A stretch of DNA of 64,000 bases from Gammaproteobacteria bacterium (lineage in GTDB: Bacteria; Pseudomonadota; Gammaproteobacteria; Tenderiales; Tenderiaceae), in assembly GCA_016200485.1 (NCBI GenBank), contig JACQEP010000005.1:1-64000 (forward strand), given 5' to 3'. The position numbers and the translations under genes are program-made. The notes under the pieces were generated by a model, which saw only the letters and a program-made list of their open reading frames with translations, was not told the origin of the DNA and searched no databases. Numbering within the stretch: the first letter of the stretch is position 1; the number at the start of each line of letters is the position of its first letter. Shown here one piece after another: positions 1 to 64,000 of the stretch.

Positions 1-1
1 C

Positions 2-376
2 GGACGTTCGTGGGGCGTAAGCCTAAATTATCGCCACCGCGAACTTCGGCAATACATCACGGGTTGGATGAACTATTTTTCGCTATCGGAATACTACCGG
101 CCGATCCCAGAACTCGATGAATGGTTACGGCGGCGCATGCGTTGCTGCTACTGGAAACAGTGGCGGTGGCCGCGCACCAAAATCAAACATCTGGTCAACC
201 TGGGCGTCAGTCTGAAGGAAGCGATTAAAACCGGCGTAAGTTCGAAAGGACCGTACGCCATGTCGCGCACACCGATCACGCAAATGGCGATGTCGAACGC
301 TTGGTTGGCCGCACAGGGCTTGGTGTCGATCAAAGATCAGTGGGTCCGTTTTCATTATCCTGCTTCAACCGCCTAG
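2..376 (+). CDS. ltrA: Group II intron-encoded reverse transcriptase/maturase, C-terminal part (5' cut by window edge)
   Basis: The reading frame is open from base 2, so the gene begins outside the window. The visible 124 residues match the C-terminus of bacterial group II intron proteins: a thumb/maturase (domain X) stretch with the pattern RSWGVS...GWMNYF, then LDEWLRRRMR, YWKQWRWPRTK and a conserved tail with NAWLAAQGL. The protein ends right after the maturase domain, so it has no HNH endonuclease domain, as in class C and related introns. It would help splice its own intron RNA and copy it into DNA. The stop codon TAG (374-376) lies inside the predicted intron domain V. Family is clear; activity cannot be judged because the catalytic RT part is not in view. 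Confidence 0.9.
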   Translation, partial: GRSWGVSLNYRHRELRQYITGWMNYFSLSEYYRPIPELDEWLRRRMRCCYWKQWRWPRTKIKHLVNLGVSLKEAIKTGVSSKGPYAMSRTPITQMAMSNAWLAAQGLVSIKDQWVRFHYPASTA

Positions 377-437
377 TGCGGACCCGCATGCTAGGTGGTG
401 TGGGGAGCGCCGGAGAAATACCGGCGCTTACCCGATT
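367..437 (+). mobile_element. 3' end of a group II intron: domains V and VI
   Basis: Bases 367-400 fold into a 34-nt hairpin (ACCGCCTAG pairing with CTAGGTGGT around a GC-rich tip) with a CGC in the position of the catalytic triad, the triad known for group IIC introns. It is followed by a second hairpin at about 402-434 (GGGGAGCGCCGG pairing with CCGGCGCTTACCC) that has an unpaired A on its 3' side, as expected for branch-point domain VI. The intron should end near 436-437. The rest of the intron is upstream of the window. Confidence 0.75.
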
Positions 438-469
438 AGCCGCCACTCGCGCAGGCTTCTGCGTTGAGC

Positions 470-853
470 CTACTTTGCGGCTTGGCATTCTTGTCTTGTC
501 CGATACACGCGCCCATTCTCTGGTGAAACATAGATATTGTCATCTATCCCATGATTCTTTGTTGCTTTACCAGGGATAACGACTATGCAACCAAAGTACA
601 TGACGGCTGCGTAGTCGTCATTGATATCCGAGTGATTGAAGGTAATTACTTGGTCGCTGCCGCCGGCATCTTTAACAGAGAACTTGAGATTTTGACCAAC
701 CTTGTAGTTGCAGTTAAGCCAGTTGTTTAAGTCTTGTTTGCATTCCGCGCCTGCAACTACAAGCTCAAACATTTTGTTGAGCAATGATTGGGCGTCTGCG
801 AGGTTCGACGACGATACTGCGATGAGAAATAATATGAAGCGTAAGGGTTTCAT
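470..853 (-). CDS. Small secreted protein of unknown function
   Basis: 127 residues when started at the ATG just before a typical signal peptide (MKPLRF, hydrophobic core ILFLIAVSSS, likely cleavage after ADAQ). A start 10 codons upstream is open but would hide the signal. The mature part has four or five cysteines (GAECKQ, WLNCNY, YFGCIV, QECQ), compatible with disulfides in the periplasm. I do not recognise the family. It sits alone just downstream of the intron and has a lower-GC, accessory look. Confidence 0.55.
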   Translation of the reverse strand: MKPLRFILFLIAVSSSNLADAQSLLNKMFELVVAGAECKQDLNNWLNCNYKVGQNLKFSVKDAGGSDQVITFNHSDINDDYAAVMYFGCIVVIPGKATKNHGIDDNIYVSPENGRVYRTRQECQAAK

Positions 854-925
854 GGTTCGTAGGTCTCCGTAGATGGCCATCATAATGGCAAACGTTTGAC
901 GTGAGGGGCTCGCTCGACGGAATGG

Positions 926-1375
926 TCAGCCAGAGTTCCAAACAACATAGATTCCTTTGTGCCCAAGTAACCACGCTCGGCGGAACGTGTGGCGCCACGA
1001 CCTCAAATAAGGTTTTATCGTAGGTAGTATGACATTGTCAGGAGTTACGATACGCCCCGCTGTGTAACACAACAACTCGATTGGAACATCCGTTGCGTAT
1101 TTCTTGCGCAGTTTCTTGGAGATTATGCTGGCAGAAGGATCGGATGTTCGTAGATATCCATCATTTGCTACGGCAATTGATTTTGCCATACGTGGATCGC
1201 ACATTTCGACGAGTTCAAATGCGATTTTTCCTTCTGACTGATGCGTGCAAAGTATGTCGGGCTCTGGTGGAGAGCGCTTCTCAATGCTAGTCGGGTCAAT
1301 AGACAACTGCGAAGCAGCCAGAAAGCGCAAGAATACGGCGACTTCTGTTTCTCCCTTGATGTTTTCAGATGCCAT
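926..1375 (-). CDS. Hypothetical protein with a possible PD-(D/E)XK nuclease-like core
   Basis: 149 residues from an ATG. Residues about 37-58 read PPEPDILC...IAFELVEM: an acidic residue after a proline, a short strand, then a strand carrying Glu. This resembles the core of PD-(D/E)XK nuclease folds, but the usual Lys is replaced (ELVE), so activity is uncertain. The C-terminal part is basic and ends in a hydrophobic strand. No partner methylase or specificity subunit is nearby. The fold is an inference from pattern only; the gene may be an orphan from the accessory region. Confidence 0.45.
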   Translation of the reverse strand: MASENIKGETEVAVFLRFLAASQLSIDPTSIEKRSPPEPDILCTHQSEGKIAFELVEMCDPRMAKSIAVANDGYLRTSDPSASIISKKLRKKYATDVPIELLCYTAGRIVTPDNVILPTIKPYLRSWRHTFRRAWLLGHKGIYVVWNSG

Positions 1376-1539
1376 ATCGAAGATTACCGGCTAACTTAAA
1401 GTAGACATCCTACAAGACGTATTACAATACGTCATCACGCATTCTAAATCGTAGTCTTTAGTTGCTCTCATATTTAAAATCAATCAATTACCAATTTTTA
1501 GCGCATCCTAATTCAAAATACGAATAGCTACGTCGTTGC

Positions 1540-1571
1540 GGTGTTTGCTGAACCAGGAATAAGCAAACACC
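1540..1571. repeat. 10-bp perfect inverted repeat
   Basis: GGTGTTTGCT (1540-1549) is repeated inverted as AGCAAACACC (1562-1571) with a 12-nt spacer. It lies in the 295-bp gene-free stretch 1376-1670, which is AT-rich and otherwise shows nothing I can name. T-rich sequence follows on the plus strand (after about 1580), so it could be a weak terminator-like hairpin. Confidence 0.4.
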
Positions 1572-1670
1572 GGTTAGTTTCTGTTGTTTTTGATTATGGC
1601 TTATCCGCCAGGATTTTTACAAATTAGCTAACGCTTATTTAGCTCCGATATTTATCCTTTTTGCCCAAAA

Positions 1671-2186
1671 TCACAAAAATAACCTGCTCAACTCTGGATC
1701 GGCCCTGCTTTTCTCCCAGCAATCATCAAAATACTTGAGTAACTGCCTGCATTTGAGCGGAGCATGGAAGCAGACTTCGCCTTCATAACGGTCTGTCAGG
1801 CGGCGGTGTACTAGGCCGCTGTCGTCGGCGATGACGAATTCTTCGGTGTTGTCTTTGTATTCAATCGGTGGTTTGCGAATTTGCAGGCGACTGCTGATGC
1901 GGTGGCTCAATTCAACTATGCGGCTGCCTTGTTTGACGACGGGGATGGAGTCTTGAACGATGATGCGCACCATGGCGTAGCGGCTGGAGGTGGCCAGCTT
2001 CAAGATCGCGTCGCAGAACGGTTGCTGGTTGTAGATTTTATTATCCAGCTGGTGGCTGAAGATAATGAGGGAACGCTGGGCCTGGGCGGCGAGGGTGGTG
2101 ATGGCTTCACGAACGTCATCGCTGCTGGTGCTTTGGAGTACGTCTGTTGAGCTGCCTAGCGTGAGTTGGTTGAGATCGAGGGCCAT
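1671..2186 (-). CDS. Conserved hypothetical protein (phospholipase D-like/DUF7931 type)
   Basis: 171 residues from the ATG at 2186, which follows a clear GGAGCGA ribosome site; an earlier in-frame start would add 14 unlike residues. A region of the pattern SLIIFSHQLDNKIYNQ (about residues 38-53) and later EEFVIADDSG, VHRR and CWEKS are typical of a conserved gammaproteobacterial family whose fold resembles the PLD superfamily, but I see no HKD catalytic motif. The function is unknown. Genes of this kind are usually single. The small RNA candidates lie just upstream, on the same strand. Confidence 0.6.
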   Translation of the reverse strand: MALDLNQLTLGSSTDVLQSTSSDDVREAITTLAAQAQRSLIIFSHQLDNKIYNQQPFCDAILKLATSSRYAMVRIIVQDSIPVVKQGSRIVELSHRISSRLQIRKPPIEYKDNTEEFVIADDSGLVHRRLTDRYEGEVCFHAPLKCRQLLKYFDDCWEKSRADPELSRLFL

Positions 2187-2243
2187 CGGTTCGCTCCTGT
2201 TGTGCCGCGTTGAATTAATTGTACGCATTCATGGCGAATAGGC

Positions 2244-2345
2244 AAAAAAAACCGAACTACCTTGGGGGAGATAGTTCGGTCACAGATTCCGGGGGCGACA
2301 GTGGCGAGCGTCGGGGTAGATGCGGGGGTAGCCACTGTCATTCCG
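2244..2345 (-). ncRNA. Small RNA candidate 1 with C-rich loops
   Basis: Read on the minus strand: a 9-bp stem GACAGTGGC/GCCACTGTC (2297-2339) with a large loop holding CCCCC and CCCC, a single-stranded CCCCC linker, then a stem ACCGAACTA/TAGTTCGGT (2251-2280) with CTCCCCC in the loop, followed by a T run (2244-2250). This is a compact two-hairpin RNA with an intrinsic terminator and four unpaired C tracts. A close copy lies 200 bp away. No open reading frame is convincing. C-rich-loop small RNAs (for example sX13 of Xanthomonas) pair with G-rich ribosome sites; a like role is inferred here. Confidence 0.65.
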
Positions 2346-2439
2346 CCCGTGAATTAGTTATCGGCCATTGGTTGCCAGTTCCGTGTGCGCTGTGTCACAA
2401 AATCGGACAAATCTTTTAGCCGTTTTTTGCCAGGCGCAT

Positions 2440-2544
2440 AAAAAAAACCGAATCACCTAGGGGGAGTGATTCGGTCTGGTACTTGGGCTGAGTCAGCGAC
2501 AGTGCGTCGGGGTGGATGCGGGGGAGTCGCTAGTGTCTCAGCCC
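2440..2544 (-). ncRNA. Small RNA candidate 2 with C-rich loops, paralogue of candidate 1
   Basis: On the minus strand: stem GGGCTGAG/CTCAGCCC (2485-2544) with an inner AGCGAC/GTCGCT stem, a loop with CCCCC and CCCC, then terminator stem ACCGAATCA/TGATTCGGT (2447-2475) with CTCCCCC in the loop, and a T run (2440-2446). The loop core is the same as in candidate 1 at 20 of 21 positions, whereas the stems differ in sequence but keep pairing. Such stem covariation around a fixed loop supports a structured RNA. The inferred start is just upstream of GGGCTGAG, from the promoter at 2549-2576. Confidence 0.68.
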
Positions 2545-2548
2545 ATGG

Positions 2549-2576
2549 ATTGTATTATCCATAGCCTGGGGGTGAA
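2549..2576 (-). promoter_or_regulatory. Sigma-70-like promoter for small RNA candidate 2
   Basis: Minus strand -35 TTCACC (2571-2576) and -10 TACAAT (2549-2554) with a 16-nt spacer. The predicted start (about 2542-2543) falls at the base of the first hairpin of the RNA, the arrangement expected for a self-standing small RNA gene. Confidence 0.5.
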
Positions 2577-2643
2577 TTCTGCGAACTGGGTCACAGTTCG
2601 CGATTTTCCCTGTTTGGGTCTCAAGGTCAGCTTTGGACCCATT

Positions 2644-2672
2644 GTAAGGGCGGGTTTAAAATCCGCCCTTAC
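2644..2672 (-). repeat. Palindromic hairpin after purB
   Basis: GTAAGGGCGG and CCGCCCTTAC form a perfect 10-bp stem around a 9-nt AT-rich loop, directly downstream of the purB stop. There is no T run, so it is more like a dispersed palindromic unit than a standard terminator, though it may stabilise or end the transcript. Confidence 0.5.
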
Positions 2673-2678
2673 CCATCC

Positions 2679-4061
<1,383 letters not shown>

Positions 4062-4688
4062 TTAATAAGTTTCTTCGAGTATGATTTTGGTTTGATCCAG
4101 TAACTTGCGGCGACTGAATAGTAGTTTTAATCGGTGGCCGCCACACTGATGCCACAGCACGGTTGAACGAATTCCTGCCAGCAATAACGCACGCACCTTG
4201 GCCGCGTTGTCTGAGTTTGACAGGTGTCCTTGTTCGCCGATGACAATAATCTTGGGCGGAATGGTGCTGATGGTGGTGCTGTATAAATCACCGAGGCGGG
4301 CAATGACGTTTTCGTGGGTGTGCGTAAAATGCTCGGCCTGGTTTTTGGCGAAGTCTAACCCCTTACTGACTTTGCGCAACAGATCCTGATTTTTGGTCAG
4401 CTTACGCTCCAAATGCATCAGCGAAATGACGTATTTGGTTAGCTCTAGATCGCGGTAAGTCGTCGCATCGCCGAATTGTTCGAGAATCACCTTGAGGCCT
4501 GATTCAACACCTTTGGCAGAACCAAACACTTCATCAACGTTTTTCGGGTCGGTGACAAACAGACTTTTAATGCAAACCTCAAAGTCATGGCTGTTGGCAT
4601 TGCCTTTGTAGGCGATTTGTTTCACCAGCGAAACGGCCTGCCAGATACCGGCAAAGGCCATGACTTGATCGCGATATGAATGTTCCAT
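4062..4688 (-). CDS. hflD: High-frequency lysogenization protein HflD homologue
   Basis: 208 residues, close to the E. coli length of about 213. The all-helical sequence begins MEHSYRDQVMAFAGIWQAV and has LMHLERKL in the middle and RAALL-like helices near the end. In E. coli HflD is a peripheral membrane protein that affects lambda lysogeny; its native role is unclear. A longer open frame runs 55 codons upstream into mnmA but is plainly a shadow. It lies 10 bp after mnmA and 15 bp before purB, so the three are probably cotranscribed. Confidence 0.93.
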   Translation of the reverse strand: MEHSYRDQVMAFAGIWQAVSLVKQIAYKGNANSHDFEVCIKSLFVTDPKNVDEVFGSAKGVESGLKVILEQFGDATTYRDLELTKYVISLMHLERKLTKNQDLLRKVSKGLDFAKNQAEHFTHTHENVIARLGDLYSTTISTIPPKIIVIGEQGHLSNSDNAAKVRALLLAGIRSTVLWHQCGGHRLKLLFSRRKLLDQTKIILEETY

Positions 4689-4698
4689 GCGGGTGTGT

Positions 4699-5826
4699 TT
4701 ATCCTGAATGCGCCTGGCGCAGTGTTGTGGTCTGGATCGCTGTGGTTTCGATAATCCCGCCGCCGAGACATTCATCGCCCTGATAAAAGACCACGGATTG
4801 GCCCGGTGTGACGGCACGTTGCGGCGTGTCGAAGGATACCAGGCACCGGCCATCCGCCAGTGCTGTGACCACGCAGTCCTGATCGGTTTGCCGATAGCGT
4901 GTCTTGGCGGCGCAGCGGAGTGGCATTGCGGGTGTTTCGCCGCTGGTCCAATGCAATTGTCCGGCTTCCAGACTGTCGGAGTAGAGCAGCGGATGATCGT
5001 GGCCCTGTGCTACCAACAATACATTGCGCGCCACATCTTTGCCAACGACAAACCACGGCTCGCCGTTGGTGTCTTTCAGACCACCAATGCCCAAACCTTG
5101 GCGTTGGCCTAAGGTATAAAACATCAAACCGTCATGTTGGCCGACGAGTTTGCCTTCGGGTGTGCGCATTTCGCCGCGTTGCGCCGGTAAATAACGATTC
5201 AGAAAATTTTTAAAATCGAGTTCACCGATGAAGCAAATCCCGGTGCTGTCCTTTTTGTCGTGATTGACAAAACCGGCATCGGCGGCGATCTTGCGTACTT
5301 CGGGTTTGGTCAGATCACCCAATGGAAACAGGGTGCGCGACAATTGTGGCTGGCCAAGGGTATAGAGAAAATACGTTTGATCCTTATTCAGATCAGCGGC
5401 TTTCAACAAGCGATAACGGCCATCACGAAACTCAACCTTGGCGTAATGGCCGGTGGCGATTTTGTCCGCGCCTTGGGCCAGGGCGTGATCGAGAAAGGCC
5501 TTGAACTTGATTTCCTTGTTGCACAGCACATCCGGGTTTGGGGTGCGATAGCGGCGGTATTCTTCGAGAAAGTAGGAAAACACGCGATCCCAATATTCCT
5601 TGGCGAAATTGATGCCGTCCATCGCGATGCCGAGCTGGTCGCAGACGGCCATTACGTCCTGCGAATCCTGTACCGCGGGGCATTTGCCGTCCGGAAAGTC
5701 TTCCCAGTTTTTCATGAACAGCCCGCTCACGGCGCAACCCTGCTGCTTGAGCAACAGTGCCGCGACCGAGGAGTCGACGCCGCCGGACATGCCGACAATG
5801 ACGCGCTGGGGGCTGTGTTGAACCAT
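4699..5826 (-). CDS. mnmA: tRNA-specific 2-thiouridylase MnmA
   Basis: 375 residues. It makes the 2-thio group of the wobble uridine of tRNA-Lys, Glu and Gln, using ATP and a sulfur relay. Visible motifs are the PP-loop GMSGGVDSS (residues 12-20), catalytic Cys102 in LCNKEIKF and Cys198 in STGICFIGE, which correspond to the two catalytic cysteines of the E. coli enzyme. I start at the ATG at 5826; a TTG seven codons upstream is also open. It is followed by hflD as in E. coli. Confidence 0.97.
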
Positions 5827-5878
5827 TTCGCCTGAATCTGTAGCCAAAGAGGCGGTATTTTAACCTAAAAACGCTGGG

Positions 5879-6802
5879 TTACGTAGGTTTGGTGTCCTTG
5901 GCACGGCTAACGATCAAGGCTCCGGCGATGACCAGGGTGGCGCCGAGGAACTGGACGAAGGTGAGTTGCTCATCCAATACCAGGTAGGCGAGAAAAATGG
6001 TTATCACCGGCCCCACGGCGCTGATGATGGCAGCGGGACCAGCGCCGATGCGTTCGATCCCGGCGTTCATGAAAAAGGCGGGGATGACGGTGGAGAACAC
6101 AGCCATGATTAGGGCCAGGCCATAGACCGGTGCGGGCAAGTGCAGGATGACCGGGTCGTAGCGGAGTCCGAAATGAAGCAGGGTGGCGATGCTGGCGATG
6201 GTCATGGCATAGGCGGTGAAGCGCGTTGAACCCAGGCGTTTGACCATCTCGCCACTGCCGATCAGGTAAATGGAAAAGGCGGTGGTGCTGCCGAAGATAA
6301 AGGCCGCGCCGAGGATTACGTCTGGACCGGCCAGGATCAGTTCCTTGGCAAATACAATGACGATGCCGCCATAACTGAGGACCAGCGCCACAACCTCCGG
6401 AGTGCGAATCGGCCGCTGCAGAAAGATCGCCGACAACAGCACCACGAGCGTTGGGTAGAGCATCAGAATTAATCGTTCCAGACTGGCGCTGATATAACTC
6501 AAACCAACAAAATCGAGATATGCCGCCAGATAAAAGCCGATCACACCCAGTCCCAGAAGGTGAATCATGTCCTGCCGAGTGAGCGGGGTCTGCTGATTTC
6601 GTTCAAGCAACACGATGGCGACCAGGAAAAAAGGCAGTGATAGCACCATGCGCAAAGTCATCAACATCAACGGTGTGATCTGGGCGCCGTAACCGTAGGC
6701 CAGCTTGATCAGTATCGCTTTGGCCGAGTAGGAGAAGGCAGCGATGATGACCAGCATCAGGCCGCTCATCATGTGTGTGGGTGAATTATTTGCTGGACTC
6801 AC
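5879..6802 (-). CDS. EamA/DMT-family transporter
   Basis: 307 residues, about ten hydrophobic segments in two homologous halves, the layout of EamA drug/metabolite exporters in the inner membrane. The start is a GTG at 6802 preceded by TAGGAGAG at good spacing. The second half contains the usual pattern of small residues and proline (AIISAVGPVITIFLAYLVLDE). The substrate cannot be told. It sits between nudJ and mnmA, breaking the E. coli order, with a 14-bp palindrome upstream. Confidence 0.88.
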   Translation of the reverse strand: MSPANNSPTHMMSGLMLVIIAAFSYSAKAILIKLAYGYGAQITPLMLMTLRMVLSLPFFLVAIVLLERNQQTPLTRQDMIHLLGLGVIGFYLAAYLDFVGLSYISASLERLILMLYPTLVVLLSAIFLQRPIRTPEVVALVLSYGGIVIVFAKELILAGPDVILGAAFIFGSTTAFSIYLIGSGEMVKRLGSTRFTAYAMTIASIATLLHFGLRYDPVILHLPAPVYGLALIMAVFSTVIPAFFMNAGIERIGAGPAAIISAVGPVITIFLAYLVLDEQLTFVQFLGATLVIAGALIVSRAKDTKPT

Positions 6803-6851
6803 GTTTTATCTCTCCTAAACGCGGCCACGAATTCCGGATGCAAAATATACA

Positions 6852-6879
6852 TGCAGTCACACGAATATTCGTGGCTGCA
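6852..6879. repeat. Palindrome upstream of the EamA gene
   Basis: CACGAATATTCGTG (6860-6873) is a perfect 14-bp palindrome, flanked by TGCAG and CTGCA, which extends the hairpin. It lies in the 240-bp gap between nudJ and the transporter gene. There is no T run on either side. It could be a regulator site or an mRNA hairpin. Confidence 0.45.
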
Positions 6880-7045
6880 AGTTGTTCCGAATGAAAGTTG
6901 GGTATCTATAAACGAGCAGCTACGGGCGCGTTAGCGTCGCCATGGCCACAGTTGGAAAGAAGAATCAGTGATGGTGTAAAAGCAGTTCATGGCGGGAGCA
7001 TAGAGGCGACGACTTGCGAGTGTCAAGCGGGATCACATTTGATTG

Positions 7046-7504
7046 TTATTCTTCGAGAGATACATCCACCAACAAACTCAGCGGATAACGATGCCCGGCC
7101 TGATAGTCATTGATGCATCGTCGTACCAACGGACTCCGCAGACGTGGCGAAAGGTTTTCGATCTCAGCAAGTGTGAGCCAATGCGGGGCGACGATGCCTT
7201 GATCCAGCGCACGATTCGGATCATGCCCGGTGATATCGCCCGTGAAACACACGCGCAGGTAGGTGTCACCCGTCTCCGGATTGATCCAGCGATAAATGCC
7301 GGTCACGGCGGTGGGTGTGAAGTGATAGCCGGTTTCTTCCAGCGTTTCACGGATCGCGGCGTCGATCAGGCTTTCACCTGCTTCGAGATGCCCCGCCGGT
7401 TGATTGAAGACGGTTTCGGGATGACCAACGTCCTCTTCGACCAGCAAATAGCGGTCGTTATCGGCGACGAGGGTGGCGACGGTGACGCGGGGTTTCCAAA
7501 CCAT
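7046..7504 (-). CDS. nudJ: Nudix hydrolase NudJ (phosphatase of thiamine and nucleoside diphosphates)
   Basis: 152 residues. The Nudix box [22 protein letters not shown] (residues 38-59 region) is intact: G-x5-E-x7-REUxEExGU. The N-terminus [13 protein letters not shown] and NQPAGHLE are typical of NudJ, which hydrolyses nucleoside di- and triphosphates and HMP-pyrophosphate. Position between rluE and mnmA is the E. coli order. The start at 7504 matches family length; the preceding rluE frame runs 47 bp into this gene. Confidence 0.92.
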
Positions 7505-8093
7505 GGGACGAAACTTTAGCACGTTTCGGAGTCGACTGCGCCAACCACTCCGGTGGGCAGGGTTCCTCGCGCCACTCACCCGGAGTCAGTCCCTCTAGCG
7601 TGAATGGACCGATCGCATAGCGAATCAGGCGCAAGGTGGGGTGGCCGACGGCCGCCGTCATGCGTCGCACCTGACGATTGCGGCCCTCGCTGATAATCAG
7701 CTCGATCCAGGCGGTGGGGATGCTGGTGCGATAGCGAATCGGCGGATCGCGTGGCCAAATCGCCGGTTCCGGGATCAGGCGCACTTGGGCCGGACGGGTC
7801 GGGCCGTCGTTGAGTGTCACACCGTGCCGTAACTGTTCCAGCGCCGTCTCATCCGGAATGCCTTCAATCTGTGCCCAATAGGTTTTTTCCAGCTTCTGGC
7901 GTGGATGGGTGATGCGATGCTGAATCGCGCCGTCATCGGTCATGAGCAACAAGCCCTCGCTGTCACGGTCGAGCCGCCCCGCTGCATACACACCCGGCAT
8001 CTTGATATAGTCCGCCAGCGTCCGCCGACCTTCCTGGTCGGTGAATTGCGTCAGCACGTCGAAGGGTTTGTTGAACAGGATCAGCTTAGCCAT
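7458..8093 (-). CDS. rluE: 23S rRNA pseudouridine synthase RluE
   Basis: 211 residues. RluE converts U2457 of 23S rRNA to pseudouridine in E. coli. Motif [18 protein letters not shown] (residues 38-55) carries the catalytic Asp42, followed by KTYWAQIEG and the [10 protein letters not shown] motif typical of the RsuA/RluB/E/F family. There is no S4 domain, as in RluE. The start is the ATG at 8093. The C-terminal tail is very rich in Arg and overlaps nudJ by 47 bp, an unusually long same-strand overlap. Divergent from icd. Confidence 0.93.
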
Positions 8094-8107
8094 GGGCGGG
8101 ATAGGGG

Positions 8108-8116
8108 TGGTAGAAT
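8108..8116 (+). promoter_or_regulatory. Extended -10 promoter of icd
   Basis: TGG-TAGAAT (8108-8116) forms an extended -10 element in the 60-bp gap between divergent rluE and icd. The start would be near 8123, leaving about 30 nt of leader that includes the TTGGAG ribosome site before the icd ATG. Confidence 0.45.
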
Positions 8117-8153
8117 GATGGGCTAATTTTGCACAACTGAACTTGGAGTTTCC

Positions 8154-9410
8154 ATGGCTTATCAAAAGATCAAAGTACCGACCCATGGCGAAAAAATCAA
8201 AGTCGCGGCCAATGGCGCGCTCACGGTGCCTAACAATCCTATCATTCCCTACATCGAAGGGGACGGCATCGGGGTCGATATCACGCCGGTCATGATCAAG
8301 GTCATCGACGCCGCCGTGGCCAAGGCCTATGGCGGCAAGCGCAAGATCTCATGGATGGAAGTTTATGCCGGTGAAAAATCGACCCACGTTTACGACAAAG
8401 ACACTTGGCTGCCTGCTGAGACCATGGATGCCGTTAGAGAATTTGTTGTTTCCATCAAAGGGCCATTGACCACGCCCGTCGGCGGCGGTATCCGTTCGCT
8501 GAATGTCACGCTGCGTCAGGAACTCGATCTTTATGTCTGTCTGCGCCCGGTGCGTTATTTCGACGGCACCCCCAGCCCGCTGAAAGAACCGGAAAAGACC
8601 GACATGGTGATCTTCCGTGAAAACTCCGAAGACATCTATGCCGGCATCGAATGGGCTGCCGGTACGCCGGAAGCGAAGAAGCTGATCGACTTCCTGCAAA
8701 AGGAAATGGGCGTTAAGAAGATTCGGTTCCCGGGAACGTCAGGTATCGGCATCAAGCCCGTTTCCAGCGAAGGCACGCAGCGTTTGGTGCGCAAGGCAAT
8801 TCAATACGCCATCGACAACAACCGCGATTCTGTCACGTTGGTGCATAAAGGCAACATCATGAAGTTCACTGAAGGTGGCTTCAAAACTTGGGGCTATGAA
8901 TTAGCGAAGAAGGAATTCGGCGCCATCGAAATCGATGCCGGTCCGTGGTGCAAATTCAAGAATCCAAAAACGGGCAAAGATATTATTGTCAAAGACGTCA
9001 TCGCCGATGCGTTTCTGCAACAAATCCTGCTGCGTCCGGATGAATACAGCGTGATTGCGACATTGAATTTGAATGGCGATTACATCTCCGATGCATTGGC
9101 GGCACAGGTGGGTGGTATTGGTATTGCGCCCGGTGCCAATTTGTCAGACACCGTTGCCATGTTCGAAGCGACACACGGTACGGCACCTAAATATGCGGGG
9201 CAGAATAAAGTTAATCCAGGCTCGATTATTCTGTCAGGTGAAATGATGTTGCGTCACATGGGTTGGGTTGAAGCCGCGGATCTGATCATCAAGGGATTAA
9301 GCGGTGCAATCTCCGCCGGTACTGTGACTTACGATCTGGCGCGATTGATGCCGGGCGCGAAAGAACTGAGCTGCTCTGGTTTTGGCGATGCGCTGATCGC
9401 CAAGATGTAA
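8154..9410 (+). CDS. icd: NADP-dependent isocitrate dehydrogenase
   Basis: 418 residues. It oxidises isocitrate to 2-oxoglutarate in the TCA cycle. The substrate loop [23 protein letters not shown] holds the regulatory Ser115 (Ser113 of E. coli, phosphorylated by AceK) and conserved arginines. [10 protein letters not shown] near residue 341 has the Lys-Tyr pair that marks NADP rather than NAD preference. [10 protein letters not shown] gives metal-binding aspartates. A good ribosome site (TTGGAG) precedes the ATG. Divergent from rluE, as in E. coli. Confidence 0.98.
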
Positions 9411-9422
9411 AATTAAAAACTT

Positions 9423-9455
9423 CGCCGGTTGCCCTGCCTCCCTGGGCGACCGGCG
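9423..9455 (-). terminator. Terminator between icd and csp (acts for csp)
   Basis: CGCCGGTTGCCC and GGGCGACCGGCG form a strong stem at 9423-9455. On the minus strand it is followed by AAGTTTTTAATTTT, so it is a good intrinsic terminator for the csp gene. On the plus strand no T run follows, so icd would end here only weakly. Confidence 0.7.
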
Positions 9456-9479
9456 TGTAGGAGCCTACCGGCGATGAGC

Positions 9480-9728
9480 TTAGCTATTAGCTTCGTTGGA
9501 GTTGCTGGGTCTGGCGTCAGGTACATTGGCAACCCTGATGCCGGATGCCAACAGACCTTTCGGTCCTTGATTCAAATCGAACAGAACCTTCTGACCTTGG
9601 CGTAGCGATTTGTAACCATCCATGTCAATCGCAGAAAAGTGGACGAAAATATCATCACCACCTTCGTCTGGAGCGATAAAGCCATACCCCTTAGCATTAC
9701 TGAACCACTTCACTGTACCTGTCGCCAT
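9480..9728 (-). CDS. cspD: Cold-shock domain protein (CspD-like)
   Basis: 82 residues from MATGTVKWF; an upstream in-frame ATG would add eight unlikely residues. RNP1 (KGYGFI) and RNP2 (IFVHFS) single-strand nucleic-acid binding motifs are intact, and a 15-residue polar tail follows the domain. It lies upstream of clpS in divergent orientation, as cspD does in E. coli, so it may be a CspD-like replication or RNA-binding factor. The domain is certain, the subtype less so. It has a long structured leader. Confidence 0.9.
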
Positions 9729-9832
9729 ACTTACATAACCTCGCGGCTGCATGCTGACTCACTCTGCCGGAAACCGGCCCCCCGGGGTGGGGAGAGATGA
9801 TCCTTTTTACTCCCCCACTCAACTAGTAACTT
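9729..9832 (-). promoter_or_regulatory. Structured leader region of csp
   Basis: Two potential hairpins lie on the minus strand upstream of the csp start: GCCGG/CCGGC with a CCCC/GGGG extension at about 9772-9798, and GTGGGGGAG pairing with CTCCCCAC at about 9795-9828. Cold-shock genes often have long structured leaders. I see no strong promoter. The rest of this 389-bp gap to clpS (9833-10095) is purine-rich and shows nothing I can name. Confidence 0.35.
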
Positions 9833-10098
9833 TTGACCAAAAACGCCGATTAGTCAAGGGATTGAAATTCATATGGTTTCTAAGGGGATATCAAAAAGGT
9901 GAAGTTAAAGGAAAGTGTGAAAACTGCCGATTAACTAATTAAGGGGATGCGAGAGCGTTTCAGATCAGGGAATCGGAAGCGTGTTCTGCTGTGAAACCCA
10001 AGGAAGGGCAAGGGAAAAACTGCCTATTTCCCACGCAAGATGCAACGGGAAATAAAGTGGTACGAAGGAAAGTAAGGAAGCTGAGTATGGCGCGGATT

Positions 10099-10107
10099 TG
10101 GTATAAT
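10099..10107 (+). promoter_or_regulatory. Extended -10 promoter directly before clpS
   Basis: TGG-TATAAT is a near-perfect extended -10 element at 10099-10107. The predicted transcription start, about 10114, is only 3-5 nt before the clpS ATG at 10118, which would give a nearly leaderless mRNA. No Shine-Dalgarno sequence precedes the ATG. Confidence 0.55.
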
Positions 10108-10117
10108 TTTCGATGCC

Positions 10118-10435
10118 ATGAGTAAAACACAGCAACAACATGATGACGGTTTAGCGATACAGGAAGCGCGGCCCAAGCTCAAGCGTCCTCCGCTATACAA
10201 GGTATTGTTGTTAAACGACGATTACACGCCAATGGAGTTCGTCGTCCAGGTACTGGAGAGGTTTTTCTCGATGAATCGAGAAAAGGCTACGCAGATTATG
10301 CTGCACGTGCACACCCGAGGGGTGGGCGTCTGTGGAGTATTCTCGCGGGATGTTGCTGAGACCAAAGTGGCTCAAGTCAATGATTTTTCCCGTGAGAACA
10401 AGCATCCGCTGAAGTGCACCATGGAAGAAGCGTAG
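10118..10435 (+). CDS. clpS: ClpS, N-end rule adaptor of ClpA
   Basis: 105 residues, the usual length. ClpS binds N-terminal Leu, Phe, Tyr and Trp and hands these substrates to ClpAP. The core [16 protein letters not shown] (residues 28-43), [11 protein letters not shown] and VAETKV are highly conserved and include the Asn-Asp-Asp of the ligand pocket and the pocket His. Located just before clpA. aat and bpt, which make N-degrons, lie 4 kb downstream. The start lacks a ribosome site and sits against a promoter -10. Confidence 0.96.
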
Positions 10436-10484
10436 TCAGGACAAATGGAGTAATGACGGGCGATCGTCGCCGGAGGTGCTTGAT

Positions 10485-12743
10485 ATGTTGAACAAGGAAC
10501 TAGAATTTACCCTGAATCAGGCTTTCCGCGAGGCCAGCGGCAAGCACCATGAATTCATGACCGTTGAGCATCTGCTGCTGGCACTGCTCGATAATCCCGC
10601 TGCGGCAGCTGTACTCCGTGCCTGCGGCGCGGATTTATCCAAACTGAAAGTCGATCTGGTCAGCTTCCTGGATGAAACCACCCCGGTGATCACGGATCGC
10701 GATAGCCGCGAGACCCAGCCGACCCTGGGTTTTCAGCGTGTGCTGCAACGGGCCGTGTTCCATGTCCAAAGCGCAGGTAAAGATGAAGTCTCCGGCGCTA
10801 ACGTGCTGGTCGCGATTTTCGGCGAACCGGATTCGCAAGCCGTTTATTTCATGAGCACCCAGAATATTACGCGCCTGGATATCGTGAACTATATCTCGCA
10901 CGGTATTTCCAAAGTTTCGGGCGATGAAGAAAACGAAGGTTTCTCACATTCGGAAGATGAAGAGGCCGGCACGGGTGAAGCGCCTGCCAAATCACCGCTG
11001 GAAAGTTTTGCTACTAATCTCAATGAACGCGCCCGTCAGGGCAAGATCGATCCGCTGATTGGTCGCGACCATGAGATCGAGCGTACTGTACAAGTCTTGT
11101 GCCGTCGCCGTAAGAATAATCCCCTGTTTGTCGGCGAGGCCGGTGTCGGCAAAACAGCAATGGCCGAAGGCTTGGCGAAGCGGATTATTGAAGGTGATGT
11201 GCCGGAGGTATTGCAGAATGCCACGGTCTATTCACTCGACATGGGCGCTTTGCTGGCAGGGACCAAGTATCGTGGCGATTTTGAAAAACGGCTCAAGGCA
11301 GTATTGGGGCAGTTGAAAAAAGATCCGAGTGCGATTCTGTTCATTGACGAAATTCACACCATCATTGGCGCCGGTGCGGCGTCAGGCGGGGTGATGGATG
11401 CTTCCAACCTGATCAAGCCAGCCCTGGCGTCGGGTGAAATGAAGTGCATGGGCTCGACCACCTACCAGGAATATCGCGGCATCTTTGAGAAAGACCGTGC
11501 CTTGGCGCGTCGTTTCCAAAAGATTGACGTGACTGAGCCGAGCGTGGACGAAGCTACGGAAATTCTCATGGGCCTCAAATCGCGCTTTGAAAGCCATCAT
11601 GCTGTGCGCTATACGCGGCAAGCGATTCGTGCTGCCGTTGAATTGGCGGATCGTTATATTACAGATCGCCATTTGCCGGACAAGGCGATTGACGTGATCG
11701 ACGAGGCGGGTGCCAGACAGCACATATTACCTGTGTCCAAACGCAAGAAGACGATTGGCGTCCACGAAGTCGAAGAAATCATCGCCAAGATGGCGCGGAT
11801 TCCTTCCAAGACCGTGCACAACTCGGATCGCGAACGCCTGCGCACGCTGGAGCGTGATCTGAAGTTGGTGGTGTATGGTCAGGATGAAGCGATTGATACT
11901 CTGGCGACGGCGATTAAGTTATCGCGTTCCGGTTTGGGTCAGGAAGACAAACCTATCGGTTCTTTCCTGTTTGCCGGCCCCACTGGCGTTGGTAAGACTG
12001 AAGTCACTCGCCAGTTGGCGAAGGTGATGGGCATCGAACTGATTCGTTTTGATATGTCTGAATACATGGAACGTCATACGGTATCGCGTTTGATCGGGGC
12101 GCCGCCGGGCTATGTCGGATTTGATCAAGGCGGTTTGTTGACTGAAGCCGTGACCAAAACGCCGCATGCGGTATTGCTGCTCGATGAAATCGAGAAGGCG
12201 CACCCGGATGTCTTTAACTTGCTGCTGCAAGTAATGGATCACGGCACCTTGACGGATAACAATGGCCGTCAGGCAGACTTCCGCAATATCATCATTGTAA
12301 TGACGACCAATGCCGGCGCTTCCGAAACCAGTCGTCGTTCCATTGGTTTTTCGAGCCAGGATCACAGCACGGATGGCATGGAAGCAATCAAACGCCTGTT
12401 CTCACCGGAGTTCCGTAATCGTTTGGATGGCGTGATTCAGTTCAAAGCACTGGATAGCCGTACCATTGCCAGCGTGGTGGATAAATTCATCATCGAACTT
12501 GAATCTCAGCTGGGCGTCAAGAACGTCACGATTGATATCGAGCCAGCGGCGCGCGCCTGGCTGGGCGAACATGGCTTCGATCCTGCGATGGGGGCTCGTC
12601 CTATGGCGCGTGTGATCAAGGAGCACATCAAACGGCCATTGGCTGAGGAGCTGCTCTTCGGCCGACTGGCTGAAGGCGGCCAAGTGCGTATCGGCGTCAA
12701 GGATGGTGAGCTGAGCTTTGAGATAGAGGACGACGAGAAATAA
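10485..12743 (+). CDS. clpA: ClpA, ATPase subunit of the ClpAP protease
   Basis: 752 residues. It unfolds proteins for ClpP. Two N-terminal Clp repeats (1-150) are followed by an acidic linker, AAA-1 with Walker A GEAGVGKT (217-224) and Walker B LFIDEIHT, and AAA-2 with GPTGVGKT and [13 protein letters not shown]. The ATG at 10485 is chosen because GGAGG lies 8 nt before it; a GTG at 10476 overlaps that site. No clpP is in the window, as in E. coli, where clpP is elsewhere. Confidence 0.97.
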
Positions 12744-12763
12744 TTCGTCGTTCTGCATTTCTC

Positions 12764-12982
12764 TCAGCGGGCGCGAAAGACAATACGGCCCTTGGTTAGG
12801 TCATAGGGGGTCAGCTGCACGGTAACACGGTCCCCCGTCAGGATGCGGATATAGTTCTTGCGCATTTTGCCGGAGATGTGGGCGGTAACGGTGTGCCCAT
12901 TATCCAACTGCACGCGGAACATGGTGTTGGGCAGGGTATCGGTGACCGTGCCTTCCATTTCAATTGCTTCTTCTTTTGCCAT
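12764..12982 (-). CDS. infA: Translation initiation factor IF-1
   Basis: 72 residues, the exact family length. The S1/OB fold sequence [36 protein letters not shown] and GRIVFRAR is nearly identical to E. coli IF-1. It binds the ribosomal A site during initiation. An AAGGAGA site precedes the ATG. Convergent to clpA with 20 bp between stops, as in E. coli; the serW tRNA found there in E. coli is absent here. Confidence 0.98.
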
Positions 12983-13177
12983 ACTGCCAGCAAGTCTCCT
13001 TTGGTCCATAAGTAAGTGGATTGGTTCAAGCCCGCGTATTTTGCCGTAATTTTTCTTTTAGAGCAAAGGTTCTCTCATTTCTCCAGATGCCTGGCGCGGC
13101 GGGGTTCCGCCGGTGTCCGGGATCGCGTAGCATAAAACCTGGGCAGGGGAGTTCAAGTCAAGAGGAAGTGCTTGATC

Positions 13178-13738
13178 GTGAGTCAGAATGGAGGATTTGT
13201 GCAGGTGCAGGAACGGCTGGTGGCCAGTACCCACCACTATATCGACCGGGCGGGTATCCTGTTTGGACAGCGTTTTGACTTTATCCCGATTCATTTCGAT
13301 CTTAGGGGGGCTATCGCCGGTCGTTATCAGCGACGTTATTTTCAGGCAAGTATTCATTACAATCTCTTGATCGCAACCAATGATTACGATGCATTTGCGG
13401 CGGAAACAGTGCCGCATGAGGTCGCGCATTATATTGTTGATCTGCTTTATCCGCATCGGCGCCTACAACCTCACGGTCGCGAATGGAAACAGGTGATGGT
13501 GGCCTTTGGCATTGAAAAGGCAGCGTCCAGGCATCAATTTGATTTATCCGGCATTTTACTGCGGCGGCAGAAACGGTTTCGCTATTCTTGTAGATGTATC
13601 AAGCAACAACACTGGTTATCGACGACGCGACATAAACGGGTGCTGGATGGCGCACGTTACATCTGCCGAAACTGTCATGGTATCTTGCAGTGGGAGGGAT
13701 GTTTTGCTGATGGCGGTGAAGTGGCTGTGAGTGCATAA
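13178..13738 (+). CDS. sprT: SprT-family zinc metalloprotease-like protein
   Basis: 186 residues from a GTG 9 nt after AGAGGAAG; a TTG six bases earlier is also possible. The zincin motif HEVAH (residues 80-84) with a further His in PHGREW (about 99) and a C-terminal zinc ribbon (Cys138, Cys140, Cys163, Cys166) fit the SprT/Spartan-like family. Bacterial SprT has no firmly known substrate. It lies alone between infA and a convergent lipoprotein gene. Confidence 0.87.
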   Translation: MSQNGGFVQVQERLVASTHHYIDRAGILFGQRFDFIPIHFDLRGAIAGRYQRRYFQASIHYNLLIATNDYDAFAAETVPHEVAHYIVDLLYPHRRLQPHGREWKQVMVAFGIEKAASRHQFDLSGILLRRQKRFRYSCRCIKQQHWLSTTRHKRVLDGARYICRNCHGILQWEGCFADGGEVAVSA

Positions 13739-13747
13739 CACAATAAA

Positions 13748-13781
13748 GAAAAAGCTGACCGATTTCTCGACCAGCTTTTCA
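13748..13781. terminator. Shared terminator between sprT and the lipoprotein gene
   Basis: GAAAAAGCTG and CAGCTTTTC form a stem with AT-rich ends suited to both directions. The minus strand has TTTTTC then TTTATTG after the stem, and the plus strand has CTTTTC. It sits between convergent stops at 13738 and 13815. Confidence 0.65.
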
Positions 13782-13814
13782 ACTGTACTACGTGTGTTGC
13801 TTAGTTGCTCTGTC

Positions 13815-14027
13815 TTACTTAGCAGCTGGAGCAGCAGCGTCAGCAGCAGGAGCGGCAGCGCCGTCGATGCTTTCCATCGGGGCAGCAGCAGCTGGATCAG
13901 CGGCTGGAGCTGGAGCTGGAGCAGCGACTTCTTCAGCAGGAGCAGGAGCAGCGGCTTCTTCCTTCTTGGAGCAACCGATGACCGACAGGGACAACAGGGT
14001 CAGACCGACAACGGCAAATTTACGCAT
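13815..14027 (-). CDS. Small Ala/Pro-rich lipoprotein
   Basis: 70 residues. A lipoprotein signal peptide (MRKFAVVGLTLLSLSVIGC, lipobox Cys19) is followed by KKEE and a low-complexity tail made of Ala, Pro and Glu (repeats of the type APAPAEE and APAADAA). This should be an outer-membrane or inner-membrane anchored, unstructured lipoprotein. The start is the ATG at 14027 after AAGGATAC; an earlier ATG six codons upstream is less likely. The function is unknown. It has its own terminator. Confidence 0.75.
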   Translation of the reverse strand: MRKFAVVGLTLLSLSVIGCSKKEEAAAPAPAEEVAAPAPAPAADPAAAAPMESIDGAAAPAADAAAPAAK

Positions 14028-14205
14028 AGGTGTATCCTTAAACAAATATAATCATCACTGGAGTTAGTCCACAATGCCGCTGTGGCGAAAAACCCACAAT
14101 CGGACTGTGCGGACGTATTCTACAGCGGATTAACACGAGAATCTAGTAATCTTGCGTCTAATTGTAGGAAATTGTTAGAAAATACCCCTTTGACTAAGAA
14201 AGGTA

Positions 14206-14934
14206 TTAGCGGTGGTAAGTCTCCTGCCACATTCCATGTCGAAATATTTCCAAGGGTTGAAACTGATTTTTGTAGGCCATTTTGCGGCAGTCTTTGATCC
14301 AATATCCAAGATATATATAAGGTAATTTTCGACGTAACGCCTCCTGTAGCTGCCACAGGATGGTGTAGGAGCCGAGGCTACGCTGATTGAGCGTGGGTTC
14401 ATAGAAGCTATAGATGGCGGACAGGCCGCTGGGGACATAGTCAGTGACGGCGACGGCCACGAGTCGTTTGCCGAGTCGGAATTCGTGAAATACGGTTTCA
14501 ACGCCGGGGCAGGTCAGAAAGTTGAGGTAGTCTTCCTCGGCGGGATTGTTCATGCTGCTGTCGTCGTGACGCAGTGCCAGGTAACGGCGATAAAGCGCGA
14601 AATGTTCAGGATTGAATTCGGCGGCGGCTGGGTGTTGGGTGAGATCCTGGTTGCGTCGCTGGCAGCGGAGTTGGCTGCGATTGGGGAGAAACCGGTGACT
14701 CGCTACCCGTGCGGGCACGCATTCCTGGCAGCCGTTGCAATGTGGGCGGTAGACGTGGCGGCCACTGCGGCGAAAACCATGATTGAGCAGGGCATCAAAC
14801 AGGGTGGTATTCATGGCCACTGCCGGATCGACCAGCAGGTTGCGGGCGAGTCTGGGCGGCAGATAGCTACAGTCGAAGTCAACGGTAATGTAACAGCGCA
14901 GTGTGTTGAAAAGATCGGTGCTTTGGTCATTCAT
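14206..14934 (-). CDS. bpt: Aspartate/glutamate leucyltransferase Bpt
   Basis: 242 residues. It transfers Leu from Leu-tRNA to proteins with N-terminal Asp or Glu, making them ClpS substrates. N-terminal [12 protein letters not shown] with [13 protein letters not shown] (Cys pairs) and the C-terminal [22 protein letters not shown] are hallmarks of the ATE/Bpt family. I start at the ATG at 14934, which overlaps the end of aat; a TTG at 14973 is also open. Coupled to aat in one operon, and functionally to clpS-clpA. Confidence 0.95.
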
Positions 14935-15664
14935 GGCGCAATGTGCCGGAGAGGGGACGGTGATCTGGGTCAAATCTCCAATGGCCGCTGATTGCTGGCA
15001 GTGTGGTGGCGTAGGCGAGCAATTCCACGAAACGCTGACGGTCGATTTCTGTTGCGCCGAGGCTGATGAGATGTGAAGTGGTGACTTGGCAGTCGATCAC
15101 ATGAAAGCCCCAGCGTTGTAATTGTGTGACGAGATAGACAAAGGCGACCTTGGAAGCATCGGTTGCCCGATTGAACATCGACTCGCCAAAGAATACTTTT
15201 CCTAAGGCAATGCCATAGAGTCCGCCGGCCAGCTTTCCATTCTGCCAAGCCTCAACGGAATGTGCCAGTCCCCGGCGATGAAGTTCGCAATAGGCATTAA
15301 TCATTTGCGGGGTAATCCAAGTGCCGTTGTTTGCGTTGCGTGGTGCAGCACAGGCATGAATGACATCGTTGAACGCCTGATCGAGTGTGATTGAGTAGAT
15401 TTCTTTTTTTATGGTTTTGCGGAGGCTGCGTGCAACACGCAGTTGCTCTGGAAATAAAACAGCGCGTGGATTGGGAGACCACCACAAAATGGGTTGGTCT
15501 TCTGAAAACCAGGGGAAAATGCCGTGTTGATAGGCCTTGATGATGCGCTCAGGTTTTAAATCGCCGCCGATGGCGAGTAGGCCATTGGGTTCGCTGAGCG
15601 CGAGTTCCACGGGTGGGAATTCGTAGCTCGCATCACGTGGATTGAGCCAGTAGGGGGCGGTCAT
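14927..15664 (-). CDS. aat: Leucyl/phenylalanyl-tRNA-protein transferase Aat
   Basis: 245 residues. It adds Leu or Phe to proteins starting with Lys or Arg. Motifs [27 protein letters not shown] and [15 protein letters not shown] are all conserved. The start is the ATG at 15664 (MTAPYWLNP); 26 upstream codons are open but Cys-rich and unlike the family. It overlaps bpt by 8 bp. With Bpt, ClpS and ClpA the whole Leu/N-degron pathway, apart from ClpP, lies within 5.5 kb. Confidence 0.96.
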
Positions 15665-15754
15665 ATATATAAAGGGAATATAGCTACAACCGTCACAACA
15701 TCGGCAACGAAGATAGGGAAGTTGGCGCGCATCCTTGCGCAACAGGACGCCGAG

Positions 15755-16108
15755 TTATGCTTGCCGTTCGGTAATCAATCCGGCGACATCATATTTGTTG
15801 CTGTCAGCATCGCGAAACACGCGTACTACGGTCATGGTGGCCAGCAGCGGTGGTGTCAGGTCGGTGCCGGGGTGGATTGCGACGTCCAGTTGCTCGCCGA
15901 TATCAACGGCGGCATCGGTGATGAATCGCAGACCGGTGGCGCTGAGGTCTTTGGCTTTGGCACTGTGTTCACTCTTGGAGCTGATGCGACTGAATACGAT
16001 GCGAGCATCGATGTTCATTCGAATGAAGTTACGTTTGTCATCACGACCGATCATCACTAAGTCCCTTGCTCTGTTTGAAACATCGGAATAGAACCTTTCG
16101 AAAGTCAT
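15755..16108 (-). CDS. Single-domain PilZ protein
   Basis: 117 residues from an ATG preceded by AGGGAGGAG. The c-di-GMP binding motifs are visible: basic KRNFIRM (the RxxxR region, about residues 25-31) and DLSATGLRF (about 54-62, D/NxSxxG). A short N-terminal helix precedes the domain. It is probably a c-di-GMP effector. It sits just downstream of trxB on the same strand. A second PilZ domain occurs in the regulator at 29,778. Confidence 0.85.
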   Translation of the reverse strand: MTFERFYSDVSNRARDLVMIGRDDKRNFIRMNIDARIVFSRISSKSEHSAKAKDLSATGLRFITDAAVDIGEQLDVAIHPGTDLTPPLLATMTVVRVFRDADSNKYDVAGLITERQA

Positions 16109-16124
16109 GTCGTAATACTCCTCC

Positions 16125-17099
<975 letters not shown>

Positions 17100-17291
17100 T
17101 CACACTATAGGTTGTGTTTTGCCCGGGGTCCACTACCATACTTGTTGTGGAGCAGGTAAAACTGCATCATAGGGATAATGATAGGGGATGCGGTGAAAAA
17201 GTCTATAGGTGTGAATCCCCAATCGACGCCTCGCATATTCTTGATAGAATGGGCCGAGTGGGGCGGCAATGATTAGCGTTATCGTTGAGTT

Positions 17292-19643
17292 GTGGATGTA
17301 GGAGTTGACAGGCAGTTGGCACAGGCTTCGCAAAAAAGGAATCGATCCATCTTAGGCTCAGGGACACTGACGCGAGGATTACGGGAAGGCGCGCTGTTCA
17401 TTTTCGGGGCAGTGGCGATCTATCTTGCAGTCTCGCTGCTCAGTTATCACACGACTGATCCGGGCTGGTCACGCAGTGGTACGTTGGGGCCCGTCGAAAA
17501 CGCCGGTGGCGTGGTGGGCGCGTGGTTTGCCGATGTCTTTCTTTATCTCTTTGGTTATTTTTCGTATCTCTTCCCGTTGATGGTGGCATATAGCGGCTGG
17601 TTGTTGTTTAAAGGCCGCAAACTCGAACATGCGCCGAATACGCCGGAATTTGGGTTGCGCAGTTTGGGTTTTGCGTTGACGGTGCTTGCCGGATGCGGAT
17701 TGGCGGCGTTGCACTTTGGTTCACCCACCAGCTTGCCGCTGAATGCGGGCGGTATTTTGGGTGATGTCGTGGGCCATGCCTTGGCTGGCAGTTTTAGTTT
17801 TGCCGGGGCGACATTATTTATGTTGGCCCTGTTTCTGGCGGGTGTAACGCTGGCAACGGATTTATCCTGGATTTGGCTGGCGGACGTGATGGGGCGACTG
17901 GCGTTGCGTTTTGCGCAACAAGTAATGCAATGGTACGCCCAGTTGCAGGAATATCTGGCAGCGCGTAAGGCAGCGATGCCGATAGTTGCCACTTCGCCCA
18001 ATATAATGGAGCGTGCAGCACCACCACCTCCGAAAATTGTCGAGCCACGCCCAGCGCCGCGTATTGAAACCGCAGTTGCCAAAATTGAAGTCAGTCCTCG
18101 CGCCGAGAAAGAAAGGCAGCAACCGTTGTTTGCCGCTGATTATTCGAAGCAGGAATTGCCGCCGATCTCGTTGCTGGATGAGGCAACGCCGAGCGGCAAA
18201 GCAATGCCGGCGGAGGCACTGGAAGCCATCTCGCGTCTAGTCGAGTCCCGTCTCAATGACTTCGGTGTTGAGGCTAAGGTGGTGGCAGTGCATCCTGGTC
18301 CCGTCATCACTCGTTTTGAATTGCAGCCGGGCGCGGGTGTCAAGGTCAGTCAGATCAGCAATCTGGCCAAGGATTTGGCGCGCGCGCTGTCGGCAGTGAG
18401 TGTACGTATCGTTGAAGTGATTCCGGGCAAATCCGTGGTCGGTCTGGAAATCCCGAATGAACATCGCGAGATCGTGCGTTTGAGTGAATTGGTGCGATCC
18501 AAACAATATGATGATTCGCCGTCGCCGCTGACCTTGGTGATGGGTAAAGATATTGGCGGTCATCCCATCGTCGCCGATCTGGGCAAGATGCCGCATTTGC
18601 TGGTGGCGGGTACTACGGGGTCCGGTAAATCGGTGGCGATCAATGCCATGATCCTGAGCATGCTCTACAAGGCGACAGCCGAAGAGGTGCGTTTGATCTT
18701 GATCGATCCCAAGATGTTGGAGCTGTCGATTTATGATGGTATTCCACATCTGTTAGCGCCTGTGGTCACTGACATGAAAGAGGCCGCCAATGCCTTGCGC
18801 TGGTGTGTGGTGGAAATGGATCGCCGTTATCGCTTGATGGCAGCGTTGGGCGTGCGCAATATCGCCGGTTATAACCGCAAGGTGAAGGATGCGATCGACG
18901 CCGGTGAGCCGATTCCTGATCCGACAATTAAAGAGCTGGCAGAAGGTGAAGTGCGGCCGACATTAGTGCCCTTGCCTTACATCGTGGTTGTGATCGATGA
19001 ATTGGCCGACATGATGATGGTGGTGGGTAAGAAGGTTGAAGAATTGATTGCACGTCTGGCGCAAAAGGCGCGTGCGTCGGGTATACATCTGCTACTGGCG
19101 ACGCAACGTCCTTCAGTGGATGTATTGACCGGGTTGATCAAGGCCAATATCCCGACGCGTGTCGCCTTCCAGGTGTCTGCCAAGGTGGATTCGCGCACCA
19201 TCCTCGATCAAATGGGCGCCGAGGCACTGTTAGGTCATGGTGACATGCTGTACCTGCCACCAGGTACGGGTGTGCCGATGCGTATTCACGGTGCCTTTGT
19301 TGCCGATCACGAAGTGCATAAAGTGGTGCAGATGCTGAAGCAGAAGGGTGCGCCTGACTATCAGGAAGATATTCTGAGTGGCGTGGATGCTTCGGACTCT
19401 ACTGATCTTTCGGTCATCGATGGTGGTAATGCGGCGGATGAAGATGATCCGCTTTACGATCAAGCCGTGCGAGTCGTCACCGAATCACGGCGGGCATCGG
19501 TATCGGGCGTGCAGCGGCGCTTGAAGGTCGGTTATAACCGCGCCGCGCGTTTAGTTGAAACCATGGAGCGAGCGGGTATCGTTGGGCCGCTGCAATCCAA
19601 CGGTTCACGTGAAGTGTTGGCACCACCCCCACCTAGAGGTTGA
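17292..19643 (+). CDS. ftsK: DNA translocase FtsK
   Basis: 783 residues, shorter than E. coli FtsK because the linker is short. Four membrane segments (residues about 30-195) are followed by a 90-residue Pro/Ala linker, the motor with Walker A GTTGSGKS near 440 and Walker [15 protein letters not shown], and a C-terminal gamma winged helix (from about 710) that reads KOPS sites. It pumps DNA at the septum and activates XerCD. The GTG start at 17292 is uncertain; a TTG at 17318 follows a GGAG. Followed at once by lolA. Confidence 0.95.
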
Positions 19644-19648
19644 ATACA

Positions 19649-20299
19649 GTGTTTGAGCAAGGATTGTTCTGGTTGCGTCAGTGGTGTCTGGCGGCGGTAT
19701 TGGCTGTAGTTTCTTGTGCGGTGATAGCCGCCGATGCAGCAGAGCCTGTGGCGCGCTTTTTTTCCTCATTTAACGGACTCAAGGCCGATATTGTGCAGTC
19801 GGTTTATGATCAGCGGCATCAGCTGCAACAGGAATTGCACGGTTCGGTGGCCATTCAGCGGCCGGGGAAGTTTCGTTGGAGTTATCAAACGCCGTATGTG
19901 CAGCAGATTGTTGCTGATGGCCGCAAGCTCTGGTTTTATGACGTAGACCTGGAACAGGTTACGGTGAAGCCTCAGGATCAAACCTTGGGTAGCACACCGG
20001 CATCACTCTTGTCGTCGAGCTCGGCATTGAGTGAACAGTTTACTGTCGAAGCTAACGGTCAGCGCGAGGGGTTGACTTGGTTTAAGCTGACGCCTAAAAA
20101 GCAGGATGCCAATGTCGAGCGCATCGCGTTGGCATTTAAGGGTGAGACCTTCAAGCGCCTTGAAGTGATCGATAGTTTTGGTCAGTTGACAGTATTTAGT
20201 TTTGAGAATCTACAACTCAATCCGAAGCTCGATCCTCAGCTCTTCAAATTCACGGCGCCCAAGGGCGTCGATGTGATTGATGAAACCGCAACACAGTGA
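19649..20299 (+). CDS. lolA: Outer-membrane lipoprotein carrier LolA
   Basis: 216 residues from a GTG nine bases after AGAGG; a TTG at 19640 overlapping the ftsK stop is also open. A signal peptide (hydrophobic [19 protein letters not shown]) leads to the mature carrier with the pattern [19 protein letters not shown] and [18 protein letters not shown] typical of LolA. It ferries lipoproteins from LolCDE to the outer membrane through the periplasm. The order ftsK-lolA-rarA is that of E. coli. Confidence 0.93.
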
Positions 20300-21617
20300 T
20301 TCATCTGCCACAGGCTGGAAGCCATTGGCTGACCGGATGCGGCCGCGCACGTTGGATGAATACGCCGGGCAGCAGCATCTCGTAGGTCCTGGCAAGCCGC
20401 TACGGCAGGCGATCGAGAGCGACAGACTTCATTCCATGATTTTCTGGGGGCCACCTGGAACCGGCAAGACGACGCTTGCGCGTTTGATTGCCAATCGTGC
20501 CAACGCTCAATTTATCGCTATTTCTGCGGTGCTGGGCAGCGTCAAGGATATCCGCGCCGCTGTGGAGCAGGCGCAACACGTGCGAGAGACGGAGGGACGC
20601 GCAACGGTCTTGTTTGTCGATGAAGTGCATCGTTTCAATAAAGCACAGCAAGATGCCTTTTTGCCTTATGTCGAAAACGGCACCTTTATTTTTATCGGTG
20701 CGACCACGGAAAATCCGTCTTTTGAGCTGAATAATGCGTTACTTTCCCGAGCGCGGGTCTATGTGTTGCGCGCGCTGCAGCCCGAGGATATTCGAGGCAT
20801 TATTGATCGTGCATTGTCAGGCACTGAGCATGGGATCGGAAAACCGCTGAAGATGGCACCTGAATTACGTGATCGTCTGGCTCAGATGGCAGATGGCGAT
20901 GCGCGCCGCGCCTTGAATTTTCTGGAAATTGCCGCTGATCTCGCTGTGCCTACCGAAGATGGCGAAGAAATCACCGAAGAACTACTCAATGAAATCTTGA
21001 GTGGCGGTGCCTTGCGGCGTTTCGACAAGGGCGGCGAGGCGTTTTACGATCAAATCTCCGCGCTGCATAAGTCGGTGCGCGGTTCCAGTCCCGATGCGGC
21101 GTTGTATTGGTATGTGCGCATGATCGACGGTGGCTGTGATCCGCTGTATATCGCACGGCGCGTGGTGCGCATGGCGAGTGAGGATATTGGCAATGCCGAT
21201 CCACGCGCACTCACGCTCGCGCTGGAGGCGTGGGATGTACAGGAACGTCTCGGTAGTCCGGAAGGTGAGTTGGCGATCGCTCAGGCGGTGGTCTACATGG
21301 CCTGTGCGCCGAAGAGTAATGCGGTGTACGTCGCCTTTAATACTGCCATGGCTGACGTGAAACAGCACGGTTCCTATGAAGTCCCTATCCATCTGCGCAA
21401 TGCGCCGACCAAACTGATGAAGGAACTGGGTTACGGCCGCAAATATCGTTACGCCCATGACGAGCCCGAGGCCTATGCCGCAGGCGAAAACTATTTTCCT
21501 GAAGACATGCCGCCACGGCAGTATTATCAGCCGACGCCACGCGGGCTGGAGGGCAAGATCGCCGAGAAACTGGCCCATTTGCGGAAATTGGATGCTAAGT
21601 CCAGAGGTGCCAAGTGA
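20280..21617 (+). CDS. rarA: Replication-associated recombination ATPase RarA (MgsA)
   Basis: 445 residues from the ATG at 20280, inside the last codons of lolA (20-bp overlap). Walker A GPPGTGKT near residue 57, Walker [11 protein letters not shown], sensor ATTENPSFE and a C-terminal RarA domain ([25 protein letters not shown]) are all present. It acts at stalled replication forks. The overlap with lolA suggests translational coupling. Confidence 0.96.
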
Positions 21618-21622
21618 TCGGG

Positions 21623-21628
21623 TATAAT
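21623..21628 (+). promoter_or_regulatory. Possible -10 box before crcB
   Basis: A perfect TATAAT lies 38 bp before the crcB start, followed by a small hairpin (CTCGCT...GAGCGAG, 21629-21647). I find no convincing -35. The leader does not resemble the fluoride riboswitch. Confidence 0.35.
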
Positions 21629-21660
21629 CTCGCTATTGATGAGCGAGAATGGGAGCGAGC

Positions 21661-22035
21661 TTGAATCAACTGATCGCGATTGCCGCTGGTGGAGCGCTAG
21701 GCTCCGTGGCACGATTCTGGATGTCGAGCGGCATGTATCAGTGGTTAGGTCGCGACTTTCCTTACGGGACATTGGCGGTCAATGTGTTGGGTTCGTTTTT
21801 GATGGGACTGTTATCAGTGCTGTTAATCGAGCGTCTGGCGCTGGGACCTGAGTGGCGGGCCGCGATTTTGATTGGAGTCTTGGGTGGCTTTACCACCTTT
21901 TCTGCCTTTTCGTTCGAGACACTTTCTTTGCTCGAGACGGGCGCTATCAGCCGGGCCGTTTTGAATGTGATAATGAGCGTTGTGCTGTGTCTCGGTGCCG
22001 TATGGTTGGGATCAGTGGCGGGGAGACAATTATGA
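21661..22035 (+). CDS. crcB: Fluoride channel CrcB/Fluc
   Basis: 124 residues from a TTG after GGGAG, giving the family-typical MNQLIAIAAGGALGS; an ATG four codons earlier lacks a ribosome site. Four membrane segments, the GGALGSVAR start, NVLGSF and the GGFTTFSAFSFE motif, whose Phe residues and Asn line the fluoride path, are present. It exports fluoride as a dual-topology dimer. Overlaps the next gene by 4 bp. Confidence 0.95.
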   Translation: MNQLIAIAAGGALGSVARFWMSSGMYQWLGRDFPYGTLAVNVLGSFLMGLLSVLLIERLALGPEWRAAILIGVLGGFTTFSAFSFETLSLLETGAISRAVLNVIMSVVLCLGAVWLGSVAGRQL

Positions 22036-22337
22036 AAATGACCGAAGTCACCATGGTGCGCCTGTATCTCAGCGAATATGACAGCCATCTGGATAATCTG
22101 CTCAAGCGCCTGCATGATTGGGAAAAGGTGCGGGGCGTGACGGTGTTTCGTGGCATCGGGGGTTTTGGTGACACCGGCCAGGTGCACAGTTCACGGCTAA
22201 CAGATTTGTCCCTGAATTTGCCGCTGGTGGTTGAATTCTTCGATGAACCCGCCAAGATTGAAAATATCCTTGAGCATTTAAATGCCACGATCAAACCTAA
22301 ACATATGGTGAAGTGGAATGTGTGGGTGAATGAATAG
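22032..22337 (+). CDS. DUF190 family protein
   Basis: 101 residues. The ATG overlaps the crcB stop (ATGA). The sequence with VRGVTVFRGIGGFG, then LPLVVEFFD and IKPKHMVKWNVWV, fits DUF190, a PII-like fold. DUF190 genes often sit beside crcB, so a role in fluoride tolerance is inferred, not shown. It shares translation with crcB. Confidence 0.88.
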   Translation: MKMTEVTMVRLYLSEYDSHLDNLLKRLHDWEKVRGVTVFRGIGGFGDTGQVHSSRLTDLSLNLPLVVEFFDEPAKIENILEHLNATIKPKHMVKWNVWVNE

Positions 22338-22354
22338 TGATTTGAAATTATTTA

Positions 22355-22494
22355 CCACAGAGACACAGAGACACAGAGACACAGAGACACAGAGAAGTAA
22401 AAATGTGAGCAGAATAAGCATGTGCATTGACGGTATTGAGTATGAATTCAATGCGAATTAATCATTTCTCCGTGTGCTCTGTGCCTCTGTGGTG
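22355..22494. repeat. Dispersed inverted repeat with an 8-bp tandem array
   Basis: Five copies of an 8-bp unit (CCACAGAG, then four ACACAGAG, 22355-22394) form the left arm. The right arm (22464-22494) reads the complement with CTCTGTG and CCTCTGTGGT. The 70-bp centre is AT-rich. A related element lies at 44780-44894. This is a dispersed palindromic element between DUF190 and serS. The tandem copy number may vary. Confidence 0.75.
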
Positions 22495-22495
22495 A

Positions 22496-24500
<2,005 letters not shown>

Positions 24501-24586
24501 GGGCTGACCTGCGAATTGATGGTCCAGTGTATCGTGGAGCCATTGGGTTTGAACAGATAGCGGATGCCAAGGATAAGGGAACGGTA

Positions 24587-24595
24587 TGTTAAAAT
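24587..24595 (+). promoter_or_regulatory. Extended -10 promoter of cysG
   Basis: TGT-TAAAAT at 24587-24595 makes an extended -10 element 32 bp before the cysG ATG, with an AAGGTT ribosome site in between. Confidence 0.45.
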
Positions 24596-24626
24596 GACAG
24601 TCATAACAGTTTATTAAGGTTTGACC

Positions 24627-26015
24627 ATGCAGTATTTACCGATATTTGTCGATCTCAAACAAAAATCATGCCTTGTCATTGGCGGTGGCGAGGTGGCCGC
24701 GCGCAAGGTGCAGATGTTGCTGCGGGCACAGGCGCAGGTCACCGTCGTCGCCCCCCACTTGTGCCCGATATTGCAGTCGTTTGCCAATGAGGGGTCGATT
24801 GTCCATATCGCCGGAACTTATCAAGAGTCGCAGCTCGAACACGCTACACTCGTTATCGCTGCGACCGATGACGAGGCAGTGAATCACGAAGTCTCGTTGC
24901 AGGCGCGTCAGCTGAATCTTCCTGTGAATGTAGTGGATCATCCTGAGCTTTGTAGTTTTATCTTGCCTTCAATTATTGATCGCTCACCGGTGTTGATCGC
25001 AGTCTCCACTGAGGCGCAGTCACCCACCTTGGGCCGCTTATTGCGTGCACGCTTGGAAACGCTGGTGCCTGCGGGGTATGGTCGGTTAGCAGAATTCAGT
25101 GGTCGCTTTCGCCAACAGGTCAAACAACGATTTGCAACCATCGGTCAGCGGCGCCGGTTTTGGGAACATGTGTTGGAAGGCCCGATTGCAGAGCAGGTGT
25201 TGACGGGTAAAGAGGCGGAGGCAGAGCAGGCGTTGATGTCGGCGCTGGCAGCTACAGATTCTGAATCCCTGACGCGAGGTGAAGTGTATCTCGTCGGTGC
25301 AGGTCCGGGTGATCCTGATCTACTCACTTTTCGTGCATTGCGCTTAATGCAGCGTGCCGATGTTGTCCTTTATGATCGACTCATCTCCCCACAAATTCTG
25401 GATTTGGTGCGGCGTGAAGCGGAACGGATTTATGTCGGCAAGCGCCGTGATTTTCATGCCGTGCGCCAGGAAGAGATCAATCAATTACTGATCGATCTGG
25501 CGAGCCAGGGTAAGCGTGTATTGCGACTCAAAGGCGGCGATCCGTTTATTTTTGGACGTGGCGGTGAAGAGATCGCGGGCCTTGCAGCGGCGAATATACC
25601 TTTTCAGGTGGTGCCTGGGATTACCGCGGCCACGGGCTGCGCGGCCTATGCCGGAATTCCGCTGACGCATCGTGATTATGCACAGTCGGTGGTGTTTGTG
25701 ACCGGTCAGCTGAAGGATGGCGCGGTGGATCTGGATTGGTCTACGTTAATCCAGCCGCGTCAAACACTGGTGGTGTATATGGGATTGGCGGGTCTTGATA
25801 TTATTTGCAGTGAATTAATAAAGCACGGTATCCGCACCGATATGCCCGCCGCATTGGTGGAGCAGGGGACGCTGCCACAGCAGCGAGTCCATATCGGCAC
25901 AGTCAGTACCTTGCCGAAAATCATTGCAGGGCTGGATGAAGTACATGCGCCGACATTATTAATTGTCGGTGATGTGGTGAAACTGCATGAGCAGCTCGCC
26001 TGGAATAAAAACTAA
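24627..26015 (+). CDS. cysG: Siroheme synthase CysG (three activities)
   Basis: 462 residues. The N-terminal half is precorrin-2 dehydrogenase/ferrochelatase, with NAD motif GGGEVAARK (about 19-27). The C-terminal half, from about 215, is uroporphyrinogen III methyltransferase with [29 protein letters not shown] and [21 protein letters not shown]. It makes siroheme, the cofactor of sulfite and nitrite reductase. The start is the ATG at 24627; a TTG two codons earlier is in frame. It fits with cysH at 34,851. Confidence 0.97.
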
Positions 26016-26080
26016 AATCCACGAAAAATAAATGTACGAGTGCATGGATGCACGAGGGCAACGCAGGGAGCAATTGCCGA

Positions 26081-26138
26081 GGGTGGGTTAGCCGCAGGGC
26101 GGCGTAGCCCACCGAGCCGTCGCCAGAGGCGACACAAA
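26081..26138 (+). repeat. Two-hairpin dispersed repeat, copy A
   Basis: Downstream of cysG: hairpin 1 is GGGTGGGTTAGC...GCGTAGCCCACC, hairpin 2 is GTCGCC-AGAGG-CGAC. A related copy in the opposite orientation lies at 33915-33976. Both copies lie downstream of a gene and face the same way relative to it. Confidence 0.7.
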
Positions 26139-26141
26139 ACT

Positions 26142-27131
26142 TTAAAGCCAATCCTTCGGCCTCGCACTCCACCAATCATTTGCCAATGCCATCGCGCTTG
26201 CCGGAGAGTCTGCTTTATTCAACAAGCGTAACGCAACAGCACAGGTGCCAGTGACAGCTCCGATAGCGTATTCATCGTCATGCGCCCCACGCCAGAGTGC
26301 GGTAAGTTCAGCAACATTTAGCTGATCTGGCCGCACATGGCGGCGTTCGAAGATTGATGGCCAGTCTTCAATGCCGGTTTCACCATTGTTGACCCAATAC
26401 AGTTTGCACGGCGAATCGGGATTACGCTCAATCTCGCCCCCCTCACCTTTGATGATGGCAGTATGAGGTTGCCCCAGGCACAGCGCTGCACCTTGATGGA
26501 TGTTCTGATAACCGGGATGAAAGATGCCTTGCATCTGATACGGTGCATTCAGTGGATTTAGCATCCGCGCTACAGTATGCACCGGCGAGCGTAGACCAAA
26601 CAGTGGTCGCAGATCCATGATCGCCTGCAACGCAGGGCAGAGATCGGCAAGATCAACATAGGCAAAGTTATTTTGAGCCAGCTGTGTGGCCGCAGTGTTT
26701 AGATCCAGACTGGGGGTTAATCCCAATTGTTGCAAGATATCGCAGGTGTAAAGACGTCCGGTGGTATGGCCTCCCGCGCCATGCATAAATACGCGCACGC
26801 CATTGGCAGCCAGTAATAATGTACTCAGAATGAACCAAGGCAGATGGCGACGCTTGCCCGCATAGGATGACCAATCAATGTCCACGGCAGGGACAGGCGT
26901 GGGCAGTGGAATCCGTTCACGTACTGCACGCACAAAGCCCGCCACTTCTTCAGGCGTTTCTTCCTTGACGCGCATCAACATCAAAAAAGCACCGGTTTGC
27001 ACCGGCTCTGCAGCGCCATCCAGGATCATGCCGAGCGCCAGACGCGCTTCGTCTTCGGTCAAGGCGCGCGAGCCGTGGCGGCCCTTACCAAGGATGCGTA
27101 CATATTGAGCAAATGGATGTTCAGTCGTCAT
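26142..27131 (-). CDS. ybiB: YbiB/TrpD2 family protein (anthranilate phosphoribosyltransferase-like)
   Basis: 329 residues. The fold is that of TrpD: HGAGGHTTGRLYTCDILQQLG replaces the usual glycine-rich PRPP loop, and IIKGEGGEIERNPD is conserved in the TrpD2 subgroup. These proteins lack the anthranilate site; E. coli YbiB binds nucleic acids and is LexA-controlled, and no enzyme activity is known. It is convergent to cysG and upstream of the BI-1 terminator. Confidence 0.88.
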   Translation of the reverse strand: MTTEHPFAQYVRILGKGRHGSRALTEDEARLALGMILDGAAEPVQTGAFLMLMRVKEETPEEVAGFVRAVRERIPLPTPVPAVDIDWSSYAGKRRHLPWFILSTLLLAANGVRVFMHGAGGHTTGRLYTCDILQQLGLTPSLDLNTAATQLAQNNFAYVDLADLCPALQAIMDLRPLFGLRSPVHTVARMLNPLNAPYQMQGIFHPGYQNIHQGAALCLGQPHTAIIKGEGGEIERNPDSPCKLYWVNNGETGIEDWPSIFERRHVRPDQLNVAELTALWRGAHDDEYAIGAVTGTCAVALRLLNKADSPASAMALANDWWSARPKDWL

Positions 27132-27173
27132 GTGAGAAACCAGTATTTAATTCGCTACCACAATACCAAAAAT

Positions 27174-27198
27174 AAAGGCCCCATGCGGGGCCTTTATA
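27174..27198 (-). terminator. Intrinsic terminator of the BI-1 gene
   Basis: AAAGGCCCC-ATGC-GGGGCCTTT forms a 9-bp stem. On the minus strand it is followed by ATTTTTGG, right for the BAX-inhibitor-1 gene, which stops 20 bp upstream. It also separates that gene from ybiB. Confidence 0.85.
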
Positions 27199-27218
27199 AC
27201 CATTTAACGAATGCCTGA

Positions 27219-27905
27219 TCAGTCGTCGTTAGCGAAGCCGATCAACTGCAACAGGCTGATGAAGAGATTGTAAATATTGAGGTACAGTGAAACGGTCGCC
27301 ATGATGTAATTGGTTTCGCCACCATTGACGATACGGCTGGTATCAAACAGGATGAAGCCGCACATCAGCATGGCGACCAGGCCCGATAGCGCCAGTGAAG
27401 CGCCGCTGAACTGATAACCAAACAGCCCGGCAACCAACAATGCCAGCATCCCAACCACGGCAATCAGCAAGCCCGCCATCAGGAAGCCCCCCATAAAGGA
27501 GAAATCCTTGCGTGTGGTCAACACATAAGCCGACAAGCCGACGAACACCACCGCTGTCGCCCCCAGGGATTGCATCACAATCATCGAACCATTCGCCATG
27601 TTCAGGTAGTGGTTCAGGACCGGGCCGAGGCCAAACCCCATCAGACCGGTAATGGCGAATACCACGCCCAGGCCAGCGACAGAGTGCGCCGTGCGTGGCA
27701 ACACAAACCAGATCAGCCCCAGCGAGACCAGTGAGCCAACCATGGATACCCAGTACGGGGCTTGTACCGCCATTGAAACGGCGGCCATTACTGCGCTGAA
27801 GGCCAGGGTCATGGCCAGCAACATGTAAGTGTTGCGCAGCACCTTCTGGGTGGCGAGGGTGCCGGAAAGGGGGCGGGCGATAGAAGCTTGATTGTATTGC
27901 GACAT
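27219..27905 (-). CDS. BAX inhibitor-1/YccA family membrane protein
   Basis: 228 residues with seven hydrophobic segments. The family signature lies near the end: FILFDTSRIVNGGETNYIMATVSLYLNIYNLFISLLQ, with the conserved aspartate pair region (GFANDD tail). YccA modulates FtsH; other members leak calcium. Inner membrane. Single gene with a GGAG ribosome site and its own terminator. Confidence 0.95.
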   Translation of the reverse strand: MSQYNQASIARPLSGTLATQKVLRNTYMLLAMTLAFSAVMAAVSMAVQAPYWVSMVGSLVSLGLIWFVLPRTAHSVAGLGVVFAITGLMGFGLGPVLNHYLNMANGSMIVMQSLGATAVVFVGLSAYVLTTRKDFSFMGGFLMAGLLIAVVGMLALLVAGLFGYQFSGASLALSGLVAMLMCGFILFDTSRIVNGGETNYIMATVSLYLNIYNLFISLLQLIGFANDD

Positions 27906-28038
27906 TACATTGATCTCCTTATGGAAAATCTAACAACTGCCAGACACCAACAGTGTATCGTTTGACCCAAAAATGGCAAGTCGGTTCCAACTAAGTTGGC
28001 AATATTCCTCATTATTCGGTATCCTTCCGCTTCCAAAC

Positions 28039-28126
28039 GGAGAGCTGGCTGAGCGGCCGAAAGCGGCGGTCTTGAAAACCGTTGAAGGGTGACCTTCCGG
28101 GGGTTCGAATCCCTCGCTCTCCGCCA
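28039..28126 (+). tRNA. serT: tRNA-Ser (anticodon UGA)
   Basis: 88 nt. Acceptor GGAGAGC pairs with GCTCTCC, the D arm has CTGAGCGGCCGAAAGCGG, and the anticodon loop CTTGAAA gives anticodon TGA. There is a long variable arm (TGAAGGGTGACCTTCC), the hallmark of class II tRNAs, then GGTTCGAATCC and an encoded CCA end. It reads UCA and other UCN codons. Confidence 0.97.
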
Positions 28127-28585
28127 AATAACACCAAAAGCCAATAATTACGCTAAATCAACGGGATAGCGCAATCCCGGGGTCAGAAATGGTGTTACAT
28201 ACTAGTGTGTAAATTATCCCCCTTTTCCCGGTAGCATTTTTATACATTTCGACGCTTTGATTTGATGATATTCCGGGCTGCTCATGTTGCCCCTGCAAGC
28301 CATTTGAACCCCGGCTTTTTTGATCCCGGCACGTAGTCAGATGCTGATTCCCCTCTAAAATATCGTATGCCTCAGTCGGCCGAGGCGCTGGTAATTGTAT
28401 GCATTAACATCGCTGATGGTTTTGAGAAACAGATATCGTGTTATCAGTAAAACAATCGTCACATCATTGTTAACAATTGTTTCGCATTCATTCAACATCA
28501 AACCACAATCATTTAGCTATAAATATATATGTTAATGTTTCCGAAATAATACATGGGGATCATCGTCATTGATGTGAGTATATTT
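28127..28585. other. Gene-free stretch between tRNA-Ser and the HD-GYP gene
   Basis: 459 bp without a supportable gene. The first 100 bp are mixed and include a GGGATAGCGCAATCCC hairpin; the rest becomes AT-rich. I see no copy of the tRNA 3' end that would mark an integrated element, and no transposase remnant that I can prove. The AT-rich end (28500-28560) may hold the promoter of the next gene. Confidence 0.4.
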
Positions 28586-29607
28586 ATGTCCGAGATTGCT
28601 GCGCAAATACCGATAGGGTCCACAGACGCTACGAAGTCTACCGTTGAAGAGGGGACTCTGTAGAAGAAAAGATAATCGAACCCGTCAATATTGAAAAATT
28701 AAATCCATTCGAGATTATTGATCACTGTGCCGACAAGGTCGGTGAGATTCTGCCAAATCTGGCGAAGTATCAGAATGCTGAAAGTGAGATTCTGGCTATC
28801 AGTGATGCGCTCATAAGCGCATGTAAAAAAGATATTGATGCCACCATTGGTGCTGTTCACGTTGCGCACAGACATCAATATAGCAATCTGCATCCAATAT
28901 ATACTGCAGTAATTAGCTACATTCTTTGCGATACTTTAGCGATGGACGCGAAATCATCGCAAAGCATTATCTCTGCAGCGTTGACATCTAATATTGCCAT
29001 TCTCAATTTGCAGGATATATTGCAGCAACAATCGTCGGCACTTAGCGAAGAACAACAAAAAGAGGTGCGCAGTCATCCTGAGAAGGGTGTGGCGATGTTG
29101 AAGGCATGCGGTATTAATGATCCGGAGTGGTTGGATAGCGTTCGTCAGCATCATGAGCGCGCCAATGGTAAAGGTTATCCTGGTGGGCTGACTGGAGACA
29201 AAACAGTAATCGGTGCCAAGATTCTTGCGCTGGCGGATGTTTACAGCGCCATGATATCGCCGCGTGTTTACCGGAAATCACTGGAGGCTTCAGGGGCGCT
29301 AAAAACCGTTTTTCTCGAGCGTGGCAAGGAATATGACGAAACGCTTTCAATTCTCTTGATCAAAAGGATGGGAATCTACCCGCCAGGCAGTTACGTCCGA
29401 CTCAGGAATGAAGAAATCGCGATTGTAACTAAACGCAGCTATGACAGTATGAAGCCGGGTGTGGCAAGTCTGGTGAACCCTAATGGGAAAAGCTATATCA
29501 AACCGCTGTATCGCAATACGCAAAGTCCAGAATATAGTATTCTCGGTGCGGTAGAGTTTAATGGGGAACTGGAGATGGCACTGCCGTTGATCTGGGGATA
29601 TGGATGA
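28586..29607 (+). pseudogene. Degenerate HD-GYP domain gene with a frameshift near its start
   Basis: An ATG frame (28586, MSEIAAQIPIGS) stops at TAG 28661. Coding sequence goes on in the -1 frame from about 28655 to 29607, with no start codon before ATG 28942. Adding one G to the GGGG run at 28651-28654 joins both frames into one protein of about 340 residues. The C-terminal half is HD-GYP (HPEKG, HHERANGKGYPGG, LALADVYSAM), the c-di-GMP phosphodiesterase family, but the HD dyad is missing (TSNIAI where LLHDIGK is expected). Thus it is probably catalytically inactive, a regulator or a decaying gene. It sits just before a REC-PilZ regulator. Confidence 0.7.
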
Positions 29608-29627
29608 TCTTTTTCAAATAATTAACT

Positions 29628-29655
29628 AATATAATCATATGGTTATGATTATATT
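29628..29655. repeat. AT-rich 12-bp perfect inverted repeat
   Basis: AATATAATCATA and TATGATTATATT are perfect complements around a 4-bp TGGT centre, 20 bp after the HD-GYP stop and 120 bp before the REC-PilZ gene. No T run follows. It could be an operator or a weak terminator. Confidence 0.5.
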
Positions 29656-29777
29656 GGCAAGTGATCAACCCCCTCCATTGCAAAGAATCGGAAAGTTGCC
29701 GAAATAATATATAGTGTGCAGGTGATCGCAGGTAATACATAACTTTCCGATTTCTGAATTATTGACCGAGGTAATTT

Positions 29778-30551
29778 ATGCACGAAAAAAGCTTTGCCTT
29801 GGTGATTGATGATTCAATATCCATGCGTCAGTACGTTACCTCCATTTTACGTCAGGATGGACGATTGGGTGAGGTGATTGAAGCTGAAAATGCCGATCAT
29901 GCCTTACGTCTGTTACAAAGTTACGATGGGCGCTTGTTGTTCATCGTGAGTGATTGGAATATGCCCGGCATGTCGTTAGGCGATTTTTTGAGGAGCATCC
30001 AGTTACGGCCTCGACTAGCGGGCGCGCCGGTGTTTCTTCTCACTGCCGAGAATGAGGCCAAGGCGCAGTTTGTTGCGGATGCAATTGGCGCAAGCGCGGT
30101 ATTGACTAAGCCGTTTAAGGCTGAAGATTTATTGAATATGGTCGTGGCGGCGATAGGCGTGGATGAGCGTCGGCGTGCCAAGCGAATCCAACCCATGATC
30201 AGCTGTGATGTTGATCTTGGATTTTCCGAAGGCCAGCAAACGTATTCTGGAGAAATAATTGATATTTCGGAAACGGGTATTTTGTTGCGTTCGCCGGTGC
30301 CTTCGACAGGGGCCGGTTATATTTATGATTATGCGACCATTCTGTTGCGCCCGGTTACGGGGGAAGTAATGAAGTTATATGGTCAGATTATCCGTCTTGA
30401 GGCGGAAAAACAGCATCGTGACGAATCTGGCGATGACAGACAAGTATTAATTGCATTTGACTTTGGTCGCATGGATTCGATGACACGTGATCAGCTGCGA
30501 CATTACATTATGTTGAGTGATGCGAATAATGTGGTTGGGGATCGAAATTAA
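29778..30551 (+). CDS. Response regulator with REC and PilZ domains
   Basis: 257 residues. The REC domain (1-125) has the acidic DDS, phospho-acceptor Asp in VSDWNMPGM, Thr in FLLTAEN and Lys in LTKPFKAED. The PilZ domain begins with RRRAKRIQ (about 134-141) and has DISETGILLRS, so it should bind c-di-GMP. It would link a phosphorelay to c-di-GMP signals, for example in motility. GAGGT precedes the ATG. No histidine kinase is adjacent; the HD-GYP gene upstream is the likely partner in context. Confidence 0.9.
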   Translation: MHEKSFALVIDDSISMRQYVTSILRQDGRLGEVIEAENADHALRLLQSYDGRLLFIVSDWNMPGMSLGDFLRSIQLRPRLAGAPVFLLTAENEAKAQFVADAIGASAVLTKPFKAEDLLNMVVAAIGVDERRRAKRIQPMISCDVDLGFSEGQQTYSGEIIDISETGILLRSPVPSTGAGYIYDYATILLRPVTGEVMKLYGQIIRLEAEKQHRDESGDDRQVLIAFDFGRMDSMTRDQLRHYIMLSDANNVVGDRN

Positions 30552-30572
30552 TCGCATGTGGTGTGAGATTCT

Positions 30573-31589
30573 CTAGCAAATTCTGGGTAATGGCTCGTCA
30601 TCCAATTCCGGTAATAGTCGTTGGCCTCCAAGTTCTGTTTCCAGTGTCACACGTCCTTTCGAATTTGTAATAGTTCCAATTATCGCTGTCTCAGTGGCGC
30701 CGGCGGTATGCAGTTGGTCGAGGGCGATTTGTGCTTGCGAACTGGCAATCACCGTGACGAGGCGGCCTTCGCAGGCAAGATAGAGAGGATCATAACCCAG
30801 GATTTCGCAGAATGAGCGCACTGGGTCGCGTATCGGGATAGTGGATTCAAATAAAGTTACGCCTAAACCACGCGCATGGCTAATTTCATGGGCCACGGTA
30901 GCGAGTCCACCGCGTGTAGGGTCGCGCATGAAGCGAAGGCCATCGAGTGGTAGTAAGACCTGCACAAGAGGAAGAATGGAGGCGGCATCGGATTGGAGTT
31001 CGCCGCTGAGGCCAAAAGTATTGCGGGCGAGGAGTACGGCAGCACCATGATCCCCAATCGGTCCGCTGACAAGAATGGCATCGCCGGTTTTGATGGATTG
31101 CATGCCGAATTGAATGTGCTTGGGCTTGATCCCAATACCACCGACGGCAATATATAGGCCACTGCCTTCACCTCTTGGGACAACTTTAGTGTCGCCCGCG
31201 ACGATGTGTACTTTGTTGTCGCACGCAGTGCTGGCCATGTCATTGATGATGCGTTGTAGTTGCGCCAGCTCCAGCCCTTCTTCAATAATCAGATTGACAG
31301 TCAAGTAGCGGGGCAATGCGCCGCTGACGGCAAGATCGTTAATCGTGCCGTGGATTGCCAGTGAGCCAATGCTGCCGCCGGGAAATTCAAGCGGCTGAAC
31401 GGTAAAGCTGTCACTCGTCATCACCAGCTGATGATCGGGTGGTATGGCGTTGATAGGTAACGTTGCGGCATCAGTATTCGTATCGAGATATGGATTGTTA
31501 AACGCGGTGGCGATAATTTCTTCGATCAATTGCCGCATGCGGCGGCCGCCATTGCCGTGGGCGAGGGTGATACGCGGTGTATGCGTCAT
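30573..31589 (-). CDS. hypE: Hydrogenase maturation protein HypE
   Basis: 338 residues. HypE dehydrates a thiocarboxamide on its C-terminal Cys to thiocyanate, the donor of CN for the NiFe centre. The C-terminus is PRIC, with the modified Cys at the very end as required. The ATP-binding PurM-like core has AHGNGGRRM at the start, NDLAVSGA and MRDPTRGGLA. The start overlaps the hypF stop by 4 bp, so the two are coupled. Confidence 0.97.
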   Translation of the reverse strand: MTHTPRITLAHGNGGRRMRQLIEEIIATAFNNPYLDTNTDAATLPINAIPPDHQLVMTSDSFTVQPLEFPGGSIGSLAIHGTINDLAVSGALPRYLTVNLIIEEGLELAQLQRIINDMASTACDNKVHIVAGDTKVVPRGEGSGLYIAVGGIGIKPKHIQFGMQSIKTGDAILVSGPIGDHGAAVLLARNTFGLSGELQSDAASILPLVQVLLPLDGLRFMRDPTRGGLATVAHEISHARGLGVTLFESTIPIRDPVRSFCEILGYDPLYLACEGRLVTVIASSQAQIALDQLHTAGATETAIIGTITNSKGRVTLETELGGQRLLPELDDEPLPRIC

Positions 31590-33868
31590 GGGGTGCTCCT
31601 GTGCATCACTTCTATGGCTTGGCCAAAACTGAGGCCGCCGTCATTACAGGGAACAGATCGATGTAATAACACGTGGAATCCGCCTGTTTTTAATAGGGAA
31701 ACAGTTTCTTCGGTAAGACGGTTATTTTGAAATACACCGCCGCTGAGGCCAATCAAATTGATTCCATATTTGGCTCTTGCCAGTTGACTTTGGGCCAACA
31801 GATTGTGCGCCAGGCTCGAGTGAAAGTCAGCGGCGCGCTGTGCAGATGTGAGTTTATTGTCCTGTAACCGGGTGACGAGCGGATGCCAGTCGCAGCGCCA
31901 GAGCCGGGCATTGCGCTGGTCAATGGGCAGGTCAACGGGATTACCGAAGGAGTTGCAGGTGTGTTCCAACAGCATGGCCGCCTGAGCTTCGTAACTGGCA
32001 TCGTCGCACAATCCTAAGATCGCGGCAGCGGCATCAAATAAGCGGCCAATGGCGCTGGTTTGATGACAGTTCAGATTTTGTTGCCAGGCTTGGTGGACGA
32101 TGCGTGTAGCTTTATTTTCATTCACAGGTAGACCAAGTTCCCAGCATAGCGCGGCAGCGCTACGCCAGGGTTCGTGTGCGGCGCGGTCGTTGCCTTGCAA
32201 ACGCCAGGGGCGGAAACTGCCGACTCGCTGCCAAGTTCCGGGGTGGCCAAGCAGTGTCTCGCCGCCCCAGAGCGTGCCGTCATCGCCAAGACCCATGCCA
32301 TCCCAGGTGAAGACGAGCGCAGTTTCCTTGCACCCATGTTCGCCCATTAACGCAGAGGCATGGGCGTGATGATGCAATACTGTTTCGATTTGATAGTTTT
32401 GAGTTTCGGCCCAACGATGTGCAGTGAAGCCAGGATGGCGATCGCAAACGATGATTTCTGGATTTACTTGATAGAGATTCTGTAACTCATGGCTGAGTTG
32501 AATCAGTAAATCGAGACTGGCGGGACTGCTTAGGTCGCCGATATGCGGAGAAACGACGACACGGTCATCCCAGGCGAGCGTGAGCGTGGTTTTGAGATGC
32601 CCGCCCAGTGCAAGTATGGGTTGGCGAGTAGTCCAAGGCAAATTCAGTTCAAGTGGCGCAATGCCACGACCAAGCCGAATCGGTCGTGCTTGCTTGGCGA
32701 TGATGCGATACACACTATCATCTGCAGGACGCAATATAGTGCGGTTGTGATGCAGTGCGGCGTCGGCAATGTTGCGCAATTTATGATCAACTTCTTGTTC
32801 CCGGTAGAGTACCGGTTCGCCGCTGATGTTGGCCGAAGTAGCCACCAGCGGGCCACCGAATTCGTTGGCGATGAGATGATGTAGCGGGCTGTAGGGTAAC
32901 ATTATGCCAACTTCATTCAATCCAGGAGCAATGGTGGCGGCCAAGCGGCTGTTTTTTTTACGTGGCAACAAGAGAATGGGGTGCTGTGGGTGAAGCAGAG
33001 TTTCAGCACCAAGCGCATCGATGATTTCAATATCACAACGCACAGCATCGAGGCCATCCTCTCCGCGCCAGGGATAAAGTATGGCGAGCGGTTTGGCGGG
33101 GCGATGTTTGCGTTGGCGTAATGTGTCTACCGCTTCGTTATTGTAGGCATCGCATAACAGGTGATAACCGCCAATACCTTTGACAGCGACGATTTGGCCG
33201 TCACGCAGGGCTTGAATGCAGGCGTGGATTGCAGCGTTGTTATCCTCGATGGTTTTCGTTTCACGATAATGATGAAAGCGAAGTTGTGGTCCGCAAGTTG
33301 GACAACTTATGGTCTGGGCATGATAGCGGCGATCTGTGGGATCCGTGTATTCATTTTGGCACTGCGGGCACATTGGAAAGTCGTGAAATGTCGTGTGCTC
33401 CCGTCCGTAAGGGAGTGACTGCAAAACAGTATAGCGAGGACCGCATTCGCTACAGGCGATGAAGGGGTAGCGATAACGGCGATTGTCTGGATCATTGAGC
33501 GCTTGTAGGCAAGCATCGCATAGGCTCAGATCGGGCAGCAGGTGTGGGTGGTTGATTTGATCAGCCGAGCTGTCATGGATTTCAAAGTTATCAGTGCATT
33601 CGGCATCGCAGTCACTGGATTGCAGCAACACTGGTTGGCTAATGGTGGGCGCTTCGCTCAACAATGCCAGTTCGAACTTCAGAACTTGCTCTGAGTCGCC
33701 ATGTGCAATGATTTCGACAACATCGCGCTGATTGCGTACCCAGCCGCCGAGTTTGTAACGTTTGGCGAGTCTGGCAACAAAGGGGCGAAAGCCAACGCCT
33801 TGCACTAGGCCGCCAATCAACCAGCGGCGGGTGAGTATGACGGCATTGTGAATGAGGGCTTGCGGCAT
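31586..33868 (-). CDS. hypF: Carbamoyltransferase HypF
   Basis: 760 residues. It moves the carbamoyl group of carbamoyl phosphate to HypE. In order: an acylphosphatase domain with VQGVGFRPF (about 23-31), two zinc fingers (CDAC, CSEC, CPQC, CPTC between about 115 and 195), a YrdC-like domain with VAVKGIGGYHL, and a Kae1-like domain with HHHAHASALMGEHG near 478. All parts are intact. First gene of hypF-hypE. Confidence 0.97.
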   Translation of the reverse strand: MPQALIHNAVILTRRWLIGGLVQGVGFRPFVARLAKRYKLGGWVRNQRDVVEIIAHGDSEQVLKFELALLSEAPTISQPVLLQSSDCDAECTDNFEIHDSSADQINHPHLLPDLSLCDACLQALNDPDNRRYRYPFIACSECGPRYTVLQSLPYGREHTTFHDFPMCPQCQNEYTDPTDRRYHAQTISCPTCGPQLRFHHYRETKTIEDNNAAIHACIQALRDGQIVAVKGIGGYHLLCDAYNNEAVDTLRQRKHRPAKPLAILYPWRGEDGLDAVRCDIEIIDALGAETLLHPQHPILLLPRKKNSRLAATIAPGLNEVGIMLPYSPLHHLIANEFGGPLVATSANISGEPVLYREQEVDHKLRNIADAALHHNRTILRPADDSVYRIIAKQARPIRLGRGIAPLELNLPWTTRQPILALGGHLKTTLTLAWDDRVVVSPHIGDLSSPASLDLLIQLSHELQNLYQVNPEIIVCDRHPGFTAHRWAETQNYQIETVLHHHAHASALMGEHGCKETALVFTWDGMGLGDDGTLWGGETLLGHPGTWQRVGSFRPWRLQGNDRAAHEPWRSAAALCWELGLPVNENKATRIVHQAWQQNLNCHQTSAIGRLFDAAAAILGLCDDASYEAQAAMLLEHTCNSFGNPVDLPIDQRNARLWRCDWHPLVTRLQDNKLTSAQRAADFHSSLAHNLLAQSQLARAKYGINLIGLSGGVFQNNRLTEETVSLLKTGGFHVLLHRSVPCNDGGLSFGQAIEVMHRSTP

Positions 33869-33914
33869 GTCTCCATCATAGGTGGAGAGGGGCTGGGAGT
33901 GAAGCGAAGATGGA

Positions 33915-33976
33915 TGTGTCGCCTGCGGCGACGGCTTGGTGGGTTACGCTGCTACGCCGCTAACCCACCCTACATT
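33915..33976 (-). repeat. Two-hairpin dispersed repeat, copy B
   Basis: On the minus strand: TGTAGGGTGGGTTAGCGGCG...GTAACCCACC, then GTCGCCGCAGGCGAC. This is homologous to copy A at 26081 over about 55 bp. It lies directly after the stop of the carbonic anhydrase gene. It also shares the TGTAGGGTGGGTTAG end with the element at 37677-37793. Confidence 0.72.
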
Positions 33977-33983
33977 TATTATT

Positions 33984-34643
33984 TTAACCTTCGTTTTGAG
34001 GGGTGATCGCAATCCGATACAGCTCAGAGATTTCATCCTGCTTGCTGACGCACAGGCGCAGGTCGCGCAGCAGACCGTCCTTGATGCTATAGATCCAGCC
34101 GTGGATGGATAGCGATTGGTTGCGCTCCCAGGCCGCCTGGACGATCGTGGAATGACTGATATTGTGAACCTGTTCGATCACGTTCAGCTCGCAGAATTTA
34201 TCCCAGCGTTTGTTTTCGTCCTGGATGGCGTTGAGGGCGTGCTCATGTTTTTGATAGACATCACGCAGGTGGCGCAGCCAGTTGTCGATCAGGCCCAACG
34301 GCTTGTTGTCCATGGCCGCTTTGACGCCACCGCAGCCGTAGTGACCGCAGACGATGATGTGTTCGACCTTGAGCACGTCGACGGCGTATTGGACAACCGA
34401 TAGGCAATTGAGGTCGGTGTGGATGACGACGTTGGCGACGTTACGGTGGACAAACAGTTCGCCCGGTAACAGCCCCACGATCTCATTGGCCGGAACACGG
34501 CTGTCGGCGCAGCCGATCCAGAGAAAATCCGGCGCCTGCTGATTAACCAGTTTTTTAAAGAACTCAGGATCGTTTTGAGTGATCTTTTGGGTCCATTTAC
34601 GATTGTTTTCTAAGAGATTTTCTAGTCGTTCCATGGGTGCCAT
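33984..34643 (-). CDS. can: Beta-class carbonic anhydrase
   Basis: 219 residues. The zinc ligands are in IGCADSRVP and CGHYGCGG, and ELFVHRNVANVV and DLNCLSVVQYAV match E. coli Can closely. It interconverts CO2 and bicarbonate in the cytoplasm. No ribosome site helps choose between the ATG at 34643 and one at 34634. It lies between the two hyp clusters and is divergent from cysH. Confidence 0.95.
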   Translation of the reverse strand: MAPMERLENLLENNRKWTQKITQNDPEFFKKLVNQQAPDFLWIGCADSRVPANEIVGLLPGELFVHRNVANVVIHTDLNCLSVVQYAVDVLKVEHIIVCGHYGCGGVKAAMDNKPLGLIDNWLRHLRDVYQKHEHALNAIQDENKRWDKFCELNVIEQVHNISHSTIVQAAWERNQSLSIHGWIYSIKDGLLRDLRLCVSKQDEISELYRIAITPQNEG

Positions 34644-34774
34644 ATCAGTGGTTGTAAGCGCGGCTAGGATAGCAGCTTGTCGCCCTGGCCGCAAAGCACG
34701 AGAGGGGCACGGGTAAAATAGCTGATGCGTATATCTATATACAAAAAAATAACATAATAAACCATTGGTTATAG

Positions 34775-34780
34775 TATAAT
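34775..34780 (+). promoter_or_regulatory. -10 box of the cysH promoter
   Basis: A perfect TATAAT at 34775-34780 lies in a very AT-rich stretch (34728-34790) between divergent can and cysH. Several overlapping -10-like sequences exist here, so the exact start is open. Confidence 0.4.
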
Positions 34781-34850
34781 TGTATAAAGGTTAATGCAGC
34801 GTAAGATTGAGTGTCCTCGAGCCGGACCGAATTTGAGTGATTGATAGAAG

Positions 34851-35558
34851 ATGGCGGTATCCATGGCAGCTACAGAGAAAATGACCAGCACAGACTCAAT
34901 AGAAACACTGATTCAGGATTTGAATCAGCGCTATCGGCCACTGAATGTCGAAGAAAGGGTAAAGCAACTTTATCGTGACTTTACAGTCGCAGAGGTGATG
35001 CTGACGTCATCATTTGCGGCTAATTCGGCGCTGCTACTGCATTTGTTTGCCACCACAGCGCCGGAGCAGCCCGTGCATTTCATCGACACGGGATTTCATT
35101 TCCCGGAAACCCTGGCTTATAAAGACAAATTGATCGAGCTTTATCATTTGCAGGTCATTGATGTGCGGCCCGAGGACTGGAAACACGAATACACGGTCAA
35201 GGATCAAACCTGGAAGACCGATCCTGATTTCTGCTGCTCGGTGAATAAGGTCGAGCCCTTGGAGGCAATCAAAAAGAATTATAAGGTCTGGGTATCCGGC
35301 TTGATGCGCTGGCAGACCGAACATCGCGCCGATTTGGATGTATTTGAATTTCGGGGTGGTATTATCAAATTTTATCCGTTGGTTGATATCACGAAAGAAC
35401 AACGCGAAGAGTATATTCGTACCCATAATCTGCCGTTCCATCCGCTGGTGGCACAGGGATATTCTTCCATTGGCTGCACGCATTGCACGCGTCCTGGGGA
35501 TGATCGGGCGGGGCGGTGGGTGGAGAGTGCCAAGACGGAGTGTGGTTTGCATCTCTAA
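34851..35558 (+). CDS. cysH: APS-type adenylylsulfate reductase CysH
   Basis: 235 residues. It reduces activated sulfate to sulfite. Unlike the E. coli PAPS enzyme it carries the paired cysteines CC (in DFCCSVNKVEP) and CxxC (in IGCTHCTRP), which bind a 4Fe-4S cluster and mark the APS-using type. The catalytic Cys is in the C-terminal ECGLHL. SSFAANSALLLHL and FIDTGFHFPET are the substrate loops. Three possible ATGs occur (34851, 34863, 34881). It would act with a siroheme sulfite reductase and CysG. Confidence 0.95.
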   Translation: MAVSMAATEKMTSTDSIETLIQDLNQRYRPLNVEERVKQLYRDFTVAEVMLTSSFAANSALLLHLFATTAPEQPVHFIDTGFHFPETLAYKDKLIELYHLQVIDVRPEDWKHEYTVKDQTWKTDPDFCCSVNKVEPLEAIKKNYKVWVSGLMRWQTEHRADLDVFEFRGGIIKFYPLVDITKEQREEYIRTHNLPFHPLVAQGYSSIGCTHCTRPGDDRAGRWVESAKTECGLHL

Positions 35559-35559
35559 A

Positions 35560-35957
35560 TATAGAGATTAAAAAAATCCAACGCAAAGGCGCAAAGGCGC
35601 GGAGAAGTGCCAAAAATTGGCGGGATGCGTGCTCTTTCTCACGACTTGGGAGGGCTGTGAAGAGAGTGACATAAGGTGTCTTTCGTAAAATGCCAGTCTA
35701 TGGACTGAGTTCCACGGCTCAATGGTGAATATTAAAATTGTAATTAAGTGAGGTAAACCCCCGGCTCTGCCGGGGGACTCCCACAGGTTTGACCTATACG
35801 GCGGTCGATGTTCTGGTTTTTTATCCCCTCCTCCTAATTAAGGAGGAGGGGTGGCGGTGAAGTTGATGAAGATTCGCTGGTATGGTGTTCTTCACGCACA
35901 CCACCCCGCCCTCCGGGCACCCCTCCTCATGTCATGAGGAGGGGAGGAAAATAGCGG
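35560..35957. repeat. Cluster of palindromic repeats between cysH and hypD
   Basis: This 400-bp gene-free stretch is built of repeats: a direct GGCGCAAA repeat at 35588-35604; CCCCCGGC-TCT-GCCGGGGG near 35758-35777; CCCCTCCTCC...GGAGGAGGGG (35825-35851); and CCCCTCCTCATG-T-CATGAGGAGGGG (35920-35944). No coding frame is convincing. It looks like a landing zone for palindromic elements. Confidence 0.65.
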
Positions 35958-35963
35958 GTGACA

Positions 35964-35979
35964 GCCGCCTTAAGGCGGC
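35964..35979. repeat. Palindrome spanning the hypD stop codon
   Basis: GCCGCCTTAAGGCGGC is a perfect 16-bp palindrome. The hypD stop TAA (minus strand, 35970-35972) is at its centre. Confidence 0.7.
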
Positions 35980-37040
35980 ACCTGGTTTATATGACACGCC
36001 CCTTCTTCTGACACCATGCACGGCCCGATAGGGCGTTGCGGTGTACAACTTTTACCGAAGAGTTTGCATTCATTAGGGTATATTTTCCCGAGCACGACGT
36101 TGGCGCAATCGCAGCCCGCGGGCATTTGAGTGTTCTGAGTTGTTTCTGACGGAAGATTAAATATATCCTGCGCATCATGTGCGGCGTATTCACGCTGTAA
36201 TTCAAAAGCGGAATCATTAATCTGACCAATGCCGCGCCAGATACCGGGTTTGATTTCGAATATTTGATCCAACAATGCCTGAGCCCGTGGATTGCCTTCT
36301 GGTTTCGCAACATCCGCGTAACAATTGTCGAGAAAGATTTTCCCTTCGAGTTTTTGGCGGAGGATGGAATAAATCGCGGCCAATAAACTTTCGCTGGTAA
36401 AACCGGCGACAGCCGCGGGTAGCTGATGTTCATCGACAATAAATTGCCACTCATTAACGCCCATGATGGTGGCGACATGGCCGGGAGCGATCAGGGCATT
36501 GAATGCTGCATCACTTGTACGGAGTAAATGTTTAACGATCGGCGCTGTTCGTCTGCCAGTGGCCAAGAGGCTGAGATTGGCGGGTAGACCTTGAGCGATG
36601 ACAGCGGCAATCGGTGCCATGGTGGTTTCAAAACCAACAGCAAGAAAAATGCAACGTCGATCTGGATGTTGCTGCGCAATCGCAACCGCTTCTTGTGGCG
36701 TGGCAATAGCGTGCACGTCTGCACCGGCAGCGCGTGCCTGCTCCAGAGATCGAATTTGTGCCTGCGGGCGATTGATGGGTACGCGCAACATATCGCCGAA
36801 ACTGATGATGATTGCCGATTGATCGAGACCGAGATTTATAACGGTTTCAATGGCTTCTTCCGGGCAAATGCACACCGGACAGCCTGGGCCGGGAATGAGT
36901 TCGATGTACGCAGGAAGAATAGTGCGCAATGCGGCGTGAGTGACGGTACGCTCATGACCGCCGCAGACGTTCATGATGCGGACGGGTGAGTCGGGTGCGG
37001 GTAGGCGATGAATGCGCTCCAGCCAGTTTCGTGCAGTCAT
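35970..37040 (-). CDS. hypD: Hydrogenase maturation protein HypD
   Basis: 356 residues from the ATG at 37040; 39 upstream codons overlap hypA and are a shadow. HypD holds a 4Fe-4S cluster and, with HypC, assembles Fe(CN)2CO. Motifs: CGGHERTVTH, GPGCPVC, VGFETT, and the C-terminal cysteine cluster CDCANVVLG, NECKLFGKSC, GPCMVSEEG. All conserved cysteines appear present. hypA lies 4 bp upstream. Confidence 0.97.
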   Translation of the reverse strand: MTARNWLERIHRLPAPDSPVRIMNVCGGHERTVTHAALRTILPAYIELIPGPGCPVCICPEEAIETVINLGLDQSAIIISFGDMLRVPINRPQAQIRSLEQARAAGADVHAIATPQEAVAIAQQHPDRRCIFLAVGFETTMAPIAAVIAQGLPANLSLLATGRRTAPIVKHLLRTSDAAFNALIAPGHVATIMGVNEWQFIVDEHQLPAAVAGFTSESLLAAIYSILRQKLEGKIFLDNCYADVAKPEGNPRAQALLDQIFEIKPGIWRGIGQINDSAFELQREYAAHDAQDIFNLPSETTQNTQMPAGCDCANVVLGKIYPNECKLFGKSCTPQRPIGPCMVSEEGACHINQVPP

Positions 37041-37044
37041 CACG

Positions 37045-37389
37045 TCAAACGACAAGCTCCATGTCAGCAATGTGCATTTGATCGCCATCGAGCAGACGGG
37101 TGTTGTCGCTCTGGCAATGGCTGCAATGCATATGCTTGAGATCGCCCTCGGATTCACAGCCGCAATCGCGGCACTTAAAGCGCAAGGGGATCAGCCGCAC
37201 AATCAGTTCAGCCCCTTCGGCAATTGTGCCATCGGAATTATGGGGGAAAGCCTGGCGTAGTTCTTCGGGATCAATCCCCGCCAGCGGGCCAATATCGAGC
37301 GTGACGGATTTTACTTTGCGGGCCTTGTGTTCCTGGGCAAAGGCCTCTATCTGTTGCAACAGGGATTTGCATAACGAATGTTCATGCAT
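37045..37389 (-). CDS. hypA: Nickel insertion protein HypA
   Basis: 114 residues. The N-terminal MHEHSL supplies the nickel ligands (His2), and the zinc finger has CRDC and CSHC (about residues 74-95). It delivers Ni to the hydrogenase large subunit, usually with HypB, which is not in the window. It overlaps hypC by 8 bp. The fuller frame extending upstream is a shadow. Confidence 0.95.
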   Translation of the reverse strand: MHEHSLCKSLLQQIEAFAQEHKARKVKSVTLDIGPLAGIDPEELRQAFPHNSDGTIAEGAELIVRLIPLRFKCRDCGCESEGDLKHMHCSHCQSDNTRLLDGDQMHIADMELVV

Positions 37390-37627
37390 CTGCCAATTTC
37401 TCCATTGCCAGTCTCTCCATGTCATCGAACAATTGCCAGCGCGTGCGGGCCTCGCTGGCGTCAATCCTTTGTATGGCATGTCCCACATGCACCATCACAA
37501 AATCACCGACCTTTAGCGTTTGATCTGCCAGCAGAAATAGATCGACCTCGCGCGTAATGCCTTTGGACTGACACCGGGCGCGGTGGCCATCAATGGCCGT
37601 AATCTCCATAGGTATTCCGAGGCACAT
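37382..37627 (-). CDS. hypC: Hydrogenase maturation chaperone HypC
   Basis: 81 residues beginning MCLGIPMEI, with the essential Cys2, and HVGHAIQRID-type centre. It carries the Fe(CN)2CO unit with HypD and hands it to the apo-large subunit. First gene of hypC-hypA-hypD, all overlapping or nearly so. No hydrogenase structural gene is within the window. Confidence 0.96.
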   Translation of the reverse strand: MCLGIPMEITAIDGHRARCQSKGITREVDLFLLADQTLKVGDFVMVHVGHAIQRIDASEARTRWQLFDDMERLAMEKLADA

Positions 37628-37676
37628 AACTCAGTATAGCTTCAATACCATTAATTTAGGCAAATAAGCTATAAAA

Positions 37677-37793
37677 TGTAGGGTGGGTTAGTGTTTTTTG
37701 TGTAACCCGCCAAGTGTGCTTGTATTTAATGAGTGCCTCGCGGCAAGGCTGGCGGGTTACGTTGCGAAAAGCTCACAACTAACCCACCCTACA
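37677..37793. mobile_element. 117-bp MITE-like element
   Basis: Terminal inverted repeats of 16 bp are perfect: TGTAGGGTGGGTTAGT at the left (37677-37692) and its complement at the right (37778-37793). Inside lie subterminal repeats GTAACCCGCC (37702-37711) and GGCGGGTTAC (37751-37760). There is no coding capacity. The right end gives the stop codon TAG of the next gene. The ends are shared with the repeat at 33915-33976. Confidence 0.7.
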
Positions 37794-39348
37794 TCGAGTT
37801 TTTCAGGTGGTTTATCAAGGTGCGGGCCGCAGTGTCCATCCCGGAATCAATCTTGATGATCATGTCTGCTTCATCATCAGTCAACGGTTCCTGGGTAGTG
37901 AGTTGCCGGTCGAGGATTTCGAGGGTGGCTTCGGAGGCATCGCGGGCTTGCTGCTGGCGCTCCATGACCCAGTGCCGCAACAGCTGTTCATCAGCATAAA
38001 AGTGAATGATGATGAATTTAATGCCGAGTTCGCGAGCCAGGTGTTGAAACAGTTCACGCTCACTTCGTTTAAGAAACGTGGCATCGACCACGACTGGCCA
38101 GCCACTGTTAATGACGGTACGCGCCAGCTCGGCGAGATACCGGTAGGTGCGTTGGCCGGCATCGGGGCTATAGATGCCGCTACCGGGGGCAGAATCAGTC
38201 CGTGCATCGGGACTTAATCCGAAAAGGCGCTTACGTTCGACATCGGAGCGCAGGCGAATCAAGCCATAATGTTCCAGCGCTGGTTGGGTGAGCGTGGTTT
38301 TGCCGGATCCGGACACGCCGTGGGTAATGATTAACGGTGTCTGATGTGGGATGGTGTATTGTTCCGCCAAAGCGATATAGCGGCGATAGTCACGCAATAA
38401 CGTATCGCGTTGTTGGGGCGTGATGTCTTTTTGTTCCATCCGAATGACAGTGACCTTGGCCCGCACCAGGGCGCGATAGATTTGATAAAAGCGCAGAACC
38501 GCTAAGCCAGAATAATCACCGCTATAGTGTAAATAGGTGTTGAGATAACGCGCCGCAAAGTCCGGTCGGCCACGTTCGGCGAGGTCCATGGTGGTGAAGG
38601 CGACTTCGCTGATGATATCAATCCAGCGCAGGTTGGCGTTAAATTCAATGCAATCGAAAATGACCACCTCATTATCCATCAGCACCATATTGGCCAGGTG
38701 CATGTCACCATGGCAATTGCGGATGTAGCCATTCGCTTTGCGTTCGGCAAAGATGTATTCCAGACGTTGGAAGGTATTTACGCTCCATTCTTGTAAGCGA
38801 GACAGCGCTGCTTTATCAGCGCTGGATTCGAGTAACGGTTCAATGTGCAGAAAATTATCGGTGACCGGCTTGAAAATGGCTTTGGCTGTGCCGTGTGGAC
38901 TTTCGGTCGTTGCAACTTCAATGCGTTGATGAAAGGCGGCGACGCGTGCGGCCAATTGATCGATATGTGCGGGTAGCAGTTCGCCACGGGCTAGCACCCG
39001 ATCCAGTTGTTGTGGCTGATCAAATTGCTTCATCTTCACTGCATATTCGATGGCATCGCCGTCGCCCTCTAGTCGTGGCGAGGCCTCGCTACCAGTAATT
39101 GCTACCACCTCAAGATAAAGTTGCGGTGCCAGGCGGCGATTGAGGGTCATCTCCTGATGGCAATAGTGGCGACGTTGCTCGAGGGTGGTGAAATCGAGAA
39201 AACCAAGATCGACCGGTTTTTTGATCTTATAGGCGTAAGGGCCGGTGAGCAGCACCCATGAGATATGGGTTTCAATCACCTCAAACCCCGTGACCGGATG
39301 GTCAAAGAGCGCGGGATTTTGCAGGGCGGTGAGCAGGCGGCCGGTCAT
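37789..39348 (-). CDS. Kinase-like/P-loop ATPase fusion protein
   Basis: 519 residues. The N-terminal part (about 1-320) is an aminoglycoside phosphotransferase-like kinase fold with CHGDMHLANMVL and IFDCIEF, the catalytic and metal loops. The C-terminal part (from about 335) is a P-loop NTPase/kinase with GVSGSGKTT, as in the conserved family annotated as bifunctional APH/ATP-binding protein. The substrate is unknown; antibiotic modification is not implied. The stop codon and part of the last Met codon lie in the MITE-like element. Confidence 0.85.
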   Translation of the reverse strand: MTGRLLTALQNPALFDHPVTGFEVIETHISWVLLTGPYAYKIKKPVDLGFLDFTTLEQRRHYCHQEMTLNRRLAPQLYLEVVAITGSEASPRLEGDGDAIEYAVKMKQFDQPQQLDRVLARGELLPAHIDQLAARVAAFHQRIEVATTESPHGTAKAIFKPVTDNFLHIEPLLESSADKAALSRLQEWSVNTFQRLEYIFAERKANGYIRNCHGDMHLANMVLMDNEVVIFDCIEFNANLRWIDIISEVAFTTMDLAERGRPDFAARYLNTYLHYSGDYSGLAVLRFYQIYRALVRAKVTVIRMEQKDITPQQRDTLLRDYRRYIALAEQYTIPHQTPLIITHGVSGSGKTTLTQPALEHYGLIRLRSDVERKRLFGLSPDARTDSAPGSGIYSPDAGQRTYRYLAELARTVINSGWPVVVDATFLKRSERELFQHLARELGIKFIIIHFYADEQLLRHWVMERQQQARDASEATLEILDRQLTTQEPLTDDEADMIIKIDSGMDTAARTLINHLKNSM

Positions 39349-39443
39349 GGAGCACCTCGTAAAGTGGGCCTCCCTTGATTATGGCAGAGTTTGGGCGAGA
39401 GATAAGTCCCCGGATGGCTGGCCTTTTTGTGGCATTATCGCTA

Positions 39444-39449
39444 TATAAT
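39444..39449 (+). promoter_or_regulatory. -10 box upstream of the DUF6998-like gene
   Basis: A perfect TATAAT occurs 30 bp before the GTG start at 39479. No good -35 is at the right spacing. Confidence 0.35.
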
Positions 39450-39478
39450 GGGGTAACTGATTGATATAGGCTTTTGAC

Positions 39479-39976
39479 GTGGCGCTGTATTCGCTGGACA
39501 AACTGATCGCCGAGACGCGCCGCATCGCGCGTGACTACAAACTCGCCACTGGCAAGCCGCTGGGGGGCGTCAGTAATGAGATCGCCCAGTTCGATGCCTG
39601 CCGCCTGCTTGATCTGGAACCGGCGCCGCCGGGAGCCGAGGGTGGCTATGATGCCGTCGGTAAAGGCAGTCGCGAAGGTCTGAAATATCAAATCAAGGCC
39701 CGCGTTATTTATGACGAAGGCAAGGCCGGGCAACGCATCGGTCAGCTCAAGCTCGAACAGCAATGGGATTCAGTGTTGCTGGTATTGCTGGATGAAAATT
39801 TCGAGCCCTATGAAATCTACGAGGGCGAACGCTCCGAAGTCACCGAAGCCATCAAAGAAAGCAACCGCAGCAAACGCGGCATGATGTCCGTCGCCCGCTT
39901 CAAAGCGGTGAGTCGTCTGGTGTGGACGAAGGAGCGGGGTGAGGAAGAAGAGGTTTGGGATAATCGGGCGGGGTGA
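39479..39976 (+). CDS. Conserved hypothetical protein (DUF6998-like)
   Basis: 165 residues from a GTG. The centre GGYDAVG...GLKYQIKARVI...GQRIGQLKLEQQWDSVLLVLLDENFE has an Asp, then strands with Gln/Lys (YQIKAR), which could be a PD-(D/E)XK-like core, and RGMMSVARFK near the C-terminus. It is a widely found family without known function. It is followed after 3 bp by an unrelated secreted protein gene. Confidence 0.6.
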   Translation: MALYSLDKLIAETRRIARDYKLATGKPLGGVSNEIAQFDACRLLDLEPAPPGAEGGYDAVGKGSREGLKYQIKARVIYDEGKAGQRIGQLKLEQQWDSVLLVLLDENFEPYEIYEGERSEVTEAIKESNRSKRGMMSVARFKAVSRLVWTKERGEEEEVWDNRAG

Positions 39977-39979
39977 GGT

Positions 39980-40669
39980 GTGGTGAAGGTTGCCCTGGGT
40001 TTCGCAAATAACTCTCAGTATAGGTTATGCTTGCTAATCTTGCTGATGCTGTTTTCGAGCTACTTGGTTAGTCAGCCAGATATTGCGTACGCACAGGAGG
40101 CTCCCGAAAGGGTTTTGTCTGAGCTATTGCAGAGTGATTTTGATGGGAATTCGGGAGGAAGAATAGATAAGGTTATTTATACTTCTCCCAATAATAATCA
40201 ATGTCGTGGTGAAAAAGATTGTTCTCTCCCTGCCAGAGAAGTGTTTTTCCTTGATTCTGATCCTTTGTTGATTGTTAATGCCTGGAATATCGAGGAGATA
40301 ATTTCTGTTGATAAGTCGCATATGCGAATTAAAGTGAACTTTAAAGTTCTCGCGAAGACTGAAGGAACAGGCACTCCATGGTGGGAGAACATGTCCGGCC
40401 GTGAAATTAGGGCGATAAAGGGACAACAGGAGCAACGGATTAACTATGACCTAGCGCTAAAAGACGGAAAATGGAAATTAATTGATCCTCCTATGCCATG
40501 TGTAGGTATTTTGGCAATAGTTAAGTTTTTTAAATCTAAAGAAGAATCTTATCGAGAACGGTTTAGTAAACTTAAATCGAATGGTGACAGTTTTCAACTA
40601 ATGAATATCATGATTCATCATGAATGGGCACTTCGTCAGTTGCAAGTGCTGAATTTGGTAAACTTGTAA
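39980..40669 (+). CDS. Secreted hypothetical protein
   Basis: 229 residues with a signal peptide (hydrophobic LCLLILLMLFSSYLV, likely cut after AYAQ). The mature part has two Cys near residue 75-82 and one near 174. I do not recognise the family. Base composition is clearly more AT-rich than the neighbours, with many AAT, ATA and TTA codons, which suggests recent transfer. It starts 3 bp after the DUF6998-like gene. Confidence 0.6.
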   Translation: MVKVALGFANNSQYRLCLLILLMLFSSYLVSQPDIAYAQEAPERVLSELLQSDFDGNSGGRIDKVIYTSPNNNQCRGEKDCSLPAREVFFLDSDPLLIVNAWNIEEIISVDKSHMRIKVNFKVLAKTEGTGTPWWENMSGREIRAIKGQQEQRINYDLALKDGKWKLIDPPMPCVGILAIVKFFKSKEESYRERFSKLKSNGDSFQLMNIMIHHEWALRQLQVLNLVNL

Positions 40670-40769
40670 CTTGTGGCCGTCTATACCATCAACCTATGCT
40701 TTTTATTCTACATACGGTGCGGTGAGCAAGCGTCGCGATTGATGCGGTTCACTGCGTTCACCACATCCT

Positions 40770-40850
40770 ACCGATGGTGTATTGGGAGCGCGGCCATCCT
40801 GGCCGCTGTTTGCGGGCGGGACGCCCACGGTTCCGGTAAGCCGGATTCCG
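40770..40850. repeat. GC-rich repeat upstream of the helicase gene
   Basis: Short inverted motifs (GCGGCCATCCTGGCCGC at 40790-40806; GCGGGCGGGACGCCC; CCGGTAAGCCGGATTCCGG) form overlapping hairpins. This looks like a dispersed repeat between the AT-rich secreted-protein gene and the helicase gene. Confidence 0.5.
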
Positions 40851-40895
40851 GTGCCACATTGAATATCAGCCGCAATGCAGGTTACAGTCCCCTCC

Positions 40896-42833
40896 ATGAT
40901 CGAACAAATGCATGAAGTCCTCGGCCCCCAAGGCCCCTTTGCCCACACCATTACCGGTTTTCAACCCCGCCCTCAACAACAGGCGATGGCAGAGGCTGTG
41001 GCGGAGGCCATCGCCGATTACGCAACACTGATCGCTGAGGCAGGCACGGGGACGGGCAAGACCTACGCCTATCTGGTGCCGGCACTGCTCTCGGGCAAGA
41101 AGGTGATCGTTTCCACCGGCACCCGCAATCTTCAGGATCAACTCTTTCATCGCGATTTGCCGATGGTGCGTTCGGCATTGAATGTGCCGGTGTCGGTGGC
41201 GCTGCTCAAGGGGCGGGCCAATTATCTGTGCCAGTATCGGTTGCGGCTGGCGGAGCAGGAAGGGCGGTTTGCCTCGCGTGAGGTGGTCGATCAATTTCAA
41301 CGGGTGCGGAGTTGGGCGGGGCGGACGCAGGCCGGTGATATCGCCGAGGTGAATGATGTGGCGGAGGATTCTCCGCTCTGGCCGTTGGTGACTTCAAACG
41401 CTGATAATTGCATGGGCGGCGAGTGTCCGGATTTGGCGGAATGTCATGTCGCCAAGGCGCGGCGGGCGGCGCAGGAGGCGGAGCTGGTGGTGATTAATCA
41501 TCACTTGTTGTTTGCGGACATGGCACTCAAGGAAGATGGTTTCGGCGAGCTGTTGCCGACGGCGGAAGCCTACATCATCGATGAGGCACATCAATTGCCG
41601 GAAGTGGCGAGCACATTTTTTGGTGTCAGCGTCGGTGGTCGGCAATTATTGGAGCTGGCGCGTGATAGCGTACTGGAGCATCAGCACGAAGCCGGTGATA
41701 TGCCGGAATTGGTGAAGGCGGCGGAGACACTGGAATATCGCGTCCGTGATTTGCGTCTGGCCTTTGGCAATGAAGGGCGGCGCTTGTGGAACGAGGTGCG
41801 CAGCGAATCCAAGGTTATCAACGCATTTACAGAAATGAGCGATGCGCTGTCGGCATTGCATGAATTATTGTCAGCCGCTGCGTCGCGTGGCAAAGGATTG
41901 GAGAATTGTTGTGATCGGGCCGAGTTGTTGCAAACTCGACTTTCACAATTTGGTGAACCGGCTGTTAGCGAACAGATTTATTGGCTGGAGGTTTATCCGC
42001 GCACGTTTACCTTGAATGCGACGCCACTGGCGGTGGCAGAACCGTTCCAACGCTTTATGGCGATGCGTAAGGCGGCGTGGATATTTACCTCTGCTACCTT
42101 GGCGGTGAAGGACGATTTCAGTCACTACGCCCGTCAGCTGGGTCTGGAGGTAGCGGCAACCGCTAAATGGGATAGTCCGTTTGATTATGCCCGCAATGCT
42201 TTGCTTTATGTGCCACCGGATCTGCCCGAGCCGAACAGCGCCGACTATACGGATGCGGTGATTGAGGCCGCATTGCCAGTGGTGGAAGCAAGCCGCGGCC
42301 GGGCCTTTCTGTTATTCACCAGCCACCGGGCCTTGAAACGGGCAGCCGAGGTGTTGGTCGGACGTTGCGATTATCCATTGCTGATTCAGGGCTCGGCGCC
42401 CAAGTCTGAGCTGCTGCGGCAATTCCGGGAACTGGGGAATGCCGTGTTATTGGGTACCGGCAGTTTCTGGGAAGGGGTGGACGTGCGCGGTGAAGCTTTG
42501 TCTTGTGTGGTGATCGACAAATTACCATTTGCCATGCCCGACGATCCGGTGTTGCAGGCGCGGGTGCAGGCGATTGAACGACAGGGTGGCAACGCCTTTC
42601 GTGACCATCAGTTGCCGACAGCAGTGATTTCGCTCAAACAAGGGGTGGGGCGGCTGATTCGTGATGCCGAGGATCGCGGTGTAATGATGTTGTGTGACCC
42701 ACGCTTGATTAGTCGCAGTTACGGCAAGGTCTTTTTGGATAGTCTGCCGCCGATGCGCCGCACTCGGCGTCTGGATCGGGTGCAGCAATTTTTTGCCCGG
42801 ATGGAACAAGTTCCCAATGTTGCAGTGAGCTAA
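40896..42833 (+). CDS. DinG/YoaA-family iron-sulfur DNA helicase
   Basis: 645 residues (an ATG seven codons earlier is open but lies against the repeat). XPD-like superfamily 2 helicase: Walker A EAGTGTGKT, iron-sulfur cysteines (NYLCQY, NCMGGECPDLAEC), DEAHQLPE box, and the C-terminal motifs GTGSFWEGVDV and KQGVGRLIRD. The sequence is nearer YoaA than DinG. It unwinds damaged or forked DNA. No ribosome site is clear. Confidence 0.93.
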   Translation: MIEQMHEVLGPQGPFAHTITGFQPRPQQQAMAEAVAEAIADYATLIAEAGTGTGKTYAYLVPALLSGKKVIVSTGTRNLQDQLFHRDLPMVRSALNVPVSVALLKGRANYLCQYRLRLAEQEGRFASREVVDQFQRVRSWAGRTQAGDIAEVNDVAEDSPLWPLVTSNADNCMGGECPDLAECHVAKARRAAQEAELVVINHHLLFADMALKEDGFGELLPTAEAYIIDEAHQLPEVASTFFGVSVGGRQLLELARDSVLEHQHEAGDMPELVKAAETLEYRVRDLRLAFGNEGRRLWNEVRSESKVINAFTEMSDALSALHELLSAAASRGKGLENCCDRAELLQTRLSQFGEPAVSEQIYWLEVYPRTFTLNATPLAVAEPFQRFMAMRKAAWIFTSATLAVKDDFSHYARQLGLEVAATAKWDSPFDYARNALLYVPPDLPEPNSADYTDAVIEAALPVVEASRGRAFLLFTSHRALKRAAEVLVGRCDYPLLIQGSAPKSELLRQFRELGNAVLLGTGSFWEGVDVRGEALSCVVIDKLPFAMPDDPVLQARVQAIERQGGNAFRDHQLPTAVISLKQGVGRLIRDAEDRGVMMLCDPRLISRSYGKVFLDSLPPMRRTRRLDRVQQFFARMEQVPNVAVS

Positions 42834-42974
42834 GTGGCAAAATTGTAAACAATTTTCAGGTCCTATCATGATTGGCTAAATCTTCGTCCAGGATCGCCGT
42901 TAACTTTATTGCAGGGTGCGGTGTTGGGCCTCAAGAGGGAATGGAGGCCGGGTAATAATCTAGGAGATCCAGTC

Positions 42975-43148
42975 ATGTCCAGCTTATATAGTTTTATCGT
43001 TGAGGCCGTGGTCGTTTCTTTTTGCATGGGCGGAGCCATCGGTGCGGTCGTCACCATGCAGTTGCAGGTGCGGTCAAAACAAAATGTGGAACAGAATGAT
43101 ATCGCCGACGGCGAATTGCAGGTGGTACGTCGTCGCATTTCCAAATAA
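42975..43148 (+). CDS. 57-residue membrane protein
   Basis: Starts at an ATG after TAGGAG. One hydrophobic segment (VVVSFCMGGAIGAVVTMQL, about 11-29) is followed by a basic-polar tail ending RRRISK. It has its own terminator. It is a likely single-pass inner-membrane protein of unknown role, directly upstream of tsaB. Confidence 0.6.
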   Translation: MSSLYSFIVEAVVVSFCMGGAIGAVVTMQLQVRSKQNVEQNDIADGELQVVRRRISK

Positions 43149-43169
43149 TCGCTGATTTTTCGCAGACAG

Positions 43170-43206
43170 AACCGGCGTTCCCTGTAACGGGGCGCCGGTT
43201 TTTTTG
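43170..43206 (+). terminator. Intrinsic terminator after the 57-residue gene
   Basis: ACCGGCG and CGCCGGT form a stem with an inner CCC/GGG pairing, followed by TTTTTTT. Confidence 0.88.
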
Positions 43207-43272
43207 TGAGACATTAAATACCGTTATCCGGTATCATATTTTGAACATTTTTCGCGATGAAAGCCTAAGCAC

Positions 43273-43959
43273 TTGAAGATTCTCGCAATTGAAACCGCCA
43301 CTGAAGCCTGTTCCGCTGCGCTGCTGAACGGCAACGAAGTTTTGGAACGCTATCAACTTGCGCCGCGTGGCCATGGGGACTTGATTCTGCACATGGCTAC
43401 CGAAGTCCTGGCCGAGTCAGGGCTGAGTCTGGGGCAGTTGGATGCCATCGCTTTTGGCCGGGGACCCGGCGCCTTCACTGGGGTTCGGATTGCATGCAGC
43501 GTCGCTCAAGGCATTGCTTTTGGGGCCGATCTACCCGTTATTCCCGTCTCGACACTGGCGACCTTGGCTGCCGGTGGGCAGCGGGTAACCGGCAGCCAGC
43601 GAATCATCGCGGCGCTGGATGCGCGGATGGGCGAGGTGTACTGGGGAGTGTTTGAGCTGGCGGGTGGCAAGTTAACGTCACAAGCCGCTGAGGTGGTCTG
43701 TGCACCCGGCCAAGTGCCGCGGGTGGCAGGTGGCCAATGGCAGGGGATCGGCAGTGGCTGGTTGACCTATGGCGAGGTATTGATGGCGCATTACGCGTCA
43801 CAATTAAGCGGAGTAAAGGCCGATTTGTTGCCGCAGGCTCGGGACGTGGCACACCTGGCCATCGATATTTGGGAGGCGGGAGGTGCAGTGGCCGCCGAAC
43901 AGGCGCTACCCGTTTATCTGCGTGACAACGTAGCGGTTAAATCGAGTTCCTCATCATAA
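43273..43959 (+). CDS. tsaB: tRNA threonylcarbamoyladenosine protein TsaB
   Basis: 228 residues from a TTG start (no ATG fits). N-terminal KILAIETATEACSAAL, FGRGPGAFTGVRIACSVAQGIAF and ALDARMGEVYW are the standard TsaB motifs of the ASKHA fold. It partners TsaD and TsaE to make t6A37 in ANN-decoding tRNAs. Followed after 9 bp by cpdA. Confidence 0.95.
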   Translation: MKILAIETATEACSAALLNGNEVLERYQLAPRGHGDLILHMATEVLAESGLSLGQLDAIAFGRGPGAFTGVRIACSVAQGIAFGADLPVIPVSTLATLAAGGQRVTGSQRIIAALDARMGEVYWGVFELAGGKLTSQAAEVVCAPGQVPRVAGGQWQGIGSGWLTYGEVLMAHYASQLSGVKADLLPQARDVAHLAIDIWEAGGAVAAEQALPVYLRDNVAVKSSSSS

Positions 43960-43968
43960 GGATGGCGA

Positions 43969-44766
43969 GTGCCTCAATCCAAACCTTATCTTGAAATCGC
44001 ACACCTGACGGATACACATATCTTTGCCGATCCGCAAGGCGGTTTGTTTGGCTTGGAAAGCGAGCGGGCCTTGCGTGAAGTCATTGCGCTGGTGCAGCGG
44101 CGGCAACCTAATCTGGTAATGGTGACGGGTGATTTGATTCACGATGAACGTGCAGAGGCTTATGCACGCTTGAGTGAAATACTCGCTGATCTTGGTGTTC
44201 CCGTGTATTGCCTTGCTGGAAATCATGACGATCTGGATTTGATGCGTGTGTCTTGTGCAGGCGGTGAGCTGCGTTGTGACACAAGTATCGATGTCGGTGA
44301 CTGGCAGATTTTGTCAGTGAATAGCGTAGTGCCAGGACAGGTGGGCGGTCATCTGGATGCTAATGAACTGGAATTATTACGACGCCGCTTGCAAACCAAT
44401 CGCCACCGTCCAACGCTGGTGTGCCTGCATCATCAACCCGTGGCGATAGGATCGCAATGGCTGGATCGAATTGGTATCGACAATGGCGACGAATTATTTT
44501 CGATTCTGGATGTGCATCCGCAAGTAAAAGCGGTGTTCTGGGGGCATGTGCATCAGGAATATCACGCACAACGCAATGGCATGCAGTTGTTGGCGACACC
44601 TTCGACCTGTGTGCAATTCAAGCCCGTGAGTAAAGATTTTACCTTGGACATGATTCCGCCGGGATTTCGCTGGTTACACTTGCATAAAGATGGTCACCTT
44701 GAAACCGGTGTTGAGCGGTTGCGGGAGATTCCGGGGAAGATCAATTCCGCCGCCAAGGGTTATTGA
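43969..44766 (+). CDS. cpdA: 3',5'-cyclic-AMP phosphodiesterase CpdA
   Basis: 265 residues, GTG start. Calcineurin-like metallophosphatase motifs in order: DTHIF, GDLIHDE, GNHDD, CLHHQPV and GHVHQEY, which bind two metals. It hydrolyses cAMP in E. coli and Pseudomonas. The GNHDD with the short insert is typical of the CpdA group. Followed by a dispersed inverted repeat. Confidence 0.92.
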   Translation: MPQSKPYLEIAHLTDTHIFADPQGGLFGLESERALREVIALVQRRQPNLVMVTGDLIHDERAEAYARLSEILADLGVPVYCLAGNHDDLDLMRVSCAGGELRCDTSIDVGDWQILSVNSVVPGQVGGHLDANELELLRRRLQTNRHRPTLVCLHHQPVAIGSQWLDRIGIDNGDELFSILDVHPQVKAVFWGHVHQEYHAQRNGMQLLATPSTCVQFKPVSKDFTLDMIPPGFRWLHLHKDGHLETGVERLREIPGKINSAAKGY

Positions 44767-44779
44767 AAAAATTGATTAT

Positions 44780-44894
44780 TCACCACAGAGACATAGGGAA
44801 CACAGAGAAAAGGCCTGGCTGCGTTGCCGATAACGCATTTGAGATTTGGTCGGCGATTTAATCAAAACTCTGTGCTCTTCGTGTCTCTGTGGTG
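44780..44894. repeat. Dispersed inverted repeat, second copy of the CACAGAG type
   Basis: Left arm CACCACAGAGACATAGGGAA and right arm CTTCGTGTCTCTGTGGTG are complementary with a few mismatches, with a 60-bp centre. The arms match those at 22355-22494. It lies between the convergent stops of cpdA and phoU and could act as a two-way terminator. Confidence 0.72.
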
Positions 44895-44901
44895 AAAAAA
44901 A

Positions 44902-45612
44902 TTAATATGGACCGAGCTGCAATTCCTCAGCCATCTGTTCCAGGCTAATATGGCGCACATCCTTGCCTTTCACCAGATAGATCACGTATTCGCAGATGTT
45001 GCGGCTGTGATCGCCGATACGCTCCAGCGCCCGTGCCGCCCACATCACATCTAGCACGCGTTTGATGGCGCGTGGGTCTTCCATCATGAAGGTGATGGAT
45101 TGGCGCATGATACCTTCATATTCAAGATCGACCTTGAGGTCTTCCTTGGCAACCGTGATTGCCGCGGTGGCATCCATGCGGGCAAAGGCATCCAGGGTGT
45201 CGCGGATCATGCCTTGTACATGATTACCCAAGGATTGAATTTCCATATACCCATTACGTGGCCGTTCAAGTTCGGCGAGTGCCTTACCCATGCGGGCGAC
45301 TTTCTCGGCCTGGTCACCCATGCGTTCCAGATCGGTGATGGCCTTGATGACCGTCACCACCAAACGTAAGTCACCCGCTGTTGGCTGGCGGCGGGCGAGG
45401 ATGTGGGTGCATTCCTCATCCAGTTCGACTTCCAGCAGATTGACTTTGTAATCATTGGTGATGACCTTGTCGGCGAGGGCAATATCACCATCGGTCAAAG
45501 CGCGAACCGCATCGCGTACTTGTTGTTCGACCAAGCCGCCCATCGCGAACACACGACTGCGCAGGCGTTCGAGTTCGGCGTCAAACTGTTGTGAGATATG
45601 TTGCTTTTCCAT
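44902..45612 (-). CDS. phoU: Phosphate signalling protein PhoU
   Basis: 236 residues, two three-helix PhoU repeats with the metal-binding type motifs ERMGDQAEKVAR and ERIGDHSRNICEYVIYL. It links the Pst transporter to PhoR and keeps the Pho regulon off when phosphate is plentiful. Last gene of pstC-pstA-pstB-phoU, 31 bp after pstB. Confidence 0.97.
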   Translation of the reverse strand: MEKQHISQQFDAELERLRSRVFAMGGLVEQQVRDAVRALTDGDIALADKVITNDYKVNLLEVELDEECTHILARRQPTAGDLRLVVTVIKAITDLERMGDQAEKVARMGKALAELERPRNGYMEIQSLGNHVQGMIRDTLDAFARMDATAAITVAKEDLKVDLEYEGIMRQSITFMMEDPRAIKRVLDVMWAARALERIGDHSRNICEYVIYLVKGKDVRHISLEQMAEELQLGPY

Positions 45613-45643
45613 TGTGTACCCCGTTAGCGAAGGCTTAATTCAA

Positions 45644-46495
45644 TTAACCATAACGACCGGTGATGTAATCTTCGGTCTGTTTTTTGGCTGGGTTGGTGAA
45701 TAAGGTGTTGGTGTCGTTTATTTCAATCAGGTCACCCATGTACATAAAAGCAGTGATATCGGACACACGTGCTGCCTGTTGCATGTTATGAGTGACGATG
45801 ACAATGGTATAAGTCGACTTCAATTCATAAATCAATTCTTCGATCTTGAGCGTTGAAATTGGGTCTAGCGCCGAGGCGGGTTCATCCAATAATAGTACCT
45901 CCGGCTCGATAGCCACGGCACGGGCGATGACCAGACGTTGTTGTTGACCACCGGACAGGCCAAAGGCGTTGTCATGCAGACGGTCTTTAACTTCGTCCCA
46001 CAAGGCGGCGCTACGTAATGATTTTTCCACGACTTCATCCAGTACACGGCGCGAATTCACGCCTTGGATACGCAGGCCATAGGCCACATTTTCATAAATT
46101 GTTTTGGGGAAGGGATTGGGCTTTTGGAACACCATTCCAACCCGACGCCGCAAATTGGAAACATCCACACCTTTGCGATAGATATTTTCACCGTCGAGCA
46201 GGATTTGACCTTCGATGCGGATGTCATCCACCAAATCATTCATGCGATTAAAACAACGCAACAACGTTGACTTGCCGCAACCACTGGGACCGATAAAGGC
46301 GGTCACCCGTTTTTTTGGGATGGTCATGTTGATGCCCTTGAGAGCCTCTTTCTGACCATAGAACAAGCGCAAATCCTTGGTTTCGAGCACCGTGTCGGCG
46401 GGCTCTAATTTCTCGCGGCGCCGGTCTTTGCCGAGTGACTCGGCATTAATGGCGTGAGTGCGTGGCGTTTGGCTGGGATTCATGGTGTTATCCAT
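45644..46495 (-). CDS. pstB: Phosphate ABC transporter ATPase PstB
   Basis: 283 residues. Walker [12 protein letters not shown]-loop [18 protein letters not shown], signature LSGGQQQRL and Walker [14 protein letters not shown] are all intact. An N-terminal extension of about 40 polar residues precedes the ABC domain. It powers PstCA. 22 bp after pstA. Confidence 0.98.
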
Positions 46496-46517
46496 TGTCT
46501 GATTATGTCACAAAAAA

Positions 46518-48170
46518 TTAATGTTCCATGGCGCGGTATTTCTCGCGCAAACGATTACGTATGGCGATCGCGGCCAGATTGAGTACGATCACCACCAGCA
46601 CCAGCAAAAATGCTGTTGCGTAAACTAGCGGTCGTGCCGCTTCGATATTCGGACTCTGGAAGCCGACGTCATGGATATGGAAGCCCAGGTGCATGAATTT
46701 GCGATCCAGATGCAGGTAAGGGGGGATCGAATCGATGGGTAGCGATGGCGCCAATTTCACCACGCCCACCAGCATCAGTGGTGCGACTTCACCGGCAGCA
46801 CGAGCGACGGCAAGAATCATGCCCGTCATGATTGCCGGGCTGGCCATCGGAATCACGGTACGCCAGAGTGTTTCAGCCTTAGTCGCGCCCAGCGCCATGC
46901 TACCTTCGCGGATCGAGCGTGGGATACGCGACAAACCTTCTTCAGTGGCAACGATGACAACAGGCACAGTGAGTAGCGCCAGGGTTATTGAGGACCACAA
47001 CATGCCCGGCGTGCCGAACACGGGGGCGGGCGCCGCTTCGGGAAAGAACAATGCATCCACCGAACCGCCCAGGAAATAGACGAAGAAACCTAAGCCAAAG
47101 ACGCCGTAAACAATCGAAGGAACCCCCGCGAGATTGTTGACGGCGATGCGGACGAGGCGAGTCAGAAGGCCTTGTTTGGCGTATTCACGTAAATAAACGG
47201 CTGCGATGACGCCAAAAGGGGTGACCATCAGTGACATGATCAACACCAGAATAACGGTGCCGAAAATGGCGGGGAAGATGCCGCCTTCGGTATTGGCTTC
47301 GCGCGGTTCCTCACTTAAAAATTCCCATACCTTCATGGCATAGAATGAGGCTTTGTCGACAGGCGTCATCGCATTCGGCAAATAGGCGCGAATGACTTTG
47401 GAGACGGGGATCTCAACCACTTGTCCATCCATGACCTCGACCTGGAAACTATCGCGGCCAATTTCTGTATAAAGTTTGGCAAGTTGTGCTTCATGTTTTT
47501 CATATTGCTGGCGCAGCTCAGTGCGTTCTTCTTCTATGAGTGCCAAACGCTCTGGTGTGTTCTCGCCATTGATTTCAAGCTTACGCTGATCCAGGCGTAA
47601 GCGCTCCAGATGACCATTGATGGTGCCTAACTCGCCCCTTTCGATGCTGCGTATCTGGCGACGCAGGTCTTCGGCGCGTGCAATGCGCGATTGAAGTTCC
47701 TGCCATGCGGCATCACCATTGGCAACTACTTGATGGTTTTCCATGACGGTGCGCAGGAAGCCGTAAAAATTGCCCCACTCAGCCCGTTCGACAGTCATCA
47801 AATTGGCGGGGAAGGTGCGGTCGGTGAGCAGTGGTTTGACCATCCACCTGAAATCCTGGCCGGAAACATCGCGGTTTCCGGTCTTGATCAGATAACGGGT
47901 GATCATTTTGTCTTTGGTGTCGAGGTGGATGCCACTGTCGGCAACCCGTTCGATGGCGACCGATTCGCGAGTATGCACTTCACCAATGATGCGAATTGAA
48001 GATTGTCCGGGTTCCTGATAATTCGCCATCATGACGTCGGATGGCCAGAAGTGCCCCATGCCACGCACGGCGATCAAGCCTAGTAAGCCGATCACGACGA
48101 TAATACAAACGCTAACCGCAGCTGCCGTTAGCCAGACCCATGGTGCACCACTTTTTATCCAGCTTTTCAT
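46518..48170 (-). CDS. pstA: Phosphate ABC transporter permease PstA, long form
   Basis: 550 residues versus about 296 in E. coli. One N-terminal membrane helix (about 15-38) is followed by a 260-residue periplasmic insert with a charged coiled-coil-like part (about 165-235, rich in Glu, Arg, Leu), then the canonical permease with the EAA-like loop GLSRIPRSIREGSMALGATKAETLWRTVIP. Its ATG overlaps the pstC stop (TAATG). Long PstA forms are known in marine and environmental gammaproteobacteria. Confidence 0.94.
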   Translation of the reverse strand: MKSWIKSGAPWVWLTAAAVSVCIIVVIGLLGLIAVRGMGHFWPSDVMMANYQEPGQSSIRIIGEVHTRESVAIERVADSGIHLDTKDKMITRYLIKTGNRDVSGQDFRWMVKPLLTDRTFPANLMTVERAEWGNFYGFLRTVMENHQVVANGDAAWQELQSRIARAEDLRRQIRSIERGELGTINGHLERLRLDQRKLEINGENTPERLALIEEERTELRQQYEKHEAQLAKLYTEIGRDSFQVEVMDGQVVEIPVSKVIRAYLPNAMTPVDKASFYAMKVWEFLSEEPREANTEGGIFPAIFGTVILVLIMSLMVTPFGVIAAVYLREYAKQGLLTRLVRIAVNNLAGVPSIVYGVFGLGFFVYFLGGSVDALFFPEAAPAPVFGTPGMLWSSITLALLTVPVVIVATEEGLSRIPRSIREGSMALGATKAETLWRTVIPMASPAIMTGMILAVARAAGEVAPLMLVGVVKLAPSLPIDSIPPYLHLDRKFMHLGFHIHDVGFQSPNIEAARPLVYATAFLLVLVVIVLNLAAIAIRNRLREKYRAMEH

Positions 48171-50434
48171 TATAGTGAACTATATTTTTTCCGTAGCCGT
48201 TGTCTAACGATTTCGGCAATGGTGTTGAAGATAAAAGTGAATATCAGAAGTACCAACGCAGTTAGGAATAGTACCCGGTAGTGAGTGCTATTCACTTCGG
48301 ATTCCGGCATTTCAACGGCGATGTTGGCCGATAGCGTACGTAATCCCTGGAAGATACTTAAATCCATCACCGGCGTGTTGCCTGTCGCCATTAACACAAT
48401 CATGGTTTCACCGACAGCGCGGCCAAAGCCGATCATTACCGCAGAGAATATGCCGGGGCTTGCGGTCAGCAGCACAACGCGGGTCAGGGTTTGCCATGAG
48501 GTTGCGCCCAAGGCCAAGGAGCCATTGGTCAGATGTTTAGGTACACTGAAGATGGCATCTTCGGCAATAGAGAAAATGACCGGAACCACGGCAAAGCCCA
48601 TGGCAATGCCCACCACCAAGGCATTGCGTTGGTCAAATTTCATGCCAAATTCAGTGTCGAGCCAGGCTCGCATGTCTCCACCAAAGAACCAACCTTCAAT
48701 CGTGTGGCTCATAGCAAACGCCAGCCAACCCGCCAACAGAATGACTGGAATGAGTAGTGCCGGTTGCCAGCCATCAGGAACGGTTGCACGTATGTTGCGT
48801 GGCAATTGATGCCAGCTGAAACTGAATACCAAGATCGTAACCGGTAACAATATCAATAACGTGAATACGCCAGGCAAATAATTTTCGAGCAAAGGCGCCA
48901 GCCACAATCCTGCCATAAATCCTAAAATGACCGTTGGCAGCGCTTCCATGATCTCGATCGTGGGTTTGATGGTGCCGCGCAATTTGGGCGTCATGAAATA
49001 GGCGGTGTATATTGCCCCCATCAATGCCAGCGGGATAGCGAATAACATGGCATAGAAGGCAGCTTTCAGTGTGCCGAACGCGATGGGAACCAGGCTGAAT
49101 TTCGGTTCGAAATCGTTGCTGGCGGAGGAAGATTGCCAGATGTAATCGGGCTTGTCGTAATTTTCGTACCAGACTTTGTTCCAGAGCGAAGACCAGGAAA
49201 CTTCTGGGTGTTCGTTGTGTACGTGATAGAAATACACTTGATTGTTGGCATCTTCTGCCAGCATCCCGTTGGCGTGAGGCGACACTGCCAAATAGCGAAT
49301 CGGCGCATCACTGATCTTTTCTTGCAGGATGGTGCGATTGGCCGTGGCATGGAAGATACCGATATCGCCGTTGCTGTCGCCGCCGATAAATCCTTTACGG
49401 CTATGTTCTGGCGCAATGGCGTCCACGGAGTTATTACCAACTTTAAACAAACGGATCTTGGTCAGATTGTGAATATTGTTACTATCCCGCACCGGGAACC
49501 ACTGTGTGATCCAGCCATTGCTGTCTCCTACCAGTAATGAAATATCGCCGGTAAGGAAGCGCAGACTGGTGATGCTGCTGCCCTGACTAGTGACCGAGAC
49601 ACGATTGATCAATTCAGGAGAATCTGGATTGCTGATGTTAAAGCTTGAGATTTGGCCATTGGCATCTGCCGAATAGAGTGATTTCAAATCCTTTGTAATT
49701 CGGAGATGGGTAATGGGTGCCGGTTGGTTTTCAAAAGTATGGCTTGTTGCCTTGATTGTTGTGCTTTCGTCGAGAAATGAGGTTTCTCGGGTGATAAAGT
49801 AGACGATTAACTGATTGTTGTCAGTCGCGGCGGCAATGACGGAGTTTTCGTCCCCCTCGGCGACAGCCAGGGTTTTAATGAATGTCCCGTGTGGGGCAAT
49901 TTGTATCGGCGTATCGCCTAAAGGAAACTCCATGGCAGGAGTGACTGTGCGCGTGTTGTCGGCGTAGCTGGTGGAGAAAGCGCGTTTCGTAACAATTACC
50001 CGGCCATCGGATAGGGCATAGCCCGTCACTTGCGAGTCTGGCGAACTGGCGGCATAACTGGTAATCGTCGTGTTGGCAGGAATAGGCAACGCCTGTTCCA
50101 AAATGAGCTTGCCGGTTACAGCTTCAAAAAAGATGACATTTCCGCTTTGAGTATCACGAAAACCGATTTCGTTTTGTTCATCCAGCCCCAGTGCCAGGGT
50201 AGCGGACTGTGGATTGCTGCCGGGCGCGGGATAGTGGCCCCGGGATTCGATTTCACCCGGAATAAACAGGGGGTAGACCACATAGGCGAGGTAAAAGAAG
50301 ATGAGTAGGATGGCGGCAATGACCGCGATGCCACCAATGCCAATAAAATACTTGGCCAGCAAGTCCTTGATTCGGCGTTGTAACCGGCGCCGGGCTGCGG
50401 CTGGAGAATCGCTGGGCGGTAATACAGTGGCCAT
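48170..50434 (-). CDS. pstC: Phosphate ABC transporter permease PstC, long form
   Basis: 754 residues versus about 319 in E. coli. After the first helix (about 30-58) comes a periplasmic domain of about 380 residues with repeating beta-strand patterns, including short WD-like units (SLYSADANGQISSF, FIGGDSNGDIGIF), probably a beta-propeller. The permease core follows, with VPKHLTNGSLALGATSWQTLTRVVLL. First gene of the pst operon, with a Pho-box-like site 46-63 bp upstream. Confidence 0.94.
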   Translation of the reverse strand: MATVLPPSDSPAAARRRLQRRIKDLLAKYFIGIGGIAVIAAILLIFFYLAYVVYPLFIPGEIESRGHYPAPGSNPQSATLALGLDEQNEIGFRDTQSGNVIFFEAVTGKLILEQALPIPANTTITSYAASSPDSQVTGYALSDGRVIVTKRAFSTSYADNTRTVTPAMEFPLGDTPIQIAPHGTFIKTLAVAEGDENSVIAAATDNNQLIVYFITRETSFLDESTTIKATSHTFENQPAPITHLRITKDLKSLYSADANGQISSFNISNPDSPELINRVSVTSQGSSITSLRFLTGDISLLVGDSNGWITQWFPVRDSNNIHNLTKIRLFKVGNNSVDAIAPEHSRKGFIGGDSNGDIGIFHATANRTILQEKISDAPIRYLAVSPHANGMLAEDANNQVYFYHVHNEHPEVSWSSLWNKVWYENYDKPDYIWQSSSASNDFEPKFSLVPIAFGTLKAAFYAMLFAIPLALMGAIYTAYFMTPKLRGTIKPTIEIMEALPTVILGFMAGLWLAPLLENYLPGVFTLLILLPVTILVFSFSWHQLPRNIRATVPDGWQPALLIPVILLAGWLAFAMSHTIEGWFFGGDMRAWLDTEFGMKFDQRNALVVGIAMGFAVVPVIFSIAEDAIFSVPKHLTNGSLALGATSWQTLTRVVLLTASPGIFSAVMIGFGRAVGETMIVLMATGNTPVMDLSIFQGLRTLSANIAVEMPESEVNSTHYRVLFLTALVLLIFTFIFNTIAEIVRQRLRKKYSSL

Positions 50435-50479
50435 AGGGGACGTTTCGGGTCAAATTTCCGGCAATGTTACCTATCATTT

Positions 50480-50497
50480 ATTACAGTTTTGTTACAA
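50480..50497 (-). promoter_or_regulatory. Pho box upstream of pstC
   Basis: On the minus strand TTGTAAC-AAAA-CTGTAAT is a direct repeat of 7-bp half sites with a 4-bp AT spacer, as in the PhoB consensus CTGTCAT-AWAW-CTGTCAY. It lies 46 bp before the pstC start. Confidence 0.7.
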
Positions 50498-50644
50498 AAC
50501 AATATTTTTTATATGTGAGTTGATAAGCCAATGAATCTAAAGGATACTTGATTCAGGACGATAAGCTGAGTGATACCCCTGGGGTCGGACGCTTGTAACA
50601 AAGGGGTAGGCCATGGAATGACTGGTTAGAGAGGCATGTATTCA

Positions 50645-51301
50645 ATGCGTTATTCGTTAATTGCCTTGTTGATCTTCGGTTTTGCATTACCGCCAGTATA
50701 TGCGGCCGATGTCTATGTCAGCGATTATTTGGTAATCACATTGCGTGCGGGCAAAGGCGATTCATTCAAGGTGGTGAAGTCTTTGTCATCGGGCATGGTG
50801 CTGGAGGTCATTGAGGTCGATGGTGAATTTACCCATGTCCGGACTAAAGAGGGCTTGGATGGGTGGGTCCGGAATCAGTATCTCAGTGAAAAACCGGTCG
50901 CTCGCAGCTTGGTTGATGACTATAGCAAGAAGCTGGAACAGCTGGCGGCAGAAAACAAAAAGCTTAAAGACTCGTTGGCAGAAGTTAACCGTGAAGCCAA
51001 ACAGTTATCCCAGGATCAAAAGCGGATTGTTGCAGAAAAGACCAAGATGGAGCAGGAACATGCTCAAATCAAGGAGCTTGCCGCACGCCCAATGGAGCTG
51101 GAAGATAAAAATAAAAATTTGAGCAGTGAAAATACAGCGATGAAGACGGAACTGGCTAAGTTGCGGCTGGAGTCGAGCGAGTTTAAAAAAAATCAAGTGC
51201 AGAAATGGTTTTTGGCTGGCGGAGGGGTGTTTCTATTTGGAATTGTGGCGGGTCTGATATTGCCTCGGTTTAAATCTCGTCGTCAGTCTAATTGGGTGTA
51301 G
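50645..51301 (+). CDS. SH3-domain protein with coiled coil and C-terminal anchor (YgiM-like)
   Basis: 218 residues. Signal peptide (MRYSLIALLIFGFALPPVYA), bacterial SH3 domain (about 22-85, with LRAGKGDSFKVVKSL and GWVRNQYL), a coiled coil (about 95-185, Lys/Glu/Leu heptads) and one C-terminal membrane helix (KWFLAGGGVFLFGIVAGLIL) before a basic tail. It matches the TIGR04211/YgiM family, periplasmic and inner-membrane anchored, of unknown role. The start is the second ATG, spaced properly from AGAGG. Divergent from pstC. Confidence 0.88.
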   Translation: MRYSLIALLIFGFALPPVYAADVYVSDYLVITLRAGKGDSFKVVKSLSSGMVLEVIEVDGEFTHVRTKEGLDGWVRNQYLSEKPVARSLVDDYSKKLEQLAAENKKLKDSLAEVNREAKQLSQDQKRIVAEKTKMEQEHAQIKELAARPMELEDKNKNLSSENTAMKTELAKLRLESSEFKKNQVQKWFLAGGGVFLFGIVAGLILPRFKSRRQSNWV

Positions 51302-51328
51302 TAGGGGGGATTCATGAATCGCCCCTAC
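51301..51328. repeat. Palindromic repeat at the nfi stop codon
   Basis: GTAGGGG(GG)ATTCATGAAT(CG)CCCCTAC is a near-perfect palindrome. It holds the nfi stop codon and touches the stop of the SH3 gene. A second copy is at 52002-52027. Confidence 0.8.
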
Positions 51329-52016
51329 GGTTATGTTTGATCTGAGGTGGTACTGTTGTACCTGATGCCAAACGGTGTGCCCAGCGTGTGGTTTCCGGTA
51401 ATCGAAAACGGGTGGTGCAGGCCATCACATAATGAATCGCTGTTGCCAGGCTGATTTTGTGGCCAATGGAAATATACAACGGCTTAGTACCGGCGCGACT
51501 CCGTAATACAGCGCCAATGATTTCTCCCTTGTCGATTAATTTAGTCCATGTGCCGCGTTGTTCAGGGCAAGGAACATGGATGCCTACAAGACGTGTTTTT
51601 GCCACACCGATAGTTGCGATATCGGTGCAGAGTCCTAGATGGCAGGCAATTCCTAAGCGCCGCGGATGCGCCAATCCTTGGCCATCCACCAGGATCAGTT
51701 CGGGTAGTCGCTGTATCTGTTTGAGGGCATCAAGTATTACCGGTATTTCCCGAAACGAAAGCAAGCCGGGGATATAGGGGAATGTGGCTGGGCGGCGGGC
51801 GATTGCATAATCCAACAGGTTTAATTCGGGGAAACTGAGTATCGCAACAGCGGCGCGCGCAATGGTGCCGTTATTTTCAAAGCCAACATCAACGCCGGCA
51901 ACGGTAGCTGGTGTAGGAAAGCAATCATGGGTGATGATATTTGCGGCCAATTCCTTTTGCAAGGCGATGGCTTGTTTGGGGCTCAATTCCCAGGAATATG
52001 GGTAGGGGTGATTCAT
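51312..52016 (-). CDS. nfi: Endonuclease V
   Basis: 234 residues. It nicks DNA near deaminated bases, mainly inosine. Catalytic acids are in VAGVDVGFE, PYIPGLLSFRE and LVDGQGLAHPRRLG; GVAKTRLVG and TRWAHRLAS near the C-terminus are also conserved. The ATG lies in the centre of a palindromic repeat, and the TGA lies in another copy of the same repeat, so both ends of this gene are made of the repeat. The N-terminal MNHPYPYSW is not family-typical, in line with repeat-derived codons. Confidence 0.94.
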   Translation of the reverse strand: MNHPYPYSWELSPKQAIALQKELAANIITHDCFPTPATVAGVDVGFENNGTIARAAVAILSFPELNLLDYAIARRPATFPYIPGLLSFREIPVILDALKQIQRLPELILVDGQGLAHPRRLGIACHLGLCTDIATIGVAKTRLVGIHVPCPEQRGTWTKLIDKGEIIGAVLRSRAGTKPLYISIGHKISLATAIHYVMACTTRFRLPETTRWAHRLASGTTVPPQIKHNRRGDS

Positions 52017-52027
52017 GAATCACCCCT
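52002..52027. repeat. Palindromic repeat at the nfi start codon
   Basis: GTAGGGGTGATTCATGAATCACCCCT is a perfect palindrome over its inner 24 bp. Its central ATG (minus strand, 52014-52016) is the start of nfi. Same family as 51301-51328. Confidence 0.82.
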
Positions 52028-52053
52028 CCGTCAAATGTCCACGTGCCGCCATG

Positions 52054-53385
52054 TTACGAATGCGAGCGGATTTTTTCCGCGCTGGAATCTAAAACAGAAG
52101 AGATCTGGCTGTTGGGAAAATCGCAGCTAAATGTACTGCCCTGATTGATGACCGAAACGATGCGTAACTGTCCCTGATGACGCTGCAGCACGTGCTTAAC
52201 GATGGCCAAGCCCAGACCGGTGCCGCCTGTCTCGCGTGAACGTCCGGTATCGACGCGGTAAAAGCGTTCGGTCAGGCGTGGAATGTGTTGGGCCGGGATG
52301 CCGATGCCAGTGTCTTGAACCGTCAGGTGTGCGCCACTGCTGTCACGATACCAGCGAATATTGATGCGTCCCTGGGCGGGGGTATAGCGTACGGCATTAA
52401 AGATCAGGTTTGAAAAGGCGCTGTGTAATTCATTAGGCACACCGCGCAATTCAAGCGAGGGATCGGCGTCCAGCGAAATCTGATGGTGCTGATCGCCGCT
52501 CAGGGCCAGCGCATCCTGGAGGATTTGATTCAGGATGGCTGGCACATGAACATCGCTGGTTTCCTGTGCTGTGGGCTCTGTTTCCAGGCGCGTTAACACC
52601 AGTAGATCTTTGACGATGTTTTCCATGCGCGAGGTTTGTTGCTGCATCAATTGCAGCGATCTGCGCCAAGGTTTGAGCGCATCATCGCTGTCATCTTGCA
52701 TGGTTTCAAGATAGCCATTCAGGACTGTCAGTGGGGTGCGTAATTCATGAGAAATATTGGCGACGAAATCACGGCGCATATTTTCAAGTTTGCGAATACG
52801 GGTGATGTTACGGGCAATCAATAATTGTTGGTTCTGGCCAAATTGAACGATACGGATGGAGACAAATTCCTGTTCATTACCTAACGGGTGGATTTCTATC
52901 GGCGATGAAAAATTTCCTGCATCCAGGTAATTGTTGAACGCAGGATTACGGATCAAATTACCAATGTATTGACCGCGATCCTTCTGGTTGTGCAAGTTAA
53001 ATAATTGTTGCGCGGGGGGATTAAACCATTCGATTTGACCAAGATCGTTCAAGACGATCGTGGCATCCGGCATGGCCGAGGTCGATTCTTGATAGCGGCT
53101 TAGATAACCTGTCAGGCGTTTTTGCCGTTCACGGGCGCGTTTTTGCAAGAGGTAGAGCTGATCAAAGACTTCAGCCCAGATACCGCGACTGCTGGGGAGG
53201 GTGGCTTTACCACGTGATTCGAGCCAGCGCTCAAGATAGCGCAGATTCCGCAGACTCCAGGCTAGATAAAGGGTGATGGCAATCAGGGCGGCTAATGTAG
53301 AGCGTCCAAAAAGGGCGCCGATGAAGGTGGCAACGGCAACCCAGCCCGCTAATCGGAACAGCTCACTTGTCCAGGGATTGATCAA
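52054..53385 (-). CDS. phoR: Phosphate sensor histidine kinase PhoR
   Basis: 443 residues. Two N-terminal membrane helices, a charged linker, a PAS domain (about 105-200, [23 protein letters not shown]), then HisKA with [16 protein letters not shown] (phospho-His about 224) and HATPase with [11 protein letters not shown] and [12 protein letters not shown]. It overlaps phoB by 4 bp and phosphorylates it under low phosphate, with Pst-PhoU input. Confidence 0.97.
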
Positions 53386-54074
53386 TCGTTTCCTCGCGTC
53401 GAAAACCGGTAACCGGCGCTTCTGATCGTTTGAATGAAACGGTCATAACCACTTTCTTCCAGGGCTTTACGCAACCGTCGGATGTGGACATCGACGGTGC
53501 GTTCTTCGACGTAGACATTACTACCCCAGACCTGATCGAGCAACTGGGTACGGCTATAAACCCGGTCAGGATGCGAAATAAAATACTGTAACAAGCGGAA
53601 TTCCGTGGGTCCCAGTTCCACGGTTTGCCCCTTGGCGGTGACGCGATGACTCTCAAGGTCTAGCTCCAGTCCTTCCGCATTCAACTTGTTCTGGCCATGG
53701 CCAGGCAGGCGGCGGAGCACTGCTTTGATGCGGGCCATCAGCTCTCTTGGCGAAAAAGGTTTGGTGATGTAGTCATCGGCGCCACTTTCGAGGCCGCGGA
53801 TTTTATCGTCTTCTTCGGCGCGGGCGGTGAGCATGATGATCGGTAATTCGGCGGTATCGGCTTCCTTTTTGAGTCGGCGGGCAAAATCGACGCCGCTCAT
53901 ATCGGGCAGCATCCAGTCGAGCAGGAGCAGGTCGGGGCGATGTTCGGCAATTTGTAATTGGGCGCCACGGGTGTCACCGGCTTCATAGATTTCATAGCCG
54001 CTACGTTCCAGCGCAAAGCGTACCATTTCCCGAATCGAGGGTTCATCGTCGATGACTAATATCTTGGCTGACAT
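53382..54074 (-). CDS. phoB: Phosphate response regulator PhoB
   Basis: 230 residues. REC domain with Asp53 in [13 protein letters not shown], Thr in IMLTARAEE and Lys in [11 protein letters not shown], and a winged helix with [26 protein letters not shown] and [13 protein letters not shown]. It binds Pho boxes. One such site lies before its own gene, which suggests autoregulation. Confidence 0.98.
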
Positions 54075-54121
54075 GGTAATTCCACAGGTTATTTATCTGG
54101 TGGTCATTAAAATTTAATATT

Positions 54122-54139
54122 GTTACCAGAATATGACAA
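54122..54139 (-). promoter_or_regulatory. Pho box upstream of phoB
   Basis: On the minus strand TTGTCAT-ATTC-TGGTAAC shows the 7-4-7 direct repeat of PhoB sites. It lies 48 bp before the phoB ATG. Confidence 0.6.
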
Positions 54140-54152
54140 TTTAGAAATCTTC

Positions 54153-55007
54153 TCAGGGTATTTCTAGCCGTTTTTCAGAAATGAGCAAAATCTTGGTCAG
54201 CGCGATGCCGAAGATATGGTAACTGTCGCGTTCGACCAGGGGGCTGTTGTGAAACGCCGCACCTTGCAGGGTATCGAAACGGGCAAAGGCAGAGAATCTG
54301 AGGGAGCCAAATTGATGGTGAGTCACCAATGTGATACGGCTGCCGCTATAACCGCCGGGGCTGTCGTAAGCAGGGCGAGTCGTTGTCGCATACTGGGGCT
54401 CCACCGAGTAGTAATAATCGTGATAGGGGGAGTTGGCGAATAAGGGACCGATGCTGGCGGTGAAGCTCCACTCATTACTGTTATAGTGTTCGGCCTTGTA
54501 TTCAATATAGGGCGCAAATACCCAGCCCTGATGATTGATGCCGCTATCGCCAATTGAAAATACCGAGCGTAATGGCAGCCCCAGCCATACGCTATCCCGT
54601 TTTTCCGGATGATTCCATAGGCGTGCCAATAGCGAGGGTCCGAACTCAGCCGTGGGCGCCAGATCGGGCATGCCGGCCCGTGCATTGTTGCGGTCACTGC
54701 TGACCGGCAGTCCGCCCGCGAGACTGATATCGAGTTTTAAATCAGGTGAACGGAACAAAAAACCTTGCAGGTTGCCGTCGGCAAAATTTATCCGTTCGCT
54801 GCGGTAAACGAGGTAAGGGAAGGGAAGTAAATAATCATTGTCATGCGCTGAGCCGCGATAATTTTGCAGATGCAATGCAGTAACACCGGCACCCAGTTCC
54901 CATTTTGGCAATAGTTGCGCCGCCGCATTTTGATTCGGCAGCAGTGTGCTGCCGAAGAGAGCGATGACGCATGATGTTTTGCAATACCTAAATACGGGCG
55001 AGGACAA
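54153..55007 (-). CDS. MipA/OmpV-family outer membrane protein
   Basis: 284 residues from a TTG after GAGG. It has a signal peptide (CVIALFGSTLLPNQNAAAQ), then alternating beta-strand pattern (GAGVTALHLQNYRGS, LPFPYLVYRSERINF, SPDLKLDISLAGG) and a final strand IFGIALTKIL, as in MipA/OmpV barrels. Partners in other bacteria include MltA and murein complexes. The start overlaps the end of the alcohol dehydrogenase remnant by 20 bp. Confidence 0.8.
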   Translation of the reverse strand: MSSPVFRYCKTSCVIALFGSTLLPNQNAAAQLLPKWELGAGVTALHLQNYRGSAHDNDYLLPFPYLVYRSERINFADGNLQGFLFRSPDLKLDISLAGGLPVSSDRNNARAGMPDLAPTAEFGPSLLARLWNHPEKRDSVWLGLPLRSVFSIGDSGINHQGWVFAPYIEYKAEHYNSNEWSFTASIGPLFANSPYHDYYYSVEPQYATTTRPAYDSPGGYSGSRITLVTHHQFGSLRFSAFARFDTLQGAAFHNSPLVERDSYHIFGIALTKILLISEKRLEIP

Positions 55008-55377
55008 TCTGTGTTACCTCGTCGTCGTTAAGTACGATGGGATTGATTAACATGCTGTTGCCGCGACTGTTGGCATGTTGTGGCGCGCGTTGTTTAAGGG
55101 CGGCGATGTTGATCTCAGTGGCCTTTGTCACCAACGTGCCAGACCACGCCATGCGGGATTGGGAAAAAGGCTCCCAGTGGCGAGGCCAAGCCATGCCGCA
55201 TTGTTGCAGGTCATCGATCAACGTTTGCCAATGTGAAGTGGCGCGCAACGAACGGGCGCCGGTGACGAGCAATATCTTGCGTCCATGGTTGGCAGCCAGG
55301 GTCGCAAGTTCTTTAATCCGGCCCCGGCCAAAGATGATGCGTGGTAACCGCGAGATAGCAAAGGGTGCAAACTGCAT
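54988..55377 (-). pseudogene. Iron-containing alcohol dehydrogenase, internally deleted
   Basis: 129 codons against about 380 in the family. The first 65 residues (LPRIIFGRGRIKELATLAANHGRKILLVTG) match the N-terminal nucleotide-binding part. The last 30 (SRGNSMLINPIVLNDDEVTQIVLARI region) match the family C-terminus. The middle with the iron-binding histidines is gone, so it cannot be active. The break lies near residues 65-100. The frame is still open, a sign of an in-frame loss. Confidence 0.75.
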
Positions 55378-55456
55378 GTAGCCCGACCTTTATTGATTGA
55401 ATTCCTTTAGCTTATCAAAGGCGCTCGCTACCAGGGTAAGCGCGGCCAAAAAAGAA

Positions 55457-55477
55457 AGCCCCGCACTAGGCGGGGCT
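55457..55477 (-). terminator. Intrinsic terminator of pstS
   Basis: AGCCCCGC-CTAGT-GCGGGGCT with TTCTTTTTT after it on the minus strand, 29 bp past the pstS stop. Confidence 0.88.
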
Positions 55478-55505
55478 CGACCGGTAGGTCAGACTGATGT
55501 TGAGA

Positions 55506-56477
55506 TTACTTCAATTTGGCCAGTTCTTTTTCTAGAACTTTGGCTGGTAGCGGGATAAAACCGTCTTTCTCGACCTGCTCCTGTCCCGTCTTGGACAGCA
55601 CCATCTTCAGGAACTCCAGTTCCATGGGTGAGAATGGCTTGTTCGGGGCCTTGTTGACGTAGATATAGAGATAACGGGAAAGCGGATACTCGCCGCTGAT
55701 CGCGTTCTCTTCGGTAGCTTCGACGAAGGCTTCGCCTTCCTTCGTGGCCAAAGGCAGCGCCTTCACAGTGGCAGTCTTATATCCGATGCCGGAGTAACCG
55801 ATACTGTTAACCGAGGCGCTCACTGACTGTACTACCGAGGAAGAACCCGGTTGCTCGTTGACAGTGTTCTTGAAGTCGCCTTTGCACAGTGCATGTTCTT
55901 TGAAGTAACCGTAGGTTCCGGAGACAGAGTTACGGCCGAACAACTGGATGTTGCGATTGCTCCAGCTACCGCTGAGACCAAGCTGATCCCACTTGGTGAC
56001 ATCGTTGGCGTAGCCGCACTTGCGGGTGGCGGAGAAGATGGCATCTACCTGGGGCACGGTCAGACCCTTGATCGGGTTGTCCTTGTGCACAAATACTGCC
56101 AGGGCGTCGATGGCTACCCGAATGCCTGTGGGTTTGTAGCCATATTTGTCCTCGAAGGACTGAATTTCCTTGTCTTTCATCGCCCGGCTCATTGGGCCGA
56201 AGTTGGAGGTACCTTCAGTCAGGGCTGGCGGTGCGGTCGAGGAGCCAGCAGCCTGCACCTGAATGTTGACATTGGGATAAAAACGCTTGAAATCTTCGGT
56301 CCAGAGTGTCATCAGGTTGGCCAAGGTGTCCGAGCCGACGCTGGACAGATTGCCGGCCACACCACTGGCCTTTTTGTATTGGGGAATCTGCGCATCGACC
56401 GATGCCAATGTTACATTTGCCGTCAGGCTCACGGCGGCAGCCAGGGCTGAGAGGGTCAACAATTTGGAAGCTTTCAT
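55506..56477 (-). CDS. pstS: Periplasmic phosphate-binding protein PstS
   Basis: 323 residues from an ATG with TTAAGGAGTAT before it; 50 open upstream codons are spurious and hold the promoter. Signal peptide ([23 protein letters not shown]), then [21 protein letters not shown] and [14 protein letters not shown] with the phosphate-binding Ser/Thr, [15 protein letters not shown], and GYSGIGY. It feeds PstCA. It stands apart from pstC, 5 kb away, with its own promoter and terminator. Confidence 0.96.
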
Positions 56478-56590
56478 TACGTTAATACTCCTTAAAATTA
56501 AGGCTTGGTTGGGTCTACGATGCGGGATCGTTTTCCCGCTGTACGGTGAAGCATTCTCTGCCGTTTTCGTTACGATTGTGTTAACAATTT

Positions 56591-56608
56591 GTTGCAGTTT
56601 TATGACAG
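56591..56608 (-). promoter_or_regulatory. Pho box upstream of pstS
   Basis: On the minus strand CTGTCAT-AAAA-CTGCAAC is very close to the E. coli consensus. Further half sites (TTGTTAAC, TCGTAAC) follow toward pstS, so several PhoB dimers may bind. Confidence 0.75.
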
Positions 56609-56715
56609 CGGCTAGAATTTTACTCAAAATGACGAGCTTAATGAGTCAGTATAGTCAGCGAGTGGGTCTGTGGCCAGTGGTCGTCTCTAGTGATAATTAT
56701 TATGAGGAGTAATTC

Positions 56716-57060
56716 ATGACTGATTGTTTATTCTGTAAATTTGCATCTGGCGAGATCAAGCCCAAGGTGGTGTATGAAGATGATGCCGTGCTGGCTTTTC
56801 GTGACATCTCGCCACAAGCCCCTAGCCATGTGCTGGTCATACCCAAACGTCACATCAGTACGGTGAACGATTTGTGTGACGGCGATGCTGAGCTGGTCGG
56901 CCGTCTCTACTTGGCTGCCAAGCAGGTTGCTGAGCAGGACGGTATTGCGGCTTCAGGTTATCGCACAGTGATGAACTGTAATGCCGATGCCGGACAATCC
57001 GTGTTTCACATCCATCTCCACGTACTGGGTGGGCGGTCCATGAAATGGCCGCCGGGTTAA
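56716..57060 (+). CDS. hinT: HIT-family nucleotide-binding protein (HinT-like)
   Basis: 114 residues. HIT motif HIHLHVLGG (His-x-His-x-His) near residue 98-106, N-terminal CLFCKFASGEIKPKVVYED with a CxxC pair, and APSHVLVIPKRHIS are typical of HinT, a purine nucleoside phosphoramidase. TATGAGGAG precedes the ATG. Divergent from pstS. Confidence 0.94.
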   Translation: MTDCLFCKFASGEIKPKVVYEDDAVLAFRDISPQAPSHVLVIPKRHISTVNDLCDGDAELVGRLYLAAKQVAEQDGIAASGYRTVMNCNADAGQSVFHIHLHVLGGRSMKWPPG

Positions 57061-57253
57061 CACCGATCCGACGGCCCGGAGCTTGGGGGGTATTGATGCT
57101 GCCGATCAGCTGGCGCGCGAGACTGATGTGGAAACGGATGGAGCCTCAGGTGCTGCTTGAGTTGCAAATGGATGCAAACGATTGGGTCGATTTACGAGAA
57201 GCGGCGAGTGAATTGTCAGGCATGATGTAAATGCCCCTATGTTCAAGACAATA

Positions 57254-57278
57254 AAAAAGGCGGGGATACCGCCTTTTT
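57254..57278. terminator. Two-way terminator
   Basis: AAAAAGGCGG-GGATA-CCGCCTTTTT is symmetric and has T runs on both strands. It ends the 38-residue membrane gene on the minus strand (TTTTTTATTG) and transcripts from hinT on the plus strand. Confidence 0.85.
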
Positions 57279-57280
57279 GG

Positions 57281-57397
57281 TTACGCGTTGTCGCTTTTAT
57301 CGCTGCGATAGATCTGAACGACCAGAACAACCATCAGCGTCAACGCTACAGCGGCGACACCGATCACCATGTTGGTGATGAAATCGATAGTAATCAT
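57281..57397 (-). CDS. 38-residue membrane protein
   Basis: A small gene: ATG preceded by TTGGGAGAACC, one hydrophobic helix (MVIGVAAVALTLMVVLVVQIY, about residues 10-30) then a short polar tail RSDKSDNA. It has its own terminator 3 bp after the stop. This looks like a real single-pass small membrane protein. The function is unknown. Confidence 0.6.
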   Translation of the reverse strand: MITIDFITNMVIGVAAVALTLMVVLVVQIYRSDKSDNA

Positions 57398-57484
57398 GAG
57401 TACGGTTCTCCCAAAACAAACGCTCGGCTCACTTTATTTGAAATCGACATATTTGACAATGGCGCCGGGTTAATTAATTGTAAA

Positions 57485-58480
57485 TTAATAGCGATGAGAT
57501 ACCGTAACATTTACAAGGAAATCAGGCGTGGTGTCGGAGAACAGATTTTCACCAACGCCGAGATCGAGCGAGGTGGATCGGCCAGTATAGATCGTCCCTC
57601 CCACCGTGAGCTGTAGGGAACTGGCGCTGAGTTGTGCGAGTTCGCTTTTGTAGAAAGGGGTGTGGCCGTCAAGTTGTGCCTTGAGGTCGATGGAGGCCAG
57701 TGCATGCCAATTGAGGCCAAGGCCGCCAAAAGCCACCCAATGGCGTTGTTGCGTGGGCAGGATGTCGCTGTCACTGAGTGCTAACAGGCCGAGCTGGCCA
57801 TAGGTCGTGATGCGTTGGGCACTGAGGTTGCGATCGATGCCATTCACGCTGAGGGCAATATCAGTGCTGCCGCTGCCCATTAGTCGTTGGCTGTTCCCCG
57901 TTGGAAGTTTCAGGCTACCACGGAGGGTGACTTCACGGCGCTGGTCAGAGGCTTGATAGAGTCCGCTGGCCGCAAAGAGGCGAATATCGCCGAGCCCTTC
58001 ACGATTGGTGCGGATAGCGACCAACTCCTGGCCCTGTCGGCGGTAACTGTAGTCCAGGACATTGCTCGGTGTTTTGTTGCGCTCGGTGTTACTGAGACCG
58101 AAGGTGCGATGCCAACCTTCGATGAAATTATCGAGCATGCCATTGTGGTGGGCAACGATCGGGACTTCGATGCCGATTTCTCGCTGATCGCCGAGCCCGC
58201 GACGAAATGTCAAGCCCAGACGATAGGATTCGCCATCGAGCGAAATTGATTCATTGGCGCTGTCGTTCAGTATTGAATTATTGGCAAGGTCGAAGATCAG
58301 CTGGGTATGAAGGTGCTGCGATGGTGTAATTGTGGCCGGTTCCATTGGCGGCAGGCCGTAAATTTGAATAAATGGATTTTGGTTGCGAATGGCAAAGGGC
58401 GTGGGTTGATCAGTGAGGAGATTGCCGTAAGCAGTATTCAAGATACCCGTCAGGCAAAACAGGATCAGGGCACGGACCAT
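57485..58480 (-). CDS. DUF3187 family protein (likely outer membrane)
   Basis: 331 residues. Signal peptide (MVRALILFCLTGILNTAYG), then the family pattern PFAIRNQNPFIQIYGLPP, LDGESYRLGLTFRRGLGD and alternating short strands (VTLRGSLKLPTG), ending HRY, an aromatic C-terminus typical of outer-membrane barrels. DUF3187 has no known function. It follows the DUF3943 gene after 10 bp and is likely cotranscribed. Confidence 0.8.
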   Translation of the reverse strand: MVRALILFCLTGILNTAYGNLLTDQPTPFAIRNQNPFIQIYGLPPMEPATITPSQHLHTQLIFDLANNSILNDSANESISLDGESYRLGLTFRRGLGDQREIGIEVPIVAHHNGMLDNFIEGWHRTFGLSNTERNKTPSNVLDYSYRRQGQELVAIRTNREGLGDIRLFAASGLYQASDQRREVTLRGSLKLPTGNSQRLMGSGSTDIALSVNGIDRNLSAQRITTYGQLGLLALSDSDILPTQQRHWVAFGGLGLNWHALASIDLKAQLDGHTPFYKSELAQLSASSLQLTVGGTIYTGRSTSLDLGVGENLFSDTTPDFLVNVTVSHRY

Positions 58481-58490
58481 TATGGCTCCT

Positions 58491-59351
58491 TTACCATTGG
58501 AGTAATCCCACGACTCCTATATTATTGTGTATCGACTTATCGGCGACACCTCTCTCGGGGCTCACGGTCGGAAAGACATCCAGACTCGACTGCTTACCAA
58601 AGGTGCGTAAGACGCTTTTATTAACGGCGCCCAAAGGGTCGATCAGGAATAAGGCTACACTGTCAGTCCACGTTTTTTCGCCGGTGGCGTCGATTTTGTT
58701 TAGGATTTTTTGCCGGCCAATCATGAAGTATTCGCCCAGCACGGCGCCGCCGACAGGGGTAAATATCAAATCTTGAACCGAGGCGGGTTCGAAGATGGCT
58801 TCGATACCATATTCGTAGAGCGTGGACATGGCGGTGGCGTAACCCAACGACTGTTCGCGGCTAAAACCGCGATTACGGGCACGAGTATAGTAAACGGCGC
58901 CAAAGTAAGGGTGACCGATGTAGTTGACTTCCCAGCGATCATGGTCGCGGCGAAGACTATTGACATTATCATTCCATTTGCGAAATGGGTTGCCATTCTT
59001 CTGCTGGGTACTCCATTTGGAAACGCTCTCGGGGCTAAAATAAAGAACGGTCACCACACCCACTTGGTAGAGCAGGAATAATTTTGTGTCCAGCCAGAGG
59101 CCAGCTGAGTCGCTTTGTTCGGGAATCGACAGGACCATGCCGTTGGAGAGAATGCGGTTATTGTCAGGCAATGACTTAAGGCCAGTGACTTTGGGGGTGC
59201 CAGGCGGGAGCTCGGCGGATGCTGCGGTATCATCATTCAGGGCGACGGCTGTTTCGAGCGGCATTGAATGCGCGGCCCAGTCATAGTCCAGGCAAGAAGC
59301 AGGCAGTGGGGCTAGGCAGAGTGCCAACCCTAGGAATATCCATCTATTCAT
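58491..59351 (-). CDS. DUF3943 family protein
   Basis: 286 residues. Signal peptide (MNRWIFLGLALCLAPLPAS). The core WEVNYIGHPYFGAVYYTRARNRGFSREQSLGYA followed by EYGIEAIFEPASVQDLIFTPVGGAVLGEYF matches DUF3943, an envelope family of unknown role. First gene of a pair with DUF3187. Confidence 0.82.
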   Translation of the reverse strand: MNRWIFLGLALCLAPLPASCLDYDWAAHSMPLETAVALNDDTAASAELPPGTPKVTGLKSLPDNNRILSNGMVLSIPEQSDSAGLWLDTKLFLLYQVGVVTVLYFSPESVSKWSTQQKNGNPFRKWNDNVNSLRRDHDRWEVNYIGHPYFGAVYYTRARNRGFSREQSLGYATAMSTLYEYGIEAIFEPASVQDLIFTPVGGAVLGEYFMIGRQKILNKIDATGEKTWTDSVALFLIDPLGAVNKSVLRTFGKQSSLDVFPTVSPERGVADKSIHNNIGVVGLLQW

Positions 59352-59419
59352 CGAAAAATTATTTTAAGTGGTCATGGCGATAGGGTATTAGGATACCTGA
59401 TTCGACAGATGAAGTCGCC

Positions 59420-59455
59420 GCCCCAGTAGGGGCACGGCGCGCCGTGCCCCAAATT
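59420..59455. repeat. Palindromic repeat GGGGCACGGCGCGCCGTGCCCC
   Basis: A perfect 22-bp palindrome (about 59428-59449), preceded by CCCAGTA. It lies between DUF3943 and the convergent MFS gene. It has the GTAGGGGC start seen in other dispersed palindromes of the window. Confidence 0.65.
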
Positions 59456-59534
59456 CCCCGCACAGGTGCCCGTGCATACCCGCGGTGGGGTGGAGCCACT
59501 CGAGCAAAAGGCGGCTGCCACCCACTGGCTGCAG

Positions 59535-60932
59535 CTACTTCGATTTCTTGTTGCCGATCACATCGAAGAACAGACCCCAGATGGCGTTGAAGCGGGCGAC
59601 GCCAAAGATCAGCTGGCTGACGGGCATGGGTTTTACCGGGCGTACCTCTTTGAGGCGTGGCAGGAAGATGATGGCGATCAGCAAACGGCAGCTGGAGGAA
59701 ATCAGAAATACGCCATAGAAGGCGCTGATCCAGGTGACGTGGTGGCCGGCGATTTCAAAATCCGTAGGCAATTGGGTGGCGAGGTAGCCGCCGAGCAGGG
59801 CGCCGAGAAAGATGCCGATATTGGCCAGGGTATTGTGCAAGGCCATCAAGGTGACCCGTTTCTGTGCGGGCAAGGCGTCATAGATGAAATTGCTGGCGCT
59901 GAGACTGAAGCCGGCCCAAACCAAACCGCCCATTGCCTGTAGCAGCATCATGTACCAGTGTTCGGTGGAAAGGGTCCACAGCGCGGGGAAAAATGGAATC
60001 AAGGCACCGGTGCTGACCAGGATCAGGCGATTACCCAGCGCGTCGGCAATCCGGCCCCACCAATTCAGAGTCAGGAATTGCGCCAGTACCACCATCGCAG
60101 CATTCATAGTGAATTGAAAATAGCTGAATTGCAGATCACGCAACATATACACCGTGAAAAACGGCGAGGCGATGGCCGTGGAAAATTGCATCAGCGCATA
60201 AAAGAGTGAGAATACAGCAAACGGTGAGTTTACGAATTGCCGGCCCCAGATGCGCCAGCTCGGAATCTCCAATGCTGCCACATGGCCCGGTGGATCGTAT
60301 AATTGCTTGAGGTGGTACACCGAGACAAAGCGCGCGCACATCGCAATTAAAAATACGGTGACAAAACCCACGAGCGCCAGACCGTAGTGATCGAAAAAGT
60401 GGAGGATCAGACCGGCACACACCAGCGCGATGAAGGAGGTGATGCTGGCCAGGCGGGTGCGATAACCAAAATAGCGCCCTCTGCGGCGTCGATGCACAAG
60501 TTCTCCCATCAGGCTGCTCCATTGTGGCGTCGCCAGATTGAGGCCGAAATAGTAAATCACGACGCAAGCGATCATCAGTGGTATGGCATAGTCGGGAAAG
60601 ACGATGGGGAGCAGAATCAGCGGTAACCAACTATAGGCCTGAAGGCTGGCGCCAAACAGGATAATGCGCAGTCGCTGACCGAATTTATGTCCCAGGCTGG
60701 CCGAAACCAATTGCGCGATGGAGGCCGTCAGATGTGGCAACGCAGCAAGCAAGCCGATTTGCCCAGGCGTGGCTTTTAACAGTAGGGCAAAGGCAGACAA
60801 ATAGGCTTCGCCCGCGCCCGACATTACCGAATACGCCACCCCATCCTTAATGGAATGGCGTAGCGAACGATCGATCTCGGGGCGCCGCGAATACGGGCGC
60901 GATCGGGCGCGTTTTGTGAAAAACCACTGCAC
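59535..60932 (-). CDS. MFS transporter
   Basis: 465 residues, about twelve hydrophobic segments, with MFS-like basic loops (GHKFGQRLRI between helices 2 and 3). The N-terminal 25 residues are basic and cytoplasmic. The GTG start lacks a clear ribosome site, so the true start may be later. Its substrate is unknown; the sequence resembles conserved gammaproteobacterial MFS proteins without assigned function. Divergent from the SLC13-like gene. Confidence 0.8.
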   Translation of the reverse strand: MQWFFTKRARSRPYSRRPEIDRSLRHSIKDGVAYSVMSGAGEAYLSAFALLLKATPGQIGLLAALPHLTASIAQLVSASLGHKFGQRLRIILFGASLQAYSWLPLILLPIVFPDYAIPLMIACVVIYYFGLNLATPQWSSLMGELVHRRRRGRYFGYRTRLASITSFIALVCAGLILHFFDHYGLALVGFVTVFLIAMCARFVSVYHLKQLYDPPGHVAALEIPSWRIWGRQFVNSPFAVFSLFYALMQFSTAIASPFFTVYMLRDLQFSYFQFTMNAAMVVLAQFLTLNWWGRIADALGNRLILVSTGALIPFFPALWTLSTEHWYMMLLQAMGGLVWAGFSLSASNFIYDALPAQKRVTLMALHNTLANIGIFLGALLGGYLATQLPTDFEIAGHHVTWISAFYGVFLISSSCRLLIAIIFLPRLKEVRPVKPMPVSQLIFGVARFNAIWGLFFDVIGNKKSK

Positions 60933-61065
60933 GGGCGCCGGGCTCCGGTTATATGTTGCGATGAGGTGTCATATAGTAGGATCGGCGCAGGATTTTACTC
61001 CATTAGCTAGAGGAGAGGGCATTGGGCCGATATTTTTTTGGTGAACCCCGTGGTTAAGATCACGC

Positions 61066-62310
61066 ATGGCTATTAATGTCCCTTTTCTTGTATTGGTAAT
61101 TGTGTTCCTGTTAATTGCTGCCCGGCGTATCGGTCAGTTACACGTGCCGATGTGGCTGGCGATGACCCTGGGTGCGGTAACTATGCTGGTGACTGGCAGC
61201 ATCGGACCTCGTGCTGCACTGGCAGCGATCGATCTCGATGTCATGGTGTTTCTGTGCGGGATGTTTGTGGTCGGCGAGGCAATGGTGGGCAGCGGTTATC
61301 TCTACGTCCTGGCAGATCGCTGGCTATGCCGGGTGCAACGGGTTGATACGTTAATACTGACACTGTTGTTCGGCGTGGGCTTAATGTCGGCGATTTTAAT
61401 GAATGATACGCTGGCCATCATTGGCACCCCGCTGGCGATCAAATTGGCGCGGGAACATCGGCTCGATCCCAAATTGTTACTGTTGACGCTTGCATTTGCG
61501 GTGACCATCGGTAGCGTCATGAGCCCGATCGGTAATCCGCAGAATCTGTTGATTGCGATACAAGGCGGAATGCCGGAGCCATTTACCCGATTCCTCGGCG
61601 CGTTGGCGATCCCGACACTGATCAACCTGCTGTTGTGTTATGCCGTGCTACGTTGGCGCTGGCGCGAGCAATTCCGGCCGCATCCGCTGGTTCACGCCGA
61701 GGCGACGTTGATCGATCCCGCACTGGCGCGTTGGGTCAGACTGTCGCTGTGGATTATCATGATATTAATTGTGATCAAGATTAGTCTGGTGATGGCCGGG
61801 AGTGAAGGATTCCGCCTGAGCTGGATTGCCATTGGCGGCGCCCTGCCGTTGTTGATGCTGAGTTCACGGCGAGGTGAGTTGTTACGTAAGACGGATTGGC
61901 GAACCCTGATTTTCTTTGCCGCAATGTTTGTCTTAATGAACGCCGTCTGGCAAACAGGTTTCTTCCAGCAATTTATCTCAGCTCAGAACACGGATCTCAC
62001 GGCAATTCCGGCGGTGCTGGGGTTCAGCATGATCGGCAGCCAACTGATCTCGAACGTCCCTTGGGTAGCGTTGTATTTGCCGCTGTTGCATGAATTGGGA
62101 GCTAATGAAGCAGCGCTGATGGCGCTGGCCGCAGGCAGTACGATCGCCGGCAATCTCTTGATCCTGGGGGCTGCCAGTAATGTCATCATGGTCCAGCATG
62201 CGGAGCGGCAGGGAGTGAGTGTCTCGTTCCTTGATTTTGCGCGTCTTGGCGTGATTTTGGCGCCGTCGAATGCCCTGGTTTATTGGGTCTATCTGGAATG
62301 GTGGTATTAA
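61066..62310 (+). CDS. SLC13/ArsB-NhaD-superfamily anion permease
   Basis: 414 residues, about ten to twelve helices. SPIGNPQNLLIAI (about 150-162) and QLISNVPWVALYLPLL (about 328-343) are the paired SNP-like and NPxN-like substrate loops of the ion transporter superfamily. It may move di- or tricarboxylates, sulfate, or Na+/H+; the sequence alone does not tell. Divergent from MFS. Confidence 0.8.
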   Translation: MAINVPFLVLVIVFLLIAARRIGQLHVPMWLAMTLGAVTMLVTGSIGPRAALAAIDLDVMVFLCGMFVVGEAMVGSGYLYVLADRWLCRVQRVDTLILTLLFGVGLMSAILMNDTLAIIGTPLAIKLAREHRLDPKLLLLTLAFAVTIGSVMSPIGNPQNLLIAIQGGMPEPFTRFLGALAIPTLINLLLCYAVLRWRWREQFRPHPLVHAEATLIDPALARWVRLSLWIIMILIVIKISLVMAGSEGFRLSWIAIGGALPLLMLSSRRGELLRKTDWRTLIFFAAMFVLMNAVWQTGFFQQFISAQNTDLTAIPAVLGFSMIGSQLISNVPWVALYLPLLHELGANEAALMALAAGSTIAGNLLILGAASNVIMVQHAERQGVSVSFLDFARLGVILAPSNALVYWVYLEWWY

Positions 62311-62346
62311 GGCCAAAGGCTCATTTGTATGAAGACGGCTAGATTC

Positions 62347-62355
62347 TGGTAAAAT
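62347..62355 (+). promoter_or_regulatory. Extended -10 promoter of the UPF0114 gene
   Basis: TGG-TAAAAT at 62347-62355 is an extended -10 box. A hairpin (ACCGGCC/GGCCGGT, 62367-62393) would then lie in the leader, before the ATG at 62422. Confidence 0.4.
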
Positions 62356-62421
62356 CGCCCCCAATAACCGGCCTGGGTGGTTCCATGGCCGGTATTAATC
62401 GCGGGATAGTGAGATAAATAA

Positions 62422-62970
62422 ATGAAAAGAGTCGAGAGAGGTCTGGAAATTTTTATTTTTGGCAGCCGCTGGTTATTGGCACCATTCTATATCGGCATGG
62501 TGATTTCCATCGCCTTGTTGCTGGTGTTATTTGTGGAAGAGATGATTCATCTGTTCCCGATAGTTTTTACAGGTGGCGTGCCGAGTGGCGTCATCGTCGC
62601 TATCCTCTCCTTGATTGACATTGTTTTTGTCGCCAATTTGCTGATCATCATTATTTTCGCGGGCTATGAAAATTTTGTTTCCAAAATTCATACAGGAGAT
62701 CATGAGGATCGTCCCGACTGGATGGGGCATGTCGATTTCTCCGATCTAAAGCTTAAACTCATTGGCTCAATTGTTGCGATTTCCGGGATCGAGCTGCTCA
62801 AGACGTTTATGAACATTCGTGATTTCACTAACGAACAGATGGCCTGGAAAGTGGGTATCCATTTGGTGTTTGTGTTCTCGGGGGTGATGTTTGCCTTGAC
62901 AGATCGACTGACCGGCAAGCATGGTCCAAAAGCGAAGGATAATGAAGAGAAGAATGACGATCACCACTGA
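62422..62970 (+). CDS. UPF0114/YqhA family membrane protein
   Basis: 182 residues, four hydrophobic segments and a charged C-terminal tail. FIFGSRWLLAPFYIGM and DIVFVANLLIIIIFAGYENFVSKI are the family signature, followed by LIGSIVAISGIELLKTFMNI. Function unknown, inner membrane. Single gene with its own promoter and terminator. Confidence 0.9.
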   Translation: MKRVERGLEIFIFGSRWLLAPFYIGMVISIALLLVLFVEEMIHLFPIVFTGGVPSGVIVAILSLIDIVFVANLLIIIIFAGYENFVSKIHTGDHEDRPDWMGHVDFSDLKLKLIGSIVAISGIELLKTFMNIRDFTNEQMAWKVGIHLVFVFSGVMFALTDRLTGKHGPKAKDNEEKNDDHH

Positions 62971-62992
62971 TCTCGGAAACGTACGGTGACAC

Positions 62993-63022
62993 AAAAAAGC
63001 CAACCTTAAGGTTGGCTTTTTT
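62993..63022 (+). terminator. Intrinsic terminator after UPF0114
   Basis: AAAAAAGCCAACC-TTAA-GGTTGGCTTTTTT is a perfect stem with flanking A and T runs, good in both directions. Confidence 0.9.
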
Positions 63023-63135
63023 ATTGCCGTTAAATTAAAGAACCACTGGAACGCGATATTTTAATATAACCTTTTATTCTGTGCATGATATGGTAGATTT
63101 ACATTTAAAGGTGTTTATTACAGGAGCAATGTGGA

Positions 63136-64000
63136 ATGAGTAAACAATCCAGTCAGGAAGGAATCGCTTTGCGTTATACGCAGGCTTTTCACTGCATTGG
63201 TCCTGAGTGTCCGGATACTTGTTGCAAGAGTTGGAAAATACCGCTCGAAAAAGAAGCACTCAAAAAGTGGCAAAAAATTCTGTCCGAAGACGAGTTGGCG
63301 CAAACGGTGGAGAAATATAGTGACAATAAGAACCCCGCCTTTGTGGCTAAAATCAAGCTTAGCGCAGATGGAAACTGTCAGCTTTTGAATAATAGGGGTC
63401 TCTGTTCAATTCATGAGAAGTATGGGGAGGAGTACTTGCCTCATATATGCAAAACCTATCCAAGGGCATTACGGAGTGTCCGGGGGCATTATGAATTATC
63501 GATGTCTATGGCGTGTCCTGAAGTCGCCAGGCTTGGATTGTTGAATTCTACGGCCACAGATTTGGTAAGTTTTGACGCTGGTGATTTGATTAAGCATGGT
63601 TTTGCATCCTCGCAAAGAAGCACAAAAGAGGCGCCAATATATTTTAAGAGTTTAGATTCAGTGCGGGATATCATGCTGTATATTTTCAGTATGAGGGAGA
63701 TTACAGTTCAGCAAAGATTATTTGTCGCGGCCTGGTTCTCACAAAAAATATCGGTCTTTATCAATATAAATTCCAAGAAGTTTAACGAAGAAGAATTGTT
63801 GCATCAGCTGGAAGAGCTTTCTAGTCCGGGAGTTTTGCCTGAGCTGTGTGCCCAGTTTCAGGGCTTTCCGGAGTCATGTGAATTTGCATTGCCAATCGTT
63901 CGCGGCATATTGTTTCAGCGGTTGCATACAAAAGATACTATTGGGGCTCTAATGGGTGAGGTAATGGGGACCTATGGGTTCGAATATTCTCGTTATGATG
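63136..64000 (+). CDS. fliB: Flagellin lysine-N-methylase FliB-like protein (3' cut by window edge)
   Basis: At least 288 residues; the frame is open to the last base. The ATG follows CAGGAG. Cysteine-rich N-terminus (FHCIGPECPDTCCKSWKIP) and CQLL...GLCSIHEKYGEEYLPHICKTYPR, a metal or iron-sulfur-like cysteine set, match the FliB family, which methylates flagellin lysines in Salmonella. Known homologues occur also in non-flagellate genomes, so the flagellin link is inferred. No flagellar gene is in the window. Composition is more AT-rich than the housekeeping block. Confidence 0.82.
   Translation, partial: MSKQSSQEGIALRYTQAFHCIGPECPDTCCKSWKIPLEKEALKKWQKILSEDELAQTVEKYSDNKNPAFVAKIKLSADGNCQLLNNRGLCSIHEKYGEEYLPHICKTYPRALRSVRGHYELSMSMACPEVARLGLLNSTATDLVSFDAGDLIKHGFASSQRSTKEAPIYFKSLDSVRDIMLYIFSMREITVQQRLFVAAWFSQKISVFININSKKFNEEELLHQLEELSSPGVLPELCAQFQGFPESCEFALPIVRGILFQRLHTKDTIGALMGEVMGTYGFEYSRYD

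Follow-up and report, generated by a model that had tools for sequence, protein, structure and literature searches.

A short inverted-repeat element lies between the end of an APH-AAA_33 fusion gene and a hypC-like gene in the window, i.e., the whole 64,000-nt stretch that was analysed (contig JACQEP010000005.1); the features are collected in Table 1. The two ends of the element form a perfect inverted repeat of 17 nt (arms 37676-37692 and 37778-37794, 100% complementary), one base longer than the 16 bp given in an earlier note on this DNA, which had also correctly described inverted repeats nested within the element (11-nt arms 37702-37712 and 37750-37760, 100% complementary). The note saw no coding capacity, and we found no sign of any, although a + strand ORF (37733-37999) partly overlaps the element; a repeated inverted-repeat unit without sign of coding is thus supported. 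The element folds well both as DNA (z = -7.0) and as RNA of the - strand, the sense strand (z = -8.2), with 0 of 200 shuffles as good in either case. No Rfam family matched between 33000 and 39500 at E up to 1.

Table 1. Features of the element and its surroundings; positions are those of the window
Feature	Position	Strand	Details
REP doublet (probable REPIN), two GTAG REPs head-to-head, tags outward	37676..37794	.	117 bp from TGTAG to CTACA; 17-nt inverted repeat
Left REP	37678..37711	+	Tag GTAG 37678-37681; stem arms 37682-37690 and 37703-37711
Right REP	37751..37792	-	Tag (CTAC on +) 37789-37792; stem arms 37780-37788 and 37751-37759
Remaining inner hairpin TGCCTCGCGGCA	37734..37745	.	Window copy
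APH + AAA_33 fusion gene, 519 aa	37789..39348	-	ORF; Pfam AAA_33 5.8e-36, APH 3.3e-07
TAG stop codon of the APH-AAA gene	37789..37791	-	From the REP tag
hypC-like gene, next downstream, same strand	37382..37627	-	ORF; Pfam HupF_HypC 1.2e-23
Single family member	33915..33974	-	REP stem arms 33961-33969 / 33938-33946; second hairpin 33918-33932

Further copies of the end, looked for in the light of the earlier note, were abundant. The end TGTAGGGTGGGTTAG occurs at three sites in the window when up to 2 mismatches are allowed, all three of them exact (0.03 expected), and the 3.06-Mb genome holds 30 exact copies and 41 with at most 1 mismatch, compared with 0 for a reversed-pattern control. One of the sites is the repeat at 33915-33974, which has the end in common with the element, as claimed earlier, and has no second, inverted end. 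All 30 exact ends consist of a GTAG tag and a palindrome. The search pattern covered the first stem arm only, and the second arm (TAACCC[AG]CC or a close variant), which lay outside the pattern, follows in 30 of 30 ends; hence, each end is a GTAG REP, a layout tabulated under that name in the available text of PMC2817692 and PMC3733652. Two further GTAG-tagged perfect palindromes with 9-bp stems, at 52002-52025 and 59426-59449, were seen in the window, where ~0.2 would be expected.

An inverted partner (at most 3 mismatches) accompanies 13 of the 30 ends, at 117-153 bp end to end, and the other 17 are single. Full doublets have the order REP, hairpin, spacer, hairpin, REP. The window copy is shortened (117 bp vs the usual ~128-131 bp): one inner hairpin remains, the second one known from full-length relatives is absent, and the stem of the left REP has 8 of 9 positions paired plus one G-T.

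The APH-AAA ORF ends in ...LKNSM*, and its TAG (37791-37789) falls within the repeat, so that the right end does supply the stop, as had been noticed. The accompanying proposal that insertion had shortened the protein was rejected. The AAA_33 domain is present in full (profile 1-143 of 143), and the tail past a conserved [IV]D[SA] motif measures 17 residues, the same as in two of seven repeat-free homologues of the same family (17, 17, 18, 20, 21, 21, and 25 residues), the other five having 18-25. In length, the C-terminus thus equals that of repeat-free homologues, an outcome that the note had named as evidence against its proposal. The TAG in the REP tag incidentally acts as the stop of this gene, and the protein is not shortened. 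Open frames of 100 codons or more take their stop from three of the 30 REP ends; the recipients, in all of which Met is the last residue before the stop, are the APH-AAA gene, a gene of the Ham1 family (L013), and an exonuclease gene of the RNase_T family (L017). Such donation is already published, since PMC3733652, in the part available, states that GTAG REP termini often give a TAG stop (TAG is called opal there). The finding in the window is therefore an ordinary one, a REP doublet at a gene end with the tag doubling as stop, and an example of stop donation without a change in length.

We then considered how the doublet folds. Covariation was scored on an alignment of 27 doublets from 33 oriented readings; L175, L177, L219, L229, and two readings of L231 were left out, and the window copy lies outside the alignment because it did not satisfy the orientation rule. 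Across the 27 doublets, the local hairpin structure pairs in 97.7% of cells, and 7 of 33 local pairs show changes on both sides (0 of 500 shuffles; at most 2 in slid controls). Of the five covariation measures, one fell short of significance, namely the number of further pair types (75 of 500 shuffles). End-to-end pairing shows changes on both sides in 0 of 24 pairs; as 15 of the 24 never vary, it is still a possible fold. Covariation among these relatives thus lends support to the predicted local REP hairpins.

These data bear on the term MITE-like, used in the earlier note. A repeated inverted-repeat element it is, and the perfect terminal repeats, small size, lack of coding, many copies, and conserved interior would all suit a classical MITE, i.e., a deleted insertion sequence whose 17-bp terminal inverted repeats would be used by a DDE transposase to move it. 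However, no target site duplication of that kind, predicted at 2-8 bp, was found at the 13 doublets examined (direct repeats of 0-1 nt at the exact borders, and 2-4 nt with borders shifting by 2), 17 of 30 ends stand alone, all 30 consist of a GTAG-tagged palindrome, and covariation resides in local rather than end-to-end pairs. We consider a classical MITE highly improbable.

In most ends, a second small hairpin follows the REP stem, with a stem of at least 5 in 20 of the 30 ends (mean 4.9 vs 3.5 in shuffles). In this genome, a GTCGCC second hairpin is present in 10 of 17 single ends vs 0 of 13 doublet ends (two-sided Fisher 0.0011). Given this contrast, the singles of this genome are not simply decayed doublets; the view of single REPs as decayed doublets, expressed in the available part of PMC3116915, leaves the contrast unexplained. 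A separate subfamily of singles was also considered and rejected, since in named genomes the GTCGCC hairpin is absent from all 18 singles as well as from all 48 doublet ends.

Enzymes that could move such repeats are encoded in the same genome, which has nine Y1_Tnp matches. Both proteins scanned (L034 and L038) matched NCBIfam NF047646, REP-associated tyrosine transposase (RAYT), each with 197 bits (cut-off 80). Eight of the nine loci (L032-L039) have GTAG repeats on either side, of several types and partly recognised by eye, which amounts to eight RAYT-like genes with such flanks in one 3.06-Mb genome. The nearest flanking REP, GTAGGTCGGGTTAG at L038/L039, differs from the REP studied here by 2 bases, and the change is matched in the other arm; it has 11 exact copies, four of which flank the L038/L039 genes, and two of its singles (L251 and L259) carry the second-hairpin module seen in singles of the REP studied here. 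We also noted a related insert (GCGCGACGG...CCTAGTCC) in the loops of the REP ends L020, L022, L024, and L028 and of a REP beside the L038 RAYT; the L028 match is partial, its inner stem being different.

Taken together, we regard it as likely that the window element is a REP doublet (REPIN) that a RAYT moved to the end of the APH-AAA gene. Three points here are inferred: movement of this copy by a RAYT, the identity of that RAYT, and arrival through insertion. A REPIN comprises two GTAG-tagged REPs head-to-head around a spacer with small hairpins; REPINs are non-autonomous, and RAYTs are believed to copy them in the form of single-stranded DNA. RAYTs, which are HUH/Y1 enzymes related to IS200/IS605, recognise the GTAG and stem-loop and leave no target duplication. 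For the E. coli, Stenotrophomonas, and Marinomonas enzymes, PMC8266576, in the text available, describes the GTAG and stem-loop as involved in recognition and cleavage. One copy would have landed between the 3' end of the APH-AAA gene and hypC, and the in-frame TAG of its tag would now end the gene, with at most the last one or two residues swapped.

Related loci were inspected for an empty site. None was found at the L151 locus in G003-G009 (both flanks were read in 5 congeners) or at the L149 locus in G031, every gap being occupied by other sequence; at the L148 locus in G032, the two flanks are on different contigs. One of the occupied gaps at the L151 and L149 loci holds a related single REP and another holds a different GTAG REP. 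At L157-L166 (the locus of G007:C7) and L173, what fills one and the same intergenic gap differs between all congeners read, other REPs being among the occupants, and the occupant turns over fast.

A kept regulatory element, compatible with the REPIN reading, would be a hairpin that shields or terminates the APH-AAA transcript or modulates downstream hypC, with the TAG as part of that role. The strong fold of the sense-strand RNA fits such a role, as does the location between two same-strand genes, which is a usual REP position according to the available part of PMC3733652; yet there is no terminator-like site in 37400-38000, no such repeat stands in the 127 bases read downstream of the gene at seven homologous loci, and the window copy is decayed. 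We therefore think a kept regulatory role unlikely.

In other genomes, the same doublet occurs inside larger elements. Among 74 distinct doublets, 13 carry arms like GAATGGCACTTACTTAAGC on both flanks (at most 6 mismatches of 19), in units of 181-244 bp (the MITE being roughly 185 bp); seven others have one arm only, and one further doublet lies too near a contig end. At random places of the named loci, an arm-like match was obtained in 16 of 2,925 cases. The arms match the ends of ISPen1, an IS4-family element, as printed in the available text of PMC7378034. Examples of a doublet inside an ISPen1-like-armed MITE in named Beta- and Gammaproteobacteria are L187, L201, L202, L215, L231, L236, and L237, among others. 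Outside the arms, 7 of the 13 two-armed elements have 11-mers that agree at no fewer than 9 positions, vs 0 of 156 mismatched pairs, and agreement stands out at a length of 11 alone (mean 0.71 vs 0.18-0.28 at 6-10, 12, and 13; 0.33 in mismatched pairs). At L178, L213, and L224, the flanking 11-mers are inverted rather than direct (10-11 of 11), as if these elements had inserted mid-palindrome, e.g., in terminators. The flanks of the three remaining two-armed elements are neither clearly direct nor inverted. Arm/core junctions are alike in all of the matches listed (14 of 20), so a single capture of the doublet by a MITE is likely.

The doublets of Sulfuricella (Betaproteobacteria) and of a Muproteobacteria MAG are 98% identical. 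Wrong binning of MAGs may be the source of this identity; the titles of Sulfuricella T08 and of the Sedimenticola strains, however, do not label them as MAGs. No autonomous partner of the outer-arm MITE was present among the loci examined, 16 viral contigs included, and the literature searched held no report joining MITE, REP, and IS4.

Capture and carriage of the doublet in other genomes are well supported. As a tentative extension, which we hold plausible though somewhat doubtful, a REPIN lineage was captured in an ISPen1-like IS4 MITE, and DDE transposition carried the doublet between Beta- and Gammaproteobacteria (up to 98% identity); REPINs would thus be seedable horizontally, and the bare doublet would then be amplified by resident RAYTs with near-matching REPs. 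An origin of the window copies by the MITE route is possible. If this account is true, REPINs, whose inheritance is described as predominantly vertical in the available part of PMC8049555, could gain horizontal seeding. The MITE-borne copies matter more than the window element, as they hint at a route into new genomes for a repeat that lacks a transposase of its own.

The window element could itself be the core of such an ISPen1-like MITE that has lost its outer arms. The two-armed doublets elsewhere, 7 of 13 with 11-bp duplications, and the match of their arms to ISPen1 would favour this. However, the flanks of the window copy differ from the arms at 7 and 9 positions of 19, near chance (112 of 3,000 random windows of the same genome reach 7 or fewer), and among seven doublets from this genome, two arms occur in none and a single arm, at the limit of 6 mismatches, in one (L001). 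Loss of arms from such a core at this site is, in our view, very unlikely, and we retain the REPIN reading.

The exact end is present in 14 of 274 genomes of the class and in 7 of 11 genomes of the family. A longer pattern returned 74 stretches from GTDB contigs, whose titles point mostly to Gammaproteobacteria, in some cases to Betaproteobacteria, and in six to Alphaproteobacteria. Doublet L001 had no match among plasmids and phages at E 0.001; L178 with its flanks gave weak partial matches to 10 plasmid records at E up to 1. A search for named relatives with the APH-AAA protein returned nine stretches, none a relative. The literal end TGTAGGGTGGGTTAG did not occur, in either orientation, in the literature searched.

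Among known systems, the closest are the REPINs, or head-to-head GTAG-REP dimers, as described in the available parts of PMC3116915 and PMC3733652. The likeness extends to the GTAG tag, the palindrome, the inverted doublets, and the structured spacer, as well as to the position at gene ends, the TAG given to neighbouring genes, and the RAYTs in the genome. Unlike those systems, the family described here has the stem GGTGGGTTA and a four-hairpin doublet of ~128-131 bp. Nor was a RAYT seen with exactly this REP, GTAGGGTGGGTTAG, among the loci read, which were part of the matches in this genome, the 11-genome family, 11 further genomes, and the 74 named stretches (one search gave loci for 30 of its matches). 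The GTAGGTCGGGTTAG REPs of the L038/L039 RAYTs share the layout, the second-hairpin module in two singles, and the loop insert, but differ in two stem bases, compensated in the other arm, and in number (11 exact copies vs 30 here). The ISPen1-like MITEs of other genomes have the same doublet as core, with outer arms GAATGGCACTTACTTAAGC and 11-bp duplications that set them apart from the window copy, where the arms are absent. A REP family with a covarying four-hairpin doublet of ~130 bp, mostly in Gamma- and Betaproteobacteria, is added to a known kind.
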